A stretch of DNA of 64,000 nt from Solwaraspora sp. WMMD791. GTDB taxonomy: Bacteria; Actinomycetota; Actinomycetes; Mycobacteriales; Micromonosporaceae. Numbering within the stretch: position 1 is the stretch's first letter; each line of letters starts with the position of its first letter. The notes beneath the pieces were generated by a model. That model saw only the letters and a program-made list of their open reading frames with translations, did not search any database and was not told the origin of the DNA. The translations under genes were made by a program, and so were the position numbers. Location of the stretch: positions 1,302,001-1,366,000 of the forward strand of contig NZ_CP120737.1 in NCBI RefSeq assembly GCF_029581195.1. Direction: 5' to 3'. This document shows, in pieces, positions 1-64,000 of the stretch.

Positions 1-90
1 AAAGTCAGAATTGCGAAAGGGTCTCGTTGTGGCCTTGCCGCTGTCAAACTACGGGCAGCGGCAGAACGTGACGAGGGCAGGGATGCTTCG

Positions 91-1272
91 CTACTCTTCG
101 CCGACTGTCGAGGAACGGTGCGTACCGCCGAAGAACGGCGCACGAACGCCGGCCGGTCGCACCGCCGACGAATCAGCCGGGGCCAGACCGACCCGGCCGG
201 TGACGGCCCGTACCAGATGCGCCCGGTCCCATCCGCGTGCCGCGCGCACCGGTGCCAGTGTGGTGCCCGCCGCCAGTGCCACCACCAGGTCGCCCGCCGC
301 CTCGGTCAGCCACGGGGGGACGCCGAGGCCGTCGGCCAGGTCGACACCGTGGACGGCCAACTCGACGACCCGGGTGGCCTGGAAATCGGTCAGGGTCATC
401 GGATCACCGTGCCGGGTGACGACCATCCGGTCCATCGGCGCGGCCGCGACCTGCGCGGCGGCGCTCGCTGTCCGGGCCGCGAGCTCGTCGACCGCGTCGT
501 CGACCGTCAGGGCCGCCGCCCACCGCTGCGCGTCGACGACCCGGGCCCCGTCCACGTCGGGACGGAACCGGGCGTCCGCCACGTAGTAACCGATCGCGTC
601 CACCAGGCCGCCGGAGTCGGCGGCGGGCTCGCCGCCAGCAAGCATCTCCACGGTACGGGACAAGGCGATCACCGTATGTCCCAGTAGTTCCTTCACCGTC
701 CAGGGCGTACACCGGGTCGGTCGGTCGAAATGTGCCGCCGGGACCGTCCGTAGCGCCTCGACCATCGCCCGGCTCTCCGCCGCGTAGGCCGCCGCCACCT
801 CGTGGGCCCGCCAGATCCGCTGCACCACCCGGAAACGTTCGGCCACCACCATGGTCCGGTCGTCGACGGTGAAGGTGTCGTCACCCAGTGCCGCACGCAT
901 CGGCGCAGACTGCCAGAAGTCGACGTGCGCCCGACGCCAGGCGGCCACGTCGGCGAACCCTTCGCCCTCGTCCATGGCGTGCGCCAGGTCCACCTCGGCC
1001 AGCGGGACCACCCGTACCTCGGTGGTCTCCAGCACCGCGCACGGCCGGCCCGCCGAATCCACCAGGACGGACCGGTCCCCGGGCACCGGCAGCGGCTCGT
1101 CGTCGTGCTCGTACTCGCGCAGCAGCCCGGAGGTGGTGGTCTTCGCACCGGTGAGGATCGCCGCGACCAGTCGGTCCCGCAGCGGTCCGGGAAACGCGAA
1201 CTGCGCGGGTGGCAGATCGTCGTGCCGACGCGGTACGTCCCGACCGGCACCACGCTCCGCCTCGATCGCCAC
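91..1272 (-). CDS. ASCH domain fused to mycothiol-dependent maleylpyruvate isomerase-like (DinB/MDMPI) domain
   Basis: 393 aa, GTG start. Residues ~25-150 look like an ASCH (RNA-binding-like) domain, with the ILTGAKTTTSGL segment at ~39-50 near its start. Residues ~163-390 look like a DinB-fold MDMPI domain. The metal-binding pattern of that family is visible: a His in LLGHTV and the Glu/His pair in ELAVHGVDL, separated by three residues, so a divalent metal site is probably intact. MDMPI relatives use mycothiol as cofactor or act as thiol transferases; the substrate here is unknown. The two domains are normally separate proteins. The frame is open throughout, so the fusion does not depend on a frameshift. 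The gene is divergent from the acetyltransferase downstream on the + strand. Family assignments are good, specific function unknown. Confidence 0.8.
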   Translation of the reverse strand: MAIEAERGAGRDVPRRHDDLPPAQFAFPGPLRDRLVAAILTGAKTTTSGLLREYEHDDEPLPVPGDRSVLVDSAGRPCAVLETTEVRVVPLAEVDLAHAMDEGEGFADVAAWRRAHVDFWQSAPMRAALGDDTFTVDDRTMVVAERFRVVQRIWRAHEVAAAYAAESRAMVEALRTVPAAHFDRPTRCTPWTVKELLGHTVIALSRTVEMLAGGEPAADSGGLVDAIGYYVADARFRPDVDGARVVDAQRWAAALTVDDAVDELAARTASAAAQVAAAPMDRMVVTRHGDPMTLTDFQATRVVELAVHGVDLADGLGVPPWLTEAAGDLVVALAAGTTLAPVRAARGWDRAHLVRAVTGRVGLAPADSSAVRPAGVRAPFFGGTHRSSTVGEE

Positions 1273-1390
1273 ACTCGCAGTCTACTGACAGCAGGTGTCA
1301 CCCGAGCCTGCCCCGGGTGGGACACCGGCGCTCCCCGGGGGGTCCCGCAATTGACGTGACGGCACGCGCCTGGTGGGCCACGATGTCCCC

Positions 1391-1924
1391 GTGACGACGA
1401 CCGGATCGCGCGCGGTGACGCTGCACCCGATGACCCAGGCTGAGTACGACGTGCGCATTCCCGCCCTGATCGCCGGCTATGCCGGCAGCCTGCTGCGGTC
1501 CGGGCGGGCCACGACCGCGACGGCGCTGGCCGAGTCGCGCCGGCAGCACGCCGAACTGCTGCCCGACGGGCTGGCCACCGAACGGATGATCTTCCTGGTG
1601 GCCCGGCCGGCGGATGTCGACGACGCGCCACCGGTCGGTTGGATCTGGGTGGGACTACCCGGTCCCGCCGAGCCGGAACGGCCCGCCTGGATCTACAACA
1701 TCGAGGTCGACGCGGCGCAGCGCGGCAACGGGTACGGCCGGGCGCTGCTGGCCGCCGTGGAACCGCTGCTCGCGGCGCGCGGAGTTACCCGGCTCGGGCT
1801 CAACGTCTTCGCGGACAACCCGGTGGCCCGCCGGCTCTACGAGTCGACCGGGTACGCGGTCACCGCCCAGCAGATGGTCAAACCGATCGGTCCCGCCTCC
1901 GCACCGCCGGCCGACCCGGCGTGA
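1391..1924 (+). CDS. GNAT family N-acetyltransferase
   Basis: About 177 aa from the GTG at 1391; an in-frame GTG at 1373 is an alternative, and neither has a strong ribosome site. The C-terminal half has the GNAT acetyl-CoA site: strand IYNIEVDAAQRG, then the loop QRGNGYGRALL (the Q/RxxGxG/A pyrophosphate loop), then LGLNVFADNPVARRLYESTGY, the usual end of the fold. The N-terminal half (TQAEYDVRIPAL, LLPDG) resembles GNATs of unknown substrate common in actinomycetes. It would transfer acetyl from acetyl-CoA to an amine in the cytoplasm. The MerR gene follows after 56 bp with its own promoter, so they are probably separate units. Confidence 0.85.
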   Translation: MTTTGSRAVTLHPMTQAEYDVRIPALIAGYAGSLLRSGRATTATALAESRRQHAELLPDGLATERMIFLVARPADVDDAPPVGWIWVGLPGPAEPERPAWIYNIEVDAAQRGNGYGRALLAAVEPLLAARGVTRLGLNVFADNPVARRLYESTGYAVTAQQMVKPIGPASAPPADPA

Positions 1925-1942
1925 CGGTGCCGCTCGCCGGGC

Positions 1943-1973
1943 TTGCATCTCAAGCCGCTTGAGATCGCATAGT
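1943..1973 (+). promoter_or_regulatory. MerR-type promoter with centred operator
   Basis: A -35-like TTGCAT (1943-1948) and a -10-like CATAGT (1968-1973) are 19 bp apart, the lengthened spacer characteristic of MerR-family promoters. A perfect dyad ATCTCAAG-CCG-CTTGAGAT (1947-1965) fills the spacer, in the style of SoxR-like operators. The predicted transcription start falls at about 1980, next to the proposed start codon, so the mRNA would be leaderless. Autoregulation by the adjacent MerR protein is inferred. Confidence 0.75.
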
Positions 1974-1980
1974 GGGCGTC

Positions 1981-2973
1981 GTGGACATGAACGAGCTCTA
2001 TCCCATCGGGGATGTCGCCCGACGTACCGGCCTGAGCGTCAGCGCCGTCCGGTACTACGCGGACGCCGGTGTCGTCACCCCGGCCGCCAGCACACCGGCT
2101 GGCCACCGCCTCTACGACGTGTCGGCGATCGCCCGGCTGGAGCTTGTCCGCACGCTGCGGGAACTCGACGCCGGTCTGGACGAGATCCGGCGGGTGCTGG
2201 CCGGCGAGGCGACGCTGCGCGAGCTGGCCGCCACCCACCTGGCCCTGCTGACTCAGCAGGAGGCACGGCTGCGTAGCCGTCGCGCGGTGCTGTCGACCAT
2301 CCTTCGACAGGACTCCACCGCCGAGCAGGTGACGCTGATGCACAAGCTGGCCGGCATGTCGGACGAGGAGCGCGACCGGCTGATCGAGGAGTTCTGGGTC
2401 GAGGTCTCCACCGGCTGGCAGCCGCCGGAGCGGATGATGCAGTGGTGGCGGTCGGCCCACCCGAAGCTGCCCGACCATCCCACCACGGCCCAGCTGGAGG
2501 CATGGATCGAGCTGGCCGAGCTGGTCCGCGATCCGGAGATCCGACAGGCCGTGCGCCGTGAGCTGTACAAGGTGTGCACCACCGGAGCCGGGCCGTTGAT
2601 GACCTCCGGGCCGATGTTGGACCGTCTGGAAGCGGCCACCCCGATCGGCCAGGCGGCGATGGACGCCGCGCGCGAACAGGTCCCGCCGGACTCGCCACAG
2701 GGGCGGGAGATCGCCGACCGGTGGATGGGGTGGCTGACCACCGTCTTCGCGACACCGGACAACCCGGGAATCCCGGACACCCCCGAGTTCCGGCTCCAGA
2801 CAGCCGAGCACATGATGAAGGGTGCGGAGTGGGACCGCACGTTGCCGGACCCGCCTGGTCCGTTCGACCGGTACATGGCGCTGGTCACCACCGTGAACGG
2901 CGTGGAGCCGGAGCGGTTCCCGTTCGAGTGGCTGGCCGAAGCGCTGCGCGCGTCCGCCACACCAGCCTCCTGA
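1981..2973 (+). CDS. MerR family transcriptional regulator
   Basis: 330 aa from the GTG at 1981; GTG 1972 and ATG 1987 are also in frame. 1981 or 1987 fits the promoter, because 1972 lies inside the -10 element. The N-terminal ~70 residues are a MerR winged helix: YPIGDVARRTGLSVSAVRYY, then GHRLYDVSAI and the dimer helix LRELDAGLDEIRRVLAG. A long helical segment (~75-110) follows, then a ~200-residue helical C-terminal region rich in Trp and Pro that resembles no effector domain I can name; no metal-binding Cys cluster is visible. It probably responds to an organic ligand. A 19-bp-spacer promoter with a dyad sits directly upstream. No obvious target gene is adjacent, as the next gene on this strand is a remnant. 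Confidence 0.85.
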   Translation: MDMNELYPIGDVARRTGLSVSAVRYYADAGVVTPAASTPAGHRLYDVSAIARLELVRTLRELDAGLDEIRRVLAGEATLRELAATHLALLTQQEARLRSRRAVLSTILRQDSTAEQVTLMHKLAGMSDEERDRLIEEFWVEVSTGWQPPERMMQWWRSAHPKLPDHPTTAQLEAWIELAELVRDPEIRQAVRRELYKVCTTGAGPLMTSGPMLDRLEAATPIGQAAMDAAREQVPPDSPQGREIADRWMGWLTTVFATPDNPGIPDTPEFRLQTAEHMMKGAEWDRTLPDPPGPFDRYMALVTTVNGVEPERFPFEWLAEALRASATPAS

Positions 2974-3263
2974 TCGGCGTCGCCGCTGCCCGTCGAGGAG
3001 CGTCGGGAAGGCTACGGGGAGGGGATGGCCCACCCTCACGGGGACGATCCCCCGCCTACCCCCTTGACAATTGCGCTTCGACGCGTTCCTTTCCATGATC
3101 ATGAACTGTTCGGCGCCGATGGCCGAGGGCGGCATTCACCAGGCAGGGCAATGTCCAGTATCGATTGCCACCAGGCAGTTCGCGCCACCACACATCAGTT
3201 GAGCGCCGCAAGGTCGACACGATCCTCCGCCCGGCCCCCGGACGAGCAGCCCACAATGCCTTC
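2974..3263. other. Intergenic, no gene recognised
   Basis: Between the MerR gene and the XRE remnant no reading frame has recognisable homology. Local base composition is lower in G+C around 3060-3200, as expected of decayed or noncoding DNA. The upstream part of the broken XRE gene may lie here beyond recognition. Confidence 0.5.
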
Positions 3264-3392
3264 ACCGCCGACTACCTGGGTAGAGTCGAGAACGGCAAGA
3301 TCCGCTACCCCGCCGAGGACCACCGCACCGCCCTGCGCGTCGTCCTCAACGCCGACCCCGACGACGAACTCGGATTCGGTGCGGGCATCTAC
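3264..3392 (+). pseudogene. Remnant of an XRE-type helix-turn-helix regulator
   Basis: A ~43-residue stretch in a short open frame (TADYLGRVENGKIRYPAED...ALRVVLNADPDDELGF) matches the signature segment of actinobacterial XRE regulators: recognition helix followed by 'ENG..RYP' and 'D.ELGF'. The preceding HTH helices and the several-hundred-residue C-terminal part usual in this family are absent; an unrelated tail and a stop follow. No convincing start codon or ribosome site lies near. It is therefore a degraded fragment. Identification rests on family pattern memory. Confidence 0.6.
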
Positions 3393-3453
3393 AGCGAGGC
3401 ACGGGTGACGTCGACGTCTCGTTGACGAGCTGACGATGTCACGGTCCGGCGGC

Positions 3454-3753
3454 TCAGTTCGTCGGTACGGCGATCCGCAGGCTGAGCGCGCCGTGCAGGT
3501 CGAGCCAGACGTCGGCCGGGCCGCGTACCAGGCGCAGCAGCACCGCGCTGCAGTGCGGGCAGCGGGCAACCAGGCCGGGCGCGTCGGCGTAGACCATCAG
3601 GGCGGCGACCGGCCCGGATCGACCGCAGCCGGCGCAGCGGCCGACCGCAGCGGTGACGTCGACCGCGAAGATCTCGCCCAGCGGTCCGGCCAGGGCGTTG
3701 CCGTCCAGGTGGTGCTCATCGGGCAGCAGCACTGTCACCTGTGGGTCGGTCAT
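3454..3753 (-). CDS. DUF6510-type zinc-ribbon protein
   Basis: 99 aa. Two Cys pairs, CAGCG (~39-43) and CPHC (~66-69), form a probable zinc ribbon, and the Trp/Leu-rich C-terminus (ADVWLDLHGALSLRI) is typical of the small DUF6510 family. Its start lies one base beyond the end of the flavin reductase gene upstream on the same strand, so the two are translationally coupled in an operon with the sulfite-oxidase-like gene. The context suggests a small partner or metal/electron-transfer accessory to that redox pair. The function is unknown. Confidence 0.8.
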   Translation of the reverse strand: MTDPQVTVLLPDEHHLDGNALAGPLGEIFAVDVTAAVGRCAGCGRSGPVAALMVYADAPGLVARCPHCSAVLLRLVRGPADVWLDLHGALSLRIAVPTN

Positions 3754-3754
3754 G

Positions 3755-4507
3755 TCAACCTCCGGTGGGTCCGAATCGTTCGGTGCGGACGCGGCGGGGG
3801 TCGTGCCCGAGGGCGATCAGGATGTCGGCGACGGCCTCGACGAAGCCGGTCGGCCCGCAGACGTAGCAGGCAGGTTCGAGCATCGCCGGCCAACCGTCGG
3901 TGTTGACCCGGGCGACTCCGATCCGGCCTACCTGGCCCGGCCAGCCGTCGGGTGCTTCCCGGGTGTAGACGTAGCTGACGTCGAGTCCGGCGTCGTCGCG
4001 GGCGCGGCGGCGTAGTTCGTCGGCGTAGTAGACGTCGGCCGGGGTCCGTACCGAGTAGATGAGCCGGAACGGCACCCGGCTGCCGGCGGCCCGTCGGGTA
4101 CGGATCATCGCCATCAGCGGCACGATCCCGGAACCGCCGGCGATCAGCAGCACGGGATCGGTCGCGTCGGGTCGCCAGACGAACCAGCCGCCGACCGGGC
4201 CGCGGATCTCCACCGGGTCACCGACAGCGTACGGGCCGGCCAGGTAGCCGGAGACCTCCCCGTCGGGCACCCGCTGGACGGTCAACTCGACCCGGTCGCC
4301 GTCGGCGGCGTTGGCGAGCGAGTAGCTGCGCTGGGCCTGGTAGCCGTCGGGGGCGGTGAGCCGTACGTCGACGTGTTGGCCGGGCAGGTGTCCGGGCCAG
4401 TCCGGTACGTCCAGCAGCAGGGTACGGGCGGTCGGCGTCTCGTCGCGGACGGCGGCGAGCCGGGCCACCCGCCAGCTCAGTCGCCCTGGTATCGCTGCTC
4501 GCGCCAC
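3755..4507 (-). CDS. Ferredoxin reductase-type FAD/NAD(P)-binding oxidoreductase
   Basis: 250 aa from a GTG. A FNR-like FAD barrel comes first (~10-105): RSYSLAN (the RxYS flavin motif) and a GPVGGWF loop. A Rossmann NAD(P) domain follows (~115-250): LLIAGGSGIVPLMAMIRTR and the terminal CGPTGFVEAVADIL. No [2Fe-2S] ferredoxin domain is attached, so electrons must go to a separate partner. The start overlaps the end of the sulfite-oxidase-like gene by 31 bp, and the DUF6510 gene follows at once. The operon suggests that NAD(P)H electrons feed the molybdoenzyme. This is inferred from context. Confidence 0.9.
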   Translation of the reverse strand: MARAAIPGRLSWRVARLAAVRDETPTARTLLLDVPDWPGHLPGQHVDVRLTAPDGYQAQRSYSLANAADGDRVELTVQRVPDGEVSGYLAGPYAVGDPVEIRGPVGGWFVWRPDATDPVLLIAGGSGIVPLMAMIRTRRAAGSRVPFRLIYSVRTPADVYYADELRRRARDDAGLDVSYVYTREAPDGWPGQVGRIGVARVNTDGWPAMLEPACYVCGPTGFVEAVADILIALGHDPRRVRTERFGPTGG

Positions 4508-5079
4508 GGGTCACCGTAGTCGTGGTAGCCGGCGGTCTCCCAGAAGCCCGGTTCGTCGTCGAGCAGCAGCCGGAGGCCGCGCACCCACTTCGCCGACTTC
4601 CAGAAGTACAGGTGGGGCACCAGCAGCCGGGCCGGGCCGCCGTGCTCGGGGCTCAGGTCGGCGTCGTCGTACCGGTAGGCGATCCAGGCCTGCCCGTCGA
4701 GCAGGTCGGCCAGCGGCAGGTTCGTGGTGTAGCCGCCGTACGAGTGGGCCACGGCGTAGTCGGCGGCGGTCTCCACGTCGGCCAGCAGCGTGTCGACGGA
4801 GACGCCGCGCCAGCGGGTACCGAGCTTGGACCATTTGGTCACGCAGTGGATGTCGACCGTGATGTCCTCGCTCGGCAGGTCGAGCAGTTCCGACCAGCTC
4901 CATCGCTGGACGGTGCCGTCCTCGGCGGTGACGACGAACTCCCAGCCGGCGATGTCGATCCGCGGCGTCGGGCCGGCGGAGAGCACCGGGAAGTCCTCGG
5001 TCAGGTACTGCCCCGGCGGCAGGGTGACGGCACCGGGGGAACGCGGACGGCCCTGAAATCCGGGCGACACGATACCCAT
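4477..5079 (-). CDS. Sulfite oxidase-like molybdopterin oxidoreductase
   Basis: 200 aa, the compact single-domain (YedY/MsrP-like) form of the SUOX fold with no dimerisation or heme domain. The molybdenum-ligating Cys lies in DIHCVTKWSKLGTRWRGV (~98), with the typical 'W.G' after it; SYGGYTTNLPL and the basic tail YFWKSAKWVRGL are further family signatures. There is no signal peptide or twin-arginine motif, so unlike MsrP it should act in the cytoplasm. It is first gene of a three-gene operon with a flavin reductase and a zinc-ribbon protein. The substrate is unknown; reduction of a sulfoxide or N-oxide-like compound is one possibility. Confidence 0.88.
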   Translation of the reverse strand: MGIVSPGFQGRPRSPGAVTLPPGQYLTEDFPVLSAGPTPRIDIAGWEFVVTAEDGTVQRWSWSELLDLPSEDITVDIHCVTKWSKLGTRWRGVSVDTLLADVETAADYAVAHSYGGYTTNLPLADLLDGQAWIAYRYDDADLSPEHGGPARLLVPHLYFWKSAKWVRGLRLLLDDEPGFWETAGYHDYGDPWREQRYQGD

Positions 5080-5137
5080 CGGACAGTCCTACCACCGGCT
5101 GGGGCGGTGCCGCCAGCGGCTTCCGGAATTCCCCCCG

Positions 5138-5452
5138 TCAGAGGTCGAACAGGTCCCGCATCGCCTCTTCCAGGCGGGCCATGCTGGCCCCGGTGACCAT
5201 GCCGACCCGTTCGGCGCCGGACTTGCCGGAGATGCGCCGCATCCGGTTGACCACGACGACGCCGGAGAGCGGGTCGGTCTCGGCCAGCGGCACCACGAAC
5301 GGCGGTAGGGTGGTCGCGCCGCGTTGGCGCACGATAGGAGCGCAGTACGGCGCGGCGCGGGGGCGGTCGTTGTGGGCGTCTCCGGAGAGCACCACCACCC
5401 GGTAGCGCAGGTCGGATCGCTCGCCGACGGTCCAGATCTCGCCGCGGTTCAC
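5138..5452 (-). CDS. MazF/PemK-family endoribonuclease toxin
   Basis: 104 aa from a GTG. MNRGEIWTVG at the N-terminus and the RRRISG-like segment NRMRRISGKSG followed by a terminal helix are typical of the PemK/MazF fold, which cleaves mRNA at short motifs. The central part (APIVRQRGATTLPPFVVPL) corresponds to the loop and strands of the fold. It overlaps the upstream antitoxin gene by 4 bases, the usual antitoxin-first arrangement. Regulation by the antitoxin at the shared promoter is expected for the family. Confidence 0.85.
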   Translation of the reverse strand: MNRGEIWTVGERSDLRYRVVVLSGDAHNDRPRAAPYCAPIVRQRGATTLPPFVVPLAETDPLSGVVVVNRMRRISGKSGAERVGMVTGASMARLEEAMRDLFDL

Positions 5453-5700
5453 GCCGCGTCAGACAGGTCGGACCAACCGGACTCCAGGGTGTCGGCGAGC
5501 CGGTCGAAGCCGTCGAGCTCGTCGCGCACGTCGGGGTTGGCGGCGAGCCACTCCTCATGGGCCCGTGCGGCGTCCCGGCGGGCTTCCCGGCGGGCGGCGC
5601 GGTCCATCCAGTCGGAAAGTGTCATTCCTTCCCGCTCGGCAGCGGCGCGTGCTCTGGCCACCGTCTCCGGGCTCAGGCGCAGCGTGACCATCTCTGCCAT
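5449..5700 (-). CDS. Ribbon-helix-helix-type antitoxin
   Basis: 83 aa. The first ~45 residues (MVTLRLSPETVARARAAAEREGMTLSDWMDRAARRE) form a ribbon-helix-helix DNA-binding unit. The acidic C-terminal half (LDGFDRLADTLESGWSDLSD) would wrap the toxin. It precedes and overlaps the MazF-type gene by the 4 bases of an ATGA. The promoter must lie within 5701-5826. Confidence 0.82.
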   Translation of the reverse strand: MAEMVTLRLSPETVARARAAAEREGMTLSDWMDRAARREARRDAARAHEEWLAANPDVRDELDGFDRLADTLESGWSDLSDAA

Positions 5701-5826
5701 GTCGCGATGGTACGACGTCGCTGGGCGGTACGCCTGCCCGGGCTCGCCCGCAGGCGTCGAACACCGCTGCCGGCATCCATGAGCATCGCGCTCCGACCCG
5801 GCCGATTGGAACGTTCAAGGCAGCCA

Positions 5827-5874
5827 TTGACGTGGATGTAACAGACTCCTAACCTACGTTGACAAGCGCTTCCT
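5827..5874 (+). promoter_or_regulatory. Putative promoter and LacI-type operator of the ABC importer operon
   Basis: A TTGACG (5827-5832) is 17 bp from a weak TAACCT (5850-5855), placing the start of transcription near 5862. That is inside the sequence GACAAGCGCTTCCT (5861-5874), whose core AAGCGCTTCC is identical to that of the perfect palindrome upstream of the GH6 gene at 56.9 kb. This fits a LacI-family operator blocking initiation. The left half of the site is imperfect. Confidence 0.55.
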
Positions 5875-5931
5875 GTGGTCGACGACACATCCGACCGGCA
5901 TCGTTCGTCATCCCGAAACCGGAGGATCCGC

Positions 5932-7200
5932 ATGGCGACAATGAAACGGTTCAGGGCAGCGCTCGCTGCGTCGGCCGCGCTCGCCCTGGTCGCGGTCGGT
6001 GCCGCTGCCTGCGGTGACGACGACGCCTCCGGGCCGGTCACCCTGCGGTACTCCTGGTGGGGCAACGCGGAACGGGCCGACCTGATGCAGCAGGCGATCG
6101 ACCTGTTCGAGGAGCAGAATCCGAACATCACGGTCACTCCCAGCTTCCAGGAGTACGAGGCGTACTGGCAGAAACTGACCACCGAGACCGCCGGTGGCAA
6201 CATGCCCGACGTCGTCCAGATGGACTTCTCCTACCTGCGCGAGTACGCCGACCGGGGTGTCCTGTACGACCTGGGTGATCAGGTCGGCGACGCGCTCGTC
6301 CTGACCGACCTGCTCCCCGGCTTCGACGGGGTCGGCGAGGTCGACGGAGCCAGGTACGCGGTGCCGATCGGCGGCAACACGTGGAGCATGTTCTACAACC
6401 CGGCCCTGTTCGCCCAGGCCGGTGTCGCCGCCCCGCAGATCGGCTGGACCTGGGCCGACTACCACGCCGCGATGGCCACCATCAAGGCCACCACCGGCAC
6501 CTACGGCGGCGGCAACTACACCGGCATCATCTACAACCTGGAGGCCCAACTGCGTCAGGAGGGTGGCGCGCTGTTCACCGAGGACGGCCAGCTCGGCTTC
6601 GACGCCGACCGACTGGCGCGGTTCTGGCAGCAGGGCATGGATCTGATCGCCCAGGACGTCGTACTGCCAGTGGAGACCGCCGTCGCGATCAAGCCCGCGT
6701 CGCTGTGGGTCGACGACCTGGCCGCTTCGGACCTGGGCTGGGACAACTTCCTGGTCCGGTACGCGGGTGAGACCGACACCGAGATCCGCCTCGGCCCGCT
6801 GCCCAGCGACAACCCGGACCGGCTCGGTCAGTACCTCAAGCCGGCGATGCTGCTGAGCGCGTCGGCCCGTACCGAGCATCCGGAGGCCGCCGCGAAGCTG
6901 ATCTCCTTCATGATCAACAACCCGGAGGTGGGTCGGATCTTCGGCGGCAACCGGGGGTTGCCGGCCACCAACGCCCAGCGCGACGCGGCCGAACTCGACG
7001 GGCCGCTGGCCGCCGTCGCCGCCTACGAGGAGACGATCGCCGATCAGCTGACCCAGGCCCCGCCGGCCCCACCGCGTGGTGCCGGCAGCATCGAGGCGGC
7101 CTTCATCCGGATCAGCGAGGAGCTGCACTACGGCAGGATCAGCGTGGCACAGGCTGTCGACCAGTTCTTCACCGAGGCCGAGGAGATCCTGCAGTCCTGA
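5932..7200 (+). CDS. CUT1 sugar ABC transporter substrate-binding lipoprotein
   Basis: 422 aa from the ATG at 5932, chosen for the GGAGG 7 bases upstream; an in-frame start at 5875 would lie inside the promoter. The N-terminus is a lipoprotein signal: KRFRAALAASAALAL followed by VGAAACG, with the lipidated Cys at ~26. The mature part is a family 1 extracellular binding protein: YSWWGNAERADLMQQAI, NITVTPSFQEYEAYWQKL, the hinge segments NMPDVVQMDFSYLREY and YAVPIGGNTWSMFYNPALF, and a C-terminal repeat with TEHPEAAAKLISFMINN. It captures a mono- or oligosaccharide outside the membrane for the two permeases that follow. The sugar cannot be named from sequence. No ATPase gene is nearby; a shared MsiK-type ATPase elsewhere is the usual solution in actinomycetes. 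Confidence 0.92.
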   Translation: MATMKRFRAALAASAALALVAVGAAACGDDDASGPVTLRYSWWGNAERADLMQQAIDLFEEQNPNITVTPSFQEYEAYWQKLTTETAGGNMPDVVQMDFSYLREYADRGVLYDLGDQVGDALVLTDLLPGFDGVGEVDGARYAVPIGGNTWSMFYNPALFAQAGVAAPQIGWTWADYHAAMATIKATTGTYGGGNYTGIIYNLEAQLRQEGGALFTEDGQLGFDADRLARFWQQGMDLIAQDVVLPVETAVAIKPASLWVDDLAASDLGWDNFLVRYAGETDTEIRLGPLPSDNPDRLGQYLKPAMLLSASARTEHPEAAAKLISFMINNPEVGRIFGGNRGLPATNAQRDAAELDGPLAAVAAYEETIADQLTQAPPAPPRGAGSIEAAFIRISEELHYGRISVAQAVDQFFTEAEEILQS

Positions 7201-7219
7201 CCGGTGAGGAGATCGACCG

Positions 7220-8176
7220 ATGCGCACGTCCACCATCGGCGCGAGGCGCCCACCGGGTGTACGCCGACCGGCGGCGCCGCCACCGCGCCGCCACCGGTCC
7301 GGTGACGGGCTGGCCGGCTACCTGTTCCTGTCGCCCTGGATCGCCGGCATCGCGCTGCTGACCATCGGGCCGATGGCTGCCTCGCTGTACCTGTCGTTCA
7401 CCGACTACAACCTGTTCACCACCCCGGAGTGGGTGGGCCTGGACAACTACCGACGGCTCTTCGACGACAGCCGGTGGCTGCAGTCGGTCCAGGTGACGAT
7501 GACCTACGTGCTGCTGGCCGTACCGCTCAAACTCGCCGCGGCGCTCGCGGTCGCGATGCTGCTCAACAGCCCTCGACGCGGCCAGGGCGGGTACCGGGCG
7601 GCCTTCTACGGCCCGTCGTTGATCGGTGCCAGCGTCAGCATCGCCATCGTCTGGAAGGCGCTGTTCAGCGAGGACGCGATCGTCGACCGGATGCTCGGGG
7701 CGGTCGGTCTGCCCACCGGTGGCTGGGTCGGCAACCCCGACCTGTCCCTGCTGATGCTGGTGCTGCTGGCTGTCTGGCAGTTCGGCGCACCGATGGTGAT
7801 CTTCCTTGCCGGGCTCAAGCAGGTGCCCCGGGAGCTCTACGAGGCCGCCGAGGTCGACGGCGCCGGCCGGTGGCGGCGGTTCCGGGCGGTGACCGTACCG
7901 ATGATCTCGCCGGTGATCTTCTTCAATCTGCTGCTGGAGACGATCAACTCGTTCCAGATCTTCACCTCGGCGTACATCGTCGGCGGGCGCAACGGCAGCC
8001 CGGCCGGGTCGACCCTGTTCTACACGGTCTACCTGTACGACCGGGGCTTCACCGACTTCCGGATGGGCTACGCCTCGGCGATGGCCTGGATGCTGCTGCT
8101 CGGCGTCGGCCTGGTGACCACGCTGCTGTTCCGCACAGCGCGGGGCTGGGTCCACTACGCGGGAGACGCACGATGA
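7220..8176 (+). CDS. CUT1 sugar ABC transporter permease (MalF-like)
   Basis: 318 aa with about six membrane segments, starting at ~32 (GYLFLSPWIAGIALLTIGPM). The EAA loop that contacts the ATPase is YEAAEVDGAGRWRRFRAVTVPM, near residue 210. It starts 19 bp after the binding-protein stop with a GAGGAG ribosome site, and its last 4 bases overlap the second permease start. It forms the membrane channel with the next gene product. Confidence 0.93.
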   Translation: MRTSTIGARRPPGVRRPAAPPPRRHRSGDGLAGYLFLSPWIAGIALLTIGPMAASLYLSFTDYNLFTTPEWVGLDNYRRLFDDSRWLQSVQVTMTYVLLAVPLKLAAALAVAMLLNSPRRGQGGYRAAFYGPSLIGASVSIAIVWKALFSEDAIVDRMLGAVGLPTGGWVGNPDLSLLMLVLLAVWQFGAPMVIFLAGLKQVPRELYEAAEVDGAGRWRRFRAVTVPMISPVIFFNLLLETINSFQIFTSAYIVGGRNGSPAGSTLFYTVYLYDRGFTDFRMGYASAMAWMLLLGVGLVTTLLFRTARGWVHYAGDAR

Positions 8177-9027
8177 GCAGGCGGACCGACCACCGACGAC
8201 TGCGGCACAGCGTCGGCTGGCACCTGGCGGCGCTGGCGCTGCTGGCGGTGATCCTCTACCCGGTGGGCTGGGTGGTCTCGGCGTCGTTCACCCCGTCGGC
8301 GTCGATCCTCGGCGACCTTCGCCTGCTGCCCGGCGACCCGACGCTCGACAACTACCAGCGCGCCGCCGAGGGCATGGCCGGCATCGGCACCATGCGCTTC
8401 TTCTGGAATTCGACGGTGCTGGCGGCGCTCGCCGTGGTCGGCACCGTCGCGTCGTCCGCCCTCGCCGGGTACGCCTTCGCCCGGTTACGGTTCCGGGGCC
8501 GGTCGACGATGTTCGTGCTGATGATCTCCACTCTGCTGCTGCCGTTCCACGTGCTCATCGTGCCGCAGTACGCGGTGTTCCAGAACCTGGGACTGGTCGA
8601 CACCTACGTGCCGCTGCTGCTGGGCAAGTTCCTCGCGGCGGAGGCGTTCTTCGTCTTCCTGATGGTCCAGTTCATCCGCACCATCCCGCCCGAGCTGGAC
8701 GAATCCGCCCGCATCGACGGGGCCGGGCAGTGGGGCACCTTCTGGCACATCATCCTGCCGTTGTCCCGGCCAGCGATGATCACCACGGCGATCTTCACCT
8801 TCATCTGGACCTGGAACGACTTCCTCGGCCCACTGATCTACCTCAGCACGCCGGACAAGTACCCGCTGCCGCTGGCCCTGCAGCTCTACATCGACCAGAC
8901 CACGCTGTCGGACTACGGTGCGTTGATGGCGATGTCGATGCTGGCGCTGCTGCCGGTCATCGGATTCTTCCTGTTCTTCCAACGCTTTCTGGTGGACGGG
9001 ATGTCGACGTCGGGGCTGAAGGGGTGA
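8173..9027 (+). CDS. CUT1 sugar ABC transporter permease (MalG-like)
   Basis: 284 aa from the ATG at 8173, which overlaps the preceding stop in an ATGA. Six membrane segments are predicted, the first at ~16-36 (LAALALLAVILYPVGWVVSASF). The EAA loop is DESARIDGAGQWGTFWHIILPL, and the end SGLKG is the usual MalG-type terminus. It pairs with the MalF-like protein. Confidence 0.93.
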   Translation: MSRRTDHRRLRHSVGWHLAALALLAVILYPVGWVVSASFTPSASILGDLRLLPGDPTLDNYQRAAEGMAGIGTMRFFWNSTVLAALAVVGTVASSALAGYAFARLRFRGRSTMFVLMISTLLLPFHVLIVPQYAVFQNLGLVDTYVPLLLGKFLAAEAFFVFLMVQFIRTIPPELDESARIDGAGQWGTFWHIILPLSRPAMITTAIFTFIWTWNDFLGPLIYLSTPDKYPLPLALQLYIDQTTLSDYGALMAMSMLALLPVIGFFLFFQRFLVDGMSTSGLKG

Positions 9028-9644
9028 CCGGCGACGACGCGTCCACGACGCGGGTCGGCGGGCGACGCGGCGCCGCCCGGTTCGCCCTGTTCGGCGAGAC
9101 GCTGCTGGTCGGGGTGCTGGTACTGGCCGCATCGGTACCGCTGGTGACCCTGCTGGCCGCCCTCGCCGCCGGCTGTGCCCACCTGCGCGCGTACGCCGAC
9201 GGCACCGGCAGCACCAGTGTCCGGACGTTCGCCGCGACCGTACGGGCGGCGCTGCCGGGCAGTTGGCCCTGGTCGCTGGCGGCGCTGGCCGCCGCCGGGC
9301 TGCTGGCGTTCGACGCCGCGGTGGTGCGCACCGGGCGGCTGCCCGGTGGCGGTGTCGTCGCGGCGGCCTGTCTGTTCGCCGCCGTGGTGCTCGCGGCGCT
9401 GGTGCTGCGCGCGGCGGAGATGTGGCGGCCGGGGGCGTGCTGGGCCGCGACGCTGCGGGCCGCGACGATCCGTACGGTGCGTGACGACCCCGCCGGTACG
9501 GCGCTGCTCGGGCTCGCCGTCGGCGGGCTGGTGCTGGTCGCCTGGCAGCTGATCCCGTTGGCGGTGCCGATGACCGGTTGCGTGGTGCTGGCGGCGGTGG
9601 CGGTGGCGCGCCGCCCGGCGGTGCGGCCCGACGTGGGCGGCTGA
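9024..9644 (+). CDS. YesL/DUF624-like membrane protein of the ABC operon
   Basis: 206 aa from a GTG that overlaps the preceding stop (GTGA). Five hydrophobic segments are visible: ETLLVGVLVLAASVPLVTLL, WPWSLAALAAAGLLAF, GVVAAACLFAAVVLAALVL, TALLGLAVGGLVLVAW and MTGCVVLAAVAVA. Small integral membrane proteins of the YesL/DUF624 kind commonly accompany CUT1 importers; their role is unknown. The assignment rests on context plus topology, since no strict motif is visible. Confidence 0.65.
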   Translation: MTGDDASTTRVGGRRGAARFALFGETLLVGVLVLAASVPLVTLLAALAAGCAHLRAYADGTGSTSVRTFAATVRAALPGSWPWSLAALAAAGLLAFDAAVVRTGRLPGGGVVAAACLFAAVVLAALVLRAAEMWRPGACWAATLRAATIRTVRDDPAGTALLGLAVGGLVLVAWQLIPLAVPMTGCVVLAAVAVARRPAVRPDVGG

Positions 9645-9650
9645 CCCGGC

Positions 9651-11054
9651 TCAGTCGTGCAGTTGGGCCAGGTGGCGGATCTTGTTCATCGCGTCCAACG
9701 CGGCGACCTTGTACGCCTCGGCGAGGGTCGGGTAGTTGAACACCGCGTCGACGAAGTAGTCGATGGTACCGTGGCAGCCCATCACCGCCTGCCCAATGTG
9801 GACGAGTTCGGTGGCGCCGGTGCCGAAGATGTGCACCCCGAGCAGTTGCCGGGTCTCCGGGGCGACCAGCAGTTTGAGCATCCCGTACGAGTCGCCGATG
9901 ATCTGCCCTCGGGCGAGCTCTCGGTAGCGGGCCATCCCGACCTCGAACGGCACCCGCTGGTCGGTGAGCTGGTCCTCGGTGGCGCCGATGAAGCTCATCT
10001 CCGGGATGGTGTAGATGCCGATCGGCTGCAGCTGCGGCATGCCGCGCGCCGGCTCGCCGCAGGCGTGGTGCGCGGCGAGGCGACCCTGCTCCATCGAGGT
10101 GGAGGCCAGCGCGGGGAAGCCGATGATGTCGCCCACCGCGTAGATGTGCCCGACCGAGGTCTGGAAGTTCTCGTTGACCTCGACCCGGCCGCGTGAGTCG
10201 GCCGCCAGACCGGCCCGTTCCAGGTCGAGGTCGGCGGCGACGCCCTGACGCCCGGCCGAGTACATCACCGTGTCGGCGGCGATCCGCTTGCCACTTTCCA
10301 GGACGGCGACCGCGCCCTTGGCGTGGCGCTGCACCGACGCCACCTCCTCGCCAAAGCGGAAGGTGACCGCGAGGTCACGCAGATGGTATTTCAGTGCTTC
10401 CACGATCTCCAGGTCGCAGAACTCCAGCATCCGGTCGCGGCGTTCCACGACGGTGACCTCGGAGCCGAGCGCGGCGAACATCGAGGCGTACTCGATGCCG
10501 ATGACGCCGGCGCCGACCACCAGCATCGACTGCGGTACGCGTTCGAGGTTGATGATGCCGTCCGAGTCGATGATCGTCTGCTCGTCGAAGTCGACGCTGG
10601 CCGGTCGGGCCGGTCGGGTCCCCGCCGCGATCACGATCTTCTCCGCGGTGACCTTGTTGCCGTGCCCCGAAGGGTCCGTCACGACCACCGTGTGCGGATC
10701 GTCGAAGCGGGCCGTCCCGGTCATGATCCGCACCCGGTTGCGGGTCAGCTGACTGCGGGTGACATCGATCTCACGGCCGATCACGTGCTGAGTCCGGGCC
10801 GCCAGGTCGCTGACCGTGATGTCGTCCTTGACCCGGTAGCTGCGGCCGTACACTTCGCGCTGGTTGAGGCCGGTGAGGTAGAGCACCGCCTCACGCAGCG
10901 TCTTGGACGGAATCGTCCCGGTGTTGATGCACACCCCACCGAGCATGTGCGCCCGTTCGACGACCATGACCCGCCGGTCGAGCTTCGCTGCGGCGATCGC
11001 CGCCTTCTGTCCGCTGGGGCCGGAACCGATCACAAGCACGTCGACGTCATACAC
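9651..11054 (-). CDS. sthA: Soluble (Si-specific) pyridine nucleotide transhydrogenase
   Basis: 467 aa from the GTG at 11054, the length usual for SthA; the frame extends further but upstream residues are unlike the family. FAD binding: [20 protein letters not shown] at the start and [14 protein letters not shown] near 310. The NAD(P) site is [19 protein letters not shown]. The redox-active disulfide of related lipoamide dehydrogenases is absent: the segment reads [15 protein letters not shown], with a Thr in place of the second Cys, as expected for SthA. It transfers hydride between NADPH and NAD+ in the cytoplasm, disposing of excess NADPH. It is monocistronic and divergent from the small membrane protein gene. 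Confidence 0.93.
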
Positions 11055-11167
11055 CGCCCCAGTGTGCCAGCTCCGGGTTTCGGGGCGCTTACGCCCGCCC
11101 CACCCGTCCGGACCTACTACGGCGATGGATGGGTTGCCTTCCGCAGCGAAAAGCCTACTATGGGGCA

Positions 11168-11239
11168 TCGTGCGGCATACGAACGTGACGTGTGTGAATA
11201 TATGGCGGCACGGCCGCTAATGTCCGCTATGCCGCACGA
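11168..11239. repeat. 12-bp inverted repeat between sthA and the next gene
   Basis: TCGTGCGGCATA (11168-11179) and its exact reverse complement TATGCCGCACGA (11228-11239) flank 48 bp of relatively A+T-rich DNA in the divergent intergenic region, about 115 bp upstream of the sthA start and 36 bp upstream of the + strand gene. It could be a pair of half-sites for a regulator that loops DNA, or a long-loop RNA hairpin in the + transcript. Confidence 0.6.
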
Positions 11240-11274
11240 AGCTGCTTCCCTCGTCTCCCCTCGCCCAGTCGGAC

Positions 11275-11742
11275 ATGAGAGGCACCACCGTGAGCCAGCC
11301 GCGCCCAGCTCCCACCGGCCATTCTGGATACAAGTCCCCTCGGCGGTCCCGACGCCGATCCGTCTGGCTGTGGCTTCTCGCCCCGGTCGTACTGGCCGTC
11401 GGGGTCATCGCCGTCGGTGCGCTGACCCGCGAGGAACAGCTGCAGGCGACGCCACAGCCGTTGACCAGCGGCACCACCGCACAGACTCCGCCGGCCGACG
11501 CCGACGGTTGGCAGGCCTGCCAGGATCTGCACGAGCTGAGCGCGGCCGAACTCGGTCACGACATCAACCGGGCGATCGCCCGGCAGGCGCAGGCCTCGAC
11601 CGACGACACCATCGCCACACTGGGCAAGGAACTGGAACAGGCCACGACGCAGGCCGCCAGCCAGGACCCCATCGAGGGCAATCTGGCGATCTCGGCCGCG
11701 CAGGTCAGCCTCCGGCAGGCCTGCGAACGGGTGTTCGGCTAG
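11275..11742 (+). CDS. Hypothetical single-pass membrane protein
   Basis: 155 aa from ATG 11275; GTG 11290 is an alternative. A basic N-terminus (YKSPRRSRRRS) is followed by one membrane segment (~31-50, VWLWLLAPVVLAVGVIAVGAL). Then comes a Thr/Pro-rich stretch and an extracytoplasmic helical region with two Cys (WQACQDLHEL and SLRQACERVFG) that may form a disulfide. No family recognised. Its stop shares bases with the stop of the convergent gene (CTAG). Confidence 0.65.
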   Translation: MRGTTVSQPRPAPTGHSGYKSPRRSRRRSVWLWLLAPVVLAVGVIAVGALTREEQLQATPQPLTSGTTAQTPPADADGWQACQDLHELSAAELGHDINRAIARQAQASTDDTIATLGKELEQATTQAASQDPIEGNLAISAAQVSLRQACERVFG

Positions 11743-12686
11743 TCGCGCCAAGCGTCGAAAGCGGTCCGCGCCACCTGCTCCACCGCCGCGACACCGGCGT
11801 CGAAGCTGTCGTGATGGTCGGACAGGATCGCCACCAGCCAGTCCCGGTCGCCCTCGGCGATGCGCCCGACGCTGTTCACCAGCCACCGGCCATCGTGCTC
11901 GTCGACGGTGACCCAGCCGTTCTTCACCCAGACCCGCGAACCCGCCGACGACGCCCCGGCTGACACCCCCCACCGCTGCTCCGGTACGACGTCACCCATC
12001 AGCTCCAGCACCAGCTCCCGCTCGGTCGATCCCAGTGGTCCATCGTCGCCGGCCAGGGCACGCATCAGCCGGATCTGGTCGGCGGCGGTGGTCGTCGTCG
12101 TCCCCCACGACGGCGTCGGCCGGGTCTCGGTCAATCCCAGGGCGGCGTTGGCGCGGTTCAGTCCGGAGACTCCGCCCACCTGGGCGAACAGGTCACTGGC
12201 CGCCGCGTTGTCGCTGACCGTGATCATCCGGGTGGCGGTCCGCCGCTGCGCACCGGTCAACCGGCCCTGCTGGAGCAGCAACGCCGCCAGGATGTCCACC
12301 TTGACGATGCTGGCCGTCTGAAACCGCAGGCCGTCCCCGATCCGGAACCCGGTCCCCGTGCCCTGGTCGACGACGGCGACGCTGACCTGCCCCGGCAGGT
12401 CAGCGGCGTACCGGCGGACCTGCTGCGCGGCGCGGACCGCACGCTCCCGCTGCTGCGCCACCGGGTCCGGGCGCGGTGGCGCCGTCGGCGCGGTCGGCGC
12501 GTCGCCGAAGCGGGCGGCCACCCGGCTGCCGGTGGCCGAGGCCGGCAGCCGGCCCGCCTCGTACCAGCCGTAGCCGGCGGCACCGGCAGCGAGCGTGCCG
12601 AGGACGCCCAGACCGAGCAGCGAGCGCCGCGACGTCCCGCCGCGCCGCGTGTGCCGACCGCCGGTACGGACTCTTCTGCTCGCCAC
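11739..12686 (-). CDS. Class A beta-lactamase-fold serine hydrolase, Tat-exported
   Basis: 315 aa from the GTG at 12686, preceded by GGAG; the longer open frame upstream lacks homology. The N-terminus has a twin-arginine signal (TSRRSLLGLGVLG, ~18-30) before the hydrophobic core. The beta-lactamase/transpeptidase motifs are SIVK (S126-K129), SDN (158-160) and KNG (255-257) in place of KTG. The ExxxN omega-loop Glu that deacylates class A lactamases is not evident: the segment after SDN reads LNRANAALGLTET. It may thus bind penicillins or act on peptidoglycan rather than hydrolyse lactams. It acts outside the membrane. Convergent with the preceding small gene. Confidence 0.85.
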   Translation of the reverse strand: MASRRVRTGGRHTRRGGTSRRSLLGLGVLGTLAAGAAGYGWYEAGRLPASATGSRVAARFGDAPTAPTAPPRPDPVAQQRERAVRAAQQVRRYAADLPGQVSVAVVDQGTGTGFRIGDGLRFQTASIVKVDILAALLLQQGRLTGAQRRTATRMITVSDNAAASDLFAQVGGVSGLNRANAALGLTETRPTPSWGTTTTTAADQIRLMRALAGDDGPLGSTERELVLELMGDVVPEQRWGVSAGASSAGSRVWVKNGWVTVDEHDGRWLVNSVGRIAEGDRDWLVAILSDHHDSFDAGVAAVEQVARTAFDAWRD

Positions 12687-12890
12687 GTCTGCTCCACCAC
12701 GTCGCCACCGGTTCCGCTGCCGACCGGTGGTACGGACCGGACCGCAGGAGCGTTCAACGCCTGGCAGGACTGGATCGGCGGGGGTGTGTGCCAGACGCAC
12801 GACGCCAGGCGAGGGGGCATGTCCGGACGTGGTCGGACCCACCGCATAAGGTGGCAGCCATCCCTCCGATGACGAACAGGCGGACCGACG

Positions 12891-13757
12891 ATGGCGGACA
12901 CGGCTACAGTTGGCGCGCTCGGTGCCGGTGACCACGCCTGTCTGACATTTTCCGACCAGGAGGAGCGGTTGGACCTGGTCGCGGCGTTCGTGCGGGGCGG
13001 CCTGCGCGCCGGGCAGAAGGTCGTCTGCTGGACCGACTCGGTGAGCCCGGACGAGCTCACCGGCGAGCTGCACGGACGTTCGGTACGCCCCGGCTCGGCG
13101 TTGCGCCGCGGTCAGCTGCGCATCGCCCCGGCCACCGGTTCGCTGCTCGGCGACGTACCGGCCGACGCCGCCGGCATGGTCGACGCACTGGCCCACGAGA
13201 TGCACGTCGCCACCCGGGAGGGCTACCCCGGCCTGCGGGTCACCGCGGACATGTGCTGGGCGACCCGACCGTTCGCCGCCGCCGAACAGCTGCTCGAGTT
13301 CGAGACCAGGGTCGGCGAGCTGTTGGCCCACGGCCAGCTCTGCCTGATCTGCCAGTACGACCGGGGCCGGTTCGACGCCGTCACGCTCGCCTTCGCCGCA
13401 CGGGCGCACCCCCGGACGGTGGCCGCCCAGGTCTACCTCGAGCATCCGCTGCTGCGGATCTGCCGGCAGTACAGCCCGCCCGGGGTGCGGATCGCCGGCG
13501 AGCTGGACTACCGGCACAAGGACGTCCTGGAGCTGGCGTTGGCCGAATCCGTACGCATCGACCGGCGGATGCATCTCAACCTGACCGCCCTCGACTACAT
13601 CGACGGTGCCTGCGCCGGGATCGTGGTCGCGGCGGCCCGGGCACTGCCCCGGTCCCGGCGGATGACCGTCTCCTGTCGTCGGCTGGTCGGCACGGTGCTC
13701 TCCCTGGTCGGCGCGGATGACGTGGCTCAGCTACGGGTACAGAGACGCCATGAGTAG
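12891..13757 (+). CDS. MEDS sensory domain-STAS anti-sigma factor antagonist
   Basis: 288 aa. Residues ~10-175 are a MEDS domain: GDHACLTFSDQEERL, FVRGGLRAGQKVVCW and LICQYDRGRFD; the family senses small molecules or redox state in DcmR-like proteins. Residues ~190-285 are a STAS domain (GVRIAGELDYRHKDVLELAL...LNLTALDYIDGACAGIVVAAA) of the SpoIIAA/RsbV type. The Ser/Thr that such proteins present for phosphorylation appears replaced in LTALDYIDGAC by Tyr-Ile-Asp. It overlaps the downstream kinase gene by 8 bases, implying a partner-switching pair that frees a sigma factor encoded elsewhere. Confidence 0.85.
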   Translation: MADTATVGALGAGDHACLTFSDQEERLDLVAAFVRGGLRAGQKVVCWTDSVSPDELTGELHGRSVRPGSALRRGQLRIAPATGSLLGDVPADAAGMVDALAHEMHVATREGYPGLRVTADMCWATRPFAAAEQLLEFETRVGELLAHGQLCLICQYDRGRFDAVTLAFAARAHPRTVAAQVYLEHPLLRICRQYSPPGVRIAGELDYRHKDVLELALAESVRIDRRMHLNLTALDYIDGACAGIVVAAARALPRSRRMTVSCRRLVGTVLSLVGADDVAQLRVQRRHE

Positions 13758-14208
13758 CCCGGATCCGCAGCAGGCGGGCACCGGTGGACGCCCCGAGGGC
13801 GTGGCGTCGACCGACGGCCGCCTCGAGCACCTGTTCGACGGTGACGGGCTGTACGGGCTGCGGGCGACGATCAGCGCGCACGCCCCCCGGCTGGAGTTGT
13901 CCGCCGAGCAGACCGAACATCTGCTGATCGTCGCCGGTGAGCTCGCCACCAATGCGATCCGACACGGCGGTGGCGGCGGCCGGCTGCGCCTGTGGCGCGT
14001 GCAGGACAGTCTGTTCTGTCAGGTGAGCGACACCGGTCCAGGGATCGACGACCCCCGGGTGGGCAGCTCCCCGCCGGACCAGGAGCGCGCCGGCGGCCGG
14101 GGCGTCTGGATCTGCCGGCAGCTGTGCGCCGCGCTGCTGATCGAACGGGCCGTCCCGGCACCGGGGGCGGTCGTCACCGCGGTCATCGACCTCACGGCCG
14201 AGGGCTGA
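13750..14208 (+). CDS. RsbW-like anti-sigma regulatory kinase (HATPase)
   Basis: 152 aa from the ATG at 13750. A GHKL ATPase: N box ELATNAIRHGGGGG, G1 box VSDTGPGIDDP, and G2-like ERAGGRGVWICRQL. In this family the protein binds a sigma factor or phosphorylates its STAS antagonist. It is co-transcribed with the MEDS-STAS gene, overlapping by 8 bp. The target is unknown. Confidence 0.88.
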   Translation: MSSPDPQQAGTGGRPEGVASTDGRLEHLFDGDGLYGLRATISAHAPRLELSAEQTEHLLIVAGELATNAIRHGGGGGRLRLWRVQDSLFCQVSDTGPGIDDPRVGSSPPDQERAGGRGVWICRQLCAALLIERAVPAPGAVVTAVIDLTAEG

Positions 14209-14233
14209 GGCCCGTACCTGCCCCGCCGGGGAT

Positions 14234-15286
14234 TCAGAAGGCCAGCACCGCGACCACCGCGAGGTAGCCGACGAGCAGCAGGGTGCCTTCGAAGCCCAGC
14301 CGACCCCAGCCCCGCACCTGGCGTACCAGCAGGCCGCCGAGGAGCAGCGTCGTCATCAGCATCGCCGAGGTGGTGAGGAACAGCTCGTCGGTGCCCGCCT
14401 GGTGGTAGAGCGAGCCGTCGCGATAGAAGAGGTCGCCGACGACCAGGTTGAGCGCATCCAGGCAGTTGCCGCCCAGGACCGCCGCGACGGCCAGGGTGAG
14501 CGCGCCCCGGCGGACCGCCGCGATCGCCGTTATGGCCTCCGGCAGCGCGTTGATCAGGCCCATCAGCACCCCGCCGACGAAGCCCGCACGCAACCCGGTC
14601 GCTGTCACCAGGCTCTCCCCGGCCAGGGCGATGACCCATCCGCCGGCCGCGACGATCAGGCCGACCGCGACGAAGCGGACCCACAGTGCCGGCAGCGGTG
14701 GGCTGTCGAGCGGTCCGTGGCTCTGCGGCAGGTCCTGGCGGGTGTCGACGGTGTCGACTGCTTGCCAGTACGGCGTAACGTCGGTGGAGTGCACGATCAT
14801 GACGCCGCCGACGTAACAGCCCACCATCACCACCGAGACCGGGTGGATCCCGGCCAGCGTCGCGTCGGGGGTGTAGGTGCCGAGCAGGGCGAGCGCCAGC
14901 AGCGCCAGCAGCAGGCAGCCGAAGAGCACGTTGGACAGCGAGGCGCTCGCGTGTTCGAGATTGACCCGGCGGTAGAACAGGTCGGCGACCGCGACCGCGG
15001 TGGTCTGCGCGGCGATGCCGCCGACGGCGTTGCTGTACGCCAGTTGCGGTGCGGCGCCGGCAGCCGTCACCGCGGTCATCACGATGCCCGACAGCGAGGT
15101 CGCCAGGCCGAAGAAGATCGCCCCGAACAGCGCCTCACCCCAGCCGGTGCGGTCCGCCAGCGCGTCGCCGAGGGCCACCAGTCGGACACTGCCCACCACG
15201 GTGAGCCCACCGGCGGCGACGAACGCCACGACCGACCAGGAGATCGGCCAGCTCGCCGCGAGCACCGCGTCAGTCACAGGGAGCAT
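14234..15286 (-). CDS. Sodium/calcium exchanger-family membrane transporter
   Basis: 350 aa with about ten membrane segments in two inverted halves. Second-half alpha repeat: GGVLMGLINALPEAITAIAAVRRG and AVLGGNCLDALNLVVGD, the G-NxxPE and GxN signatures of the CaCA superfamily. First-half counterpart: GAIFFGLATSLSGIVMTAVTAA and YSNAVGGIAAQT, where the acidic residue is replaced by Ser-Gly, an asymmetry that may alter ion specificity. It exchanges a cation for Na+ or H+ across the plasma membrane; the ion is unknown. Convergent with the anti-sigma gene. Confidence 0.8.
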   Translation of the reverse strand: MLPVTDAVLAASWPISWSVVAFVAAGGLTVVGSVRLVALGDALADRTGWGEALFGAIFFGLATSLSGIVMTAVTAAGAAPQLAYSNAVGGIAAQTTAVAVADLFYRRVNLEHASASLSNVLFGCLLLALLALALLGTYTPDATLAGIHPVSVVMVGCYVGGVMIVHSTDVTPYWQAVDTVDTRQDLPQSHGPLDSPPLPALWVRFVAVGLIVAAGGWVIALAGESLVTATGLRAGFVGGVLMGLINALPEAITAIAAVRRGALTLAVAAVLGGNCLDALNLVVGDLFYRDGSLYHQAGTDELFLTTSAMLMTTLLLGGLLVRQVRGWGRLGFEGTLLLVGYLAVVAVLAF

Positions 15287-15459
15287 TCTCTACCATGAGC
15301 TGCACAAAACCTGGCAGATCACCATATAGCCCCGGGTGAGCTCACAGGAGTCATTCAGAAAACGCTGATATCGTCCGATCCACGTCCATTATGGACTTAT
15401 TGCATCCGGTACCCGACCCCGCACGACGGATACGACGTCACCGAACGAAAGGAACGTAC

Positions 15460-16437
15460 GTGGTCTTCAAGAAGATGCTGGGCGCCCTGGGCATCGGCGC
15501 CCCCAGCGTCGACACGGTGCTGCCCAACCCCAACATCCGCCCCGGCCTCGTCCTCAGCGGCCAGGTCAACCTGGTCGGCGGCAGCCACGAGACCCGACTC
15601 GACCAGATCACCGTCAGCCTGGTCACCCGGGTGGAGGTGGAGGCCGGCGGCGAGGACCACAACGCGACGGCCGAGTTCCACCGGGTCCCGGTGGGTGGCG
15701 GGTTCTCCCTGCGGGAGGGCCAGCAGGTCTCGTTGCCCTTCCAGTTCGCCGTACCATGGGAGACCCCGGTCACCGACGTGTACGGCCAGCGGCTGCACGG
15801 GATGACCATGGGGCTGCGCACCGAGGTGGCGATCCCGGGCGCGATCGACCGGGGCGACCTCGACGCGGTGCACGTGCACCCGCTGCCGGTGCAGGAGCGC
15901 ATCCTGGAGGCCTTCGCCCGGCTCGGCTTCGGCTTCAAGGGTGCCGATCTGGAGTACGGCCGGCTGCACGGCGTGCCCCAGACCCTGCCGTTCTACCAGG
16001 AGATCGAGTACTTCGCCGCGCCGCAGTACGCCGGCGGCATCCGGGAGGTCGAGCTGACCTTCGTCGCCAGCGAGTACGGCGTGGATGTCGTGTTGGAGTT
16101 CGACAAGCGCGGCGGGCTGTTCACCCCGGGCCACGACTCGTACGGGCGTTACCGGGTCAGCCACGCCGACGCCGACACCGTGGACTGGACGGCGCAGGTC
16201 GACGGCTGGGTCCGGCAGGCCCTGTCCCAACGGCAGTCGTTCCTCGGCGGCGGCGGATACGGCCAACCGATGCACGGCGGGTACCCGCCGGCGCACCGAG
16301 GCGGGCCCGGCATGGGCGGCATGGTCGCAGGAGCGCTCGGCGGTGCCGCGCTCGGCTTCGCCGGTGGGATGGTCGCCGGCGAGGTGTTCGACAGCTTCGG
16401 TGACGACGACGGCGGCGAGGACTTCGGCGAGGAGTGA
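15460..16437 (+). CDS. Spo0M-like sporulation-control protein
   Basis: 325 aa from the GTG at 15460 behind AAAGGAACG. Residues ~1-255 form the arrestin-like Spo0M fold: MLGALGIGAPSVDTVL, GLVLSGQVNLVGGSHE, LPFQFAVPWETPVT and VHPLPVQERILEAF. The C-terminal 60 residues are Gly/Met/Pro-rich (YGQPMHGGYPPAHRGG) and end in a Gly-rich hydrophobic turn and an acidic tail (DDDGGEDFGEE), a common extension in actinobacterial members. Spo0M proteins influence differentiation and interact with cytoskeletal proteins. Monocistronic. Confidence 0.85.
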   Translation: MVFKKMLGALGIGAPSVDTVLPNPNIRPGLVLSGQVNLVGGSHETRLDQITVSLVTRVEVEAGGEDHNATAEFHRVPVGGGFSLREGQQVSLPFQFAVPWETPVTDVYGQRLHGMTMGLRTEVAIPGAIDRGDLDAVHVHPLPVQERILEAFARLGFGFKGADLEYGRLHGVPQTLPFYQEIEYFAAPQYAGGIREVELTFVASEYGVDVVLEFDKRGGLFTPGHDSYGRYRVSHADADTVDWTAQVDGWVRQALSQRQSFLGGGGYGQPMHGGYPPAHRGGPGMGGMVAGALGGAALGFAGGMVAGEVFDSFGDDDGGEDFGEE

Positions 16438-16873
16438 CCGACGGGCGGTCGTGGGCGTCCGGATGCGTCGCCGGAGACGTCCGGCGTCGCACAAATGCGG
16501 ATGCCCACGACCATGTCGACCTCCGGCGACAATTGTCGCGCGCCTGCCCACCTCCACTTCACCCGCACGAACGCCATCTTTTGCCGTCGCGTACGCCGGA
16601 GGCAGGCTGCCCGGAGTCGACAGGTGTCAACAAACCGTCCTATTACCAATGTCCCGACAGACCACGACCATGCATGGTCACCGCCAATCAGACCAACGCC
16701 CTCGGCGCGAATTCGTCCATGAGGGACGCCGGGTTGCCACCAATGGAGGAATTCACTCTGATCATTCGCAGCGGAGGATTGCACAGTTGCCGACGCTGAT
16801 TTAGCGTGAAGCGAACCGACCGCCATATACGGCCACCCCGTCCTGAGCGGCGGCACCAGCACGACCGGCGAGG
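16438..16873. promoter_or_regulatory. 436-bp intergenic region with two 14-bp palindromes upstream of the SARP gene
   Basis: No gene is recognised. Two perfect palindromes occur: GCGACAATTGTCGC (16526-16539) and GACCATGCATGGTC (16666-16679). The DNA is A+T-richer than the flanking genes. These are candidate operators for the SARP regulator or for leftward transcription; no strong -35/-10 pair stands out. Confidence 0.5.
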
Positions 16874-19800
16874 GTGACGACGTTGCGTATCCAGATCCTC
16901 GGCCAGGTGCGCGCCTGGCGCGACGGTGAACAGCTGGATCTCGGACCGACGGCGCAGCGCGCCGTGCTCGGCCTGCTCGCGCTGGCCTGTGGCCAGCCGG
17001 TGCGCACCGCCGAGATCTCTGCGGTCGTGTGGCCCGACCGCAGTCCGCCACCGAGCGCGCGCAACGTCATCCAGACCCACATCAAGCACCTGCGCCGTCG
17101 ACTCGAGCCGGACCGTCCGCCACGCGCGCCCAGCCAGGTGCTACGCCAGGTCGGGGACGGCTATGCCCTGCAGCTGCCGAACTCCGCCGTCGACGCCCTG
17201 CGCTTCCGCGACCTGCTGACCGCCGCCACCGGTCGGCAGCGCGCCGGTGACCTGCGCCGGGCCGCCGACGAGCTCGAGGAGGCGCTCGCGCTGTGGCAGG
17301 GCCCACCGATGGCGGACATCCCGGATCTCACCGCGCATCCGAGGGTCGTCACGCTCGTGGAGGAACGGCACGCCGCCCTCGCCCGCTACGGCGAAATCAT
17401 GATCGCTTCGGGACGGGCCGCCGAGGCGGTACCGGCGCTGGAGGAGGCCGCCACCGCCCAGCCGCTGGACGAAGCCGCACAGGCCCGGCTCATCCGCGCC
17501 TACCAGGCCGCCGGCCAACGTGCCCGGGCCTTCCATACCTACCATCAGGTCCGGCACCGCCTCACCGACGAACTCGGCGTAGATCCCGGACCCGAGTTGT
17601 CGGCCGCGCACACCACGCTGCTGCACGACGAGGATCCGGTCACGGCCGGCGCGGGGCCGGCCCCCACCGGCGCGCAGCGGACCGACCAGCGGGACACCCG
17701 TACAGCCCCTGCCGCACCGGCCCAGCTGCCCGCCGACATCCCGGACTTCACCGGTCGGGGCACCGAACTGGCCCGGCTGGACAACTTGCTCGACGCCACC
17801 GAACCGGGCGGCGACACCGTGCCGGGCGTGACACTCGTCGCGACCTCGGGCACCGCTGGCGTCGGCAAGACGGCGCTGGCCATCCGCTGGGCGCACCGCG
17901 TCCGGCACCGGTTCCCTGACGGCCAGCTCTACGTCGACCTGCAGGGCTACGACGCCGGCCAGCCGGTCTCCCCCGGTCACGCGCTCGCCGGTTTCCTGCG
18001 GGCGCTCGGTGTCTCCGGGCCCGACCTACCGCTTGATCTCGACGAACGCGCGGCCTGCTACCGGAGCCTGGTCGACGGCCGCAGACTGCTGGTGGTGCTG
18101 GACAACGCCGCCTCCGCCGAGCAGGTCCGGCCGCTGCTACCCGGCTCGCCGTCCTGCTTCGTCCTGGTCACCAGCCGAGACTCTCTCGCCGGTCTGGTCG
18201 CCCGGCACGGGGCCCGGCGCATCGACCTCGACCCTCTGCCACTGGACGAGGCCGTCGCTCTGATCCACCGGCTGATCGGCGCCCGGGTGACCGCCGAACA
18301 CACCGCCGCCGCCGTGCTCGCCGCGCAGTGCGCCAGACTCCCGCTGGCGTTACGGGTGGCGGCGGAGATGGCCGCCACCCGCCCAGGTGCGCAACTGGTG
18401 GAGCTGGTGCGGGAACTGGCCGACCAGCACCGCCGGTTGGACCTGCTCGATGCCGGCGGCGACCTGCGAACCGGTGTTCGGGCTGTCTTCTCCTGGTCCT
18501 ACCTTCACCTGCCGACGGACGCCGCCCGTGCGTTCCGGCTGCTCGGTCTGCATCCTGGTCCAGGGCTGGAGCCGTACGCCGCCGCCGCGGTCATCGGCAC
18601 CACCGTTGCCGACGCCCGCCGGTTACTGGATCTGCTCGCCCGCGCCCACCTGCTCGAACGCGGCCCGCAGCACCGGTACGGCATGCACGACCTGCTCCGT
18701 GCCTACGCGGTGGACCTCGCCGAGGCGCAGGACGCGCCGGTCGACCGGCACCGGTCGATGACCGCGCTGTTCGATCACTACCTGCACACCGCGGCGGCGG
18801 CGATGGACCTGCTGTATCCGGCCGAGCGCCACCGCCGACCGGCGATCAGCGGCCCGACGGCGGCGGCCCGGCCACTGGCCGACGCGGCGAGCGGCCGGTC
18901 CTGGCTGGAGCAGGAACGGGCGAATCTGGTCGCCATCATGGCGTACGCCGCCGGGCACGGCTGGCCCGAGCATGCCCGCCGGCTCGTGCTCACCGTCTTC
19001 CGCTACCTGGAAGGCGCCGGGCACTACCCGGACGCGGTGACCGCGCACCACCATGGCCTGCTGGCCGCCGAGGCGATCGGTGACCGCGACTCACAGGCCC
19101 ACATGATGACGAACATCGCGGTGGTGTACGGCATGCAGGGACACCGGAAACTGGTCGTCGACCATCTGCAGCGCGCCCTGGTGCTCTACCGGCAGACCGG
19201 CGAACGCGCTGGCGAGGCACGGGCGCTGGGCAACCTCGGTGTCTTCCACGGCCAGCAGGGCCAGTACGACCAGGCCCGGGAACACCTGCAGGAGGCGCTC
19301 GCGCTGCTGCGGGCCACCGGCGAGACCCACGGCGAGGCGATGGCGCTGGGCAACCTCGGCTGGATCCATGTCCTGCAGGGCCGCTACGCCGAAGCCGGCG
19401 AACACCTCGACCGGGCGATCATCCTGTGCCGCCGGATCGGCCACCGGGTCGGGATGGCGTTCGCGCTGGACTCCTTCGGCCAGCTGCACGCCCGGCTCGG
19501 GCGGTTCCGGGACGCCGCCGACCACCACGGTCGGGCATTGCAGATCTACCGTGACACCAGTCAGCCGGTGGGTCAGGCCTCGGCGCTGGTCGGCCTGGCC
19601 GACGCGCTGATGGAGGTCGGGAATCCGGCGGCCGCCCGTGAGCACTACCAGCAGGCGTTGTCGATCGCCGCCCAGATCGGTGACCGGACGCAGCAGGCCC
19701 GGGCTCACGCCGGGCTGGCCCGGGCCGGGCAGCGGCTGGTCGACACCGACCGGGCGCCGGCCGCCGGGCCGGGGCGCACGCCGGACGAGGTGTGGGACCA

Positions 19801-19930
19801 CTGGTGCCACGCGCTGTCCCACTTCAGCGCCATCGGTGCCCCGGAGGCCGAGCAGATCCGCGCGCATCTGGCGGCGGTGGGACGCCACCGCGCCGAGATC
19901 GCCGTCAGCGCGCGGGCACCGGGTCGCTGA
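16874..19930 (+). CDS. AfsR/SARP-family transcriptional regulator with NB-ARC and TPR domains
   Basis: 1018 aa, large SARP. Order: winged-helix DNA-binding domain (~5-100; QRAVLGLLALACGQPV, then RNVIQTHIKHLRRRL), bacterial activation domain (~105-250), Pro/Thr linker, NB-ARC ATPase (~285-560, Walker A GTAGVGKT at 326-333, LLVVLDNAAS Walker B-like), and TPR repeats (~690-960; 'ALGNLGVFHGQQGQYDQARE', 'ALGNLGWIHVLQGRY'). Such proteins activate secondary-metabolite or developmental genes, with ATP binding and TPR contacts controlling activity. Its end overlaps that of the convergent envelope operon by 26 bp. Possible targets are that operon or the oxidative cluster at 58-64 kb, but nothing in sequence proves this. 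Confidence 0.92.
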   Translation: MTTLRIQILGQVRAWRDGEQLDLGPTAQRAVLGLLALACGQPVRTAEISAVVWPDRSPPPSARNVIQTHIKHLRRRLEPDRPPRAPSQVLRQVGDGYALQLPNSAVDALRFRDLLTAATGRQRAGDLRRAADELEEALALWQGPPMADIPDLTAHPRVVTLVEERHAALARYGEIMIASGRAAEAVPALEEAATAQPLDEAAQARLIRAYQAAGQRARAFHTYHQVRHRLTDELGVDPGPELSAAHTTLLHDEDPVTAGAGPAPTGAQRTDQRDTRTAPAAPAQLPADIPDFTGRGTELARLDNLLDATEPGGDTVPGVTLVATSGTAGVGKTALAIRWAHRVRHRFPDGQLYVDLQGYDAGQPVSPGHALAGFLRALGVSGPDLPLDLDERAACYRSLVDGRRLLVVLDNAASAEQVRPLLPGSPSCFVLVTSRDSLAGLVARHGARRIDLDPLPLDEAVALIHRLIGARVTAEHTAAAVLAAQCARLPLALRVAAEMAATRPGAQLVELVRELADQHRRLDLLDAGGDLRTGVRAVFSWSYLHLPTDAARAFRLLGLHPGPGLEPYAAAAVIGTTVADARRLLDLLARAHLLERGPQHRYGMHDLLRAYAVDLAEAQDAPVDRHRSMTALFDHYLHTAAAAMDLLYPAERHRRPAISGPTAAARPLADAASGRSWLEQERANLVAIMAYAAGHGWPEHARRLVLTVFRYLEGAGHYPDAVTAHHHGLLAAEAIGDRDSQAHMMTNIAVVYGMQGHRKLVVDHLQRALVLYRQTGERAGEARALGNLGVFHGQQGQYDQAREHLQEALALLRATGETHGEAMALGNLGWIHVLQGRYAEAGEHLDRAIILCRRIGHRVGMAFALDSFGQLHARLGRFRDAADHHGRALQIYRDTSQPVGQASALVGLADALMEVGNPAAAREHYQQALSIAAQIGDRTQQARAHAGLARAGQRLVDTDRAPAAGPGRTPDEVWDHWCHALSHFSAIGAPEAEQIRAHLAAVGRHRAEIAVSARAPGR

Positions 19931-20954
19931 CCAGCGCGCCGCCGACGCCCCGCTGCCGACGTCGGTGCAGATACTGGGCGAGCGCCAGGCCGCCGGCACC
20001 GACCGCGACGTCGCTGAGCACCGACACCACCCGGCTGGCCAGCACGACGGTGCCGGCCAGGGGCAGTGGCATCACCGTGGCCAGTCCGACGACGAGCACT
20101 GCTTCCCGCACCCCGATGCCGTCCGGGGCGACCATCACCAGCAGCCCGGTGACCGTCGCCAACCCGAACCCGGCCACGCACACCAGGTAGGAACGGCCGG
20201 GCGGTGCCCCGGCCACGACGGCCAGCACCCACAGGTGATGCCCCGACACCCACCAGGACAACGCCTGCGCGACGATCGCGCGGCGGACGCCACCCGGGGT
20301 GGCACCGAACTGTAGCTGCGGCCGACGCAGCAGCCTCGTCGCGAATCGCACGGCCCGGTCGAGCAGCTGCGGCCGGATCAGCAGGATCACCACTGGCAGG
20401 GCGGCCAGCAGCAGCCACCACACCCCACCACCGACGACCGCCGGGCCGGCGGCGATGCCGATGGTCAGCCCGGTGAGCGCCACGATGCTCCAGCTGACCG
20501 CGAACACCGACGCCAGCCGGACCGGACCGACGTCGACCTGTCTGCCCAGCCGCAGCAACACCGGCACCGCGACGAACCGACCCGGCACGAACTTCACGAG
20601 GAACCCGACGAAGAAGATCCGCAGCGCGGTCCAGGTGTGCACCCGGGCGCCGAGGTCGACGAAGACCGCGCGCCAGGACAGCACGCCGAGGACCAGGCCC
20701 AGGCAGTTGATCCCGATCGCGGCCGCCACCGCGAGGTAGCCGGTCACCGGGTCCAGCGAGGCGGCCAGCTCGACGACGGGGGTCCAGTCCTGGGTACGCA
20801 GCACGGTCACCACGCCGACGACAAGCAGTACGACGAAGAGCACCACGAAGGCCCGGTTCAGCAGCCGCCACCAGCGACTCCAGCGGCCCGTCGGTGACGT
20901 CCCGCCGCCCGCCGGTGAGGTCGCGCCGCCTGCCGGGGAGGTCGCGCCGCTCAC
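19905..20954 (-). CDS. Lysylphosphatidylglycerol synthase-like (UPF0104) integral membrane protein
   Basis: 349 aa from the GTG at 20954 (GTGA overlap with the GT2 stop). A short repeat-rich N-terminus (ATSPAGGATSPAGGGTSPTG) precedes about eight membrane helices. LVKFVPGRFVAVPVLLRLGR and the late MVAPDGIGVREAVLV segment are signatures of the LPG_synthase_TM/AglD flippase-like family. No catalytic aminoacyl-transferase domain follows, so it is the flippase/membrane-only form, often paired with GT2 enzymes using polyprenyl-phosphate sugars. Last gene of an eight-gene operon of envelope-glycan type. Confidence 0.85.
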   Translation of the reverse strand: MSGATSPAGGATSPAGGGTSPTGRWSRWWRLLNRAFVVLFVVLLVVGVVTVLRTQDWTPVVELAASLDPVTGYLAVAAAIGINCLGLVLGVLSWRAVFVDLGARVHTWTALRIFFVGFLVKFVPGRFVAVPVLLRLGRQVDVGPVRLASVFAVSWSIVALTGLTIGIAAGPAVVGGGVWWLLLAALPVVILLIRPQLLDRAVRFATRLLRRPQLQFGATPGGVRRAIVAQALSWWVSGHHLWVLAVVAGAPPGRSYLVCVAGFGLATVTGLLVMVAPDGIGVREAVLVVGLATVMPLPLAGTVVLASRVVSVLSDVAVGAGGLALAQYLHRRRQRGVGGALVSDPVPAR

Positions 20955-22021
20955 CGGTCGGCCCGCCCCGTGCTGGCCGGTGCGCGCCGCCCGCTCCGCA
21001 GCGCGGTGGCGGCGAACCCGGCGGCCATACCGGCCAACTGGGTGGTGTGCATGACGAAGTGCATGCCGACGAAGTACACCAGGAAGCGGTTGCCCTTCCG
21101 CCGCCACACGAAGCGCAGCAGTCCACGGTCGACGACGAGGAAGGCGGCGCCGAACACCCCCGGCAGCACCAGCAACCACCGGTCTACCAGCGCCAACGGG
21201 AGGGTGACCAACGCCGCCGTACAGCAGAGCATGGCCGCGGCTGCGGCGACGTCGAAGCCGCGCCCTGGCCGGTCCGTACCGTCGGACCGGCCCGGAGCGT
21301 GCGGTCGGTGCGGTGACCGCCGCCGGGCGCCGAGCGTGGTGCCGGCGAGCAGCGCGCCGTAGCTGACGGCGCGCCGGACGTGCTCGGCGAGAAACGGCCC
21401 CAGCCGGTCGACGTCGTCGTGGCGGCCGACCACCTGCGCGCTCATCCTGATCTGGTAACGCCGCGGCAGCCGGGTGCCGAACTCGATGTCCTCGGAGTCG
21501 CGCAGGCGCTCGTCGAATCCACCGACCGCGTCGAACGCCTCGCGACGGATCGCGGTGAGCGCGAACAGGGTCGAGTCCGCGACGCCGGCACGCTGACGCC
21601 GCCAGTAGTGCTCGAACAGGGTCTTGTACACCTCCACCGGGCCGTCGGCGGCGAACGGCTCGGCGGCATAGATGCCCTGCACCACACCGCACTCGGGGTG
21701 CGCGGCCAGCACCCGCAACGCGTTGCCGATCGCATCCGGCGCGAGGGCGATGTCGGAGTCGACGAAGAACAGCACCTCACCGGTGGCGACCGAGGCTCCG
21801 GCGTTGCGGGCCGCCGAAACGCCCCGGTTGGTTGGCAGGCAGACCAGTTGGCACGGTAGGCCGGCGGCGATCTCCCGGGACCCGTCGGTGCTGGCGTCGT
21901 CGACCACGACCACCTCCACCGGCTGGCAGGTCTGGCGGTACACCGACCGCACGCATTCGGCCAACGTCTTGGCCTTGTTGTAGGTCGGGATGATCACCGA
22001 CACCCTCGGCGCCCCGGTCAC
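20951..22021 (-). CDS. GT2 glycosyltransferase with C-terminal membrane helices (A)
   Basis: 356 aa from the GTG at 22021. GT-A core: VSVIIPTYNKAKTLAECV, VVVVDDASTDGS, the metal-binding FFVDSDIAL, and the acceptor segment GGFDERLRDSEDIEFGTRL. Two to three C-terminal hydrophobic helices (~245-330) anchor it in the membrane. The sequence is closest to the + strand GT2 at 28.9 kb (both have ED-E/L plus the late Y-W-R motif HYWR), and more distant from the two GT2s upstream. It overlaps both neighbours by 4 bases. Confidence 0.9.
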   Translation of the reverse strand: MTGAPRVSVIIPTYNKAKTLAECVRSVYRQTCQPVEVVVVDDASTDGSREIAAGLPCQLVCLPTNRGVSAARNAGASVATGEVLFFVDSDIALAPDAIGNALRVLAAHPECGVVQGIYAAEPFAADGPVEVYKTLFEHYWRRQRAGVADSTLFALTAIRREAFDAVGGFDERLRDSEDIEFGTRLPRRYQIRMSAQVVGRHDDVDRLGPFLAEHVRRAVSYGALLAGTTLGARRRSPHRPHAPGRSDGTDRPGRGFDVAAAAAMLCCTAALVTLPLALVDRWLLVLPGVFGAAFLVVDRGLLRFVWRRKGNRFLVYFVGMHFVMHTTQLAGMAAGFAATALRSGRRAPASTGRADR

Positions 22022-23139
22022 CACGACACCCACATCGTCTGGGGCAGGTGGTCCGACATTCCCCGCGCGTCGCCGAACTCGTACCGGTGCACGGTCAGCG
22101 GGTCGGAGACCAGCGCCCAGTCCAGCCGCCACGCCGACGGCTGCTCGGTCGGCCACGAACCCGGATAGAAGGATCTGCTGGCCGACACCGCGTCGCGCAG
22201 CCCCGAGGGCAGCCGGCGGGTGTCCCCCATCGCCGGCGTGGTGTTGAGATCACCGGCCAGCAGGACCGGGTACGGGTTGGCCGCCACGTCGGCGGCGAGC
22301 ACCCGCCACTGAGCGAGGCGGCGCTGCCGCTGCTGGCGTACCGTGTCGTGAAACTCCCGGCTGAACACGCTCGGTCCACCCACCCACAGCGGCACCGGCA
22401 GATGCGCGTTGTACGTCGAGAGCACGCGGTCGCCGACCTGCAGGTCGGTCCGGAGCACCTGGTAGCGCCAGAAGTCGACGAAGTCGTCCGGTGCCGGCGG
22501 CAGCCCGGCGGCCTCCAGCGGCACCTGGTCGACGATCGGGAACCGCGACAAGGTGACCAGTTCACCGGTCACCGCGACGTGGTAGCCGGGCAGCTCACGG
22601 GCCAGTCGGTCCAGATCGTCGATCGGCACGATCGTGCCGTCGACCTCGGCGATGTACTCCTGCAGCAGGTACACGTCGGCCCGTTGCTCGCGCAGCAGTC
22701 GGTAGAAGTCCGCCGGCTGATCGCCGGCGTGCCAGTAGCCGGTGTTCCAGGACATCACCCGCACCGCCTCCGCCGGCACCGGCTGCTCGGGGCGCAACGG
22801 CCCCGGCAGGTTGATCCCGGACAGCCCGGCACCGACGACCAGGGCCGCCGCGCACAACAGCGCCGCGGGCCGCCGGGTGCGTCGGCACCCGGCGGCCGCC
22901 GCCGCGAAGGTCAGCGGTACGGCGACGAACAACAGCGGCGGCACCAGCTCGGCCAGCAGCCACCACCACACCCGCCCGCTGAGTGCCCGGTGGGCCAGCA
23001 CGTACAGCAGCCACAGCGCCGAGCCGGTCAGGAACAGCCGGCCCAGCCAGCGCCGCCACCACCGTCCGAAGGGCCCCGGCCCGGGCGTGGCGGCGACGGT
23101 CTCCACCGGGGCCGGCGCGATCTGCGGTGACGCGGTCAC
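22018..23139 (-). CDS. Membrane-anchored endonuclease/exonuclease/phosphatase (EEP) family protein
   Basis: 373 aa from the GTG at 23139, overlapping the neighbouring stop by 4 bases. Three N-terminal hydrophobic helices (~32-115) precede an EEP domain (~130-373): MSWNTGYWHAG, LLQEYIAEVD (metal Glu), NAHLPVPLW, LAGDLNTTPAMG, and MSDHLPQTM at the end with the catalytic Asp-His. The membrane anchor and position between GT2 genes suggest a phosphodiesterase or phosphatase on a lipid-linked or sugar phosphate outside the cytoplasm rather than a nuclease. This is inference. Confidence 0.88.
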   Translation of the reverse strand: MTASPQIAPAPVETVAATPGPGPFGRWWRRWLGRLFLTGSALWLLYVLAHRALSGRVWWWLLAELVPPLLFVAVPLTFAAAAAGCRRTRRPAALLCAAALVVGAGLSGINLPGPLRPEQPVPAEAVRVMSWNTGYWHAGDQPADFYRLLREQRADVYLLQEYIAEVDGTIVPIDDLDRLARELPGYHVAVTGELVTLSRFPIVDQVPLEAAGLPPAPDDFVDFWRYQVLRTDLQVGDRVLSTYNAHLPVPLWVGGPSVFSREFHDTVRQQRQRRLAQWRVLAADVAANPYPVLLAGDLNTTPAMGDTRRLPSGLRDAVSASRSFYPGSWPTEQPSAWRLDWALVSDPLTVHRYEFGDARGMSDHLPQTMWVSW

Positions 23140-24155
23140 GCGGTCGCCTCCACCGGGAAGGTGCCGTCGTAGAGCTGCCGGAACGGTCGCGACACCAGCC
23201 ACTGCAGGGCGCCGGCCGCCACCCCGGCGGTGATGGTGACGTTCACCAGGAAGTGCACGGCCACGAAGAACATCAGGAACACCGGGCCGCGCCGCCGGTG
23301 GGCCAGCACGTACAGGTCGCGGTCGGCGGCGACCGACGCGGCGACCAGCCCGGCCGGTACGAGCAGCCACCACGGCCCGAACAGCACCGGCAGCCCCAAC
23401 GCGGGCAGGGCGGCGGTCGCGATCAGGCTGCCCCAGGCGCGGGCGGCCGTCTCGAAGCCGGTGGCGAACCGGCGGGCCCGCGCGTACAGCGGGATGCGTA
23501 GTCGGGCCCGGTGGAACAGCTTGCGCAGCAGCGGCAGCAACTGGTGGTCGTGATCGTGCCGGCCGCGGACCCGGGAGGTCAGCCGCAGTTGGTGCCGGCG
23601 GGACAGCCGATAGCCGTAGTCGACCTCCTCGGTCTGCTTCAGCGCCGGGTTGAACGGACCGATCTCCGTGTAGACGCGGCGGCGGATCGCGCACATCGCC
23701 GGGAACAGGAACGTCACGTTGCCTTCGCCGCTGGCCGACCAGTGGTGGTACTGCAGACCCCGGTAGCGGGCCACCAACGTGTCGTGCAGCAACGGCTCCG
23801 GGTCCTCGATCCCGCAGACCGCCCCGACCTGGGGTTCGGCCTCGAGCAGCGCCACCGCCTCGGCGACGGCGTCGGGCGCCATCGCCACGTCGGCGTCGAC
23901 GAAGAACAGGATGTCACCGGTGGTGTTCGCCACGCCGACGTTGCGGGCCCGGCCGCAGCCACCGTTGTCCGGCAGGGCGATCACCCGTACGCCGAGGGCC
24001 CGCGCGACAGCCACCGAGTCGTCGGTGCTGTGGTCGTCGACCACCAGCACCTCGATCTCCGGATAGGTCTGCGCGGCGATCGCCCGCAGGCACACGTGCA
24101 GGGAGGCGGCGTAGTTGTAGCTCGGCACGATCACCGACACCTTCGGCATCGTCAC
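23136..24155 (-). CDS. GT2 glycosyltransferase with C-terminal membrane helices (B)
   Basis: 339 aa. GT-A motifs: VSVIVPSYNYAASLHVCLRA, VLVVDDHSTDDS, FFVDADVAM, and NPALKQTEEVDYGYRL; then HDHDHQLLPLLRKLFHR and three membrane helices, ending in LYDGTFPVEATA. Highly similar to the following gene product (GT2 C) in layout, indicating duplication. Coupled on both sides: 4-base overlap with the EEP gene and 1 base from GT2 C. Start is a GTG at 24155 or the ATG two codons later. Confidence 0.9.
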   Translation of the reverse strand: MTMPKVSVIVPSYNYAASLHVCLRAIAAQTYPEIEVLVVDDHSTDDSVAVARALGVRVIALPDNGGCGRARNVGVANTTGDILFFVDADVAMAPDAVAEAVALLEAEPQVGAVCGIEDPEPLLHDTLVARYRGLQYHHWSASGEGNVTFLFPAMCAIRRRVYTEIGPFNPALKQTEEVDYGYRLSRRHQLRLTSRVRGRHDHDHQLLPLLRKLFHRARLRIPLYARARRFATGFETAARAWGSLIATAALPALGLPVLFGPWWLLVPAGLVAASVAADRDLYVLAHRRRGPVFLMFFVAVHFLVNVTITAGVAAGALQWLVSRPFRQLYDGTFPVEATA

Positions 24156-24156
24156 G

Positions 24157-25167
24157 TCACACCGCCTGCGCCGGCTTGTCGTAGAGCCGCCGGAACGCCC
24201 GCGAGGTCAGGTAGCTGGCGAAGCCGGTGGCCGCCGCGACCGCCATGACCACGTTGAGGAAGAAGTGCATGGCGACAAAGTAGGCGACGAACAGCGGGTT
24301 GCGGCGGGCCGCGACGAACCGGTACATCGGCCAGTCGCACGCGACGAAGCCGGCGGCGGCGAGCACCGGTAGTACGCTCCACCAGGGACCCAGCGCCAAC
24401 GGTGCGACGCTGGTCAGCACCACCAGCAGCGCGGCGACGCTGCTCCAGGCACGCGGTCCGCTGCGCAGCCCGCCGGGAAAGGTCGGGTTCTGGGCGTACA
24501 TCGGAATGTGCAACCTGGTGCGGGTGAAGACCTTGCGGATCATCACCCGCAGTTCGTGGTCGTGGTCATGGACGCCGCGCACCGCCGGAGTCAGCCAGAT
24601 CTCGTACCGACTGGCGAGCCGGAAGCCGTAGTCGGCGTTCTCGGTCTCCCGCAACCGGGGGTTGAACGGACCGATCTCGGCGAACACCTCGGCCCGCATC
24701 GCCAGCAGCGCGGTGTACATGGTGTAGATCCGCCCCTCGTCGGCGATCAGCCAGTAGGACTGCTGCATGCAGCGGTACTCCTCGACCAGGCTGTCGCGGA
24801 TCAGCGGCACCGGGTCGTAGTTGCCGCAGATCGCGCCGATCTGCGGCCGCTCGGTGAGCAGGGCCACCGCGTTGGCCACGGCGTCCGGCTTGGCCGCGAC
24901 GTCGGAGTCGACGAAGAACAGGATCTCGCCGGTGGCGTGGGCCGCACCGAGGTTGCGGGCCACCGACGGCCCGCCGTTGGCCGGGGTACGCACCACCTGG
25001 ACGCCGTACGATTCGGCCACGGCGACCGAGTCGTCGGTGCTGCAGTCGTCGACGACGATGATCTCCAGGCGAGGGTACGTCTGGGCCCGCAGGGCGGACA
25101 GACACAGCCCGAGCGCCCGGGCGTAGTTGTAGTTCGGCACGATGACCGACACGAGCGGTTCGGACAT
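24157..25167 (-). CDS. GT2 glycosyltransferase with C-terminal membrane helices (C)
   Basis: 336 aa, ATG start. GT-A motifs: VSVIVPNYNYARALGLCLSA, IIVVDDCSTDDS, FFVDSDVAA, NPRLRETENADYGFRL. The segment HDHDHELRVMIRKVFTR and the terminal LYDKPAQAV match GT2 B closely, so B and C are tandem paralogs. Two or three C-terminal helices anchor it. Transfer of activated sugars to a lipid carrier or glycan at the membrane is expected for the family; donor and acceptor are unknown. Confidence 0.9.
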   Translation of the reverse strand: MSEPLVSVIVPNYNYARALGLCLSALRAQTYPRLEIIVVDDCSTDDSVAVAESYGVQVVRTPANGGPSVARNLGAAHATGEILFFVDSDVAAKPDAVANAVALLTERPQIGAICGNYDPVPLIRDSLVEEYRCMQQSYWLIADEGRIYTMYTALLAMRAEVFAEIGPFNPRLRETENADYGFRLASRYEIWLTPAVRGVHDHDHELRVMIRKVFTRTRLHIPMYAQNPTFPGGLRSGPRAWSSVAALLVVLTSVAPLALGPWWSVLPVLAAAGFVACDWPMYRFVAARRNPLFVAYFVAMHFFLNVVMAVAAATGFASYLTSRAFRRLYDKPAQAV

Positions 25168-25229
25168 GGGTACACACCGCTTTCACTGGTCATGAGGTTG
25201 CACTGTGGTGGGTTCGGATTGCGCTGGGG

Positions 25230-26222
25230 TCAGGACGACGGGTAGTTGACGGCGAACAGGGCCGCACCGACCACCATCGCCAGCAGGGCGGCGGTGGTCA
25301 GGATCAGCCGGTCGCGCAGCAGGGTGCGGACCGGGTCGCCGCCGCCGCGACGGACCAGCACGGCCTGCAGGTACCGGGAGATCCCGAACAGGGTCAGCGG
25401 GACGGCCGCCAGCAACAGGGCGTCCCGGTGCGCACCGACCGGTGCCTCGGAGTTGAGGTAGAGCAGGAATCCGAGGACCGCCACGGTCGCGTTCACGGTG
25501 ATCAGCTGGTCGGCCAGGCCGAGGTTGTAGCCGCGCAGCGCCGGACGGTGCGCGGCGCCGTCGACGGCGAGTTCCTGCCGGCGTTTGCCGAGGATCAGCA
25601 GTAGACAGGTGGCGAAGACCGTGGTGAGCAGCCAGGCGGACACTGGACCGCCGGTCGCGGCGTAGCCGAGCAGGACGCGCAGCACGAATCCGGCGGCGAC
25701 GACGCTGATGTCGATCAGCGGTACGTGTTTGAGCCACCGACTGTACGCCAGGTTCACCACCAGGTAGCCGGCCAACGGCCACCAGGCGATGCCGGGTCCG
25801 ACGACGACGGCCGTGCCGAGCAGCCCGGTCAGCACCGCGGCGATCGTCCAGGCCAACGTCGGTGAGATCCGGCCACTGGCCACCGGCCGGGACCGTTTAC
25901 CCGGGTGGCCCCGGTCCAGGTGGCGGTCGGCGACGTCGTTGACGACGTACACCAGCGACGACGCCAGGGTGAACAGCAGCACCCCCCACCCGACCCGGCC
26001 CACCGTCGCCACCGTCCACGCTGGCGCGTCAAGCAGCGCCAGGGGCACGGCCAGCAGGTTCTTGGTCCACTGCTGCGGGCGCAGCAACATGGTCAGGTCC
26101 CCGGCGGCGCGTACCGACCGGGCGATCCAGCCGGGCCGGCCGTCGGCCACCGCGCCGGCGGGGTCGCCCGCCATCGACCCGGGTGCCGGCACCGGCTCGG
26201 CTGCCACCTCCACAGCGGTCAT
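25230..26222 (-). CDS. UbiA-family prenyl phosphoribosyltransferase (decaprenyl-phosphate phosphoribosyltransferase-like)
   Basis: 330 aa from the ATG at 26222 with AGGAGG 7 bases upstream. About nine membrane helices. First Asp-rich motif NDVADRHLDRGHPGKRSRPVASG; the start LLRPQQWTKNLLAVPLAL is typical of the Rv3806c/UbiA subfamily that makes 5-phosphoribosyl-1-phosphoryl-polyprenol from PRPP. Second motif segment: ILGKRRQEL. In mycobacteria that product is the arabinan precursor. Here it sits in an operon with an epimerase and GT2 enzymes, suggesting a polyprenyl-phosphate pentose for the envelope glycan. Subfamily assignment is from motif pattern. Confidence 0.82.
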   Translation of the reverse strand: MTAVEVAAEPVPAPGSMAGDPAGAVADGRPGWIARSVRAAGDLTMLLRPQQWTKNLLAVPLALLDAPAWTVATVGRVGWGVLLFTLASSLVYVVNDVADRHLDRGHPGKRSRPVASGRISPTLAWTIAAVLTGLLGTAVVVGPGIAWWPLAGYLVVNLAYSRWLKHVPLIDISVVAAGFVLRVLLGYAATGGPVSAWLLTTVFATCLLLILGKRRQELAVDGAAHRPALRGYNLGLADQLITVNATVAVLGFLLYLNSEAPVGAHRDALLLAAVPLTLFGISRYLQAVLVRRGGGDPVRTLLRDRLILTTAALLAMVVGAALFAVNYPSS

Positions 26223-26235
26223 CGCGCACCTCCTG

Positions 26236-27276
26236 TCAGAAGAAGACCTTGGCGGCGGCGAGGACGCCCTGGCGCCACGGATCGCGGCTGGTCCGGCCGC
26301 TGGCAGCCGAACTGGTGCTGGTGGCGCGGTGTGCCTGCCACCAGCGGAACGTCTCCAGCACCGCGTCCTGGTTGCTGTACCGGGGGGTGAAGCCGAGTCG
26401 TCGCCGGGCCCGACCGATGTCGACGTACGAGTCGTCGCGCAGTTTGTGCAGCAGCCGCCCGTACACCGGGGACAGCCCGGTGCGCTGCAGCAGGCCGAGC
26501 GCGGCGCGGGCGGGTCCGGCCGGCAGCGCCACGACCCGTTTGCCGTGCCCGGCCGCGTCGAGCACCGCCTGGAAGTCCTCGCGCAGGGTGCCGAACTCGG
26601 CGGCCCCGATGTTGTATGTGTCGTTGGCGACGTCGGCCGGTGCCCGCAGCACGGTGACGACGGCCTCGACCAGGTCGGCGACGTGCAGCATCTGGATCCG
26701 CACCCGGCCGTCGCCGAGCACCGGGAAGTTGCGTCCCTCCTGGGCCCACTGAAACAGCATCGAGAACAGACCCATCCGGCCGGGCCCCAGGAACGTCTTG
26801 GGCCGCAGCACCGGCAGCACCAGACCGGCGTCGCGATAGCCGATCGCCAGCCGTTCGGCGTCGGCCTTGGCGGTGCTGTACGGATCCACCGGCGCGTACG
26901 GGTGTTCCTCCGGGGTGGGGACCTGGCGGGGCAGGCCGTAGACGGCGGTCGAGGAGATGTAGACCAGGCGGGCGACACCGGCCGTACGGGCGGCGTCGAG
27001 CACCGCGCGCGAACCGTCGACCACGATGGAGCGGATCTGCGCCGCCGGGTAGCTCGGCAGCGCGGCGGCACAGTGCACGACCGCGTCGACGCAGTCGAAG
27101 GCGACCCGCAGCACCGCCGGATCCCGCACGTCACCGACCAGGTGCCGGTACCCGCCGGCCGGACCGCCGGGTGCCGGCTCGCGCAGGTCGACCCCGACCA
27201 CCTCGGCGCCGTCGGCGACGAGTCGGGCCACCACCGACGCGCCGAGCATCCCGGCGGCACCGGTCACCGCGATCAC
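26236..27276 (-). CDS. NAD-dependent sugar epimerase/dehydratase (extended SDR)
   Basis: 346 aa from the GTG at 27276 (GTGA overlap with the aminotransferase stop; GTG 27279 also possible). NAD site VTGAAGMLGASVVARLV with acidic DLRE after the second strand. Catalytic ISSTAVYG and YSTAK (Tyr-x-x-x-Lys). LRPKTFLGPGRMG and NDTYNIGA occur where extended SDRs bind nucleotide-sugar. It could serve in converting a nucleotide- or polyprenyl-linked sugar, possibly the counterpart of the decaprenylphosphoryl-ribose epimerase step (DprE2). The specific substrate is not shown by the sequence. Confidence 0.88.
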   Translation of the reverse strand: MIAVTGAAGMLGASVVARLVADGAEVVGVDLREPAPGGPAGGYRHLVGDVRDPAVLRVAFDCVDAVVHCAAALPSYPAAQIRSIVVDGSRAVLDAARTAGVARLVYISSTAVYGLPRQVPTPEEHPYAPVDPYSTAKADAERLAIGYRDAGLVLPVLRPKTFLGPGRMGLFSMLFQWAQEGRNFPVLGDGRVRIQMLHVADLVEAVVTVLRAPADVANDTYNIGAAEFGTLREDFQAVLDAAGHGKRVVALPAGPARAALGLLQRTGLSPVYGRLLHKLRDDSYVDIGRARRRLGFTPRYSNQDAVLETFRWWQAHRATSTSSAASGRTSRDPWRQGVLAAAKVFF

Positions 27277-28688
27277 CACAGCGAGCCCACCTTCTGCGCC
27301 ACGAACCGGGTCAGCAGCCGGGTGAGACCCTGGCCGAGCACGGTGTCGAGGCTGTCGAGGAAGTACTCGACGTCGTCGTCGGAGACGACCAGCGGCGGGC
27401 CGACCACCAACGGGCTGGCCCCGTTGAGGGTGTAGTAGGTGTAGATGTCGTGGTCGCGGTACAGCGCGTTGATCACCGCGCAGGTCACCACCTTGGTTCG
27501 CAGGCGGGGGTCGCGGGCCAGACCGGCCGGAGCGAGCTTCGCCGCCAGGTCCAGCACCTTCGGGCCGCCGTCGATGAACACCCCCCACAGCGCACCCGCG
27601 CCGGCCACGTCGGCCACCGCGTCGGGGTGCTGCTTGGCGATGCGGCGCAGCCCGGCGGCGAGCTGCCGTTCGATGTGCCGCGCCCGCGCCGGATAGTCGT
27701 CGTCGATGGCGACGTTGACCGCCTCGATGGCGGTGGCGCATTCCTCACCGAAGCCGTAGTAGGTGGTCGACGTCGAGTGCAGCAAGGCGTCCATCGGATT
27801 GTCGTAGGCCTTGCGGAAGATCGGCTCCCGGGCGACGTACGCCGAGATCGACGACTTGCCGCCACCGAAGGACTTCGACGTGGTCAGTACGTCCGGCAGC
27901 AGACCCGGGTACCGCATGAAATAGAACAGGCTGCCGGTCTTGCCCCACCCGGTGTAGATCTCGTCGAAGATGAGCACGATCCGGTGCGCGGTGCACAGTT
28001 CCCGCAGCCCGCGTAGGAACTCCTCGCTGCACCAGCGCATCGTCGAGGCGCTGAACGGCTCGATCAGGATCGCGTACACGTCGTCGGGATGGGCGGCGAT
28101 GGCCGCGCGTACCGATTCCAGGTCGTCGTACTGGAACGTGACGACCCCGGAGATGCCGGGGAATTTGAAGTGGTTCTGCGCGCCGCCGGTCAAACTACCC
28201 GAACCGAGCAGCTTGCCGTGGAAGCTGATGTCGGCGCGCAGGATCGTGTGGCGTCTCCCGCCGTGGTACTTGTAGGCGAGCTTGACCGCACCTTCGACCG
28301 CCTCCGCCCCGGAGTTCGGCAGGAACGACATGTTCAGGTCGCCGGGAAGCACCTCGGCCAGGTTGTGCGCCAGGCCTGCGACGTACGGCGAGAAGTAGGT
28401 CTTGTGCACCTCCATCCGGCGTTGCTCGGCGAAGCGGCGCCGGACGGCCATCACCCGGGGGTGGTTGTGTCCGTGGTTGAGCACGCCGACGCCGCCGGTG
28501 AAGTCGAGGATGCGACGGCCGTCGCGCAGGTACAGATAGGCACCTTCGGCGTGGTCGACCAGCTCGCGGCCGAACCCGAAGGACGTCATCAGCCCGACCT
28601 GGCTGCGGTTGACGTACTGACGGTAGAGATCGTGCACTCGCTTGACCGGAAGCTCGTCGCAGTCATCGACGCTGAACAGAGCCACCAC
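27273..28688 (-). CDS. Class III PLP-dependent aminotransferase
   Basis: 471 aa from the GTG at 28688, chosen because GGAGAAAGG lies 8 bases upstream; the ATG nearby is out of frame. Family signatures: LDFTGGVGVLNHGHNHPRVM, NSGAEAVEGAVKLA, IFDEIYTGWGKTGSLF (~240-255) and the PLP lysine in LTTSKSFGGGKSS (K272). It transfers an amino group from an amino acid donor to a keto or aldehyde substrate in the cytoplasm. As the first gene of the left operon, divergent from the GT2 of the right operon across 244 bp, it probably makes an amino sugar or amino-alcohol used by the pathway. Confidence 0.9.
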   Translation of the reverse strand: MVALFSVDDCDELPVKRVHDLYRQYVNRSQVGLMTSFGFGRELVDHAEGAYLYLRDGRRILDFTGGVGVLNHGHNHPRVMAVRRRFAEQRRMEVHKTYFSPYVAGLAHNLAEVLPGDLNMSFLPNSGAEAVEGAVKLAYKYHGGRRHTILRADISFHGKLLGSGSLTGGAQNHFKFPGISGVVTFQYDDLESVRAAIAAHPDDVYAILIEPFSASTMRWCSEEFLRGLRELCTAHRIVLIFDEIYTGWGKTGSLFYFMRYPGLLPDVLTTSKSFGGGKSSISAYVAREPIFRKAYDNPMDALLHSTSTTYYGFGEECATAIEAVNVAIDDDYPARARHIERQLAAGLRRIAKQHPDAVADVAGAGALWGVFIDGGPKVLDLAAKLAPAGLARDPRLRTKVVTCAVINALYRDHDIYTYYTLNGASPLVVGPPLVVSDDDVEYFLDSLDTVLGQGLTRLLTRFVAQKVGSLW

Positions 28689-28932
28689 GCATCGGCCCTT
28701 TCTCCAGAGCAGGTGGAATTCTCCTGGAACCGGTGTCGGCGTCGGGCGTCCACCAGGAGTCGGCATGGATTTTTCCGGACCGCACTGAATGGCGACTGGA
28801 GCACCACTGAATCGATGCTGGATCACGGTTGGACGACCACCGCTACCAATTGACCAGGGACGCTGCCCCGGATAGCCTTTCGCCCAGTCACGACGGCGGG
28901 GCGAACTTCCCCGATCCCCGCACTCCGACAAG
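28689..28932. promoter_or_regulatory. Divergent promoter region of the envelope-glycan locus
   Basis: 244 bp with no gene. Both operons must start here. The sequence is A+T-richer than its surroundings near 28760-28850. No clear operator dyad or strong -35/-10 pair was found. Confidence 0.6.
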
Positions 28933-29943
28933 GTGGTGTCCGTGCCTACGCACGTATCGGTCGTCATTCCTGCCTACAACAACGAGCGCACCCTGCACGC
29001 CTGCCTGTCCGCGGTGTACGCCCAGACGCATCCGCCGACCGAGGTGATCGTGGTCGACGACGCGAGTACCGACCGCACCCGGGAGATCGCCCGTCAGTTC
29101 CCGGTACGGCTGTTGCAGACGCCGGTCAACAGCGGCCCGGCCGCCGCCCGCAACCGGGGGATCCGGGCGAGCACCGGTGAGGTCATCCTGTTCGTGGACG
29201 CCGACTGCGCCCCCACTCCCACCGCGCTCACCACCGCGCTGGACATCCTCGGCCAGACGCCCGGTGTCGACTGCGTACACGGGATCTACCTGACCGAGCC
29301 GCTGTACGACGACGGCCCGGTCGAGGCGTACCGCCTGCTGCACGCGCACTACTGGCGACTGCGCAGCGTCGGCCGGGTCCGTACCGCGATCTTCGCGCTC
29401 TGCGCGGTGCGCCGCGAGGTGTTCGACGACGTCGGCCTCTTCGACGAACGCCTCCGTGCCTCCGAGGACGTCGAACTCAGCGACCGGATGGCCGACCGGC
29501 ACGGCATCTGGCTGTCCGCCGAGATGACCTGCCACCACGACGACGACAGCCGGCTGGGGTCGCTGCTGCGCAAGCAGTTCAGCCGTTCGCAACTGCTGGT
29601 GCCGGTGGCGGTGCGCGAACGCGGGCCGGCCGGACTGCGCGCGAACCGCCCGGCCGGGGTGCTGGCCACCGTCGCGGCGCTGGCCAGCCTGCCCCTGGCG
29701 GCGCTGACCCCGGCGCTGCTGGTGCTGCCGGGCGCGGCCCTGGTCTGGTTCGCCGCCGCCGACCCCGGCCTGGTCCGCTTCGTCCGGCGCCAGCGCGGCA
29801 CCGCGTTCGTCGGGTTCTTCCTCGCCCTGCACCTGCTGGTACATCTGGCGATCGTCGGTGGAGCCGCGCTGGGCGGGCTGCGGTTCCTGCTCGACCGCGA
29901 TTTCGGCCCGAGCCGGCAGCTGCGCCCGAGGCCGGGCCGGTGA
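28933..29943 (+). CDS. GT2 glycosyltransferase with C-terminal membrane helices (D)
   Basis: 336 aa; GTG starts at 28933, 28936 and 28942 are all in frame. GT-A motifs: VSVVIPAYNNERTLHACLSA, VIVVDDASTDRT, LFVDADCAP, LFDERLRASEDVELSDRM. The late YWRL and HHDDDSRLGSLLRKQFSRSQ match GT2 A of the left operon. Three membrane helices follow. Its stop overlaps the deacetylase GTG by 4 bases. Confidence 0.9.
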   Translation: MVSVPTHVSVVIPAYNNERTLHACLSAVYAQTHPPTEVIVVDDASTDRTREIARQFPVRLLQTPVNSGPAAARNRGIRASTGEVILFVDADCAPTPTALTTALDILGQTPGVDCVHGIYLTEPLYDDGPVEAYRLLHAHYWRLRSVGRVRTAIFALCAVRREVFDDVGLFDERLRASEDVELSDRMADRHGIWLSAEMTCHHDDDSRLGSLLRKQFSRSQLLVPVAVRERGPAGLRANRPAGVLATVAALASLPLAALTPALLVLPGAALVWFAAADPGLVRFVRRQRGTAFVGFFLALHLLVHLAIVGGAALGGLRFLLDRDFGPSRQLRPRPGR

Positions 29944-30740
29944 CCGCGCCGACCCCGCCGGCCGGTGGGCGACGAGGCGACAAGGACCGACCGGGCGGGA
30001 GCCCGCTGGTCGGCGGCCGATCCGACAGTGGACGACTGGCACGGGCGCAGGGGCGGGCCTGGGAAGCGATGTTCCTCGCAGTGCGGACCTACCACCGGCT
30101 GCGCGCCCGCCCGGCGCATCACGGGCCGACCTGGCCGGTGTTCCGGATCGACGCCGACACGGTCGCGCTCACCGTCGACGACGGCCCTGATCCACGCTGG
30201 ACCCCGGCGCTGCTCGACCTGCTGGCCCGCTACGACGTGCGGGCGACGTTCTTCCTCATCGGTGAGCGGGTCACCGCACATCCGGAGCTGGCCCGGCGGA
30301 TCGCGGCGGCCGGGCACCGGATCGGCAACCACTCGTTGCGGCACCCGATGCCGTTCGCGGCGCTGCCGACGGCCGCGCTGCGGACCGAGATCACCCATGC
30401 GCAGCAGCGGATCCTCGACGCGACCGGGGTACGGGCCGAGCTGTTCCGCGCCCCCAGCGGCGGCTGGTCCGCCAAGGTGCTCGCGGCGACCGCCGACGCC
30501 GGGCTGGTCCCGGTCGACTGGACCGTCAACTCCAGCGACTGGAAGGAACCCGGCGTCGGCCACATCACCCGGACCCTGTCCCGGGCCCGCCCCGGGCACA
30601 TCCTGCTCTGCCACGACGGGGGCGGCGACCGGTCACAGACCGTGGCCGCGCTGGACACCGTACTGCCCCGGCTGCTGCGACGCGGACTGCGGTTCGCGCC
30701 GGTGCCCGGCCGATCCACCACCACCGACCGGGAGACATGA
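29940..30740 (+). CDS. Polysaccharide deacetylase (NodB homology domain)
   Basis: 266 aa from a GTG overlapping the previous stop. NodB core ~75-255: LTVDDGPDPRWTPALLDLL (motif 1 with catalytic Asp and metal Asp), IGNHSLRHP (motif 2, H-x3-H with Ser between), FRAPSGGW (motif 3), VDWTVNSSDWK (motif 4) and ILLCHDGGG (motif 5). Metal site complete. No signal peptide or membrane helix is evident: the basic Pro/Gly N-terminus precedes the domain directly, so it may act on a cytoplasmic lipid-linked sugar. De-N-acetylation of a GlcNAc-type residue is the family reaction. Confidence 0.9.
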   Translation: MTAPTPPAGGRRGDKDRPGGSPLVGGRSDSGRLARAQGRAWEAMFLAVRTYHRLRARPAHHGPTWPVFRIDADTVALTVDDGPDPRWTPALLDLLARYDVRATFFLIGERVTAHPELARRIAAAGHRIGNHSLRHPMPFAALPTAALRTEITHAQQRILDATGVRAELFRAPSGGWSAKVLAATADAGLVPVDWTVNSSDWKEPGVGHITRTLSRARPGHILLCHDGGGDRSQTVAALDTVLPRLLRRGLRFAPVPGRSTTTDRET

Positions 30741-31373
30741 ATGGCACATCCGATCTTCCGACTGGCCGCACGGCTGCTGAACTGGCCGCTGACCGTGCTG
30801 GTCCGCCCGTACCCCCGGCTCAACGCCATCGCCTGGGATCTGCAGTACGCCCTCGGACTGTGGCGCTACCTCGACCGGGGCCGCGACCCGGTGCCGCTGG
30901 CGCTCGCCCAGCAGGTCACCGACCGGCCCCGCATCCTGGACCTGGGCTGCGGCACGACCGTCAACCTGGCGCTGCCGGCCGACGGGTACCGGCACTACCA
31001 CGGGGTGGACATCAGCCGTACGGCGATCCGCCGGGCGCGGTCACTGCGTCGGCCGAACACCTCGTTCGAGGTCGCCGACCTGGTCACCTATCAGAGCACC
31101 GCCAGGTACGACGCGGTCCTGCTGCGCGAAGTGATGTACTACCTCACCCCACAGGACGCGGTCACGGTGCTGCGCCGCGCGGCCGGGATGCTCGACCCGG
31201 GCGGTCGGGTCCTGATCTGGCTGTACGACGGCACCGCGGCGGTAGCGGCGGTGCTGTCCCGGCTGCGGGAATGCGGGCTGACGGTCCACGCCGAACTGCC
31301 CGACGGCGACACCGGGGAGCGTGTCGTGCTGGTGCTGGGCGCCGACGACCCGGCGCACAGCCGGCAGCCGTGA
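30741..31373 (+). CDS. SAM-dependent methyltransferase
   Basis: 210 aa, starting immediately after the deacetylase stop. SAM motif I ILDLGCGTTVNLAL (~67-80), motif II HGVDISRTAIRRAR, motif III VADLVTYQS, post-motif FDAV-like YDAVLLREVMYYL. A short N-terminal hydrophobic-amphipathic stretch (LLNWPLTVLVRPYPRLNAI) may contact membrane. It probably methylates a sugar or lipid in this pathway. Its stop overlaps the GT87 GTG by 4 bases. Confidence 0.85.
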   Translation: MAHPIFRLAARLLNWPLTVLVRPYPRLNAIAWDLQYALGLWRYLDRGRDPVPLALAQQVTDRPRILDLGCGTTVNLALPADGYRHYHGVDISRTAIRRARSLRRPNTSFEVADLVTYQSTARYDAVLLREVMYYLTPQDAVTVLRRAAGMLDPGGRVLIWLYDGTAAVAAVLSRLRECGLTVHAELPDGDTGERVVLVLGADDPAHSRQP

Positions 31374-32617
31374 CGCCTCCGGTGGCCGGTGCGGTGGCGG
31401 ACCGGCCGCTGGTCCGGACCTGGCTGCCCGCCGCCGCGATCGCCACCGGCCTGGCCGGCGCGGCGGCGGCGGTCTACCAGTTCACCGGACGGTTCTGGGG
31501 CGACCTCGGCGCCTACCGGGCCGGGGCGGCGGCCGCCGCCACCGGCGACGGCAATCTGTACCAGGCCAGCCATCTCACCCCGGACGGCATCGCCCTGGGT
31601 TTCACCTATCCGCCCTTCGCCGCGCTGCTGATGCAGCCACTGGCGGTGATGAGCATGCCGGTAGCCGTCGCCACCTGGACCGTGGCCAGCGTCGTGGCGC
31701 TGGTCGCGGTGATCGGGCTGGTGCTGCGCCAGGTCGGTACGCCGGACCGGCACCGGCCGGCCGCGACGATCGGCGCGCTGGTCGCCGCGCTGCCGGTCTT
31801 CGCGGTCGCCGGGCACCTGCAGGTCGGGCAGGTCGGGCTGATCCTGATGTGGCTGGTGCTCGCGGATCTGGTCGGCGGACGGCACCGCCGGTGGCACGGG
31901 CTCGGCGTGGGCATCGCCGCCGGCATCAAGCTCACTCCGTTGATCTTCATCGGGCTGCTGGTGCTCACCGGCCGGTGGCGGGCCGCCGCCACTGCGCTCG
32001 GCGGCCTCACCGCGACCGTCGCGATCGGGTTCGCCTGGCGCCCGGCCGACTCGACCTGGTTCTTCTCGGGCGGGCTGCTGGACACCGACCGGGTCACCGG
32101 CGACCCGCGTACCGTGCTCAACCAGTCGTTGTCCGGTGCGGTGACCCGGGTGATGGACGACCCGGCGCCGGGGCTCGTCTGGTGGGTGCTGGCCGCCGTG
32201 GTCGCCGTGGCCGGGATGGCCGTGGCCGTCGGCCACCACCGACGTGGCGACGTCCTGGTCGCCGTACTGGTCTGCGCCGCGACCGGACTGCTGATCTCCC
32301 CGGTCTCCTGGCATCACCACTGGGTGTGGTGGGTGCCGGCGCTGCTGCTGCTCGCCGGGCACGCCTGGCGGCACCGCCACCGGGGCGCTACGGCCACCGC
32401 CGCCGCCGTCTGGGTCGTGCTGGTGGCCAGTACCAGCTGGGTGCTGGCCGCCCCGGGCGGCTGGGACCTGCACTTCACCGGGCCCGGCCTGGTCTACAGC
32501 AACCTGTACGTACTGCTGGGCGCGGTCGCGATCGGCCTCGCCGGCTGGCGGCTGCGCCGGCCGACGGGGCCGCCTGCACCGGCGACCGTCGATACCCTGT
32601 CGGGCAGTCAACCGTGA
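31370..32617 (+). CDS. GT87 polyprenyl-phosphate-dependent glycosyltransferase (DUF2029)
   Basis: 415 aa from a GTG (GTGA overlap). About ten membrane helices. The first extracellular loop carries FWGDLGAYRAGAAAA and FTYPPFAALLMQPLA, the Asp and YPP signature of GT87 mannosyl/arabinosyl transferases; later HLQVGQVGLILMWLVL, AGIKLTPLIF and SWHHHWVWW are family hallmarks. GT87 uses polyprenyl-phosphate sugars outside the membrane, so it would be the final transferase of the locus. Last gene of the right operon. Confidence 0.9.
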   Translation: MTPPVAGAVADRPLVRTWLPAAAIATGLAGAAAAVYQFTGRFWGDLGAYRAGAAAAATGDGNLYQASHLTPDGIALGFTYPPFAALLMQPLAVMSMPVAVATWTVASVVALVAVIGLVLRQVGTPDRHRPAATIGALVAALPVFAVAGHLQVGQVGLILMWLVLADLVGGRHRRWHGLGVGIAAGIKLTPLIFIGLLVLTGRWRAAATALGGLTATVAIGFAWRPADSTWFFSGGLLDTDRVTGDPRTVLNQSLSGAVTRVMDDPAPGLVWWVLAAVVAVAGMAVAVGHHRRGDVLVAVLVCAATGLLISPVSWHHHWVWWVPALLLLAGHAWRHRHRGATATAAAVWVVLVASTSWVLAAPGGWDLHFTGPGLVYSNLYVLLGAVAIGLAGWRLRRPTGPPAPATVDTLSGSQP

Positions 32618-32636
32618 TCCGTGGAGGGACACGACC

Positions 32637-33584
32637 GTGCACATCAGACCATTTGGCACCACCGGAATGCGGGTCAGCGCGATCGGCCTCGGGGCCTGGC
32701 AGCTGGGCCGCTCGACACACTGGCCGGACGGACCCGACGAGGCCGAAGCGGTACGGATCGTGCACGCCGCGCTCGACGCCGGAGTGACCTTCATCGACAC
32801 CGCACCGGGCTACGCCGACGGGGCCAGCGAACTCAACATCGGTCGGGCGCTGACCGGTCGACGCCGCGACGAGGCGATCATCTGCACCAAGTTCGGCTAC
32901 CTGCCCGACGGCAGCGAGAACTGGTCGGCCAGCGAGATCGAGGCCTCGGTGGCCCGCAGCGCCCGCCGGATGAACGTCGACCACGTCGACATCGTGGTGC
33001 TGCACAACCCACCACCGGAGATCCTCGACGGCAGCCGCAGCGACCACTACGACGTACTGCAACGGCTGCAGGACAAGGGCCACATCCGGGCGTACGGAGC
33101 GTCGGTCGACTGGAGCGCGGACCTGGACACCGCAGCGGACACCAGCGCCTCCACCGCGTTCGAGGTACGGCTGTCCGCGCTGTACCAGGAGCCGTGGCCG
33201 GCGGTGGGCCGGGCCCACGACCGGGGCGCCGGCATCATCGTCAAGGTGCCGTTGGAGTCCGGCTGGCTGTCCGGGCGGTACACCGCCGACAGCGTGTTCA
33301 CCGACGTACGGGACCGCTGGTCACGCGCGGATGTGGCGGTACGGGCCGGGCTGGTGCGGGAATTCGCGGCGTTGCTGCCCACCGGGGTGAGCCTGCTCTC
33401 CGGCGCGCTACGGTTCCTGCTCAGCTACGACGCGGTGTCGACGGTCATCCCCGGCACCAAGTCGGTGGCGCAGCTGCACAGCAGCATCGCCGCCGCCGCC
33501 GACGGGCCGCTGCCCGCTGAGGTGGTCGGGGCGGTCCGCGACTGGTACGACCAGCGGCTGGCCGCCGCGCCGCTGGACTGGTGA
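32637..33584 (+). CDS. Aldo/keto reductase
   Basis: 315 aa from the GTG at 32637 after GGAGGGACACGACC. AKR barrel: FGTTGMRVSAIGLG at the start, catalytic Tyr in DTAPGYADGASELNIG, Lys in IICTKFGYL and His in VVLHNPP; C-terminal ISTVIPG-like SYDAVSTVIPGTKS binds NADP(H). It reduces carbonyls or oxidises sugars, substrate unknown. It could belong to the envelope operon (19 bp after GT87), though a terminator follows only after it. Confidence 0.9.
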   Translation: MHIRPFGTTGMRVSAIGLGAWQLGRSTHWPDGPDEAEAVRIVHAALDAGVTFIDTAPGYADGASELNIGRALTGRRRDEAIICTKFGYLPDGSENWSASEIEASVARSARRMNVDHVDIVVLHNPPPEILDGSRSDHYDVLQRLQDKGHIRAYGASVDWSADLDTAADTSASTAFEVRLSALYQEPWPAVGRAHDRGAGIIVKVPLESGWLSGRYTADSVFTDVRDRWSRADVAVRAGLVREFAALLPTGVSLLSGALRFLLSYDAVSTVIPGTKSVAQLHSSIAAAADGPLPAEVVGAVRDWYDQRLAAAPLDW

Positions 33585-33589
33585 ACCGT

Positions 33590-33646
33590 CGGTGGGTGCG
33601 CCCCGGCGGCCGGCGGCCGACCGCGTGGACCGAGGCGCACCCACCG
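33590..33646. terminator. Bidirectional hairpin terminator
   Basis: A 13-bp perfect stem, CGGTGGGTGCGCC (33590-33602) with GGCGCACCCACCG (33634-33646), lies between the convergent stops of the aldo/keto reductase and topoisomerase A genes. It has no U-tract on either side, as is usual in high-G+C actinomycetes. Confidence 0.7.
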
Positions 33647-33647
33647 G

Positions 33648-36131
33648 TCAGCCGCGTTCCAGCAGGTGCCCGACGACCTGCGGGACCAGCATCACCGGGC
33701 TGCCCGAGCCGTCCCGGCGCGGATCGACCGGCGGCAACGCGACCGACTCGCCGGACCGGGTGGAGCCGACCGGACGGGAACCGATCCAGGCCAGTTCGAG
33801 CGCCGTCTCGCCCTTGAGGAACCGCTGCGCCCGTACGCCGCCGGTCGCCCGGCCCTTCGCGGGGTAGGCGGCGAACGGCGTCAGCTTCACGCCACGCCCG
33901 GTGCAGGTCACCACCATCGGTTCGCCGTGCGCCGGGTCGTCGGTGCGTACCGCCGCGAAGAACAGCACCTGGGCGTCGGTGGCGAGACTGATCCCGGCCA
34001 TCCCGCCGCCCTTGAGCCCCTGCGGGCGGACCAGCTTCGCGGGAAACCGCAGCAGGGCGGCGTCGGTGGTCACGAACGCCAGGCTCTCGGTGCCGTCGAC
34101 CAGCCAACTGGCGCCGACCACCTCGTCGCCGTCACGCAGGCCGATGACCTCGAACTCGTCGGCGCGTACCGGCCATTCCGGCGCGCAGACCTTCACCACG
34201 CCCTGCCGGGTGCCCAGCGCCAGTCCCGGAGTGTCCCGTTGGGCCGCTGGGGCCAGGCCGACGACCCGTTCGCCCGCGCCCAGCGCGGCGAGTTCGGTGG
34301 CGGGCATCCCGCCGGACAGCGACACGGTGCCGGCCCGCTGGGGCAGCACCGGCAGCGGCAGGACGTCGGTGCGGATGGCCCGACCGGCGCTGGTGATCAG
34401 CAGTACCTGGCCTCGGGCGGTGGCCGGGACGACCGCCGCGACGGCGTCGTGGCGTTCCCGGCTGTTGCGGCGGGCGTCCTCGACGGACTCCTCGCTCTGC
34501 GCCACGGTCCGGGCGACCAGTCCGGTCGCCGACAGGATCACCTGGCAGGGGTCGTCGGCGACCTCCAGCGGCCCGGCCGGTACGGAGGCGGCCAGCACCT
34601 CTTTGAGGTCACCGTCGACCAGGGTGGTGCGTCGGGGCGCGGCGAACTGCTTGGCCACCTGGGCCAGCTCGTCGGAGACCACCTTGCGCAGCACCGCCGG
34701 GTCGTCCAGGATGCGCGACAGCTCGGTGATCTCGCCACGCAGCCGCTCCTGCTCGGCTTCCAGCTCCAGTCGGTCGAAGCGGGTCAGCCGCCGCAGCGGG
34801 GTGTCGAGGATGTAGCCGGCCTGCACGGTGCTCAGCCCGAACTCGGCCATCAGGGCGTCGCGGGCGGACTGCGCGTCGTCACTTGCCCGGATCAGCCGGA
34901 CCACCCGGTCGATGTCGAGCAGGGCGACGAGCAGCCCGTCGACGAGGTGCAGCCGCTCGGCTCGTTTGCGACGCCGGAACTCGCTGCGCCGGGTCACTAC
35001 CTCGTATCGGTGAGCAAGGAACGCTTCCAGCAGCTCCTTGAGACCCAGCGTACGGGGCTGCCCGTCGACCAGGACCAGGTTGTTCACCCCGAACGACTGC
35101 TCCATCGGCGTCAGCCGGTAGAGGTCGGCGAGCAGCGCCTGCGGGTTGACACCGATCTTGCACTCGACGACCAGCCGGGTGCCGTTCTCCCGGTCGGTGA
35201 GATCCTTGACGTCAGCGATGCCCTGCAGCCGCTTGGTCTTGGTGACCTCTTCGGTGATCTTTTCGATGATCCGTTCGGTGCCGACCCCGTACGGCAGCTC
35301 GGTGACCGTGATCGCTTGCCGGCCGCGGCTGCCCTCCAGCGGGCCGATCTGCACCTTGGCCCGCATCCGGACCACGCCCCGGCCGGTCTCGAAGGCCCGG
35401 CGTACCTCGTCGAGGCCGAGCAGCAGACCGCCGGTGGGCAGGTCCGGGCCGGGCACGAACTCCATCAGCTTGTCCAGCGTGGCGTCGGGGTGACGGATCA
35501 GCCACCGGGTCGCGGCCACCACCTCCCCCAGGTTGTGCGGGATCATGTTGGTCGCCATCCCGACCGCGATCCCGGACGCCCCGTTGACCAGAAGGTTCGG
35601 AAACGCCGCCGGAAGCACCTTCGGCTCGGTCAGCGACCCGTCGTAGTTCGGCTTGACGTCGACGGTCTCCTCGTCGAGCTCTCCGACGAGCAGCATCGCC
35701 GGGCGCGACATCCGCGCCTCGGTGTAGCGGCTGGCGGCCGGGCCGTCGTCGGGCGAACCGAAGTTGCCGTGCCCGTCGATCAGCGGCACGTTGAGGGAGA
35801 AATCCTGCGCCATCCGGACCATCGCGTCGTAGATCGCGGTGTCGCCGTGCGGGTGGAACTTGCCCATCACGTCGCCCACCACCCGGGCCGACTTGACGTA
35901 GCCACGGTCGGGTCGGTGGCCCTGCTCGCTCATCGAGTAGAGAATCCGCCGGTGCACCGGCTTGAGGCCGTCCCGCGCGTCGGGCAGGGCCCGCGCGTAG
36001 ATGACCGAGTAGGCGTACTCCAGATAGGAGTCCTGGATCTCGGTCTCCAGCGGGTTGTCCAGGATCCGGGCACCGGCCTGGTCGAACGCGGTCAGGTCGA
36101 CCCGGGACTGCTTGCTCTTGCTGCGTGCCAT
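33648..36131 (-). CDS. parC: DNA topoisomerase IV subunit A
   Basis: 827 aa. Breakage-reunion domain: [28 protein letters not shown] at ~30-60, catalytic Tyr in [11 protein letters not shown] (~134), and WFA-like [18 protein letters not shown]. The coiled-coil tower (~420-500) and the C-terminal beta-pinwheel with degenerate blades follow; no GyrA box (QRRGGRG) is seen, consistent with topoisomerase IV rather than gyrase. It decatenates daughter chromosomes with the B subunit encoded 38 bp upstream on the same strand. Which subunit type is inferred from the missing GyrA box and the operon layout. Confidence 0.88.
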
Positions 36132-36169
36132 CTACGTTTCCAACGCTTCCTCGATTGAGCGGGGCCTGC

Positions 36170-38227
36170 TCAGGCGTCGATGCTCTCCTGGTCGACCCGG
36201 CCAGCGGAGTCGATCAACCAGTTGCGGCGGGGCTCGACCTTCTCCCCCATCAGCAGCTCCAGAGTGCGGTCGGCGACCTCCGCGTCGGCCAGGGTGATCC
36301 GGCGCACGGACCGGGTCGCCGGGTTCATGGTGGTCTCCCACAACTCGTCGGCGTCCATCTCGCCGAGGCCCTTGAACCGGGGCACCGGGGTGACGACCTG
36401 TCGCCCGGCCCGGGTCAGGCGCCGTACGGTCTGCTCCATCTCGGCCTCGGTGAAGGTGAAGATGGTCTCCGCGTTGCGCCCCTTGGTGGTGATCTTGTGC
36501 AGGGGCGGCATCGCCGCGTAGAGCCGACCCGCCTCGATCACCGGCCGCAGGTACTTGGCGAACAGGGTGATCAGCAGGGTGCGGATGTGCGAGCCGTCGA
36601 CGTCGGCGTCGGCCATCAGGATCACCCGGCCGTACCGCATGGCGGCCAGGTCGAAGGTGCGCCCGGTGCCGGCCCCGAGGACCTGGACGATCGCCGCGAC
36701 CTCCGCGTTGCGCAACGTGTCGGCCAGGTTGGCCTTCTGCACGTTGAGAATCTTGCCCCGGATCGGCAGCAGCGCCTGGTACTCGGCGACCCGGGCCATC
36801 CGGGCCGAGCCGAGGGCGCTGTCGCCCTCCACGATGAACAGTTCGCTGCGCTGCAGCCCGGTCGACCGGCAGTCGACCAGCTTCGGCGGCATCGACGCGC
36901 CCTCCAGCGCCGTCTTGCGCCGGGCGGCGTCCTTCTGCTGTTTCTGGGTGAGCCGGACCCGGGCCGCGTCGACCACCTTCTGCAGCACGGTCCGGGCCTC
37001 GGTGCGGGTCTTACGCTCCTCGACCCAGGTCTTGATGTGTCGCTCCACGATGCCCTGCACCACCCGGGTGATCCCTGCGGTGGAGAGCTCGTCCTTGGTC
37101 TGCGAGGTGAACTGCGGCTCCGGGATCCGCACGTGCACCACGGCGGTCATGCCTTCCAGCACGTCGTCGACGGTCGGCGCGTCCTCCTTGGGCTTGAGTA
37201 GGCCCCGGGTGTTGCGCACGGCGTCGACGACGGCCCGGGTGACGCCGCGTTCGAAGCCTCGCCGGTGGGTGCCGCCGTGTACGTTGCGGATCGTGTTGGT
37301 GAAGCACTCGACGATCCGCTCGTAGCCGGTGCCCCAGGAGAGGGCGACCTCGATCTCGGCCCGACGCTGCACGTCCGACTGCATCACGCCGTTGGCGTCG
37401 GCCGCGTTCTCCTTGTAGGTGCCGGAGCCGGTGATCAGCAGGGTGCCGCAGACCGGCTTGTCACCGTCGGGAGTCAGGAACTCCACCATCTCGACCAGCC
37501 CACGCGGATGGTGGTAGACCTCCTCGACCGGCTCGGCCGCGGTGGCGTCACGCAGCACGTAGGTGACCCCGGGGACGAGGAACGAGGTGTTGCGCAGCCG
37601 GGTCCGTACGGCCTCGACGTCCAACGCGGCGCCGGCGTCGAAGTAGCGGGCGTCGTACCAGTAGCGCACGCGGGTGCCGGTGGCCTCGCCCCGTTTCATC
37701 CGGCCGACCGCCCGCAGCCCCGACTGTGGGGTGAACGGGGCCGCCGGGCCGGCACCGTCGAACACCCCCGGCACCCCCCGTTGGAACGACATCTCGCTGA
37801 TCCGGCCGTCCCGCTTGACCCGTACGTCGAACCGCAGGGACAGGGCGTTGACCGCCGAGGCGCCGACGCCGTGCAGTCCGCCGGAGGCCTTGTAGCCGGA
37901 GCCGCCGAACTTGCCGCCGGCGTGCAGCCGGGTGAGCACCAGCTCGACCCCGGACAGCCCGGACCGGGTGTGCACGTCGGTGGGGATGCCCCGACCGTCG
38001 TCGTCGATCTGTACCGAGCCGTCGGCGTGCAGGGTGACCTCGATACGGCTGGCGTGCCCGGCGATCCCCTCGTCGGTGGCGTTGTCGAGGATCTCGTTGA
38101 GCAGGTGGCCGACGCCCCGGCTGTCGGTCGAGCCGATGTACATGCCGGGCCGCTTACGGACGGCGTCCAGCCCTTCGAGGTGGGTGAGGTCGTCTGCTCC
38201 GTACAGCGTCTCAGGTTGTGCAGTCAA
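36170..38227 (-). CDS. parE: DNA topoisomerase IV subunit B
   Basis: 685 aa from the TTG at 38227, which has GGGAG 9 bases upstream; an in-frame GTG at 38269 is the alternative. GHKL ATPase: LDAVRKRPGMYIGSTDSRGVGHLLNEILDNATDE with the Mg-binding Glu/Asn, ATP lid GGLHGVGASAVN. Transducer domain ~230-400. Toprim: FIVEGDSALGSARMARV and LMADADVDGSHIRTLL. ATP hydrolysis drives strand passage by the A subunit. Followed after 38 bp by parC, so the two subunits are co-expressed. Confidence 0.9.
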   Translation of the reverse strand: MTAQPETLYGADDLTHLEGLDAVRKRPGMYIGSTDSRGVGHLLNEILDNATDEGIAGHASRIEVTLHADGSVQIDDDGRGIPTDVHTRSGLSGVELVLTRLHAGGKFGGSGYKASGGLHGVGASAVNALSLRFDVRVKRDGRISEMSFQRGVPGVFDGAGPAAPFTPQSGLRAVGRMKRGEATGTRVRYWYDARYFDAGAALDVEAVRTRLRNTSFLVPGVTYVLRDATAAEPVEEVYHHPRGLVEMVEFLTPDGDKPVCGTLLITGSGTYKENAADANGVMQSDVQRRAEIEVALSWGTGYERIVECFTNTIRNVHGGTHRRGFERGVTRAVVDAVRNTRGLLKPKEDAPTVDDVLEGMTAVVHVRIPEPQFTSQTKDELSTAGITRVVQGIVERHIKTWVEERKTRTEARTVLQKVVDAARVRLTQKQQKDAARRKTALEGASMPPKLVDCRSTGLQRSELFIVEGDSALGSARMARVAEYQALLPIRGKILNVQKANLADTLRNAEVAAIVQVLGAGTGRTFDLAAMRYGRVILMADADVDGSHIRTLLITLFAKYLRPVIEAGRLYAAMPPLHKITTKGRNAETIFTFTEAEMEQTVRRLTRAGRQVVTPVPRFKGLGEMDADELWETTMNPATRSVRRITLADAEVADRTLELLMGEKVEPRRNWLIDSAGRVDQESIDA

Positions 38228-38393
38228 CGCGTCGAACTCCCGGGTGCCGGCCAGCGTGCCCCTACCCACGCCGACGCGGACGCCGACAGGCGGGACCCGG
38301 TGGCCTGCGGGCCACCGCCTGACGAGCGTAACCGCAGCCCCCGACAGGGCCACGCCGGGCCGGAAAGCCGCGCCGGCGTGGCGGACACGTGCC

Positions 38394-38439
38394 GCCGGCC
38401 CGGTGTGCGAGAGTGACGCCCCTCGCACACCGGGCCGGC
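38394..38439. terminator. Hairpin terminator of the xylanase gene
   Basis: An 18-bp perfect G+C-rich stem: GCCGGCCCGGTGTGCGAG (38394-38411) and its complement (38422-38439) with a 10-base loop, located 16 bp downstream of the xylanase stop and upstream of parE. It would isolate xylanase transcription from the topoisomerase operon. Confidence 0.75.
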
Positions 38440-38455
38440 TGTGGGAACGGCTCGG

Positions 38456-40001
<1,546 letters not shown>

Positions 40002-40089
40002 TGTCCCACTCAGCTCGGCCAACCCAGCAACAGTCGGCATCGGCGCACGTCAAAGCCGTCAGCGGTCGACACACCGCGATCAGCAGCTA

Positions 40090-40104
40090 CCGAAAATGTT
40101 TCGG
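40090..40104. promoter_or_regulatory. Second dyad upstream of the xylanase gene
   Basis: CCGAAAATGTTTCGG is a perfect 6+3+6 dyad with the same GAAA/TTTC character as the promoter operator at 39980, 110 bp further upstream. It may be an auxiliary operator. It lies in the 480-bp region between the xylanase and threonine dehydratase starts, which otherwise holds no gene; a 14-bp palindrome TCGACCATGGTCGA (39947-39960) is also present in the leader. Confidence 0.5.
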
Positions 40105-40372
40105 AACGGTGGCCAACAGGCGCAGCGTCGGACAGCCGACGACCACGTGTGGTCCCGACTCGACATCCGCACAGCTGCCCGCCCACGCGCCGGCTGGCCA
40201 CGACCTGCGACCACACCGGGTCGCGGACGCGACGTCAGCGGTACCTGTCGCGCTGCGGCGTCGAGGTGCCCGACCGCGCCCGGACATGCGGCATGGACAC
40301 CCGCCGGTCAGCTGCGACTTGCCCGACCGCTGTATGAAACTGTGTCAGATCCTAGCTCCGGGAGGAAGCACC

Positions 40373-41344
40373 ATGTCGCAGTTGCCGTCCGTCACCCTCG
40401 ACGACGTCCGCGCGGCCGCCGCAGGGATCGCGGGCGTCGCACACCGTACGCCGGTGCTGCGGTCACGCACGCTGGATGCGCTGGTCGGCGCCGAGGTGTT
40501 CGTCAAGTGCGAGAACCTGCAACGGGTCGGCGCCTTCAAGTTCCGTGGCGCCTACAACGCGATCTCCCGTCTGCGCCCCGACCAGCTGGCCAACGGCGTC
40601 GTCGCCTACTCCTCCGGCAACCATGCCCAGGCGGTCGCACTGGCCGCCCGGGAACTGGGCACGACCGCCGTCATCGTGATGCCCGCCGACACGCCCGCCT
40701 CGAAGGTCGCCGCCGTCACCGGCTACGGCGCCGAGATCGTCACCTACGACCGGTACACCGGCGATCGGGTCGCCATCGGTGCGGCACTCGCCGCGCAGCG
40801 CGGATCGGCGCTGATCCCTCCCTACGAGCACCCGCACGTGATCGCCGGGCAGGGAACGGCCGCGCTGGAACTGATCGAGCAGGTGGGCCGGCTCGACGCC
40901 GTAACGGTGCCGGTCGGTGGGGGCGGGCTCGCCGCGGGAACCGCCGTCGCGGCCACGGGCGTCTGCCCGGGCATCCAGGTCGTCGGCGTGGAACCCGCCG
41001 CCGGGGACGACACCCGACGGTCCCTGGCGGCGGGTCACCGGGTCGCCATCGAGGTCCCCCGCACCATCGCCGACGGCCAGGCCGCCGAGATTCCCGGCGA
41101 ACTGACCTTCTCCATCAACCGGCGGCTGCTCGACGGCGTCGTCGTGGTCGACGATGCCGAGATCCGCGCGGCGATGCGCTTCGCCTTCGACCGGATGAAG
41201 ATGGTCGTCGAGCCGAGCGGTGCCACCGGTCTCGCCGCACTGCTCACCCATCGACTGAACCCGATGCCCGACCGGGTCGGCGTCATCATCTCCGGTGGCA
41301 ACATCGACACCCGACGCTTCGTCGACCTGCTCGGCAGCGACTGA
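40373..41344 (+). CDS. Threonine/serine dehydratase (PLP fold type II)
   Basis: 323 aa from the ATG at 40373 behind GGGAGGAAG. PLP lysine in AFKFRGAYNA (~55), SSGNHAQAVALAA, phosphate loop VPVGGGGLAAG, and EPSGATGLAAL with the Ser that contacts the pyridine. There is no ACT regulatory domain, so it belongs to the short catabolic/serine racemase-like group, which deaminates Thr or Ser to the 2-oxo acid and may include 3-hydroxyaspartate lyases. Cytoplasmic. Monocistronic, ending at a strong terminator. Confidence 0.9.
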   Translation: MSQLPSVTLDDVRAAAAGIAGVAHRTPVLRSRTLDALVGAEVFVKCENLQRVGAFKFRGAYNAISRLRPDQLANGVVAYSSGNHAQAVALAARELGTTAVIVMPADTPASKVAAVTGYGAEIVTYDRYTGDRVAIGAALAAQRGSALIPPYEHPHVIAGQGTAALELIEQVGRLDAVTVPVGGGGLAAGTAVAATGVCPGIQVVGVEPAAGDDTRRSLAAGHRVAIEVPRTIADGQAAEIPGELTFSINRRLLDGVVVVDDAEIRAAMRFAFDRMKMVVEPSGATGLAALLTHRLNPMPDRVGVIISGGNIDTRRFVDLLGSD

Positions 41345-41359
41345 CAGCGGTACGGCACG

Positions 41360-41391
41360 CCGGGGTCGGCCGGGTGCCCGGCCGACCCCGG
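41360..41391. terminator. Bidirectional hairpin terminator
   Basis: CCGGGGTCGGCCGGG (41360-41374) pairs perfectly with CCCGGCCGACCCCGG (41377-41391) between the convergent dehydratase and subtilase genes. With a realistic 4-base loop the stem is 14 bp. Confidence 0.75.
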
Positions 41392-41432
41392 AGCCAGACC
41401 GCCGGCACCTCGCCGCAGGCGGTCTGGCCGCG

Positions 41433-42647
41433 TCACAACCAGCGCTTGTTCAACAGCAGGCTCGGAGTGCCGGCCAGGTTCCCGGTGACCGCGCCGGGGA
41501 CCCCGTTGGCCACGATCCAGTCGTGCACGGTCGACTGGGGTGCGTCACCGTAGGTCGACTTGTACAGCGCCGCGACCCCGGTCACGTGCGGGGCCGCCAT
41601 CGACGTGCCGTTGACCGACCTGGTCGCCGACGTCGGATAGGTCGACACGATCGCCGATCCCGGAGCGTAGATGTCCACGCACGGGCCCGTCGACGAGAAG
41701 CTGGCCCGAGCGTCGGTCCAGGTGGAGGCGCCGACCACCAACGTCGCCGTGAGGTTACGGGGCAACCGGTCGCACGAATCGGTCCCGGTGTTGCCCGCCG
41801 ATGCGGCGAGGAACACGCCACTGTCCATCATCCTGGTCAGCGCGGTGGCCAGTGTCGGGCTGTAGGTGTAGTTCCAGGAGGCGTTCGCCACCGCTGGCTT
41901 GACCGCGTTGGCGGTCACCCAGTCCACCGCGGCGATCGCCGCCGACAACGTCCCGCCTCCGGAACAGTCCAGCCACTTCACCCCGTACAGCCGGACGTTC
42001 TTGGCCACGCCGTGGCTCGCCGAACCGAGAGTCCCGGCCACATGGGTACCGTGACCGTTGCAGTCGGCGTCGATGTCGTCGATCGTGTTGTGGACGAACT
42101 GGGCCCGCCCCTCGAAATCCGGATGATCGGCCTGGATGCCCGAGTCGATCACGTAGGCGTGCACCCCCGCCCCGGTGGCGGTGTAGCGGTAACTGGCCGA
42201 CAACGGCAGTCCCACCTGGTCGATCCGGTCCAGGCCCCACGATGGCGGATCGGTCTGGACAGCATCGACGACGTCGGTCTGGAACACGTCACGCTCGATG
42301 CGCAGCACGTTGCCGTTGTGGGCCAGTTCGGCGACCTGGGCAGGGGTCAGCCGGGCCGAGAATCCATTGAGTGCGGTACGGAAGTACCTGGTCGCGGTGG
42401 TCCGCAACGCGCGTACCGGTGCCGTCGCGTCGGTTCCGGGCCGCATCGTCACGACGTAGGCGTCGGCGACGACCGTGACGTCCGATGCTGCCCGCGGGGT
42501 GGTGACCGGCACCGCGACGGCGCGGTACGGGCCGCCGGCGGCGATCGCCGGCGATGGCGGTACGGCCAGGGTCGCCACGACGGTGGTCGCGATGATGCTG
42601 CCGGCGGCCACGGCGCGTCGCAGGCGCCGTAGACGTGCTGGTGACAC
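41433..42647 (-). CDS. Secreted S8 (subtilisin-like) serine protease
   Basis: 404 aa from the GTG at 42647, chosen for AGAGGAGG 6 bases upstream. Signal peptide ~1-37 (ATTVVATLAVPPSPAIAA), an inhibitor I9-type propeptide (~60-122, AYVVTMRP...GFSARLTPAQVAELAH), then the protease domain: D168 in VIDSGI, H199 in NGHGTHVAG, oxyanion N285 in AASAGNTGT and S349 in NGTSMAAPHV. Proteinase K-like, with Cys residues for disulfides. It ends after the domain with no added binding module. Secreted protein degradation. Confidence 0.95.
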   Translation of the reverse strand: MSPARLRRLRRAVAAGSIIATTVVATLAVPPSPAIAAGGPYRAVAVPVTTPRAASDVTVVADAYVVTMRPGTDATAPVRALRTTATRYFRTALNGFSARLTPAQVAELAHNGNVLRIERDVFQTDVVDAVQTDPPSWGLDRIDQVGLPLSASYRYTATGAGVHAYVIDSGIQADHPDFEGRAQFVHNTIDDIDADCNGHGTHVAGTLGSASHGVAKNVRLYGVKWLDCSGGGTLSAAIAAVDWVTANAVKPAVANASWNYTYSPTLATALTRMMDSGVFLAASAGNTGTDSCDRLPRNLTATLVVGASTWTDARASFSSTGPCVDIYAPGSAIVSTYPTSATRSVNGTSMAAPHVTGVAALYKSTYGDAPQSTVHDWIVANGVPGAVTGNLAGTPSLLLNKRWL

Positions 42648-42929
42648 AGAGCCTCCTCTAGGCGGACCATCCAATAGATGATCATTCGCGTTGACGGCAG
42701 GCTATATCGATCGGGTCGCCGAGCAGGAGATCCGTTGCTGCGGATTCGTCGACCGATCGGCCCTGCGCCACTCACCCCGATCGCCGGGCCACCGGCTCAC
42801 CCGGTCACCGGGTCGCCCGCTGACCGGGTCGCGACGGGGTGCGCTTTCACCCGGACCGGGTGATGTGCGGCCATCGTCGGCCGGCCTAGGTTCGCCAGGT
42901 GACGCTCTGAACGGGAGGGTGCGGACACC
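42648..42929. promoter_or_regulatory. Divergent intergenic region with a 17-bp dyad
   Basis: 282 bp between the subtilase and SCP2 starts. It contains TCACCCGG-A-CCGGGTGA (42847-42863), a perfect 8+1+8 dyad 66 bp upstream of the SCP2 start, and several overlapping CACCCGGT/ACCGGGT copies at 42798-42835. These may be clustered binding sites for one regulator. Confidence 0.45.
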
Positions 42930-43367
42930 GTGGCCGATACGATCGAGGACGCGCTCGACCTGCTGGGACGCAACGACCCGGCGGTGGTGAACAGGCTGCC
43001 GCCCCGGATGCGCGGCACCGTACGACTGGACGTGCTCGACAACGGCCGCACCACCAGCTGGTTTGTCCTGCTCGACAGGGGGAAGGTGCAGGTGTCGTCG
43101 ACCGGGTCCGACCCAAATTCGATCATCCGCAGTGACCGGACGACCTTCGACCGGCTGGCCCGGGGCGACGACCGGTTCATCCCCCTGCTGTTTCGCAACA
43201 GCCTCGTCGTCGAAGGGGATCTGGGGATCGCCGACCAGGTGTCCAGGGCCCTGTTCGCCGACGCCCCGTCCGGACAGCATCCGAGGGACTTCGCCCGCAA
43301 GGGAGCCGCCGCGCATGAACGAGAAGACCGTCAGCATCCTGGACGGGAACACCTTCGTCGTCACTGA
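42930..43367 (+). CDS. SCP2 sterol-carrier-like small protein
   Basis: 145 aa from a GTG after GGGAGGGTGCGG. Residues ~10-110 show the SCP2 pattern: LPPRMRGTVRLDVLDNG, SWFVLLDRGKVQV, RSDRTTFDRLARGDDRFIPLLFRNSLVVEGDLGI. SCP2 domains bind hydrophobic ligands or regulate enzymes; a role beside a debranching enzyme is not known. The 3' end overlaps the debranching gene by 53 bp in another frame, so the last ~18 residues (basic, REDRQHPGREHLRRH) may be forced by the overlap. Confidence 0.8.
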   Translation: MADTIEDALDLLGRNDPAVVNRLPPRMRGTVRLDVLDNGRTTSWFVLLDRGKVQVSSTGSDPNSIIRSDRTTFDRLARGDDRFIPLLFRNSLVVEGDLGIADQVSRALFADAPSGQHPRDFARKGAAAHEREDRQHPGREHLRRH

Positions 43368-45402
43368 CGAGCGCGGGGACGTCACCCTCTCGCCCGACTT
43401 TCCCACCGGACTGTTCTCGTTCGACACCCGGTTCCTGTCGACCTGGCTGCTCCGGGTCGACGACGCACCGCTGAACGTCCTGTCCCGCGACGACCTGCAC
43501 TTCTTCGAGACCCGGTTCTTCCTCGTGCCAGGCCGGCCCACCCACTACGTCGACGCCAAGGTCTCGGTGATCCGCGAACAGTCGATCGGCGCGACCTTCG
43601 TCGAACGGCTGACGGTGCTCAACCACGACGTCGTGGCCACCACCATCACCGTCCGGGTGGACATGGCCAGCGACTTCGCCGACCTGTTCGAGATCAAGGA
43701 GGTGCAGCGCAAACGCGGCACCACGTCGGTGCATGTCGAACGGGACACCCTGCGCTACACCTACCAGCGCGGTACGTTCCGCCGGGACACCATCGTGACC
43801 AGCACCGCGCCGGCGAACGTCGACGAGGGCGGGATGACCTTCGAGATCCACTTGGAGCCACGCGGCCAGTGGCACACCGAGCTGCAGGTCGAACCGATCC
43901 TCAACGGTGGGGACGCCGGCTCCCCCACGGTGTGGGGTGCCTACCGGCGCCGGGCCCGACCCCAGTTGCGCCAGGAACTGGAACACTGGATCGACCGGGC
44001 CCCGCAGCTGTACGCCGACAGCGAGCAGCTCAAGACCGCGTACGAGCGCAGCCTGGTGGACCTGGCCGCGATGCGGTACGCGTCGTTGACCGCCACCGGG
44101 CCGATACCCACCGCCGGGCTGCCCTGGTTCATGACGCTGTTCGGTCGCGACAGCATTTTCATCAGCCTGCAGACGATGCCGTTCCTGCCCCGGCTGACCC
44201 CACCGGTGCTGCGGCTGCTCGGCTCGTTGCAGGGTGGCAGCCTCGACGACCTACGCGAGGAGGAGCCCGGGAAGATCCTGCACGAGTTCCGCTACGGCGA
44301 GTCCGCCGCGTTCGAGGAGCAGCCACACACGCCGTACTACGGATCCGCCGACGCCACCCCGCTGTTCGTGATCCTGCTCGACGAGTACGAGCGGTGGAGT
44401 GGCGACGCCGACCTCGTACGCGGTCTGGAACGTCAGGCCCGAGCGGCGCTGCGCTGGATCGACGAGTACGGCGACCTGCTCGGCAACGGCTACCTCTCGT
44501 ACTGGCGGCGCAACACCCGTAACGGTCTGGAGAACCAGTGCTGGAAGGACTCGTGGGATGCGATCTCGTATCGCGACGGTCGACTGTCCGCGCTGCCGCG
44601 AGCGACCTGCGAACTACAGGGGTACGCCTACGACGCCAAGATCCGTGGCGCCCGACTGGCCCGCGAGTTCTGGCACGATCCGGCGTACGCCGACCAACTG
44701 GAACGGCAGGCCGCCGAGCTCAAGGCCCGGTTCAACCGGGACTTCTGGGTCGCCGACGGCGAGTACTACGCGCTCGCGCTGGACCCCGACGGCACCCCGG
44801 TCGACGCGCTCGCGTCGAACATGGGGCACCTGCTGTGGAGCGGCATCGTGGAACCGTCGCGGGCCCGTAAGGTCGCCGACCATCTGCTCGGCCCGGCGAT
44901 GTTCTCCGGCTGGGGGGTGCGTACCCTGGCCGAGACCGAGGCCCGCTACAACCCGGTCGGCTACCACGTCGGCACGGTCTGGCCGTTCGACAACTCGATC
45001 ATCGCCTGGGGACTGCGGCGGTACGGTTTCGCTGACGAGGCGGCACGCATCGCCGAGGGCATGATCGAGGCGTCGGAGTACTTCGACGGCCGGCTACCGG
45101 AGGCGTTCGCCGGCTACCGGCGCGACCTGACCGGCTACCCGGTCGAGTACCCGACGGCGTGCAGCCCACAGGGCTGGTCGGCGGGGGCCGTACTGCTCCT
45201 GCTGCGCACCATGCTCGGCCTCACGCCGTACCACGACCATCTCGGGGTGGACCCATGCCTGCCGTCGTCGATCACCCGTATCGAACTGCTCGACGTACCA
45301 GGGCGGTGGGGGCGGGCCGACGCGCTCGGCCGGCGGGCCGAGCACCGCCGCCGCCACCACACCCGGCTGCTCGCCCGGTTGGGCCACGGCGAGAACCGGT
45401 GA
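43315..45402 (+). CDS. Glycogen debranching / amylo-alpha-1,6-glucosidase-type enzyme
   Basis: 695 aa from ATG 43315, which lies inside the SCP2 gene. N-terminal beta domain (~1-220, LDGNTFVVTDERGDV; FSFDTRFLSTWLL) is the GDE_N_bis-like domain. The (alpha/alpha)6 catalytic domain follows: PWFMTLFGRDSIFISLQTMPF, RYGESAAFEEQPHTPYYGSADATPLFVILLDEYERW, LENQCWKDSWDAI and NPVGYHVGTVWPFDNSIIAWGL. It would cleave alpha-1,6 branches or act on oligosaccharides in the cytoplasm (no signal peptide). Confidence 0.9.
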   Translation: MNEKTVSILDGNTFVVTDERGDVTLSPDFPTGLFSFDTRFLSTWLLRVDDAPLNVLSRDDLHFFETRFFLVPGRPTHYVDAKVSVIREQSIGATFVERLTVLNHDVVATTITVRVDMASDFADLFEIKEVQRKRGTTSVHVERDTLRYTYQRGTFRRDTIVTSTAPANVDEGGMTFEIHLEPRGQWHTELQVEPILNGGDAGSPTVWGAYRRRARPQLRQELEHWIDRAPQLYADSEQLKTAYERSLVDLAAMRYASLTATGPIPTAGLPWFMTLFGRDSIFISLQTMPFLPRLTPPVLRLLGSLQGGSLDDLREEEPGKILHEFRYGESAAFEEQPHTPYYGSADATPLFVILLDEYERWSGDADLVRGLERQARAALRWIDEYGDLLGNGYLSYWRRNTRNGLENQCWKDSWDAISYRDGRLSALPRATCELQGYAYDAKIRGARLAREFWHDPAYADQLERQAAELKARFNRDFWVADGEYYALALDPDGTPVDALASNMGHLLWSGIVEPSRARKVADHLLGPAMFSGWGVRTLAETEARYNPVGYHVGTVWPFDNSIIAWGLRRYGFADEAARIAEGMIEASEYFDGRLPEAFAGYRRDLTGYPVEYPTACSPQGWSAGAVLLLLRTMLGLTPYHDHLGVDPCLPSSITRIELLDVPGRWGRADALGRRAEHRRRHHTRLLARLGHGENR

Positions 45403-45432
45403 CCGGGCCCGGGGCCACCGACCTGGCACGGA

Positions 45433-46419
45433 TCACTGTTCGGCGCGGGCCCGGTCGACGAGCCGCTCGCCGCGCCGGGCGGCGGCCTTCGCGTCGACGG
45501 CGAGGTCCGGATCCTGCGCCGGGACCGGTACGCACAGCAGCAGTGCCGCGGGCTGTACGGTGGCCCGCAGGGTACGGTCGGGTTCGATCAGGTCGCCGTC
45601 GAGTTCGCGGGGCTGCGCCCGGTCGCTGACGACCGACACCGTCCGCCCCCGGTGCACTTGCATCCGGGGTACCCGCTGACGCCGTCGCAGCACCGCCCAG
45701 CCCAGCGCCAGCCAGTGCCGGAGGGTCCGCGGGGTCAGTACGGCGACGTCGAGCTGCCCGTCGTCGGGTTCGGCGTCGGCCAGCAGGGTGACCCCGCCCT
45801 GCAGACGGCCGACATTGGCGACGAGCACCGTCAACGCACGAGTGGCCACCGGCGGCCGGTCGTCGACCTGGATCCGTACCGACATCGGCCGGTCGCGCAG
45901 GTGCCGCAGCGCCCCCACGACGTACGCCGGCCAGCCGATCGCCGCCTTGGCCTGCTCGGACGTGGCGGCGAGCATCTTCGCGTCGAAGCCCATACCCGCC
46001 ATCACCACGAAGTAGCGGCCGTCGTCGAGCCGACCCACGTCGAGTCGGCGGGTGGCCCGTTCCACCGCGACCTCGATGCCGGCGGTGAGGTCGGTGGAGA
46101 GGCCCAGGTTGGCCGCCAGCAGGTTGCCGGTGCCGGCCGGCAGGATGGCCAGCGCCACGCCGGTGCCGACGAGGCCCGCCACGCAGGACATCACGGTGCC
46201 GTCGCCGCCGCAGGCGAGCACCACCTCGGCTCCGGCGTCGACGGCCTGGCGGGTCTGTGCCTCGCCCGGCGAGTCGACCGTCGTCTCCAGCCACATCGGC
46301 GCGGCCCAGCCCGCCCCGGTCAGCGCGCCGTCGACCGTCGCCCGTAGCCCGTCGAGATCGCTGACCTTCGCCGGGTTGACCACGACGGCGGACCGGACCG
46401 CCGATGTCTGCTCATTCAC
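45433..46419 (-). CDS. Diacylglycerol kinase-family lipid kinase
   Basis: 328 aa. DAGK catalytic motif ACGGDGTVMSCVAGLVGTGVALAILPAGTGNLLA (~68-100), VMAGMGFDAKML and the later DAEPDDGQLDVAVL. Phosphorylates a lipid or related alcohol with ATP. The motif GGDGT and the NL after GTGN are intact. Convergent with the debranching gene (30 bp apart). Confidence 0.9.
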   Translation of the reverse strand: MNEQTSAVRSAVVVNPAKVSDLDGLRATVDGALTGAGWAAPMWLETTVDSPGEAQTRQAVDAGAEVVLACGGDGTVMSCVAGLVGTGVALAILPAGTGNLLAANLGLSTDLTAGIEVAVERATRRLDVGRLDDGRYFVVMAGMGFDAKMLAATSEQAKAAIGWPAYVVGALRHLRDRPMSVRIQVDDRPPVATRALTVLVANVGRLQGGVTLLADAEPDDGQLDVAVLTPRTLRHWLALGWAVLRRRQRVPRMQVHRGRTVSVVSDRAQPRELDGDLIEPDRTLRATVQPAALLLCVPVPAQDPDLAVDAKAAARRGERLVDRARAEQ

Positions 46420-46506
46420 CGGGTCAGTCTGGCTGACTGGGCACCCGCTGGCCAGCCGACCGCTCCGCAGCGGTCGACGGGTCAGCCGGTCGGCGCAGCG
46501 CGATGG

Positions 46507-47961
46507 TCAACTCGTCACCCGGAAGGTCGCGTCGGCGCGGCCCGCGGCGTCGGTGATCGGGTCGAGCCGCAGCTGGTAGCCGTAGTGGCGGATGTGCCGC
46601 TGCGGATAGTTGTACGACTGGAACGACGACCAGGCGGCGTCGGCCAGGCCGGCCACCTGACGGAAGGTCGCGTCCGCGGCGAAGGTGGCGGTGCCGTCGT
46701 TGGCGGCCAGGACGAAGTCGTAGCCGTAGTGCCGCAGGTAGTGGCCCGGGTAGTTGACCGACTCGAACGACACGTACCCGGAGTTGGCCGCCAGACCGGG
46801 CACGAGCCGGAACTGGGCGTCCTGGGCGGGGCTGACGGTGGCGTCGATGCGCACGTCGAAGTTGGCGTGCCGCACGTAGCGGTCGGGATAGTTGTACGAC
46901 TGGATCCGGTTGACCGGCACGGTGGAGCCCCAGCGGGCAAGCACCCGGGACTGCTCGGCGGCGGTCAGGTTGAGGATCGAACCGTGGCGTTTGCGGGTGC
47001 CGCCCATGCTGTGGTCCGACCGGGTCTGGAAGTTGCGGGTGCTGCCCAGGTTGGTCGAGGTGAGCGGCAGGTAGCCGCGGCCGGTGGCGTACTGGTCCAG
47101 CCAGAGCACCCACTCGTTACGTCCGTTGAACTGCGCCCACATCGGCCCCTCGACGACGTTGCCGCCGCCGGTGCCGTTGGAGATGCCCAGGTGGGACAGG
47201 TTGCCCAGGGTCGTCCAGCCGCCGAGGATCGAGTTGCTCGCCTCGATCGTGATGTGCCCGTCGGCCGAGGCCCGGTAGTAGCGGTACCCGCCGATGCTGT
47301 TCGGCACCTCGATGATCTGGGTGTCGATGATGCCCTGGCCGCTGCCCCGGTCGATGTACAGCTGCGGGCTGGTGACGGTGCGGAAGTCGCTGGTCCGTAC
47401 GTACCAGATCCGGTGTTTGGTCACCCCGTCGCGCGACGAGTTGGTCGCCCAGTAGATGACGTAGTCGCCGGTCGCCGGGTTCCAGATGGCCTCGGGCGCC
47501 CAGGCGTTACCGGCACCGGCGATGCCGGCGGCGACGTTGAGCAGCCGGGGTGGCGACCAGTTGACCAGGTCGGTCGACTCCCAGACGACGATCGACGTGC
47601 TGCCCCGGTTGGCCGCGTCGTTCCACGACGTACCGCTGGCGATCCGCAGATCGGTGGCGATGATCCAGTACCGGTCGCCGGCCGGCGACCGGATGATCAC
47701 CGGGTCACGGACCCCGCGGGTTCCGACCGTGGAGAGCAGGACCGGCCCGCCGTTGTTGAGGTCTGTCCAGCGCAGCCCGTCGGTGCTGTGGGCCAGGTAG
47801 ATCTGCTCACCGTTGGCCGACTCGCCGGTGAAGTGGACCATGAGATAGCCGGTGAACGGGTCGAGGGCGGCGGCCCGCTGGGGGGTGACGGCGGTCCAGG
47901 AGGTGAACAGCAGGCAGGCGGCGAGGGCGATGGCGCCCAGCCGCGCGGCGGCTCGTGGCAT
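46507..47961 (-). CDS. Secreted GH43-like arabinosidase with C-terminal CBM42 (AbfB)
   Basis: 484 aa from the ATG at 47961 with GGGAG close upstream. Signal peptide ~1-32 (LGAIALAACLLFTSWTAV). A five-bladed propeller domain ~37-325: GYLMVHFTGE, LAHSTDGLRW, RGVRDPVIIRSPAGDRYWIIATD and AWAPEAIWNPATGDYVIYW. It ends in an AbfB/CBM42 module (~345-484) with three similar repeats: QSYNYPDRYVRHANFDVRI, ESVNYPGHYLRHYGYDFVL, QSYNYPQRHIRHYGYQLRL. CBM42 binds arabinofuranosyl side chains. Likely removes arabinose from arabinoxylan or arabinan outside the cell. Confidence 0.9.
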   Translation of the reverse strand: MPRAAARLGAIALAACLLFTSWTAVTPQRAAALDPFTGYLMVHFTGESANGEQIYLAHSTDGLRWTDLNNGGPVLLSTVGTRGVRDPVIIRSPAGDRYWIIATDLRIASGTSWNDAANRGSTSIVVWESTDLVNWSPPRLLNVAAGIAGAGNAWAPEAIWNPATGDYVIYWATNSSRDGVTKHRIWYVRTSDFRTVTSPQLYIDRGSGQGIIDTQIIEVPNSIGGYRYYRASADGHITIEASNSILGGWTTLGNLSHLGISNGTGGGNVVEGPMWAQFNGRNEWVLWLDQYATGRGYLPLTSTNLGSTRNFQTRSDHSMGGTRKRHGSILNLTAAEQSRVLARWGSTVPVNRIQSYNYPDRYVRHANFDVRIDATVSPAQDAQFRLVPGLAANSGYVSFESVNYPGHYLRHYGYDFVLAANDGTATFAADATFRQVAGLADAAWSSFQSYNYPQRHIRHYGYQLRLDPITDAAGRADATFRVTS

Positions 47962-48031
47962 CGGTGCTCCCAAGGGTGGGCTCGGGTCAGGCTGGGGTCT
48001 GTCTGGGGTCTGGCTGGTCTACAAGGTCCGG

Positions 48032-49426
48032 TCAGCGGCTGGGGGTGACCGGGCGAATGGTGCCGTCGGCGGCGAACTCGAGCGGATCGATGACGATCTC
48101 CCGGTTGGTGCCGTTGCCGGCCGGTACGGCGAACCGGTGGTAGGCGATCCGCCAGGTGTCGGTGCCAAGGATCCGGACCACCGAGTGGTGTCCGGTGCCC
48201 TTGATCCCGTCGGCGAGGCGTTTCTGCAGCACCACGCCCCGGGCGGTCCACGGACCGAGCGGCGACGGACCGGTGGCGTACGCGACCCGGTAGTCCTCGC
48301 TGCGGGTGTCGTTCTCCGACCACATGAAGTAGTAGATGTCGTTGCGCTTGAAGACGAAGGGGGCCTCGTTGTAGCCCACAGGGGTGATCAGGCGCACCTG
48401 CGCCGGATCGAACGAGACCATGTCGGCACCGAGCGGGACGACCCGCGCGGCGCCTTGTCCCCAGTACAGGTAGGAACGGCCGTCGTCGTCGGTGAAGACC
48501 ATCGGGTCGATGGCCTGACCGGAGTACTGGCCGCCCCGGATCAGCGGCCGGCCGAGCGCGTCGCGGAACGGTCCGGTCGGGGTGTCGGCGACGGCGACGC
48601 CCAGATGCTTGACCGGGTCGCCGCTGGCGGCACCGCCGGAGAAGTAGAGGTAGTAACGGCCGTCGCGGGCGGCGACCGCCGGCGCCCAGGCGGAGTCGTC
48701 GGCCCACGACACGTCGGGACCGTGGTCCAGGATCACCCCGTGTGCGGTCCAGTTGACCAGGTCCGGTGAAGAGAACGCCTGGTAGTACGGGGCGGCCCAG
48801 CCGGCGTAGCCATCGGTCGTCGGATACAGGTAGTAGCGGCCGTTGAAGATCGTCAGGTGCGGGTCGGCGAAGAGTCCAGGGATCGCCGGCCCCTGGTTGG
48901 TCGCCGGCGCGAGCGGCGAGGTGAGCCGGAACGAGCTGTCCGCCCGGAAGATGTCGGTGTCCTGGTAGGCGTCGAGCCGCAGGGCGAAGTCGCGGTGTCG
49001 GATCCGGTGCGTCGGATAGTTGTACGCCGCGAGCGCGACCGATCCGGCGACTGAGCCGGCGACCGGGCAGAAGGTGGCGTCGCGCCGGAAGGCGGCGTCC
49101 CCGGTGTTGGCGTCGACCCGCAGCAGCCAGTCGCGGTGCCGCAGGAACAGTCCGCCGCGGGTCTGCAGCGAGTAGCAGTCCGGGGCGGCCAGCCCGCTGA
49201 CGACGGTGAAGGTGGCGTCGAGCCGGGCCTGCGTCGGGCTGGAGGGCGTGACCGGCTCGAGCCGGACGGCCTGGTCCAAGTGGCGAACGTACCGCCCAGG
49301 ATAGTTGACCGATTCCAGGGAGTGCGCCCTGGTCGGCAGCGGCGCGGCGACGGCCGGGGCTCCGGTGCTGGCAAGCAGGGCGAGGCAGAGCATCGCCGAC
49401 AGGACCGGAACCTCACGGTGCCGCAT
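48032..49426 (-). CDS. Secreted GH43 arabinosidase with N-terminal CBM42 (AbfB)
   Basis: 464 aa. Signal peptide ~1-28 (VLSAMLCLALLASTGAPAVAA). AbfB/CBM42 module first (~35-175): ESVNYPGRYVRHLDQAVRL, LQTRGGLFLRHRDWLLRV, YNYPTHRIRHRDFALRL. The GH43 propeller follows (~180-464): catalytic base Asp in GLFADPHLTIFNGRYYLYPT, the Asp in AIDPMVFTDDDGRSYLYWG and the acid Glu in YNEAPFVFKRNDIYYFMW. Module order is the reverse of the neighbouring GH43 enzyme. The two are on the same strand 70 bp apart and probably co-expressed. Upstream, GTTAAC occurs twice (49446-49451 and 49503-49508). Confidence 0.92.
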   Translation of the reverse strand: MRHREVPVLSAMLCLALLASTGAPAVAAPLPTRAHSLESVNYPGRYVRHLDQAVRLEPVTPSSPTQARLDATFTVVSGLAAPDCYSLQTRGGLFLRHRDWLLRVDANTGDAAFRRDATFCPVAGSVAGSVALAAYNYPTHRIRHRDFALRLDAYQDTDIFRADSSFRLTSPLAPATNQGPAIPGLFADPHLTIFNGRYYLYPTTDGYAGWAAPYYQAFSSPDLVNWTAHGVILDHGPDVSWADDSAWAPAVAARDGRYYLYFSGGAASGDPVKHLGVAVADTPTGPFRDALGRPLIRGGQYSGQAIDPMVFTDDDGRSYLYWGQGAARVVPLGADMVSFDPAQVRLITPVGYNEAPFVFKRNDIYYFMWSENDTRSEDYRVAYATGPSPLGPWTARGVVLQKRLADGIKGTGHHSVVRILGTDTWRIAYHRFAVPAGNGTNREIVIDPLEFAADGTIRPVTPSR

Positions 49427-49562
49427 CTAGATGCTCCTATGTTTGCGTTAACAACAACGATCGGCGGCAGTTACGACGGAATTGCCGACTGAGATCGACA
49501 GTGTTAACTGCGGCACCGAGTCCTGTCAATGGCGGCCCGCGATCCGACAGCTAGGCTGACGC
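49427..49562. promoter_or_regulatory. Promoter region of the GH43 pair
   Basis: 136 bp, A+T-rich for this genome. Two GTTAAC hexamers about 57 bp apart, each next to an A/C-rich stretch, precede the GH43 gene. Possible binding sites of a sugar-responsive repressor; no dyad of more than 6 bp was seen. Confidence 0.4.
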
Positions 49563-50213
49563 ATGCTCGTTGAACTCGTCGCGCACGCGCGCCGGCTCGT
49601 GCCGGTCGACGGCCGGCACGTGCTGGGCATCACCGGCTGCCCCGCCGCCGGCAAATCGACCCTGGCCCTGGCGCTCGCCCAGGAACTGGCCCGGCACGGT
49701 GACGCCGTCGCCGCCGTCCCGATGGACGGGTTCCACCTGTCCGACTCCGCACTGCATCAGCTTGGCCGCCGGGACCGCAAGGGCGCCATCGACACCTTCG
49801 ACGCGGACGGGTACCTGGCGCTGCTACGCCGCATCAGGGCCGACCGCGACCGGACCATCTGGGCTCCCGGCTTCGCCCGCGATCTGGAACAGCCGATCGC
49901 CGGCACCATCCCGGTCGACCCACAGGTACGGTTGGTGGTGACCGAAGGCAACTACCTGCTCGCCGAGGATCCGCCCTGGCCGCAGATCCGCGCCGAGCTG
50001 GTCGAGGTGTGGTACTGCCACCTCGACGACGACCTTCGTCGCGACCGGCTCGTCCGCCGGCACATCGAGTTCGGCAAGTCCGAGCAGGCCGCCCGCGACT
50101 GGGTGCGAGCCGTCGACGACCCGAACGCCGCGCTGATCAGCAGCAGTCGCGACCGGGCCGACCTGGACATCGACATGGCCAGAATCGGGCCGCTCGGCCC
50201 GACCGCCGGGTGA
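49563..50213 (+). CDS. Uridine kinase-like nucleoside/nucleotide kinase
   Basis: 216 aa. Walker A GITGCPAAGKSTLALALA (~22-39), then MDGFHLSDSALHQLGRRDRKGAIDTFD, the substrate loop of the uridine kinase/pantothenate kinase family, and VVTEGNYLLAEDPPWPQIR. The family phosphorylates small hydroxylated compounds; members of this shape are annotated as nucleoside/nucleotide kinase or fructose transport kinase. Substrate unassigned. Convergent with the DUF574 gene, 3 bp apart. Confidence 0.85.
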   Translation: MLVELVAHARRLVPVDGRHVLGITGCPAAGKSTLALALAQELARHGDAVAAVPMDGFHLSDSALHQLGRRDRKGAIDTFDADGYLALLRRIRADRDRTIWAPGFARDLEQPIAGTIPVDPQVRLVVTEGNYLLAEDPPWPQIRAELVEVWYCHLDDDLRRDRLVRRHIEFGKSEQAARDWVRAVDDPNAALISSSRDRADLDIDMARIGPLGPTAG

Positions 50214-50216
50214 CGG

Positions 50217-51014
50217 TCAGGGCTTACGGGCCACCGCGCCGTAGGCATCGATGTGGCCGGCCCCCGGGTCGTCCGGTCGCCACTGGGTGATCGGCACCAG
50301 GCCCGGCTCGACCGGGGCCAGACCGGCGAAACACTCGGCGAGCTGCTCGGGACTGCGCAGGATGTAGGGCGCTCCCCCGCTCTCGGTCAGCTTCTCGGCA
50401 CCCCGGACGACCGCAGGACTGGTGTCGGTGCCGTCCCACAACACGAGGAAGCTTCCCGACGCGACAGCGCCCATCATATGATCCACGATGGATCGGACGA
50501 CGTCGAGATCGGGCTCGTATCCCAGGACCCCCATGAACAGCACCGCCGTCGGCTCCCGCAGGTCCAGCACCGACCGCGCGCCAGCGAGGATCCGCTCCGG
50601 GTCGTGATAGTCGGCGTCCACGTAGGTGACCGCGCCACCAGCGCCCGAGCTGGTCAGCAGGGCACGGGCGTGCACCAGTGCCAATGGGTCGTTGTCGACG
50701 TAGACGGTCCGCGACTCCGGCGCGACGCTCTGGGCGACCTCGTGGGTGTTCTCCATCGTCGGCAACCCCGTCCCGACGTCGACGAACTGCCGGACACCGG
50801 CCTCGGCCGCCAGGAACCGCACCGCGCGGATGAGGAACCGCCGGGACTGCCGGGCCATCACCGCGATCTCCGGGTAGACGCCGGCCACGGCGTCACCGGC
50901 GTCCCGGTCTGCCTGGAAGTTGTCCTTGCCGCCCATCCAGTAGTTCCACATCCGCGCGGCATGCGGCACGTCGACCTGGAGCTTCGAGGCGAGTTCGGGG
51001 TCGGTGTCGGACAT
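50217..51014 (-). CDS. DUF574 SAM-dependent methyltransferase
   Basis: 265 aa from the ATG at 51014. PF04672-type: SAARMWNYWMGGKDNFQADRD-like start (~16-36), SAM-binding VDVGTGLPTMENTHEVAQ, VYVDNDPLALVHARALL, and the segment AVLFMGVLGYEPD. Found in many copies in actinomycetes; substrate unknown. Confidence 0.9.
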   Translation of the reverse strand: MSDTDPELASKLQVDVPHAARMWNYWMGGKDNFQADRDAGDAVAGVYPEIAVMARQSRRFLIRAVRFLAAEAGVRQFVDVGTGLPTMENTHEVAQSVAPESRTVYVDNDPLALVHARALLTSSGAGGAVTYVDADYHDPERILAGARSVLDLREPTAVLFMGVLGYEPDLDVVRSIVDHMMGAVASGSFLVLWDGTDTSPAVVRGAEKLTESGGAPYILRSPEQLAECFAGLAPVEPGLVPITQWRPDDPGAGHIDAYGAVARKP

Positions 51015-51130
51015 GTCACGGCTCCTGGAAGGCGGGATGTCCGGGGCCACCCCGGACACGCGTCGACGCCAGGACATCCTATCCACGCCGCTGCGGGACC
51101 GCCCACAGTGGCCTACCCGGCAGATGGCGG

Positions 51131-52053
51131 TCATCCTGAGCCGACAGTGGTGCCGTTCACGCGGGCGGCGATCGCGTCGGCGAAACGGTCCAGAGCGGCG
51201 TCGACGGCGTACCGGAATCCGAGGCTGGGCTCGATCAGCTCCACCTCCAGCACCAGCGGCCCACCCGCGCCGCGTACCACGTCCACCCGCGCGTAGAGCA
51301 ACTGCTCGGGCGCCGCCCCGCCCCGGCGTGCGGTGACCGCGAGCGCGCGCTCCGCCAACGCGAGGGTCGCCTCGTCCGGTGTCGTGGCGGCGAGGCGCTC
51401 GGCCAGGTAGAGCTCGCCTACGGTGTCGACGGCACCCCGGGCCAGCATCGGTCCCTTCCAGAACGCGTGCGAATACCGACCCGCGACGAAGACCACCGCC
51501 TGCTCACCATCGGTGTCCACCGCCGGCTGGTAGGGCTGTACGAGGGCGGCGAGCCCCTGCTCGTGCAGTGACCCCGGGCCTGGTCCGCCATTCCGGGCCC
51601 GAACCGGCCGGCACCCCGGGACCCCGCGCCGACCACCGGCTTCACGACGTACTCGGCGCCACCGGTGATCGACTCCGGTGCGGCCGCCGCCGGGTCGCCG
51701 AGATCGACGACAGTGGTCGGGATGGTCGCCACCCCCGCCGAGTGGAGGTCGAGCAGGTATCGCTTGTCTGCGTTGTACCGCACCAGATCGGCCGGATTCG
51801 CCAGCCACGGCACCTCGGCACACCAACGGAGGAAGGCGGCGGGCTGGTCCGGGTAGTCCCAGGTGGCGCGGAGCACGACCAGGGTCTGCGGGGCGACCGG
51901 ACCACCCCAGGGTCGCCACGTGGCGGCGACTCCCCGATAGCTGAGCGCGTCGACCAGTTCCGCCTCGTCGCCGTCGCCTTCCGGCAGCGCGGTGCAGGAG
52001 GCGAGCATGACCTGTGGCGGATCCGACAGGGGCACGGCGGCGTCCCTTTCCAT
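51131..52053 (-). pseudogene. ATP-grasp domain protein, frameshifted
   Basis: Two overlapping open frames join into one ATP-grasp protein of roughly 300 residues. The N-terminal part (start 52053) carries LVVLRATWDYPDQPAAFL, VRYNADKRYLLDL, EYVVKPVVGAGSRGAGRFGPG. Downstream of about 51600 that frame loses similarity, and the frame ending at 51131 takes over with LHEQGLAALVQPYQPAVDT, GELYLAERLAATTPDEATLALAE and LVLEVELIEPSLGFRY, the ATP-grasp end. A short deletion between about 51575 and 51600 best explains this. A much more degraded copy of the same family lies at 58.4-58.75 kb. Sequence error cannot be excluded. Confidence 0.75.
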
Positions 52054-52092
52054 GTCGTCGTGGACCGTCCGGAGAGCACCGGCGCCGCCGGG

Positions 52093-53667
52093 CTACTCGC
52101 GCCAGCCGGCCACATCGACCCCCTTGGCCAGATCCACCCGGAAGCCCAGGGTTATCTCACCGCCCTCACCCGGGGCGAGCGACAGCCGCCAGCTCAACTC
52201 ACCGAGTTCCGTACGCTCGACCGGCGGCGGCACGACGACCGTCTCCCGGACCACCACCGCCTCGTCACGCGACACCGGAAGCTGATCGCGCACCTCCACG
52301 GTCGCCGGGCGGGACGTGTGGTTGCCGACGGTGATCCGGTACTCCACCTCACGCCGCCGGGTCGAGCCGAGCGTCGCCTTGGTCTCGGCCCGCCGATGCA
52401 GTCTCCGCTCCACGCGTAGCCGGTCGTCCACCCCCAGCGCCAACTCGGTCTCCTCACCCGGCGCCCACATCGGCAGCCTGGCGGACGCGACGAAGTCGAC
52501 GTCGTGGAACACCGCAACCGGCCCAGGCAACAACGTGTGCTCCGAGGTGTTGCGTACCGTGGCGCGCAGGTGTGCCTCAGGGGTGACCACCGGCGTCGTG
52601 ACGTGGTCCAGCCTGGCGGGCAGTTCCAACACCGCGATGGTGGCCCGGTGCGCGCTGCCGTCGGCCGGCACCGCCACCGGTCGAGCTGGCTGGTAGGTGG
52701 CCGCGCTGACCCCCTGTGCGACTTCGGCGACGCTCTCCCGCAGCCGGGGACGGGCCGCCGCGGACCGGGTCGGGCTGCTGGCCGCCGCCCCGCTCGGTGT
52801 CGGCATCCTGGCCAGCATGTCCGCCGACATCGCGAGCGGAGGCGCCGGCTGGAGCCGGTCGAGATACCAGGGCGACAACTCGGCCACTCCCGTCGTCGCC
52901 GCCGGACGCGCGGTGGAGAGCCGAAGTTCACACTCCGGCCAGTCCTCGCCGGTGCTCTGGTTGACCACTCCGAACCAGGTGACCGTCACGGTGTCATCGA
53001 CCAGCCGCAGGTCGTAGGAGGGCTGCCAGCTGGCCCCCTCCACCAGATAGGTCAACTCAAGTTCGACGTCGGCGTCGTCGGCGTCCACTGCCACGATCAC
53101 CTCGACTGCCAGCCGGTCCGGCTCGCGCTTGCCCTGCGCGGCGTCGAGGTCCCGCCCGACGGCGGCTACTTCCTCCGTCAGCGCGGTGCGCCGGCGGGCC
53201 AGCCCCCGCCGACGGGTCCGCGAGTCGGCGAGCTGAGCGGCTACCGCGTCGGTGAACTCGGCCACTTCGCTCAGCGTCGCGTCGCCGGCGGCCAGCGCGC
53301 GGGCATAGGTGCCACCGGCCCGCTCGGCCAACTTCGCCAGGAACTCCCCACGCTGCTGCTCGATGCCGTCCGCGTCGTCGACTTCGGCCAACTCGTCGGC
53401 CAGCTCACGGCGGCGCTGCTCCAGGCCGACGACCTGCGCGTCGCTGCTGCGGGCCTGTCGCCACGTGGTCACGTCCACGCCGAGCACGGTGGCCGGGCCC
53501 CGACCGCCGACCCGGACCGAGTCCCGGCGCAGGCCGAGCGGGAGCGGAGCCACCCGTACGCGGTGGCGGCCGGCGGCCAGGCGGACGCCGCCGCGCCGGG
53601 TCACCCGGGCCCGGTCGGGATAGACGGTAACGCCGACGACGGGTGCCTCGACCTTGGTGGTGTCCAC
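52093..53667 (-). CDS. MuiA/DUF4139 family protein
   Basis: 524 aa. N-terminal DUF4140-like domain (GVTVYPDRARVTRRGGVRLAAG; TVLGVDV), a long coiled coil (~70-170, VVGLEQRRRELADELAEVDDADG), then the DUF4139 domain (~200-520): LELTYLVEGASWQPSYDLRL, FGVVNQSTGEDW, and VHDQLPVSRDEAV-like VEVRDQLPVSRDEAVVV. Family name from mucoidy inhibition in Acinetobacter; biochemical role unclear. No signal peptide seen. Ends next to the ATP-grasp gene on the same strand. Confidence 0.85.
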   Translation of the reverse strand: MDTTKVEAPVVGVTVYPDRARVTRRGGVRLAAGRHRVRVAPLPLGLRRDSVRVGGRGPATVLGVDVTTWRQARSSDAQVVGLEQRRRELADELAEVDDADGIEQQRGEFLAKLAERAGGTYARALAAGDATLSEVAEFTDAVAAQLADSRTRRRGLARRRTALTEEVAAVGRDLDAAQGKREPDRLAVEVIVAVDADDADVELELTYLVEGASWQPSYDLRLVDDTVTVTWFGVVNQSTGEDWPECELRLSTARPAATTGVAELSPWYLDRLQPAPPLAMSADMLARMPTPSGAAASSPTRSAAARPRLRESVAEVAQGVSAATYQPARPVAVPADGSAHRATIAVLELPARLDHVTTPVVTPEAHLRATVRNTSEHTLLPGPVAVFHDVDFVASARLPMWAPGEETELALGVDDRLRVERRLHRRAETKATLGSTRRREVEYRITVGNHTSRPATVEVRDQLPVSRDEAVVVRETVVVPPPVERTELGELSWRLSLAPGEGGEITLGFRVDLAKGVDVAGWRE

Positions 53668-53752
53668 GGCGGCGAGAGTAGTCGAACGATGCTCAGCGGC
53701 CGACCGCTCCCCGTGTCGAGCTGGACTCTCACTCGATGCGTCGGGTTCTCGT

Positions 53753-53791
53753 CCTGTCCTGGACGGGCTCGGGCGGCCCGTCCAGGACAGG
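53753..53791. terminator. Hairpin terminator of the second xylanase gene
   Basis: A 16-bp perfect stem CCTGTCCTGGACGGGC (53753-53768) with its complement (53776-53791) and a 7-base loop lies just past the xylanase stop (53798, minus strand). Confidence 0.75.
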
Positions 53792-53797
53792 CCGGGT

Positions 53798-55336
53798 TCA
53801 GGCGGTGCAGACCGGGGTCATACCGGTCGCTGCTCCAGTTCCTTGGAAACCGAATTCGGTGGACTGGCCGGCGCTCACCGCGCCGTTGTAGCTGACGTTG
53901 CTGAACCGGACTGTGCCGCTGTTGCCGCTGCGGTTGGCGTTCCAGGCGTTGGTCACGGTGGCCCCGGACGGCAGGGTCAGTTGGACGCTCCACCCGTTGA
54001 TCGGCGAGCTTCCGGCGGTGACCCGCACCGTGGCGACGAAGCCACCGGGCCAGGAGTTCAGCGAGACGGTGGCCGAGCAGCCAGACGGGTTCGGCGGCGG
54101 GGTCGTCGGCGGTACGGTCGTCGGTGGCGCCGTCGTCGGCGGTGCCGTCGTCGGCGGTGCCGTCGTCGGTGGCGGGGTCGTCGGTGGTGCCGTGGTCGGC
54201 GGTACGGTCGTCGGCGGTGGAGTGACGACGTTACGGCCCCTGTTCAGCTCGTCGAGGACCGCGTGGTACGCGGCCTTCTTCTGGTAGTTGCCGTTGCCAC
54301 CGGTGAAGAGCAGGCCCCGCTCCGAGGAGCGCCACGACTCGCTGTCGGAGATGCCCCAGACGGTGATGCCGGTGCACTTGGCGACGTTCAGGCAGGCCCG
54401 GACGACCTTGCGGTAGTTTTCTGCCTGGCCCGCGCCGATGTCGTTGTTGCTCAGGTCGTCGTCGATGTCCACCTCGGAGAGGTGCACCTCGACACCGAGG
54501 TCGGCGAAGCGCTGGATGTTGGCCTGCAGGTCGTCGGTGATGATGCTGTTCGGGTTGTCGTTGAAGTGGGCCTGGAACCCGACGCAGTCGATGTACTGCC
54601 GGTAGTTGCGGACGATCTCGTACAGCGCGTTGGACTTGCGGTTCGGGGTACCGCCCTGGACCGTCAGGCCCTCGACGTCGTAGTCGTTGATGCAGAGCTT
54701 GGTGGTCAGCCCGCCGGCCTGCACGACCTGTCTGGCCCGGATGAACGAGTCCCGGATGACGTCGGTGTCGCCGGCGTCGAAGAAGTCACCGTCGCCGTTG
54801 GCGTCCCGGTTCATGCTGTGCGGCCACTGGGTCCGGCGCCGGCCGGTGTTGTTGTCCTCCAGCGCCTCGTTGACGACGTCCCAGTAGGCGATCCTGTTGC
54901 CCCAGCGGTTGATCGCGTTGCCGATGAACGTGTTCAGCGTCGCCTGGCTGGCACCCTGCAGCGCCCCGGCCTGCGAGTGCCACACCAGCGTGTGTCCACG
55001 GACCAGCATGCCGTTGCTCTGGGCGTGGTTGACCAGGGTGTCCGCGCCACCGGTGTTCTGCAGGCCGCCGTTCGACGTGGCGATCCGGTCCGGCTTCATG
55101 TCGTTCTCGGCGGTCAGTTGGTTGAACTCCTGACCGACGATCGGGTAGAGCCGGTTGGGCGAGGCGGCGACACCGAAGAACAAGCCGGCCCTTGCCGCTG
55201 CGGCCCGCAGCGTCGTCTCGGCCGCAGCGGCCGGACTGCTGGACTGGACCGCGACAGCTCCACCGACCAGCATCAACACCGCCGTCGGCAACGCGACGCT
55301 GAAGACTTTCCTACGCCGTCTCAGGCTGCTGTCCAC
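53798..55336 (-). CDS. Secreted GH10 endo-1,4-beta-xylanase with CBM2 and a Ca-binding-like insert
   Basis: 512 aa from the GTG at 55336 (GGGAGG close upstream). Signal peptide ~1-38 (VFSVALPTAVLMLVGGAVAV). GH10 barrel ~40-345: acid/base E157 in WDVVNEALE, nucleophile E288 in HLSEVDIDD. After the acid/base strand an insert reads DANGDGDFFDAGD (~178-190), with the Asp spacing of a calcium-binding loop; it is absent from the other GH10 protein in this window. Pro/Thr linker of PPTTAPPTT-type repeats (~355-410), then a CBM2 similar to that of the first xylanase. Secreted xylan hydrolysis. It has its own promoter and terminator. Confidence 0.94.
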   Translation of the reverse strand: MDSSLRRRRKVFSVALPTAVLMLVGGAVAVQSSSPAAAAETTLRAAAARAGLFFGVAASPNRLYPIVGQEFNQLTAENDMKPDRIATSNGGLQNTGGADTLVNHAQSNGMLVRGHTLVWHSQAGALQGASQATLNTFIGNAINRWGNRIAYWDVVNEALEDNNTGRRRTQWPHSMNRDANGDGDFFDAGDTDVIRDSFIRARQVVQAGGLTTKLCINDYDVEGLTVQGGTPNRKSNALYEIVRNYRQYIDCVGFQAHFNDNPNSIITDDLQANIQRFADLGVEVHLSEVDIDDDLSNNDIGAGQAENYRKVVRACLNVAKCTGITVWGISDSESWRSSERGLLFTGGNGNYQKKAAYHAVLDELNRGRNVVTPPPTTVPPTTAPPTTPPPTTAPPTTAPPTTAPPTTVPPTTPPPNPSGCSATVSLNSWPGGFVATVRVTAGSSPINGWSVQLTLPSGATVTNAWNANRSGNSGTVRFSNVSYNGAVSAGQSTEFGFQGTGAATGMTPVCTA

Positions 55337-55392
55337 GGGCCCTCCCTGAGGTTCATGACAGTGATCGATTTTCATGTATGTCTTGCAGGGGA

Positions 55393-55450
55393 AGTATCGA
55401 TACCCGCCGCCGGCAGTGTCAACAACTTCCGGAAACACTCCGGAAACTCC
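55393..55450 (-). promoter_or_regulatory. Second xylanase promoter and shared operator motif
   Basis: On the minus strand TTGACA (55417-55422) and GATACT (55393-55398) are 18 bp apart, giving a start of transcription near 55386. Immediately upstream is CTTCCGGAAACACTCCGGAAACTCC-like DNA (55426-55450), two CCGGAAAC units. The 13-base ACTCCGGAAACTC (55437-55449) differs by one base from ATTCCGGAAACTC upstream of the first GH10 gene, at nearly the same distance from the start codon (about 105 bp). Confidence 0.65.
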
Positions 55451-55895
55451 AGCAGTGGTCGGCTCGACCCGGGCGCTGGCGCCACGCCCGCCCCGGAGTT
55501 CCGCTCCTACCGTTGCGCCTCGGTGGCGGCCCCCTGGGTCTTTCCGGCCAGCCATGACCTTCACGGGCCCCGGGTCGGTCGCGGTCGTCCCGGCTGCCGG
55601 GCACGCCACCGGGTCGGTCATCGTGTTCGGCACCACACACCCGACAACCAGCGGTACACCTCGGAGACCTGACCTGACAGCCGGACGACGTCACCGACCG
55701 GATGCAACGCCCCGGCCCGTGCAGCGCCCCCCACCGACAGCGACCCGGGGAAGATTCGCGGTGATCTTCCCCGGCATGGAAGCCGACGCCCCTCTGGTCG
55801 CGATGTCGTGCAACACAGAGAGGCGCCGTCGGTTGGCAGGGGGCTGGATGCGATACAGACTGCAGACGCGACTCCGACGCTCTGCGCGCGTCAGG
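55451..55895. other. Intergenic region downstream of the GH6 gene, no gene recognised
   Basis: 445 bp between the xylanase promoter and the GH6 stop. Open frames here show no recognisable family. A small GC-rich stem around the GH6 stop may be a terminator, but none long enough to call was found. Confidence 0.4.
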
Positions 55896-56864
55896 CTAAT
55901 AGCCGTAGATCATCTTGTAGGCCACCTCGGGCAGGAACTGACCGGCGCTCGATCCGCCGCCGACTCCGCAGTTGCCGTCGGACTCACCCGGCGTCTTGAT
56001 CCACAGCAGCATTTCGGCGCCGCCGCCCATCCGGCTGGGTGTGCCGATCCTGCGTCCACTCGGGTTACACCACTGACCGTTGGATCCGTTGCCGTTGCGA
56101 CTGGTATCGATCACGAACGGCTTGCGGTACCCGAACATCTGCAGGGCGGAAGCGACCTGATTGCCGTAGTTGGCGTTCTCACCGGTGGTGAAGTAGTTCG
56201 ACACGTTCAGGGCGAAACCGCGCGCGTTGGCTACACCGGCCATGTTGAGCCGCTGCGCCATCGTCCGAGCGTCGACCCAGCCGGAGTTCCCGGCGTCGAT
56301 GTAGGCCCAGGTGTTGGGCGCCTTGGACCGGAATTGGCCGACGGCGCGGGAGAGCATGCCCACCCGGTCGTTGATCTGGGCCTGGCTCATGCAGTTGAAG
56401 TCGCCCAGGGAGTCCGGCTCAAGGACCACCACGGCAGGACGACTGCCGATGGCAGAGGCGAAGGAGGCGATCCATGAGTCGTAGGCGGCGACGCTGCCGG
56501 CACCACCACCGGAGTGGCCGCCGCACGCGTCCCGGCCGGGGAGGTTGTACGCCACCAGCAGCGGCAGCTTGTCGACAGCGTCCGCTGCTCCCACATAGCC
56601 CCTGACCGCACTCCCGATGTCACCACTCCAGTTGCCGAACCATCTGGCCATCGGCTTCTGCGCTATCTCCGCGCGGATGGCGGCGGCGCGTCCGTCGCCC
56701 GGGTTCGCGGCCGCCCACCTGGCCGGACTCGAGTTGGGGTCGACGTAGAAGCCGCTGGTCTGGCTGATCGGGTCCGCGTGCGCGGCTGGCGCACCGAGCA
56801 GGATCGCGGGAACCGCCAACGCCAAGGCGGCGGCAAGTCCCCAAGGACGGGTCCGTCGTGTCAT
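55896..56864 (-). CDS. Secreted GH6 endo-cellulase without binding module
   Basis: 322 aa from the ATG at 56864 behind GAGGAGAC. Signal peptide ~1-30 (GLAAALALAVPAILLGAPAAHA). GH6 catalytic domain throughout: GFYVDPNSSPARWAAANP, D112 in YNLPGRDACGG, and proton donor D151 in VVLEPDSLGDF; NSGWVDARTMAQRLNMAGV and MLLWIKTPGESDGNC complete the barrel. The sequence lacks CBM2 and Pro/Thr linker, unlike the xylanases. It hydrolyses internal beta-1,4-glucosidic bonds of cellulose. Divergent from a LacI-family gene with operators between them. Confidence 0.94.
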   Translation of the reverse strand: MTRRTRPWGLAAALALAVPAILLGAPAAHADPISQTSGFYVDPNSSPARWAAANPGDGRAAAIRAEIAQKPMARWFGNWSGDIGSAVRGYVGAADAVDKLPLLVAYNLPGRDACGGHSGGGAGSVAAYDSWIASFASAIGSRPAVVVLEPDSLGDFNCMSQAQINDRVGMLSRAVGQFRSKAPNTWAYIDAGNSGWVDARTMAQRLNMAGVANARGFALNVSNYFTTGENANYGNQVASALQMFGYRKPFVIDTSRNGNGSNGQWCNPSGRRIGTPSRMGGGAEMLLWIKTPGESDGNCGVGGGSSAGQFLPEVAYKMIYGY

Positions 56865-56885
56865 GAACTGGTCTCCTCGGGTCGG

Positions 56886-56903
56886 ACTGGAAGCGCTTCC
56901 AGT
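56886..56903. promoter_or_regulatory. Perfect 18-bp CelR/CebR-like operator
   Basis: ACTGGAAGCGCTTCCAGT is a perfect palindrome 22 bp upstream of the GH6 start, downstream of a TTGACA (56952-56957, minus strand) promoter element. Its core TGGAAGCGCTTCCA closely resembles the TGGGAGCGCTCCCA sites of cellulose-responsive LacI-type repressors in actinomycetes. Regulation by the adjacent LacI gene product is inferred. Confidence 0.8.
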
Positions 56904-56997
56904 GATGTCTATCCATACGTTCGATCCGATGTTCGGAAAATTACGGGCAGATGTCAAGAGACAGCGTCACCGCGACAAGATCGAAATCAGGTCTCGT

Positions 56998-57011
56998 TGG
57001 GACCGCTTCCA
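56998..57011. promoter_or_regulatory. Second CelR-like half-conserved operator
   Basis: TGGGACCGCTTCCA, 12 of 14 matches to TGGGAGCGCTCCCA, lies 128 bp upstream of the LacI-family gene start. It may mediate autoregulation. Confidence 0.55.
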
Positions 57012-57138
57012 GACCAACGAAGGCGGCAAGCTACCTCGACGCCGTCGACGCCGACCGATACGATCGGGCAGCGGTGACGGCACCGGCCAGTGGTAGCGGG
57101 CTGCCGCGACGGTCGGACGGGAAGGACTCGCCATCGCG

Positions 57139-58152
57139 ATGGCAGCGCAGCGGCCTCGGCGGCAACCGACCCTCGACGAGGTGGCCGAACGCGCCGGCGT
57201 GTCACGTTCCGCCGCGTCCCGGGTCATCAACAAGGCACCTCATGTCAGCCGTGCCACCCGCGACGCTGTGGAGCGCGCCATCAAGGAGATGGGCTACCTA
57301 CCCAACCGCACCGCCCGCGCCCTGGCGACCCAGCAGACGGGTATCGTCGCGCTCGCGGTCTCCCACGACGATCCTGAACTGTTCGCCGATCCGTTCTTCG
57401 CCCAGGTCATCGTCGGCGCGTCCGCAGCGCTCGAGGAGACCGACCTTCACCTGCTGCTGTGCCTTGCCAGCTCCGGGCAGGGCCGGTCTCGGCTGACCAA
57501 CCTCCTGCACACACGCGGCGTCGACGGCATCATGCTGATGGCGCTGCACGGCGACGATCCGCTGACGCATATCGTGCGTCGGGCGGGCCTACCCGCGGTG
57601 TACGGCGGCCGGCCGTTGAACTTCGAACCACAGTGGTACGTCGACTCGGACAACCTCGGCGGCGCACGACTGGCCACCGAGCATCTCATCGGCCTCGGCC
57701 GCACCCGGATCGTCACGATCACCGGCGCCTTGAACACCGACGTCGGCCGTGCCCGCCACCGCGGCTACCGCGAGGCAATGATCATGGCGGGGCTTACCCC
57801 GTACGCGACGGCAGTGGGCGACTTCACCGAAACCGGCGGTGCCACGGCGATGAAGTCACTGCTCGACAGCCACCCCGACCTCGACGCCGTCTTCGCCGCC
57901 AGCGACAACACTGCGGCCGGTGCCATCCGCGTCCTCATCGACGCCGGCCGGTCCGTGCCAGCCGACGTGGCGGTGGTGGGCTTCGACAACCTCGGCATAG
58001 CCGAGCGTACCGATCCACCATTGACCACCGTGCACCAGTCAGTCCAGGCGCTCGGCAAGGAAATGACCCGGATGCTCGTCGAACTCATCGCGGGACACGA
58101 ACCCCCCTCCATCATCCTGCCCACGAAGTTGGTGCTACGCGAATCGGCATGA
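57139..58152 (+). CDS. LacI family transcriptional regulator (CelR/CebR-like)
   Basis: 337 aa. N-terminal LacI HTH (TLDEVAERAGVSRSAASRVIN, ~10-30; then NRTARALATQQTG as hinge). Periplasmic-binding-type sensor domain ~65-335: IVALAVSHDDPELFADPFFAQVI, VDGIMLMALHG, VYGGRPLNFEPQWYVDSDN and AVFAASDNTAAGAIRVL. The divergent GH6 gene and two operators in the shared region suggest a cellobiose-type responsive repressor of that gene and perhaps of the ABC importer at 5.9 kb. Confidence 0.92.
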   Translation: MAAQRPRRQPTLDEVAERAGVSRSAASRVINKAPHVSRATRDAVERAIKEMGYLPNRTARALATQQTGIVALAVSHDDPELFADPFFAQVIVGASAALEETDLHLLLCLASSGQGRSRLTNLLHTRGVDGIMLMALHGDDPLTHIVRRAGLPAVYGGRPLNFEPQWYVDSDNLGGARLATEHLIGLGRTRIVTITGALNTDVGRARHRGYREAMIMAGLTPYATAVGDFTETGGATAMKSLLDSHPDLDAVFAASDNTAAGAIRVLIDAGRSVPADVAVVGFDNLGIAERTDPPLTTVHQSVQALGKEMTRMLVELIAGHEPPSIILPTKLVLRESA

Positions 58153-58399
58153 TCCTCGACCGGACCAACTGGCTGGGGCGGCAGACATACGGGGCCTCGG
58201 ACCCGGTGCAGGAGGACATCGGGGAACGGCTCAAGTCCCCAGGAAGAAAGCAGGAGCCCTGACCAGTGTTGGCGCCTCTCGGGGCTTTTTCGTCGTCGCG
58301 ACGGCCGGATTCAAGCAGTTGCGTCCGCATGTACGGACGCTCGTGGACCGTTTTCGCGACTCCGGCCACCTGGCTGAGTCGCGCCGTCCAACCCCGCCG
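58153..58399. other. Intergenic, weak terminator-like sequence
   Basis: The 37-codon open frame starting at 58149 shows no family. A run GGGGCTTTTT (58281-58290) follows an AGCCC complement at 58254, giving a possible weak hairpin terminator for the LacI-family gene. Nothing else recognised. Confidence 0.35.
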
Positions 58400-58750
58400 C
58401 GTCGGTGGTCCTGGTCGCGATCGCATCGGCGGATCGGGCTGGGCCGCCGACATCGAGCTGGCGGTGGCCGCGACCGGGCTCGATCAGCTCCGCCTTTATG
58501 ATCAGCGATCCGTTCCCATCCCCGCACGACGTCCGCCAGCGCGTACGCGGCCACCGCGCCGTGGCCACCACCGCCTGCTCCGTCAACGCACGGGTGGCCG
58601 CCTCTGGCGTGCTGGCGGCGGGCCGTTCAGCCAGGTAGAACACGCCCGGCCGAGGCGGCGGCCCGCTGGTAGGGCGGGACGAGTACGCCGACGGGTTGGC
58701 CAGCCGGGGCACGCCGACGCACCAACGCGGGCAGGTAGCGGCGGGGAAAC
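58400..58750 (-). pseudogene. Degraded copy of the ATP-grasp gene with internal deletion
   Basis: Decoded on the minus strand, CPRWCVGVPRLANP aligns with FLRWCAEVPWLANP of the gene at 51-52 kb, and the next matched block is VFYLAERPAASTPEAATRALTE against ELYLAERLAATTPDEATLALAE, then AELIEP against VELIEP. In the intact layout these blocks are about 115 residues apart; here about 13, so roughly 100 residues (most of the ATP-binding core) are missing. No start or stop fits. The similarity was seen by eye. Confidence 0.7.
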
Positions 58751-58806
58751 GGCATTCCACCGATCGACGCCGCTGCCTGCCCGTCACACGGTCGTACCTG
58801 CCCGGC

Positions 58807-59988
58807 TCAGAGGTACAGCGTGTTGGGTGCCAGACCGGCCAGCACCCGCCCGTACAACTCGGCGTTGGTGTCCGGGTTCATCAGCGCGTGCAGGTTGACC
58901 GACTGCGCGTCGTGCAGGACCCGCCGCATCGGCACCGAGCTGTAGATGGACGTCCCGCCGGAGGCTCCGGCGAGGATCTCCACGGACTCCCGGGCACGGC
59001 GGCAGGCCGCACCGACGCCGGCCCGGGCGCGGGCCCGTTCCAGCAGGGTCCAGTCACTGCCGTCAGCCGCCTTCGTATCGACCAGGTCAGCCAGCCGCAG
59101 GGCGTGGAACTCAGCCTCGTCGGCGCGGACGGTCGCGTCGGCCAGTTGCAGATGGGTCAACGGGGCGTCAGCCTGATGGGCGTAGTCCGTGTAGGTGATC
59201 TTCCGTTCGGGCAACCGCTCCAGGAAGATGTCCTGACCGGCCCGGGCCAGACCGAGCATGGTGCCCACCGACGAGGCTGCCGCCACCGGCAGCAGCGGCG
59301 GCCGGTAGATGACCGACTCGGCGTTGCGCTGCGAGGCGGAACCGCCCTGCAGGACCATTCCGAGGGGCAGCACCCGGGCGGCAGGGACGAAGACCTGCTC
59401 GGCGACGGTGCTGACGCTCCCCGTGCCCCGCAGACCCGACGTGTGCCAGTCGTCCACCACGCGCAGATCCGACATCGGCACCAGGGCCATGACCGGCATC
59501 GGTTCGTTGTCACCGTCGACCAGCACGGCGATGATCTCCTGCCAGTGGCTGTGCAGCGCGCCGCTGACGAAGCCCCACTTGCCGTCGACCACGATGCCAC
59601 CGGCGGTGGGGCTGGCCATCGCCGACGGGCTGAGCGTGCCACAGATCCGCACGTCGGGGGTGGCGAAGACCTCGTCCTGCACCTCGTCGGGGAACTGACA
59701 CGCCATCCAGGTCGGAATCCAGTACACCGACGTGGTCCAGGAGCTGGCGCCATCGCCGCGTCCCAGCTCGGCGGCCACCTCCACCAGAGTGCGGGTGTCG
59801 CACTCGTAGCCGCCGTACCGCAGCGGGGTGCGAAGCTTGAAGAACCCCGCGTCGGCCAGAGCCTCGATGGTCTCGTCGGGCAGCCGCCGGTGCTCCTCGG
59901 CCCACTGCGCGTTGCGGCGCAGCAGCGGCAGTAGATCGGTGGCCCGCTGGACGAGCTGTTCGCGAGTGGGAACGGCGGTCTGCAACAC
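58807..59988 (-). CDS. Acyl-CoA dehydrogenase-fold flavin-dependent monooxygenase
   Basis: 393 aa from the GTG at 59988 with AAGGAGACG upstream. Acyl-CoA dehydrogenase fold: helical start (LLPLLRRNAQWAEEHRRLPDETIEALADAGFFKLRTP), ELGRGDGASSWTTSVY, middle beta domain (VVDGKWGFVSGALHSHW; VVDDWHTSGLRGTGS), C-terminal helices (LERARARAGVGAACRRARESVEIL; GGTSIYSSVPMRRVLHDAQ). This subgroup (HsaA/HpaB-like group D) usually hydroxylates aromatic or polyketide substrates with reduced flavin supplied by a partner reductase; no reductase gene is adjacent. The thiol/acyl-CoA catalytic Glu of true dehydrogenases is not evident. It belongs to a tailoring-type neighbourhood. Confidence 0.85.
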   Translation of the reverse strand: MLQTAVPTREQLVQRATDLLPLLRRNAQWAEEHRRLPDETIEALADAGFFKLRTPLRYGGYECDTRTLVEVAAELGRGDGASSWTTSVYWIPTWMACQFPDEVQDEVFATPDVRICGTLSPSAMASPTAGGIVVDGKWGFVSGALHSHWQEIIAVLVDGDNEPMPVMALVPMSDLRVVDDWHTSGLRGTGSVSTVAEQVFVPAARVLPLGMVLQGGSASQRNAESVIYRPPLLPVAAASSVGTMLGLARAGQDIFLERLPERKITYTDYAHQADAPLTHLQLADATVRADEAEFHALRLADLVDTKAADGSDWTLLERARARAGVGAACRRARESVEILAGASGGTSIYSSVPMRRVLHDAQSVNLHALMNPDTNAELYGRVLAGLAPNTLYL

Positions 59989-60219
59989 GAGCGTCTCCTT
60001 GGGATCGGTCCGACCGTTACTGCGGCCGGGTCGGTGGTGCCGTACGCCTGGATGGGCGACACGGCGATGCTCACCGCGGTCGGACGCCGAGCCCTCGCCG
60101 GGCGGCGGCCACCGCGCCCTACCGACGATCGCAGCCACCGGCGCGACGGCGCATCTTCGCGACTGCGGCCCTGGTGCCCACCCCGATCGGAACCGTCACC
60201 GGCGCCGGCGCCGGCGCCG

Positions 60220-60500
60220 GAGGTGATGTCGCGCAGTCCGGCGGCGTCCTCGTAGTACAACGCGGCCGACGCTCCGGCCGTGGCGGTGAACCAGTAGATC
60301 GACCCCAACGTCAACAGCTGGTCGCGAAAATCCGGGCCGGCCGCCAGCCCGCCAGTTCGCGCAGGTAGCTCACGGGTACGCCGCAGTCCCATCCGTCGTC
60401 GCCAAGCGCTGCCGGCCAGTGGGTTTCGGCCAGACGACGCGACAGATCGTCGATACCGGCCTGGGGAACGTCGATTCGGTACGGTCGTATGGCGCGCCTT
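60220..60500 (-). pseudogene. Epoxide hydrolase remnant with internal deletion
   Basis: Reading the minus strand, the block ~60495-60343 gives RPYRIDVPQAGIDDL...GWDCGVPVSYLREL, the N-terminal signature of bacterial epoxide hydrolases (family members begin RPF-RIDVPQADLDDL and have 'GW-GVPL-YL'). A block at ~60335-60225, in another frame, gives DQLLTLGSIYWFTATAGASAALYYED, the C-terminal signature. The alpha/beta core with nucleophile Asp and catalytic His, about 250 residues, is absent. No ATG starts the N-terminal block (ATA/GCC occurs). Identification is by family memory. Confidence 0.75.
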
Positions 60501-60530
60501 CTCCGGAAGACGGCGTCGGCGGCGATGAGG
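60501..60530. other. Short gap before the FAD monooxygenase stop
   Basis: 30 bp between the epoxide hydrolase remnant and the stop of the duplicated monooxygenase; no feature visible. Confidence 0.4.
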
Positions 60531-63377
60531 TCAGGAACCCTCGTGGTCCGGGACCGGGTGAGCCGGGCGGGGTCCGGCTTGCACCGTCGACGGGGTCGGC
60601 ACGGAGGCCTCCGACGTCAACGCAGCGGCGGTGTCGGCGGGGGTCTGCCGGGAGCCGGTCGAGGAGGCGTCGGCCGCTGCGAGTGCTGGTCGGCCAACGT
60701 GCCGGTCCCGGGACAGACGTAGCACCCGACGTACCATGCTCGGTCGCATCAGCGCGCTCGGCGACTCGATGAGCCCGGCCACCCGCATGAACGCCGTGGT
60801 CACCGTGGCGTCCTTGGTCGCCGCGTACTGGACCCGGCTGAGGTAGGCGTTACCCAACCGCACATTCGCGGGCCGGTCACCGGCAACCTCGGGAAAGTCG
60901 AGGTCACCGCTGGTGGAAATCTGCCACGGGGTGTCGATGATCCTCGCCACGTCGCGCAGGAACACCTTGGAGTCGGGCGGGGTCCCTTCAAGCAGCAGCC
61001 GGCGCAGCGCCATCACCTCGATCGCCGCGACGGACATCCCCTGGCCGTATACCGGGTTGAAGCTGCACACCGCGTCGCCGAGGACCAGCAGCCGCTGCGG
61101 GAACCGGGTCAGTCGTTCATAGTGGCGGCGGACGCTGGCCGGGAAAGTGAAGGCCACCGGTTCGGTGAGTGGCTCGGCGTCGCGGATGCCCTCGTAGACG
61201 TCCGGCACCGGCAGGGACCGGACGAACTCGACGAAGCCGTCCGGGTCGGTGGGCGGCTGGTCTCCCAGGATCCCGGTCAGCGACACGATGCACTCGTCCG
61301 GACCGACCTGGCCGAAGAACGCGCCCCGAGGGTGTGCGGGCGATGCGACCGGATTGATCGACTGCACCCCGTCGAACATTTCGGGCCGGCTGCGGTACAT
61401 CCGGGTGGTGTACGTCAGGCCGATCCTCATCTTCTCCTCCACCGGCCGGTCGTACCCCAGCTGTTGCAGCCAGACCGGGGTGCGGGAGCCGCGTCCGGTG
61501 GCGTCGACCAGGAGGTCCGCGTCGAGGACGCTCTCCTCGCCCGTCGCTACGTCCCGTAGCGACACCCCGGTCACCTGGCTGTTGTCAGGTACCGCGCGCA
61601 CTCCGGTGAGCTCGGTGAGCTGTCGGTAGGTGACGTTCGGCAGCGCCGCGACCCGGGTCCGCAGGTAGTCCTCCAGGACCGGACGGGGCGCGGTGATCGA
61701 CAGCAGGCCGGTCCGGGCCGGGGCGAGCCGACGACCGTTGAAGAACCAGCGCATCTCCCCCATGTCGCCCACCGGAATTCCGCGGGCCTGCAGGTCGGCG
61801 CGCAGACCAGGGAAGAGCTCGGCGAGAATGAGGTAGCCGCGGCCATGCAGACCGTGGGCGTGTCCCGTGTGCGGGGCTCCGCGGCGCGGCACGGCGACAC
61901 CGAGCACTTCGTCGCGTTCCACCACCACGACCTCCCGGTAGTGGTCTGCGAGGACGCGGGCCGCGAGGGTGCCCGCGATGCTGCCGCCGAGCACGACCGC
62001 CCGTTGGCCGACCAGGGGACCGTTGCCGGTGGCCCGCACCGCGTCGGCGTCGGCTTTGCGTGCGGTGCGCAATGCGCCGATGATCATTCCCGGCTTCATC
62101 AGGGCGGTCGGCGGATCGACGAGCCCGGCGACCCGGAAGAACGCCCTGGTGAATCGGCCGTCGCGTTGGGCCGCCGTGTGCAGACGCTCCATGAAGGCGC
62201 CACCGAGCCGGTCCTTGAGGGTCCGAGGGCCCTCGACACCCGGGAAGGCGAGATCGGCGCCGACGGAGGTCTCCCAGGGGCCGTCGATGATGGGGCGGAT
62301 CGCCTTGAAGTACTCGATCGGTCGGGCCGGGCCGGCGTCGAGGTGCGCGCCGAGTGCGGCTGCCTCCATCGCGGCCACCGTCATCCCCTGCCCGTAGACG
62401 GGGTTGAAGGAGCATACTCCGTCGCCGACGACCAGGAGTCCCTGAGGAAACCGGGTCAGCTTGTCGTAACGGCGGCGGATGCTGGCCGGGATCTTGAAAC
62501 CCGCGATCTCGCTCATCGGCTCCGCAGTGCGGATCGCCTCGTAGATCTCCGGTGCGTCCAGGGACCGGGCGTACTCGAGGAAACCCTCGGGATCCCGGGG
62601 CGGATGGTCCCCGAGCAGCCCGGTCAGCGAAAGCAGGGCGATGTTGTCCGGGAACCGGCCGAAGAACGCTCCTCGGGGGTTGGCCGGTGAGGCGACCGAG
62701 TTGATCGCGAGGTCCGTACCGAACGGGTCGCTGTCGAGTCGGAAGTAGCGTGACACGTAGGCCAGGTCGATCTTGACCCGTTCCTCCTCGGGCCGCTGGT
62801 AACCGAGCTCCGCCAGCCAGACCGGGGTACGGCTCCCCCGCCCGGTCGCGTCGATGATCAAATCGGCGGTGAGCTGCTCCGATTGCGGCTGCCCCGACTC
62901 CCCGCTGAGCACGACTGCGGTGACCCGGCGACGGTCGGCTGTGGCGACGACGCCCTGCACGGTCGTACGCTCGCGTAGCCGCACGTTCGGAAGGGCGAGA
63001 ACGCGGGCACGGACGTGTGCCTCCAGGGTGGGCCGGTTCGCGTTGACGCTCAACAGTCCGGAATGCGCCTGCTGGAGCGGCCGTCCGTTGAAGTACCACC
63101 GGAGGTCGCCGGAAAGGTCGCAGGTCTGTACCCCGTGCGCGGTCAGCTCGGCCTGCAGGCCCGGTAGCAGTTCCTCGATGACCTCGTGCCCGCGGGCCAA
63201 CAGCGCATGGGCGTGATGGGCCTGGGGTACGCCGCGCCGCGTTCCTGTGACATCGACGATAGTGTCCCGCTCGACCAGCACGACCTCGTCGAACCGGTCC
63301 GCTGCCACCCGGGCCGCGAGCAGCCCGGCCATTCCACCACCGAGTACGACAGCTCGGGCGCCTAGGTGTTCACGCAT
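60531..63377 (-). CDS. Tandem double-module FAD-dependent monooxygenase
   Basis: 948 aa, ATG with GGAGG 12 bases upstream. Two full-length FAD modules. Module 1 (1-~445): FAD Rossmann VVLGGGMAGLLAARV with GGGMAG at 13-18, ERDT, DATGRGSRTPVWL (~176-188), FAD-ribityl site VVGDGVCSFNPVYGQGMTV (~316-334). Module 2 (~458-880): VVLGGSIAGTLAARV with GGSIAG at 464-469, ERDEVLGVAVPRRGAPH, DATGRGSRTPVWL (~625-637), LGDAVCSFNPVYGQGMSV (~766-783). A Ser/Pro/Thr/Ala tail (~880-948) is low-complexity. Each half alone resembles single-module class A-like flavoprotein hydroxylases. The halves share GAFFG, SLTG.LGD.PP, and the PRG/TLE region, consistent with internal duplication followed by divergence. Probably a tailoring enzyme acting on a natural product. 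Confidence 0.85.
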   Translation of the reverse strand: MREHLGARAVVLGGGMAGLLAARVAADRFDEVVLVERDTIVDVTGTRRGVPQAHHAHALLARGHEVIEELLPGLQAELTAHGVQTCDLSGDLRWYFNGRPLQQAHSGLLSVNANRPTLEAHVRARVLALPNVRLRERTTVQGVVATADRRRVTAVVLSGESGQPQSEQLTADLIIDATGRGSRTPVWLAELGYQRPEEERVKIDLAYVSRYFRLDSDPFGTDLAINSVASPANPRGAFFGRFPDNIALLSLTGLLGDHPPRDPEGFLEYARSLDAPEIYEAIRTAEPMSEIAGFKIPASIRRRYDKLTRFPQGLLVVGDGVCSFNPVYGQGMTVAAMEAAALGAHLDAGPARPIEYFKAIRPIIDGPWETSVGADLAFPGVEGPRTLKDRLGGAFMERLHTAAQRDGRFTRAFFRVAGLVDPPTALMKPGMIIGALRTARKADADAVRATGNGPLVGQRAVVLGGSIAGTLAARVLADHYREVVVVERDEVLGVAVPRRGAPHTGHAHGLHGRGYLILAELFPGLRADLQARGIPVGDMGEMRWFFNGRRLAPARTGLLSITAPRPVLEDYLRTRVAALPNVTYRQLTELTGVRAVPDNSQVTGVSLRDVATGEESVLDADLLVDATGRGSRTPVWLQQLGYDRPVEEKMRIGLTYTTRMYRSRPEMFDGVQSINPVASPAHPRGAFFGQVGPDECIVSLTGILGDQPPTDPDGFVEFVRSLPVPDVYEGIRDAEPLTEPVAFTFPASVRRHYERLTRFPQRLLVLGDAVCSFNPVYGQGMSVAAIEVMALRRLLLEGTPPDSKVFLRDVARIIDTPWQISTSGDLDFPEVAGDRPANVRLGNAYLSRVQYAATKDATVTTAFMRVAGLIESPSALMRPSMVRRVLRLSRDRHVGRPALAAADASSTGSRQTPADTAAALTSEASVPTPSTVQAGPRPAHPVPDHEGS

Positions 63378-63549
63378 CCCGATTCAACCTCCATAGAGTA
63401 TCCACGGTGCCTGTCCAGCCAATCAGAAACCGATTGCGCATAGACGTAATGGGCCGCTGATAGGGCCGATTACCGTGTGTCTTCCATGGTCGTGGTCGAC
63501 ACCTGTGAACGCACCTTCTCTCGTGCGATTCGGACTCGATGCCGGCCTG
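63378..63549. other. Region between monooxygenase start and GMC remnant
   Basis: 172 bp, lower in G+C near 63380-63480, likely holding the monooxygenase promoter. No gene seen. Confidence 0.4.
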
Positions 63550-64000
63550 GCCCGTCACGACGGCATAGCCCGTCAGGGTGGCCAGGGCCGGTCCGACCGC
63601 GCAGCTACGGCCGCTGATCAGGCCGGTGAGCGTGACCCGCAGGTAGTAGTAGTACCGGTGCCGGATCCGAAGTATGGCGGTCGGGCCGTCCGAGGCCAGC
63701 CGCACCTCGCCTTGACCGGTCGGCCGAAGCACACACGGTCCGAAGGAGATGCCATGGTCGGGCGGCACTCCGAGTGCGCCGTCGGCAAAGGTCACCGGCG
63801 ACGTGAGCGGCCCGGCTGGTTCCAGTCGTCGAGGTCCGTCCGGTGGCCGCGGATGTGCACCGTGCCGCTCATCCGCTGGTACCTCCGAGCACCCGACCAC
63901 GCGGCAGATAGAACCGTCGACCGTTGAGCTGCGGCTCATCGTGGCTGTCGTAGTCCCAGTCGTACCGGGTGCGGCACAGCTTGCCGCCCCAGGCCGGGGT
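63550..64000 (-). pseudogene. GMC oxidoreductase remnant, frameshifted and internally deleted, partial at window end
   Basis: On the minus strand, from the window end to ~63876: AWGGKLCRTRYDWDYDS...GRRFYLPRGRVLGGTSG, typical GMC N-terminal segment. At about 63872 one base is missing: the frame shifts and continues MSGTVHIRGHRTDLDDWNQ, the next GMC piece (normally GGxSxxNG/xGxxYxRG...DFDDW). After ~63815 the similarity stops. The C-terminal GMC piece then appears at 63759-63550: DHGISFGPCVLRPTGQGEVRLAS, RIRHRYY, ALATLTG. Several hundred residues are missing between. The gene begins beyond the window. Confidence 0.75.

Follow-up and report, generated by a model that had tools for sequence, protein, structure and literature searches.

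How two flavin monooxygenases came to share a single polypeptide, and what they might accomplish together, is the question raised by a gene in the window, that is, the whole stretch of 64,000 nucleotides of the Solwaraspora sp. WMMD791 genome analysed here. The gene (60531–63377 including the stop codon, minus strand) encodes a protein of 948 amino acids in a single frame on the minus strand of the window, which opens with ATG and has no internal stop codon. The protein consists of an N module (residues 5–442; 62052–63365), a linker (residues 443–455; 62013–62051), a C module (residues 456–892; 60702–62012), and a C-terminal tail for which the confidence of the structure model is low (residues 893–948; 60534–60701), all on the minus strand, as are the motifs that follow. 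The FAD loop reads GGGMAG in the N module (residues 13–18; 63324–63341) and GGSIAG in the C module (residues 464–469; 61971–61988). The segments HAHALLARG (residues 55–63; 63189–63215) and HAHGLHGRG (residues 506–514; 61836–61862) contain H57 and H508, respectively, both aligned with His71 of the epoxidase Lsd18. The motif DATGRGSRTPVWL is found at residues 176–188 and again at residues 625–637, and the second flavin motif reads GDGVCSFNPVYGQGM in the N module (residues 318–332; 62382–62426) and GDAVCSFNPVYGQGM in the C module (residues 767–781; 61035–61079). The Pfam families FAD_oxidored and FAD_binding_3 each match two stretches of the protein. The sequence-only reading, which had described two complete FAD-monooxygenase modules with intact flavin motifs in both halves, is thus borne out by the single open frame and by the twofold presence of the GxGxxG loop, DATGRGSRTPVWL, and the second flavin motif. 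The alignment of the two halves, which that reading had proposed as a check, spans 437 columns with 52% protein identity (E 1e-156). At the DNA level the identity is 61% over 439 codons and ranges from 46% to 77% across 30-codon windows, leaving no near-identical tract; on these grounds, a recent conversion event between the halves was rejected.

The fusion is real and inherited. The source genome is a single contig of 6.93 Mb rated as 100% complete, and the fused form is also present in Micromonospora radicis (best segment 88% identical to the window protein) as well as in genomes G006 and G063 (73% in each). A further copy, in genome G037 (L075:9718-11024), carries a frameshift early in the C module, either real or a sequencing error; the GMC oxidoreductase and HsaA-like genes of the same genome are each matched in two pieces. 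We found no point in favour of an artefact of assembly or sequencing, and the probability of such an origin is negligible, because the same fusion recurs in independent genomes and the two halves are too dissimilar in DNA to have arisen from an assembly error. The earlier statement that flavoprotein hydroxylases of this kind normally comprise a single module holds in the genomes searched: the fused form was found in 4 of 111 genomes of the bacterial family, including the genome of the window (E 1e-180, with at most seven candidates scored per genome). Among 14 related loci obtained by searching genome contigs, one is fused and two more are unfused adjacent pairs. A class-wide sample yielded 3 positive genomes out of 148 (threshold 1e-120), with at most five candidates scored per genome, such that the breadth beyond the bacterial family is under-sampled. 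For the matches in Streptomyces clavuligerus and Nonomuraea, the matched stretch is devoid of annotated features. Among the open-licence matches listed in a literature search, we found neither a publication describing such a two-module fusion nor one on an enediyne flavin enzyme of this family, which is weak evidence of absence. The modules themselves belong to a known kind of enzyme, and the chain of two is a variant of which the open-licence matches listed gave no description.

The ancestry of the modules was examined using a tree of 73 rows, including an exact duplicate of the N module and a partial C module of G037 but neither the other partial modules, nor the hybrid gene described below, nor L008, a relative encoded in the same genome as the window. 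The N modules of the fused proteins form one clade with the upstream gene of a pair in Actinomadura rupiterrae (support 100/99). This clade is nested within a larger one (100/97) that also includes single enzymes from Nonomuraea and Amycolatopsis and an enzyme encoded on a plasmid in the cluster for the enediyne C-1027. The C modules and the downstream gene of A. rupiterrae are placed in a separate clade together with other single-module enzymes. A constraint that places the modules of the fused proteins in a single clade with the A. rupiterrae pair lowers the log-likelihood by 127.8 units (AU test, p-AU 6.9e-9; 47 of the 73 rows, after removal of 26 distant, partial, or duplicate rows). The AU test therefore rejects a duplication private to the fused lineage, and the proposal that the modules diverged after a duplication in place does not stand, since N and C modules fall into separate clades that each have single-module members. 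A much older tandem whose modules were later lost in many lineages is possible, and would require many losses. In A. rupiterrae the N-type and C-type genes are separate neighbours in the same order as the fused modules, with one gene per clade. The pair, located approximately 30 kb from an enediyne polyketide synthase (PKS) gene, is unfused: the first gene ends with a stop codon, and the second has a start of its own, likely GTG. A pairing independent of that in the fused lineage is found in Actinoplanes siamensis, where a C-type gene is preceded, with a stop-start overlap, by a more distant member of the enzyme family. The simplest history would be that two paralogues were brought side by side and subsequently fused.

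The closest relatives of both modules with a solved structure are polyether epoxidases. At an E-value of 0.001, the only solved proteins matching the whole protein are MonCI and Lsd18 (9 distinct PDB sequences); each half matches them with E-values between 3e-55 and 2e-50 and has no other PDB match at 1e-10. A fold search with a structure model of the tandem returned Lsd18 and MonCI chains as the nine best hits (target TM 0.81–0.84), with E-values of 1e-30 or better compared to 1e-16 for the next match. The model itself is of moderate quality (pLDDT 73, pTM 0.51), and the packing between the modules was discarded in view of the pTM value. In the underlying alignment, 15 of 17 rows are single modules placed on the C half, as judged from invariant columns that all lie between residues 460 and 885; the N half hence rests on two rows. 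Lsd18 (also LasC, lasalocid) and MonCI (monensin) share with both modules the fold, the FAD loop, and the arginine and histidine contacting the flavin, at 28–31% identity to one module in the fold alignment. They differ from the fused protein in having a single module with one active site, and their substrates are polyether polyketides; Lsd18 is also reported to accept farnesyl acetate. The reported FAD contacts of Lsd18 are the GGGMAG loop, Arg51, and His71 (PMC12144862). By a mapping done partly via the alignment of N with C, the latter two correspond to Arg37 and His57 in the N module and to Arg488 and His508 in the C module. Both modules therefore possess the features that mark a class A FAD epoxidase of the Lsd18/MonCI type, a GxGxxG loop together with the flavin-contacting arginine and histidine. 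Conserved across both are, in addition to R37/R488 and H57/H508, the pairs Y207/Y656 and V327/V776.

Of the seven substrate-contact residues reported for Lsd18, A70, Y218, and V342 are retained in both modules and I72, W74, H239, and V252 in neither. I72 and W74 are replaced by Ala58 and Leu60 in the N module and by Gly509 and His511 in the C module; H239 and V252 are replaced by Val and Phe in both. The suggestion that substrate-facing segments differ between the halves is hence correct for the two pocket positions aligned with I72 and W74. The difference between GGGMAG and GGSIAG, to which the same reading had given functional weight, says little, as the loop varies within the N set itself (GGGMAG, GAGMAG, GAGIAG). 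Throughout the fused genes and the two A. rupiterrae genes, N-type modules invariably carry the segment HAHALLARG and C-type modules HAHGLH(G/A)RG. Given the conserved FAD contacts and the module-specific pocket residues, the protein likely has two flavin sites with partly different pockets. The subpocket formed by Y218, V252, and V342 is reported to be highly conserved among polyether epoxidases (PMC12144862). Here Y218 and V342 are kept and V252 is Phe in both modules; we therefore refer to the protein as a relative that likely works in the same way, and do not file it as a polyether epoxidase.

Purifying selection appears to act on both modules. The comparison of the window protein with M. 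radicis results in dN/dS values of 0.133 for the N module, 0.116 for the C module, and 0.82 for the C-terminal tail (residues 891–948, 57 codons compared). The linker has a dN/dS of 0.43 (17 codons); across the pairs compared, both halves have values of about 0.1–0.2. On the branch leading to the window's own copy, we counted 2 non-synonymous and 40 synonymous changes in the N module and 5 and 31 in the C module, restricted to codons at which two outgroups agree, a choice that favours conserved sites. At 0.77 Mb, the genome of the window also harbors another cluster, resembling that of G006, with a gene that encodes a single module (L041:9518-11047; G000:C1:771517-773046). This gene is a hybrid: up to residue 261 it tracks the N module of the tandem in G006, and thereafter the C module, and a single switch located between residues 261 and 263 accounts for 447 of 466 informative DNA sites. 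In zero-based numbering, residue 273 of the hybrid pairs with residue 722 of the tandem. The hybrid arose by one in-frame crossover between the N and C modules of a G006-like sister tandem, which deleted one module length. The frame of the hybrid extends beyond the stop position of the G006 gene, and only the last 44 residues of the adjacent HsaA-like gene match.

The genes surrounding the tandem are best described from the other fused loci. In both G006 and G063, the tandem shares four bases with the end of a GMC oxidoreductase gene and another four with the start of an EHN epoxide hydrolase gene (starts from the gene caller, families assigned on the G006 proteins). Nearby genes encode a class-III aminotransferase, a second EHN hydrolase, an HsaA-like protein, a family-2 glycosyltransferase, a cyclase-family protein, and a glyoxalase-family protein. 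The region upstream of the tandem in G006 also encodes a B12-binding protein along with a methylaspartate mutase E chain, and a PLP-dependent protein of the ornithine/DAP/arginine decarboxylase family is found in both genomes (L043:198-7836; L042:14465-15757). The corresponding row in M. radicis consists of aminotransferase, hydrolase, GMC oxidoreductase, tandem, and hydrolase. In the window, two of these neighbours, full-length in M. radicis and G006, are remnants on the minus strand: an epoxide-hydrolase gene (60179–60490), whose pieces match residues 1–51, 280–316, and 318–328 with changes of frame, and a GMC oxidoreductase gene (63505–64000), likewise with changes of frame, that continues 51 bases beyond the window end. 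The gene for the HsaA-like protein, of acyl-CoA-dehydrogenase fold, is open (58807–59988, minus strand). A second epoxide hydrolase and an aminotransferase, the latter approximately 40 residues short within its alignment, are open just past the window end and form one row on one strand with the tandem. Since the remnants flank an intact tandem, the locus is partly decayed. Elsewhere, the window encodes two glycosyl hydrolases (53798–56957), one of family 10 that carries a cellulose-binding domain and a linker rich in proline and threonine, and one of family 6.

A possible pathway for such loci is suggested by the C-1027 cluster. Its single-module relative (WP_010056274.1, Streptomyces globisporus plasmid SGLP1), which is the plasmid enzyme grouped with the fused N modules in the 100/97 clade, is 59% identical to the N module and 54% to the C module. 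Unlike the fused protein it comprises one module, and its record names it only as an NAD(P)-binding protein. An EHN epoxide hydrolase and an HsaA-like protein are encoded in the same cluster; the former is 62% identical to the open hydrolase next to the tandem of the window, the latter 64% to the HsaA-like protein of the window over its length. The C-1027 GMC oxidoreductase does not match the one beside the G006 tandem at 1e-10 and belongs to another subgroup; its counterparts are located near PKS genes. Among 61 genomes of the bacterial family, 18 harbor both the flavin-enzyme family and an enediyne PKS, 3 only the former, 2 only the latter, and 38 neither (flavin-enzyme family at E 1e-100, 21 genomes; enediyne PKS at 1e-300, 20 genomes; at most 14 and 7 candidates, respectively, scored per genome). 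The PKS is hence present in 18 of 21 genomes with the flavin enzymes versus 2 of 40 without (Fisher p 1.7e-10, a value that overstates independence, as the genomes are related), and in all 14 positive genomes at a stricter threshold of 1e-140. Both genes reside on the same contig in 16 of the 18 double-positive genomes, and in 11 of these 16 they are within 40 kb of each other.

Seven genomes, six with fused or paired genes plus G005, have one enediyne PKS match each, with 64–67% identity to the C-1027 enzyme. That of the window's genome (G000:C1:2797104-2802881, with matches to the accessory cassette) is 65% identical over residues 2–1929 of 1939 and is located 1.4 Mb from the tandem. The enediyne PKS gene is also distant from the tandem in G006 and G063; in G037 the frameshifted tandem is found at a distance of 31 kb. 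In the 100 kb around the PKS gene of the window's genome and of G006, the search used found neither a FAD gene of this family nor an epoxide hydrolase, suggesting for the genome of the window that the pathway is split. The idea of one hydrolase per module was rejected, since the counts near PKS genes are unequal: two modules and no hydrolase in G015, two and one in A. rupiterrae, G038, and G063 (the last with additional hydrolase pieces), one and one in the C-1027 cluster and in G016, and three modules (plus one weak match) and two hydrolases in G037.

The analysis establishes the fusion itself, the distinct ancestry of its modules, the constraint on both, their kinship to Lsd18 and MonCI, and the link between the enzyme family and enediyne PKS genes. 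Taken together, we consider it somewhat probable that the protein joins two flavin monooxygenases of epoxidase type that serve an enediyne-type pathway, with epoxide hydrolases as partners. Points against this reading are the distance of the tandem from the PKS gene in the window's genome, G006, and G063, the remnants beside the tandem and the shortened aminotransferase, the genomes with only one of the two gene types, the unequal counts of modules and hydrolases, and the four Lsd18 substrate contacts kept in neither module. Two old and distinct single-module class A FAD monooxygenases, neighbours in a cluster of enediyne type, would have become one polypeptide. The conserved residues suggest that each module binds its own FAD, and kinship to Lsd18 and MonCI suggests that each would use a C4a-hydroperoxyflavin to transfer one oxygen to a C=C bond. 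As two pocket positions differ, the modules would most likely epoxidise one enediyne-core precursor at two different positions, or else its successive intermediates; partner epoxide hydrolases of the EHN family, along with further tailoring enzymes from the cluster, may act next. The fusion would keep the modules equal in amount and close together. A more specific version, in which the N module epoxidises an enediyne precursor and hands the reactive intermediate to the C module for a second epoxide before hydrolases open the products, is tentative and carries perhaps one chance in a few. The sequence-only reading had proposed successive oxidations of one substrate without release. For the fused protein this is possible; a fusion is, however, unnecessary for successive oxidation, since the single active site of Lsd18 is reported to make two epoxides (PMC12144862), and that of MonCI three (PMC10560226), on one substrate.

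It is conceivable, if on balance doubtful, that two co-transcribed neighbours were joined passively, such that the modules work alone and the single chain adds only equal expression. The unfused A. rupiterrae pair and the independently adjacent A. siamensis pair fit such a history, as do the short and less conserved linker (dN/dS 0.43 over 17 codons) and the sister tandem that collapsed to one hybrid module in the same genome, whereas the fused frame is uninterrupted in the window as well as in M. radicis, G006, and G063, with dN/dS of about 0.1–0.2 in both halves for the pairs compared. Improbable, in our estimate, is that one or both modules hydroxylate an aromatic or aliphatic position of a peripheral acyl or aryl group. 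Aromatic hydroxylases have the same class A fold, four of the seven Lsd18 substrate contacts are lost, and HpaB- and HsaA-like oxygenases occur in several related clusters, fitting aromatic parts; yet at E 0.001 no solved proteins other than Lsd18 and MonCI were found as sequence relatives, these two are far ahead in the fold search, and epoxide hydrolases often adjoin. A decaying or repurposed locus in which the enediyne is no longer made is, for the window itself, rather unlikely. The remnants of the GMC oxidoreductase and of one epoxide hydrolase, together with the shortened aminotransferase, imply that the pathway may no longer run here, and the PKS gene is 1.4 Mb away. Against this, the tandem, the second epoxide hydrolase, and the aminotransferase remain open in one row on one strand, and the tandem has accumulated few non-synonymous changes on its own branch.

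The fused epoxidase-type pair remains our preferred reading. We note that a gene fusion is evolutionary evidence for two enzymes serving one pathway. The fusion described here links two single-module lineages of flavin enzymes that are found in enediyne clusters and are only generally named in the C-1027 record. The hybrid gene shows that the modules can recombine in frame, and the fused protein offers a single subject for testing epoxide formation and hand-over. If a hand-over from the N to the C module does take place, the fusion would mark two linked tailoring steps of the enediyne core, carried out by enzymes for which we found no description.
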